Below are positions 1 to 8,293 of a stretch of 8,293 bases of DNA, piece after piece; positions within the stretch are counted from its first letter, which is position 1, and each line of letters starts with the position of its first letter. Source of the stretch: Synergistaceae bacterium (GTDB taxonomy: Bacteria; Synergistota; Synergistia; Synergistales; Aminobacteriaceae); assembly GCA_017455085.1 (NCBI GenBank), contig JAFTBT010000027.1, positions 1-8,293 of the forward strand. The letters are read 5' to 3'. The translations under genes were made by a program, and so were the position numbers. A model generated the notes under the pieces. That model had not been told where the DNA came from. It saw nothing but the letters and a program-made list of their open reading frames with translations, and made no database searches.

Positions 1-1
1 T

Positions 2-616
2 AAGTGCGGAACTTTGCACACACTTTCGCCTGATTCTAACAAAGATCTTTACAGCAAAAATATTCACAACTGCACAAAACAGCCTGACTACCCGCCAAGA
101 TATACGCTAAAATCTATATACAGATTTTTTGACGGCAAAACCGGCGCAACAGCCTTCTACAAGCTGCACCTAGCGCAACGAAAAGTTTTTCAGACAGCTT
201 GCAGAGTCATGAACAGAGGCCTATACGCTCAGGCACTGGACTTTTTCGCGATAATCCCCAACTTTGACGGAGTCAAGGCAAAAGCTCGTGAATGCAGGGA
301 AGCCGTCTACAGCAAAGTCTTTGACTCCACAATAAAACATGTTGAGCAGGAAGCCCAAAAATTCAGAAACATAACACCTGCAAATCTGGATCATGTTACT
401 GCGGCTATGATGCTGGAACTCTCAGAACAGAAACTACCATCAGGAGCGGAATATATCCATGAGATCAAGGCCGTTGCTGCCAAAAAACATAAAGATTTCA
501 TGAAGATATACAAGCCCCCAAAACGCAAAGGAGATTTTGCCGTGATACTAGGTGCATTGCTGCAAGGGCTGGTTATGTGGATAATCTTCAAGATACTGGA
601 GGCGTTATTATCGTGA
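2..616 (+). CDS. Membrane protein of unknown function, TPR-like, 5' end missing
   Basis: I do not recognise a named family. The frame is open from base 2 with no stop, and its first residues read K-C-G-T, the typical end of a zinc ribbon (CxxCG), so the gene probably starts to the left with a zinc-binding domain. The first possible start, TTG at 14, has no convincing ribosome site. The middle contains a helical repeat-like stretch (about nt 200-320; AQALDFFAIIPNFDG followed by KAKARECREAVY). This resembles the TPR-like units of zinc-ribbon membrane proteins, where short helices carry D/N-F/Y-x-x-x-K-x-K turns. A basic segment (KPPKRKG) precedes one hydrophobic C-terminal helix (about nt 535-610), so the protein is probably tail-anchored with its bulk in the cytoplasm. 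It overlaps cbiC by 4 bases (GTGA), suggesting translational coupling. The link to cobalamin synthesis is inferred from position only. Confidence 0.75.
   Translation, partial: KCGTLHTLSPDSNKDLYSKNIHNCTKQPDYPPRYTLKSIYRFFDGKTGATAFYKLHLAQRKVFQTACRVMNRGLYAQALDFFAIIPNFDGVKAKARECREAVYSKVFDSTIKHVEQEAQKFRNITPANLDHVTAAMMLELSEQKLPSGAEYIHEIKAVAAKKHKDFMKIYKPPKRKGDFAVILGALLQGLVMWIIFKILEALLS
598..602 (+). promoter_or_regulatory. Ribosome binding site fixing the cbiC start
   Basis: GGAGG lies 10 bases before the GTG at 613. It supports GTG 613 over the in-frame ATG at 577, which has no such site and would add 12 residues not expected in the family. The site lies inside the coding region of the upstream gene. 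Confidence 0.7.
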
Positions 617-1224
617 TCACTGAACCCAAAGCCATCGAACAGGAAAGTATGCGCATAATTCAGGAAGCTATAGACTCTTCCGGAGGGTATTCCGGCTCTC
701 CTGAGAATCTCCCCGTCATCAAGAGAGTCATCCACGCAACAGCAGACTTCGATTTTCTGCACACCCTGTATTTTTCTGACGGAGCAGTCTCACAGGCACG
801 TCAAGCCCTCGCAAACCACACACCCATCATCACGGATACCAATATGCTCATGTCCGGGATCAGCAAGCGTTACGGCGTGAAAATACTCTGCCGGATCTCT
901 GACCCTGAAACCCACTCACAAGCCCAAGCCCGAAATACTACCCGTGCTGTCGTCAACATTGAGCGTGCTGTTCATGAATACCCAAGCGCAATTTTCGCCA
1001 TAGGCAACGCTCCTACAGGGTTAATCCGGCTGTGTGAACTCATAAGTGAAGGCAAAGCAAATCCCGCCCTCGTCGTCGGTGTACCTGTTGGGTTTGTGAA
1101 CGTCATCGAGGCCAAGAACATGCTCACAGACCTCGCAGACACCCCCAGAATCATCGCTCACGGAAACAAAGGCGGGACTACTGTAGCTTGTGCAGTCATC
1201 AACGCAATACTTTACGGGCTGTGA
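613..1224 (+). CDS. cbiC: Cobalt-precorrin-8 methylmutase
   Basis: CbiC/CobH moves the C11 methyl group of (cobalt-)precorrin-8 to C12, giving (cobalt) hydrogenobyrinate/cobyrinate, late in corrin-ring synthesis in the cytoplasm. The 203-residue product has the family's usual length. Visible signatures are the N-terminal P-K-A-I-E motif (5-9), the RVIHATADFDF segment containing the catalytic histidine (His41 here), the substrate-binding TDTNM segment, the ISDPE segment, and near the C-terminus AIGNAPT, VGVPVGFV and GNKGGT. The start is GTG at 613, overlapping the previous gene's stop as GTGA and preceded by GGAGG. The other cbi genes of this window are on the same strand but separated by a phosphatase gene on the opposite strand. 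That makes the cobalamin locus split and not one simple operon. Confidence 0.95.
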   Translation: MITEPKAIEQESMRIIQEAIDSSGGYSGSPENLPVIKRVIHATADFDFLHTLYFSDGAVSQARQALANHTPIITDTNMLMSGISKRYGVKILCRISDPETHSQAQARNTTRAVVNIERAVHEYPSAIFAIGNAPTGLIRLCELISEGKANPALVVGVPVGFVNVIEAKNMLTDLADTPRIIAHGNKGGTTVACAVINAILYGL

Positions 1225-1225
1225 C

Positions 1226-2044
1226 TCAGTTGTTCACCTTCCAGATTCTCAGCGCGTCAAGTTTTGCCTTGTGCTGTTCTGCCGGAGACATCCTGCCGTA
1301 ATTCTCTGCAAATGCTCCAAGCCACGAGCCGTATACAGGATTCGGAAACACTATATACTTTTGGCCGAAGAGTTCACGGTTCTTGTCAGCTATTGCGTTG
1401 CGTTCCGTCATGTTCCTGCCGTAAATCCCAATCGGAAAATCATGCGCGCTGTCTCCAAGATACACAATCACGCTGTAATCCTCCTCGATCTTGCTGAATC
1501 TGGCTTCCTTCTGTCTGCTGCTTGAGGTCAATACTGTGTGGCGTTCGTCAACCTGCGGAAAGTTCAACGCCTTCATGTTGCGCATAGTGTCAGCTTTTGC
1601 GCTTTCCGGCCTGTTCGTTACGTAGAATATGCTCACTCCCAGTGCGTCAACTGCATTCAGGAACTCTTCAGCTCCGGGCATTGCTAAGGCTTCTGCTGCC
1701 TTCCACCATTCCGGCAAGAGTCTGCCAGATGAAGCGTCTGTGTCAAATACCGAAGCATCTACAGCTAAGTTGTCTATCACTGTTTCGTCGCAGTCCAGAA
1801 TTACCGCTAAAGGTTTGTCCCCGCTCTTGGCGGACTCTGCGGCTGCCCTGACACGTTCAAGTGCGCTGTTATAGGCCTGATAGCACAAAGCCCTGTACTC
1901 CGCTGAAGTCTGCACCCAGAGAAGTGCATCGATATTTTCGTTGTTGATGTCCCTCTGCGTGATGGGAAGAGCTTCCGGAAAATAATTCACTGCCAGCAGA
2001 GCAAGACACGCCCCAGCAGCAAAGCCGGTAATGTATTTCTTCAT
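1226..2044 (-). CDS. HAD-family class IIIB acid phosphatase, e(P4)-like
   Basis: This family comprises secreted or membrane-anchored, metal-dependent acid phosphatases/5'-nucleotidases that release phosphate from nucleotides and other monoesters outside the cytoplasm. All four HAD motifs are visible in the 272 residues: motif I D84-C-D86-E-T, followed by V-I-D-N as in e(P4); motif II T143 in YVTNRPES; motif III K179; motif IV G197-D198-S-A-H-D202-F. Residues 1-22 form a hydrophobic leader (MKK, then GFAAGACLALLAV). Cys13 is not in a good lipobox, so this is probably an uncleaved anchor or signal-peptidase-I leader, unlike classical lipoprotein e(P4). AGGAGG lies 5 bases before the ATG. Its stop is one base from the cbiC stop, with the genes converging; upstream it is divergent from cbiD. 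The exact substrate cannot be read from the sequence. Confidence 0.9.
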   Translation of the reverse strand: MKKYITGFAAGACLALLAVNYFPEALPITQRDINNENIDALLWVQTSAEYRALCYQAYNSALERVRAAAESAKSGDKPLAVILDCDETVIDNLAVDASVFDTDASSGRLLPEWWKAAEALAMPGAEEFLNAVDALGVSIFYVTNRPESAKADTMRNMKALNFPQVDERHTVLTSSSRQKEARFSKIEEDYSVIVYLGDSAHDFPIGIYGRNMTERNAIADKNRELFGQKYIVFPNPVYGSWLGAFAENYGRMSPAEQHKAKLDALRIWKVNN

Positions 2045-2053
2045 AGCAGCCTC

Positions 2054-2081
2054 CTGAAAATATGGATCGCTGAATTATAAT
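2054..2081 (+). promoter_or_regulatory. Promoter of cbiD, probably giving a leaderless mRNA
   Basis: CTGAAA (2054-2059, 4 of 6 matches to TTGACA), a 16-base spacer and a perfect TATAAT (2076-2081). Normal spacing puts transcription start at 2088, which is the A of the cbiD ATG. No ribosome binding site precedes that ATG. The 6-base -10 element is certain as sequence; leaderless initiation is inferred. Confidence 0.6.
2074..2079 (-). promoter_or_regulatory. -10 element of the phosphatase gene, overlapping that of cbiD
   Basis: The minus strand reads TATAAT here, because bases 2074-2081 (ATTATAAT) form a perfect palindrome. Start of transcription would be near 2067, giving a leader of about 22 bases that contains the AGGAGG of the phosphatase gene. 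No good -35 is visible on this strand. Confidence 0.5.
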
Positions 2082-2087
2082 GCGTTC

Positions 2088-3134
2088 ATGAACAATCTTC
2101 GTACAGGCATAACTACAGGAACATGCGCCGCCGGAGCTGCTAAAGCCTCTGCCCTGAACTTGGCCGGACATGAACCCAAATGCGTAACTGTCCGGAATCT
2201 TGAGGGACGTGAATTTGTGCTTGAGGTTTTCCGTGAAGGGGAGTATTTCGGAGTCCGCAAGTATTCAGGCGACGACAGAGCAGACATCACAGACGGAGTC
2301 AGTGTACTTGCGCGGGTTGAGGTGCTTGGCGGTGAAGGAGGTATCACGTTCTGCGCAGGAGAGGGAGTCGGTACGGTAACTCTTCCCGGCCTGAAGGTAG
2401 GAGTCGGTGAACCGGCAATAAACCCCGTACCCAGAGAGATGATTGCGCGGGCTGTGCGTGAAGTTTTCCCGAAAGAGTCCCTGCGAATCACCGTAGCTAT
2501 TCCCGGAGGCGTTGAGCTTGCACGCAAAACCTTCAACCCCAGACTCGGAATCGTGGGAGGACTCTCAATTCTCGGCACTACAGGAATCGTGAAACCCATG
2601 AATGAACAGGCACTATTAGACTCTCTGACGCTTGAGGCCTCTATGATTCGGGCAATGGGATTCTGTGAGATATATATCACTTTCGCGGCGACAGGTGAGA
2701 GCTTCACACGCAGATTGTTTCGCGTTCAGGGAAGGAATGTGATTCAGGCAGGCAACTATGTCGGGCATGTTCTGGATGAATGCGCAAGGCTGGGATTCAC
2801 TCACGCAGTAGTATGCGGCCATCCCGGAAAGCTCCTGAAGGTCAGTGCAGGCAGCTTCAACACACACAGTAAATTTTCCGGCGGAGGGCTTGAGGCGTTG
2901 TGTACACAGCTCGCGATTCTGGGTGCAGGCCGTGAACTCGTTGGCAGAATCTATCACTCAAACACTACACGTGAGGCAATCGAGATAGTTCGGCGTGAGG
3001 GGTATAGTTCGGTGTGGAATGTGCTTGCAGGAATCACAGCAGGCAAATGCGAAGAGCGGACAGGAGGCAGCGTGAAAGTGAGAGCAGTATTCTTTGACGG
3101 AGAAGGGCAGATTTTGGGGAGTGATTGTGTATGA
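2088..3134 (+). CDS. cbiD: Cobalt-precorrin-5B C1-methyltransferase
   Basis: CbiD uses S-adenosylmethionine to methylate C1 of cobalt-precorrin-5B, the step of the anaerobic (early cobalt insertion) pathway that gives cobalt-precorrin-6A. The 348-residue length is normal. Signatures are the N-terminal RTGITTGTCAAGAAKAS block (5-21), the central GEGVG, GLKVGVGEPAINPVPR and GGLSILGTTGIVKPM segments, and the C-terminal GHPGKLLKVSAGSFNTHSK region. ATG 2088 places the conserved RTG motif at residue 5 as in the family. It has no visible Shine-Dalgarno sequence and lies exactly where transcription should begin. The stop overlaps the next start (ATGA), so cbiD and cbiET are translationally coupled. 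Presence of CbiD marks the anaerobic route of B12 synthesis. Confidence 0.95.
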   Translation: MNNLRTGITTGTCAAGAAKASALNLAGHEPKCVTVRNLEGREFVLEVFREGEYFGVRKYSGDDRADITDGVSVLARVEVLGGEGGITFCAGEGVGTVTLPGLKVGVGEPAINPVPREMIARAVREVFPKESLRITVAIPGGVELARKTFNPRLGIVGGLSILGTTGIVKPMNEQALLDSLTLEASMIRAMGFCEIYITFAATGESFTRRLFRVQGRNVIQAGNYVGHVLDECARLGFTHAVVCGHPGKLLKVSAGSFNTHSKFSGGGLEALCTQLAILGAGRELVGRIYHSNTTREAIEIVRREGYSSVWNVLAGITAGKCEERTGGSVKVRAVFFDGEGQILGSDCV

Positions 3135-4399
3135 CGGAGCTGATCATAGCCGGAGCAGGTACGGGGAATTTCGCGCACATGACTCCGGAAGTCAGGGAGG
3201 CGATTTTGCGGGCGGATGTAGTTTGCGGTTCGGGAAGGTTCAGGAAGCTCGTACCCCCTTCACAGAAATTCATACCCCTAACGAGTTTTGCGGAGACGTT
3301 CACGAAACTAGAGCATGAGTCCGGCCAAGTAGTTATTCTCGTGTCCGGAGATCCGGGAGTGTACAGCCTGCTGCCCATCGTCAGGAAAAGATTCCCCAGC
3401 ACAAAAATCACTGTCCTTCCGGGTATAAGCTCGCTGCAAGTCCTGTGTGCATATGCCGGAGAGTCATGGAGTGATGCTGTGATTCTGTCGGGTCATGGCC
3501 GGAGTCTGAGTGTGGGGCGATTCCTGAATGTGGTTGAACGCAACAGGCTGGTGATTCTGTTCTGCGACGGGGTCAACTCTCCGCAACGGGCTTGCGAAAA
3601 ACTTGCTGGCCTTTCCGTAGTGAGTGCAGTTATCGGCGAAAATCTCGGCACTACATCAAGAATCAGTGTAGCTATCGGCGAAAATCTCGGCTCTGAGTCT
3701 CAGCGCATACTCTCAGGCACTCCTCAAGACTTCGTGACTCATGAGTCCCCAGAGTTATCGCTAATGCTCGTGAAGAATCACAGGCCATTTTCACCCGAAA
3801 ATCTTCACCCCAGAGACAGGGAATTTCTGCGGGCTGAAGGTGTCGTGATGACGAACGAGTCAGTGCGTGCGGTGATACTTGCTCGGCTGAACTTGCGGAG
3901 TGATTCCGTGTTGTGGGACATCGGCGCAGGGACGGGGAGCATCAGCGTGTGTGCGGGGCTGGAGTTTCCGGAGAGCGAGATTCATGCTGTGGAGTGCAAG
4001 CCTGAGGCTGTGAGGGTTATTGCTCAGAATGCGGGGAGATTCCACCTGCACAACATAGCGATTCACGAGGCGAGGGCTCTTGACGTGATGGAGACTCTCC
4101 CGAAGCCTACACACGTGTTCATCGGCGGAAGTAACGGGGAGTTAGCGGGGATACTTGCGCGTGTCGGGAAAATGGGTGAGGGTGTTAGGGTAGTGGTGGC
4201 TTGCGTGACACTGGAGACGTTCGGGATGGCGTATACTCTCATGAAGACTTGGCCGGAGTTTGAGGCTGTACAGGTATCTATCACTGAGTCAAAGCCCCTC
4301 ACAGATTCATCTACCCTCATGAAGCCGAAATGTCCCATTATGCTTCTCTCCGCAATGAGTGAACAAAATTTTAGTCCTCCCGAAAAATTTACACCCTGA
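3131..4399 (+). CDS. cbiET: Fused precorrin-7 C5-methyltransferase and C15-methylating decarboxylase (CbiE-CbiT)
   Basis: The bifunctional enzyme methylates (cobalt-)precorrin-7 at C5 (CbiE) and then methylates C15 while removing the C12 acetate carboxyl (CbiT), giving (cobalt-)precorrin-8, the CbiC substrate. The start is ATG 3131, overlapping the cbiD stop by 4 bases with GGAG 9 bases upstream; TTG 3125 is less likely. The CbiE domain covers about residues 1-205: GAGTGN (8-13), SGDPG (72-76), then PGISSLQ and SGHGRS. The CbiT domain covers about 220-422: REFLRAEGVVMT-type entry segment, SAM motif I DIGAGTGS (263-270), then FIGGSNGEL. Residues 165-178 and 179-192 are a tandem in-frame duplication of the IGENLG segment that CbiE normally carries once. 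The fused form is the same architecture as CobL. The last bases carry the promoter of the next gene. Confidence 0.95.
   Translation: MTELIIAGAGTGNFAHMTPEVREAILRADVVCGSGRFRKLVPPSQKFIPLTSFAETFTKLEHESGQVVILVSGDPGVYSLLPIVRKRFPSTKITVLPGISSLQVLCAYAGESWSDAVILSGHGRSLSVGRFLNVVERNRLVILFCDGVNSPQRACEKLAGLSVVSAVIGENLGTTSRISVAIGENLGSESQRILSGTPQDFVTHESPELSLMLVKNHRPFSPENLHPRDREFLRAEGVVMTNESVRAVILARLNLRSDSVLWDIGAGTGSISVCAGLEFPESEIHAVECKPEAVRVIAQNAGRFHLHNIAIHEARALDVMETLPKPTHVFIGGSNGELAGILARVGKMGEGVRVVVACVTLETFGMAYTLMKTWPEFEAVQVSITESKPLTDSSTLMKPKCPIMLLSAMSEQNFSPPEKFTP
3623..3706 (+). repeat. 42-base tandem duplication inside cbiET
   Basis: Two adjacent 42-base units (3623-3664 and 3665-3706). The first 27 bases match at 25 positions, including 19 identical bases in a row (from 3631 and 3673); the rest has diverged. 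The unit is 14 codons, so the reading frame is kept. Confidence 0.85.
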
Positions 4400-4415
4400 A
4401 AATTTACGCTATAAT
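4388..4415 (+). promoter_or_regulatory. Promoter of the solute-binding protein gene
   Basis: TTTACA (4388-4393, 5 of 6 matches), a 16-base spacer and a perfect TATAAT (4410-4415). Transcription should start near 4422. The -35 lies inside the last codons of cbiET. The 10-base word GAAAATTTAC occurs here as an imperfect direct repeat with a 15-base period (ending 4392 and 4407) and could be an operator. Confidence 0.75.
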
Positions 4416-4464
4416 ATGCCCCATTCAGCAACACACTATATTTTTATGACGGAGGTATATTCTC

Positions 4465-5265
4465 ATGAAGAAACTTTTTTTTACTCTTATGCTCTTAGTG
4501 TTCACAGCGGGTACATGCTTCGCGGACGGCCTGAACATCTCCAAGCCCGCAGACTTCGTGAACTACAAGGTCGGGACTCAGAGGGGGACTATCGCTGAAG
4601 GTCTGGCCAAGAATATGCTCGGCGACAAGGCAAAAGCTCAGCTCACCACGTACGAGAAGGCTACTGATGTGGTGCAGGCTCTGAAGGTCGGGAAGATACA
4701 GTGCGCGATCATGGACGAGGCTCCTGCGAACCAGTTCGTGAAGAATGATCCGGAGACCCTGAAGATTCTTCCGGAGGCGTTGACGGTTGAGCAGTACGCT
4801 ATAGGCTTCAAGCAGGGCAACAAGGAATTACTCGACGCGGTGAATAAGGCACTTGCGGAGATAAAGGCTGACGGATCACTCGAGAAAATCATGCTGAAGT
4901 ACAAGGAAGACCCCACAGCGGCAAAGCCAGAAGATATTGACCTGCACAAGGGAGCGGAAGGCGGAAAGCTGTATGTAGGGACGGAGTCGGGATTTCCTCC
5001 GTATGATATTAAGGTCGGGGATGGGTATACGGGCATAGATATAGAGATGTGTGCATTGATTGCTGGGAAGCTGAACAAAGAGCTGGTTATCATTGCGTAC
5101 CCGTTTGACTCGCTGTTTATGGCGGTGAACTCCGGAAAAGTTGATATGATTTGTGCGGGGATTACTGTGAACGAGGAGCGGAAGATGTTCACGGATTTTT
5201 CTGAGCCGTACGAGGACGCGAAGCAAGTGGGGTTAGTGTTGACGAAGGACTATGCAGGCGAGTAG
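4465..5265 (+). CDS. Periplasmic amino-acid-type solute-binding protein with permuted domain order
   Basis: Type 2 solute-binding proteins capture a ligand, usually a polar amino acid, for an ABC importer. Residues 1-20 are a signal peptide (cleavage after C-F-A, then D21); there is no lipobox. Residues 23-147 match what is normally the second half of such proteins: KVGTQRGT (35-42), GKIQCAIMDEAPA (76-88), YAIGFKQGNKELLDAVNKAL, and a terminal DGSLEKIMLKY helix. A Lys/Pro/Asp-containing linker (about 148-166) follows. Residues 167-266 then match the normal first half: VGTESGFPPY (171-180), GYTGIDIEM (187-195), GITVNEERK (232-240) and DFSEPY (244-249), ending in the hinge strand LVLTKDY. The usual ligand contacts are kept: Arg239 for the carboxylate, Asp84 for the amino group, and Gly41-Thr42. 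GGAGG lies 9 bases before ATG. Own promoter and terminator suggest a single-gene unit; no permease genes are nearby. Confidence 0.9.
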   Translation: MKKLFFTLMLLVFTAGTCFADGLNISKPADFVNYKVGTQRGTIAEGLAKNMLGDKAKAQLTTYEKATDVVQALKVGKIQCAIMDEAPANQFVKNDPETLKILPEALTVEQYAIGFKQGNKELLDAVNKALAEIKADGSLEKIMLKYKEDPTAAKPEDIDLHKGAEGGKLYVGTESGFPPYDIKVGDGYTGIDIEMCALIAGKLNKELVIIAYPFDSLFMAVNSGKVDMICAGITVNEERKMFTDFSEPYEDAKQVGLVLTKDYAGE

Positions 5266-5286
5266 CAGACAGGAATAGCGATAACG

Positions 5287-5318
5287 AATCCTCCCGTGAG
5301 AGTGCGGGGGGATTTTTT
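5287..5318 (+). terminator. Intrinsic terminator of the solute-binding protein gene
   Basis: A 10-base-pair stem (5287-5296 with 5305-5314, one T-G wobble) with an 8-base loop TGAGAGTG and a run of six T (5313-5318). It starts 21 bases after the stop codon. Confidence 0.9.
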
Positions 5319-5390
5319 GTGTGTGTATGTGTGTGTGAAAAATTGACTGTGAAAAATTTATGAAAATGTAAAACAAAAGATAGGACTTTG

Positions 5391-5399
5391 TGCTATAAT
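5391..5399 (+). promoter_or_regulatory. Extended -10 promoter of the pilin gene
   Basis: TGC followed directly by TATAAT (5394-5399) is a perfect extended -10 element, which can work without a good -35; none is visible. Transcription would start near 5406, giving an mRNA leader of about 184 bases. Confidence 0.65.
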
Positions 5400-5526
5400 T
5401 CAGTTTGTCATCCAAATACGCACACGACATGTTATCGTATCATCCTATCTGTGAGTATTATATCACAAGGCAGCGATGACGTGAATTAGTTGTGTGCAAA
5501 ATTTTTGTAACAATTAGCGTTTTTGG

Positions 5527-5548
5527 TGCGCAGTAACCAGTCTGTGCA
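5527..5548 (+). other. Hairpin in the pilin mRNA leader
   Basis: TGCGCAG (5527-5533) pairs with CTGTGCA (5542-5548), 7 base pairs with one G-T wobble, around an 8-base loop. It ends 25 bases before the strong AAGGAGG (5574-5580), so it could affect mRNA stability or translation. No known regulatory RNA family is recognised. Confidence 0.4.
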
Positions 5549-5589
5549 AGGCAGCAACAAGGGAAAAAATTTTAAGGAGGCACACAATT

Positions 5590-6144
5590 ATGAGGAAGTT
5601 TCGCAAGGGATTCACGTTAGTTGAGCTGTTGATAGTCATCACGATTCTGGGAACGTTGGCGGCGGCAATGTCGAGTTCAACCGGAAATGCTACAGCTAGG
5701 GCAAAAGCAGCATCAATCGTAGCGAATGTAGAGGCCTGCAAGACAGCGGCAGCTATTTTCTACAATGACCACTGGGATGATGCAAAAGTTAATGTTAAGG
5801 CTACAGCTGAGGGCACGGCAACAGCAACAAATATGTCTGAAACAACAGCAGCAGCATTTTTAGGAAACTTTGAGGATGGTTATGATTATGTCCCTAACTG
5901 GTCAGATTTCTCTGCAGCAGGCAAAAATATAGTCTTTTCAGTTGACACTACGAAATACGGAGATGAAGGCAAAAAAGGACAGGGCCGCGATAACTGGGCA
6001 ATAAAAGTAGATTTTACGAACGATGCAGAGGCCGCTAATGTTCAAGAAGCACTCGCAAAACTGAAGGGATATTCTGCTGTGGTAGCAAATAAAACCGTAT
6101 TCTACGTAAATCTGACTACAGGCAAAGTCACAGTAGACGAATGA
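5590..6144 (+). CDS. Type IV pilin-like / pseudopilin protein with prepilin leader
   Basis: The product is a subunit of a type IV pilus or type II secretion pseudopilus, assembled from the inner membrane after cleavage by prepilin peptidase. The N-terminus is a textbook class III signal: basic leader MRKFRKG (1-7), then FTLVELLIVITILGTLAAAM. Cleavage falls after Gly7, and the required Glu5 of the mature protein is Glu12. A long helix follows, then a Thr/Ala-rich stretch (about 72-95) and an Asp/Lys-rich globular C-terminal part. There is only one cysteine, so the C-terminal disulfide loop of type IVa major pilins is absent. A strong AAGGAGG lies 9 bases before ATG. Own promoter, long leader and terminator make this a single-gene unit, more typical of a well-expressed pilin than of a minor pseudopilin within a secretion operon. 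Whether it is a major pilin cannot be decided here. Confidence 0.9.
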   Translation: MRKFRKGFTLVELLIVITILGTLAAAMSSSTGNATARAKAASIVANVEACKTAAAIFYNDHWDDAKVNVKATAEGTATATNMSETTAAAFLGNFEDGYDYVPNWSDFSAAGKNIVFSVDTTKYGDEGKKGQGRDNWAIKVDFTNDAEAANVQEALAKLKGYSAVVANKTVFYVNLTTGKVTVDE

Positions 6145-6180
6145 TTTAGCTTATAACCTACAACCAACCAACACACTTTT

Positions 6181-6209
6181 TTCCGGGCCTGACAAAACCG
6201 GAACTTTTT
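6181..6209 (+). terminator. Intrinsic terminator of the pilin gene
   Basis: TTCCGG (6181-6186) pairs with CCGGAA (6198-6203) around an 11-base loop, followed by C and five T. On the minus strand the hairpin is followed by A residues, so it should serve the pilin gene only. No terminator was found for the minus-strand gene ending at 6231. Confidence 0.65.
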
Positions 6210-6230
6210 CACCCTTCCTCCCTCACTCCC

Positions 6231-7082
6231 TCACTCCTCAGGCCGCTTGCTCTTCCGCCAGTCACGAGGCGATACCCCGTATATCGTCTTGAACGCACGC
6301 GAAAAATGCAGCGGATTCTCATACCCCACAGACGCCCCGATCTCGTTCACAGGCCTCTCCGTCCCCGCCAAAAGTTCAGCAGCCTTGATCATCCTGTAGT
6401 TCATCAGGAATCTTTGCGGTGATTTCCCAGTGGAGAGTCTAAATATCTTCCCGAAATAGCTCCGGTTCAGCCTCAATGCATCAGCCATCTCCTCAATAGT
6501 CATGTCTCGCTGATAGTTATTCTCGATATACGCCACCGCCTCACGTATGTAGAACTCCCGCAGCCTGCTCGTGATCACTTTTCCTGCATTCTCCGCCGAA
6601 CGAGTCAGGCAGTCCATGAACAAATACATGTGGCCTATCAGCTCAAACACTGAACTCTCGCTGTGGTCGACTATGTACAGAATCTCATCACGCAATTTCT
6701 CCCGCAGGTCCGGTAATTTCGCACGATACACCGGCTCTGACTCAGAAAACCCCGCACCCTCCAGCGCATTCTTCACACGCAGCCCGTCAAACTCCAGCCA
6801 CGCATACTCCCACGGATTCGACATGTCCGCAACGTACAGATTCACCTGCTCCGGGAAAATCATAAACCCCTCTCCAGCCCTCACAGTGTACGTGTGTGTA
6901 TTGCCCTGCGAGTCATCGGAGTATAATGTGCCTTTGCCGCTCAGTACGTAGTGAAAGAGATAGTGATTCCGTCTCGCTGGTCCGAACGAGTGCCCGGGTT
7001 TGCAGGCCTCACGTCCAAACTGGTATAACCCCAAGTCCACAAAACTCTGATTCGGGAAAATAGAGAACTGTATTTTATGCAC
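6231..7082 (-). CDS. AraC-family transcriptional regulator
   Basis: This is a cytoplasmic DNA-binding regulator. Residues about 10-140 form a cupin-like sensor domain of the AraC-binding type (NHYLFHYVLSGKGTLYSD, then a VRAGEGFMIFP turn). Residues about 180-278 form the two-helix-turn-helix domain: REAVAYIENNY, MTIEEMADALRLNRSYFGKIF, and the second-HTH signature NEIGASVGYENPLHFSRAFK, closing with YGVSPRDWR. The start is GTG 7082, with AGGAG (7088-7092) 5 bases upstream. The longer open frame reaching 7214 would begin inside the divergent gene, past this gene's own promoter. The result is 283 residues, normal for sugar- or organic-ligand-sensing members. Such regulators often control the divergent neighbour, here the PaaK-like gene. 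The ligand is unknown. Confidence 0.9.
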   Translation of the reverse strand: MHKIQFSIFPNQSFVDLGLYQFGREACKPGHSFGPARRNHYLFHYVLSGKGTLYSDDSQGNTHTYTVRAGEGFMIFPEQVNLYVADMSNPWEYAWLEFDGLRVKNALEGAGFSESEPVYRAKLPDLREKLRDEILYIVDHSESSVFELIGHMYLFMDCLTRSAENAGKVITSRLREFYIREAVAYIENNYQRDMTIEEMADALRLNRSYFGKIFRLSTGKSPQRFLMNYRMIKAAELLAGTERPVNEIGASVGYENPLHFSRAFKTIYGVSPRDWRKSKRPEE

Positions 7083-7107
7083 TGCTGCTCCTAAGTATGT
7101 ATTGATT

Positions 7108-7135
7108 TTGTCCGTGTGAACTGTTGTGATATTAT
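7108..7135 (+). promoter_or_regulatory. Promoter of the PaaK-like gene
   Basis: TTGTCC (7108-7113, 4 of 6 matches), a 16-base spacer and TATTAT (7130-7135). Transcription should start near 7142, 26 bases before the ATG, leaving room for the AAGGA (7154-7158) ribosome site. Confidence 0.55.
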
Positions 7136-7136
7136 A
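7131..7136 (-). promoter_or_regulatory. -10 element of the AraC-family gene, overlapping that of the PaaK-like gene
   Basis: A perfect TATAAT on the minus strand, sharing five bases with the plus-strand TATTAT. Start of transcription would be near 7124, giving a leader of about 42 bases before the GTG at 7082. No clear -35 is seen. Confidence 0.5.
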
Positions 7137-7167
7137 CCCAAAATCCCAACATGAAGGACGTGAAATA

Positions 7168-7866
7168 ATGCAGTTCACAGCTAAACAGAAGGAAGATATT
7201 TTTCTCGAACGCACAAGGACTAAATACCCTCAGGTCTGGGAACACTACACAAAACATGTCGCTCACGAGTTAATGTCTGAGTCCGAACTCGCCGCCTATA
7301 ACTTCGAGCAGCGCAGGAAAATCGTTGCATACGCCTACGAAAATGTCCCGTTTTACCGCAGACTCTATGATGCTGCCGGATTCTCTCCCCAAGACCTCAG
7401 GACAGAGCAGGACTGGCAAAACATCCCCGTAGTTACGAAGCCAATGATCAGGGAAAATTTCGCAGACACCATCGCCGGAGGACTTGACGGTGATCTCGTC
7501 AGGAACTACAGCCGCAAACTCGCAACAGGAGGCTCAACCGGAATCCCGCTACCCATAATCCGCGACATGAGGTACGAACAGGCAGGCAGCACCTTGTGGA
7601 GATCACGAGGCTGGTGGCTTGGCCGTCCTGCGGGAGAACTCACAGGCCCGATCCCCGTGCTCGGTCAGGACGAAGGCATAGTGTGGAGGGTCAAGGGTGT
7701 GAACGTCAAGACTCCTGAAGAGCTGGAGGAAGAACGCAGGCTGTACTTCCCGATGAAACGCTCATACCTCGACGCGCAGAATATGTCCGCAGAAAACATG
7801 ACCCGATTCTACGAAGAATTACATACGGGGGGGGGGGCTACATTCAGGGATACGCCGGAGCAGTAA
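7168..7866 (+). CDS. PaaK/CapK-like adenylating enzyme, first part (out of frame after a G run)
   Basis: Members of the phenylacetate-CoA ligase (PaaK) family, including CapK-type proteins of surface polysaccharide loci, activate a carboxylate with ATP. The start is ATG 7168, with AAGGA 9 bases upstream. Visible features are the YAYENVPFYRRLYDAAGF block typical of the N-terminus of this family, the IPVVTKPMIRENF segment, and the phosphate-binding loop TGGSTGIP (120-127). At residues 220-223 the gene meets eleven consecutive G (7827-7837). After them this frame reads 10 unrelated residues and stops at 7866, giving a 232-residue product against the family's usual 430 or so. The rest of the enzyme continues in the -1 frame. 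Read literally, this strand encodes a truncated, presumably inactive protein. The substrate is not identifiable. Confidence 0.85.
   Translation: MQFTAKQKEDIFLERTRTKYPQVWEHYTKHVAHELMSESELAAYNFEQRRKIVAYAYENVPFYRRLYDAAGFSPQDLRTEQDWQNIPVVTKPMIRENFADTIAGGLDGDLVRNYSRKLATGGSTGIPLPIIRDMRYEQAGSTLWRSRGWWLGRPAGELTGPIPVLGQDEGIVWRVKGVNVKTPEELEEERRLYFPMKRSYLDAQNMSAENMTRFYEELHTGGGATFRDTPEQ
7827..7837 (+). repeat. Run of eleven G inside the PaaK-like gene
   Basis: A homopolymer G11, by far the longest G or C run in the window. Nine or twelve G would join the two halves of the gene in one frame. Runs of this length are prone to slippage during replication, transcription, translation and sequencing. Confidence 0.95.
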
Positions 7867-8293
7867 CAGAGTTCGCCGCCTTCTGTCTGGAAAACCACCT
7901 CACGAATTATCACCCTCTCGCCGCACAAGTCATCTCCAATCCCATAGATATACTTCAACGCCGTACTATACGGGCTGCCTTTGACTGTCCTGTGTATGAT
8001 GTTTACGGCTCTAAGGAAGTCCAGAATATGGCCGTAGAGTGCCAGCACAGTGATCATCACCTGCACGTTTTGAGCGACCTGCGACACATAGAGCTGCTTG
8101 ACGAAAATTTGCGTCCGGTTCAGGACGAAGACTGGGGGACTGTATACGCTACCAGCTTCACGAACTACATCATGCCACTGATTCGCTACTGTCTAGGTGA
8201 CCGGACTCACTGGGTGCGCAGAAAATGTGACTGCGGGCTGCCGTTCCCGCTCATTCACAGAATCACAGGCAGGGAGTCTGACGTTATCCGCGA
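7839..8293 (+). CDS. PaaK/CapK-like adenylating enzyme, second part (-1 frame, runs off the window)
   Basis: This open frame has no start of its own and continues the protein interrupted at the G run. It opens with YIQGYAGAVTEFAAF, matching the conserved GYPS-like segment expected right after the break. It then shows the adenylate-forming core motifs in correct order: VYDVYGSKEVQ (the YGxTE motif), a segment ending LIRYCLGDR (the YxxGD motif), CDCGLPFPLIHR, and GRESDVIR (the GRxDDVI hinge motif). About 151 codons are present with no stop to the right edge; a further small C-terminal domain is expected beyond. The unbroken frame and intact motifs argue that this half is still under selection and not decaying. 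That favours a switchable or slippage-rescued gene, or an error in the sequence. Confidence 0.85.

Follow-up and report, generated by a model that had tools for sequence, protein, structure and literature searches.

A putative natural circular permutant of an amino-acid-type SBP_bac_3 binding protein in Synergistaceae, and its permuted relatives in Clostridia

The window, i.e. the whole analyzed stretch of 8,293 nucleotides from a Synergistaceae bacterium (GenBank assembly GCA_017455085.1, contig JAFTBT010000027.1), carries the cobalamin genes cbiC, cbiD, and cbiET between positions 577 and 4399, with an acid phosphatase gene on the opposite strand (1226-2044) lying between cbiC and cbiD. They are followed by a gene for a binding protein with exchanged halves. 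Downstream of it, a pilin-like gene whose product carries an N-terminal methylation motif (PF07963) occupies 5590-6144, and a 246-aa ORF at 7126-7866, in part similar to the start of phenylacetate-CoA ligase-like proteins, looks cut short; it covers positions 2-90 of the 422 positions of NCBIfam TIGR02155, below the cut-off. As derived from the alignments of this analysis, the chain of a normal type II binding protein comprises N (first part of the large lobe), hinge 1, M (small lobe), hinge 2, and T (tail completing the large lobe), with C denoting M plus T. In these terms, the features of the gene are the following:

4388-4415, + strand: promoter-like site TTTACA-16-TATAAT, 11 of 12 consensus positions, pattern match only
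4465-5265, + strand: permuted SBP_bac_3 gene, ORF exact at these bounds, 266 aa, with profile, PDB, and homologue matches
4465-4527, + strand: predicted signal peptide, residues 1-21, ending CFA/D, from reading the sequence; helix 2-17 in the structure model
4549-4785, + strand: small lobe (M), residues 29-107, mid-chain in normal proteins, from alignments, bounds approximate
4588-4590, + strand: Thr42, expected ligand contact, invariant in a 32-row alignment
4714-4716, + strand: Asp84, expected amino-group contact, invariant in the same alignment
4786-4908, + strand: second hinge strand and C-terminal tail of the large lobe (T), residues 108-148, from alignment and model, bounds approximate; strand 99-116 and helices 120-135 and 138-148 in the model
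4903-4959, + strand: new joint from old C end to old N end, residues 147-165 (19 residues), the gap between two matches to AncQR 4zv1
4960-5211, + strand: N-terminal part of the large lobe (N), residues 166-249, first in normal proteins, from profile and PDB alignments
5179-5181, + strand: Arg239, expected carboxylate contact, invariant in the same alignment
5212-5241, + strand: first hinge strand, residues 250-259, here the free C end, from alignment and a strand at 250-259 in the model
5286-5315, + strand: intrinsic-terminator-like hairpin of 13 pairs followed by a T run, pattern match only

Across the whole window, four promoter-like and two terminator-like sites are found versus 2.2 and 1.4 in shuffled sequences; with numbers this near chance, the two sites around the permuted gene are only suggestive.

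The exchange of the halves is apparent from profile and structure-database alignments. PF00497 matches the window protein in two stretches (105.2 bits versus a curated cut-off of 26.4, E 2.9e-30), the best of which pairs residues 170-261 with profile positions 2-92. In the alignment to AncQR (PDB 4zv1, E 2.8e-34), residues 27-146 correspond to 111-230 and residues 166-257 to 9-101; PDB 5tuj is likewise aligned as two exchanged stretches, and residues 25-252 can be aligned to GlnPQ (6h30) without a break only by spanning its tandem. Instead of the canonical SBP_bac_3 order (N-lobe, then C-lobe), for which a profile search had been proposed as a check, the PF00497 and PDB matches come exchanged, as M-T-N. 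An earlier note on this DNA had placed the second part of the family sequence first after the signal peptide and the first part last, which the PF00497 and 4zv1 alignments bear out. Its new linker of about 19 residues corresponds to the 19 residues between the two 4zv1 matches, and its cut in the hinge agrees with the position of the first hinge strand at the C end in alignment and model. Within the joint, I158 is invariant and P155 and D159 are nearly so in the 32-row alignment. Two cysteines of the large lobe, Cys196 and Cys230 (window 5050-5154), are nearly invariant and invariant, respectively, in the Synergistota family.

Judged by these alignments, the window gene encodes a naturally permuted protein of the amino-acid type in the SBP_bac_3 family (cluster F), related to this family by homology and differing from it in topology. 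In a normal chain, the large lobe is built from two separate pieces. In the M-T-N order, T would be joined to N via residues 147-165, so that each lobe would form one continuous stretch; hinge 2 alone would stay covalent, and the hinge 1 strand would be left as the free C end. From the order and the structure model we infer that the cut costs one of the two hinge crossovers and leaves both lobes continuous. In GlnPQ, the lobes are connected by two antiparallel strands (accessible text of PMC8025302).

A search for homologues with the same order, suggested in the earlier note together with their placement on a tree, returned 116 proteins of lobe 2-lobe 1 (M-T-N) order among the matches listed (120 of 325); the other four of these 120 are pieces of 166-187 aa comprising lobe 2 (M-T) only. 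One further homologue search gave 15 matches, two of which start at residue 87 and are probably of normal order. A scan of genome contigs yielded 530 relatives, and 79 loci were kept. At 73 of them (L001-L072 and L077, including L067 and L069 with an incomplete N part) the ORF order is M-T-N; L073 shows N-C-N-C, and the remaining five show a second permutation, T-N-M. Loci L001-L031 constitute class A, the window's own class (76-91% identical to the window protein), and L033-L067 the paralogous class B (49-60%; L067 seems frameshifted near its end), while L070-L079 are clostridial (29-37%). The M-T-N form is also carried by the complete record NC_021038 of Fretibacterium fastidiosum (L032). 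In a search of the phylum Synergistota, in which scoring was limited to 14 candidates per genome, 50 of 185 genomes match at E <= 1e-35. When 295 genomes belonging to a single order are searched with a profile built from the clostridial permuted form, 22 match at E <= 1e-60. A viral origin was rejected, with no relative in viral_contigs (six pattern hits, none confirmed). The dN/dS of the window gene versus L001, L005, and L021 is 0.042-0.045 (computable in three of five pairs, L009 and L011 being the other two), and the M-T-N order is shown to be conserved under purifying selection. The claim that this is a whole gene, originally based on intact signal peptide, promoter, and terminator, thus retains the signal peptide and gains the shared order and the dN/dS of about 0.04, promoter and terminator being only suggestive. 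Among the matches listed, functional names given to the permuted proteins are those of ordinary substrate-binding proteins, which hides the rearrangement in the annotation.

The residues Arg239, Asp84, and Thr42, which the earlier note had listed as kept, are all invariant in the 32-row alignment and constitute the Arg/Asp/Thr set expected for contacts to an alpha-amino acid; their individual roles are assumed here, that of Thr42 after GlnBP/LAO structures. Across 291 C-N proteins, the position of Asp84 holds D in 271, that of Arg239 holds R in 270 (eight gaps, 13 other letters), and that of Thr42 holds T in 268 (19 gaps, four other letters). Nineteen of the 20 proteins lacking the Asp are divergent orphan paralogues (L033, L037, L047, L050, L051, L052, L062, L080, L116, L117, L119, L120). 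In 18 array proteins, among which L180 and L073 are listed and some are overlapping or identical copies, 42 of the 64 C lobes that have a letter at this position retain the Asp, and 61 of 67 N lobes retain the Arg. Since the Asp is lost in orphans and array lobes, amino-acid binding need not extend to every permuted module. Loci L116-L120 encode divergent permuted binding proteins of 270-314 aa with up to three genes in a row, downstream of which, at L117, a permease (31% identity) and an ATPase (52%) are matched. For those of these proteins that were counted and lack the Asp, the ligand may differ; the window protein itself would bind an alpha-amino acid through Thr42, Asp84, and Arg239.

The genomic surroundings differ between the two classes. 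In all 35 class B loci, a permease match starts between 22 bp before and 85 bp after the gene end. An ATPase is matched no further than 2.5 kb away at 34 of these 35, and at the remaining locus 749 bp of sequence are left; the examples match Pfam PF00528 (permease) and PF00005 (ATPase). The clostridial loci L070-L072 show a permease match within 300 bp downstream (3/3). By this context, the class B form would serve an ABC importer, and the permuted form most likely serves one of the PAAT type. In none of the 31 class A loci do the 2.5 kb downstream contain a permease match on the gene's strand (less than 1 kb is present there in L008, L017, and L030), and likewise no downstream match is found at L032, L068, L077, and L105. 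One class A gene, at L018, is directly followed by an ORF (8955-14735) for a protein of 1926 aa that combines leucine-rich repeats with C-type lectin, papain-like protease, and lectin-like domains.

Because no permease lies beside the window gene, delivery is tentatively assigned to the importer of the co-occurring class B paralogue. Class A probably shares this importer, and the window protein would hand its amino acid to a PAAT-type ABC importer, probably that one. The missing permease, together with cbiET upstream on the same strand in 19 of 31 class A loci (in some contigs the sequence does not reach that far), would also suit an orphan protein acting as a sensor or scavenger that feeds no transporter. 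This is rather unlikely in view of the 49-60% identity to class B, which adjoins permease and ATPase genes, the presence of a class B locus in 24 of 31 class A-bearing genome records, and the genes scanned in the window, among which no receptor partner is found.

How a permuted gene may arise is indicated by relatives in Clostridia. A second permutation, T-N-M, cut at the other hinge, is found in the clostridial, lipoprotein-like proteins L074-L076, L078, L079, and L092. The homologues of L070 among the matches listed (120 of 7988) comprise 87 C-N proteins, one of them named as Ruminococcus flavefaciens (P0309), 25 C-N-C, seven N-C-N, and one T-N-C-N; a T-N-C order is counted in two of 120. 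The C-N-C proteins (P0264, P0269, P0330, and 22 more) combine one large lobe with two small lobes, their two C lobes are 46-82% identical to each other (median 60%), and the contacts are retained (Asp in 50/50 and Thr in 49/50 small lobes, Arg in 25/25). Three proteins labelled C-N-M were considered as intermediates and not counted, being probably T-N-M with a longer first match. The permutant would arise by partial duplication (C-N-C or N-C-N) and subsequent loss of the outer halves. Duplication with loss of the outer halves had already been proposed in the earlier note. The existence of half-repeated proteins speaks for this proposal; they look like duplicate-then-trim intermediates or later additions, and the tree does not orient them.

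A tree of 58 rows and 197 columns, from which arrays and short-matching orphans were left out and which contains long branches, requires two label changes for M-T-N and four for T-N-M. In the free tree, the Synergistota and clostridial M-T-N forms do not fall on one branch; a single M-T-N clade is not rejected (p 0.17), nor is it in the single-lobe trees (p 0.76 for N, 0.36 for C). Placing M-T-N and T-N-M in a single clade is rejected (AU p 7.8e-54), which implies at least two independent permutations. A single clade of all T-N-M proteins is rejected as well (p 0.00056), and one without L092 and L079, two members removed after the tree was seen, is not (p 0.38). As far as alignments and trees indicate, the same fold is permuted independently at the other hinge in Clostridia.

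The lobes could also stem from two different binding-protein genes that were fused, with no single gene being permuted. In Synergistota, the nearest normal relative indeed differs between the lobes: for nine rows, the highest mean identity to normal genes is that of N to L121 (41%) and of C to P0217 (38%). In seven clostridial rows, however, L121 and L109 are the nearest normal genes for either lobe (41-48%), and half-repeated proteins exist, which makes such a fusion improbable. Since the single-lobe trees are too short, a common-gene origin of both halves is not proven.

For permutation of one gene, the expected product is a protein whose lobes would make up one Venus flytrap, covalently linked by a single crossover. 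The structure model of the window protein has a pTM of 0.76, and its best full-length match an rmsd of about 4 A, so the arrangement of the lobes relative to each other is not firmly modelled. Its top structural match is OpuAC (2B4L), in chain order over 210-219 residues. A plain Foldseek search versus the PDB gives E values down to 1.8e-7, but the TM-scores are low (0.23-0.51) and the hits, headed by HisG, belong to mixed families; this is taken as the order-dependence of the method. With one crossover cut and the lobes held by a single strand, pairing between chains is conceivable, as a domain-swapped dimer or with a lobe lent to another binding protein; the modest pTM would suit such a state, which is very unlikely all the same. 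The notion of a fragment, an assembly error, or a decaying remnant of a tandem binding protein, prompted by the tandem proteins in relevant genomes, is hardly credible next to an intact signal peptide and stop, the order shared by 116 of the 120 homologues listed across many assemblies and by the complete record L032, and the low dN/dS.

Tandem proteins of the permuted kind are found as giant proteins of 764-3249 aa (L110-L115, L123, L124), in which 2 to 12 permuted-register modules are fused to a permease; these are the ones examined out of a larger number of giant ORFs. They comprise 12 modules in the 3249 aa of L110 (3857-13606), 7 in L111, 4 in L113, 3 in L115, L123, and L124, and 2 in L114; L112 has at least 3 and is cut at the far end of its sequence. 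Among the giant ORFs examined, permuted arrays reach 12 modules in Synergistaceae and 4 in Clostridia. Seven whole arrays among them begin with C and end with N, and PF00528 comes after each permuted-register array. One whole array (L073/L128) is in normal register, N-C-N-C followed by the permease, and L164, L174, L179, L180, and L182 begin with N or end with C, with the sequence ending inside the array. When L115 is set against L111, the C and N of a module have their counterparts in the same L111 module (1, 4, or 6). The breaks of gain or loss therefore fell between N and C, so that C-N is favoured as the unit, as judged from two junctions of this one pair.

Altogether, the interpretation of the earlier note is supported, and we are highly confident of the combined reading as a permutant that would fold as a single flytrap, bind amino acids, serve a PAAT importer, and have originated by duplication and loss, with T-N-M arising independently. 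A broader proposal, for which the chances are about even, sees a type II amino-acid-binding protein of gut bacteria permuted independently at each hinge, giving the mirror forms M-T-N and T-N-M with one covalent crossover and two continuous lobes each. In this proposal, the route would be visible in the half-repeated proteins, C-N-C would be a large lobe common to two competing small lobes, and the permuted module would be the unit of importers with 2 to 12 modules. Binding proteins are the textbook example of a two-crossover flytrap, and many biosensors are built on them. With hinge-cut families and putative intermediates at hand, both the need for two crossovers in closing, affinity, and docking and the course of circular permutation become testable; the families also offer ready-made permuted scaffolds with new ends at the hinge.

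Permuted binding proteins are known as a kind; for a permuted SBP_bac_3 family, its two hinge cuts, and permuted arrays, a search of open-licence papers gave no report. In the accessible parts of three further sources, PMC2861598 has no passage on permutation, the single 'permut' passage of PMC9732360 concerns an inserted GFP, and the solute-binding passages of PMC12667903 deal only with carbohydrate-binding proteins. Normal SBP_bac_3/cluster F proteins (GlnH, HisJ, ArgBP, AncQR 4zv1) share with the window protein both homologous lobes, the same expected contacts, and PF00497; the window protein differs by its exchanged halves and one crossover instead of two. OpuAC is reported to be related by circular permutation to further betaine-binding proteins as well as to molybdate-binding and CysB proteins (available text of PMC2395249). 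Its fold (2B4L) resembles that of the window protein in chain order, whereas sequence family and ligand are different, and the cut can be likened by topology only; its profile PF04069 is not matched, PF00497 being the only Pfam match at E <= 0.001.

TpMglB-2 (Tp0684), assigned to 'Type Ic / Cluster Bc', is a naturally permuted ABC binding protein that is functional in vitro and has relatives in gut Gram-positives, as far as the accessible text describes it (PMC4990184). There, a type I/cluster B sugar-binding fold has permuted N-lobe strands and has gained a fourth crossover; the window protein is of type II, is cut at the hinge, and would have lost a crossover, and with PF00497 as its sole Pfam match and amino-acid-binding proteins as its top solved relatives it falls outside that cluster. 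GlnPQ, as described in the part of PMC8025302 at hand, fuses SBP_bac_3-type domains in tandem to a permease like the arrays reported here, with two normal modules in GlnPQ versus 2 to 12 modules in permuted register in these arrays.
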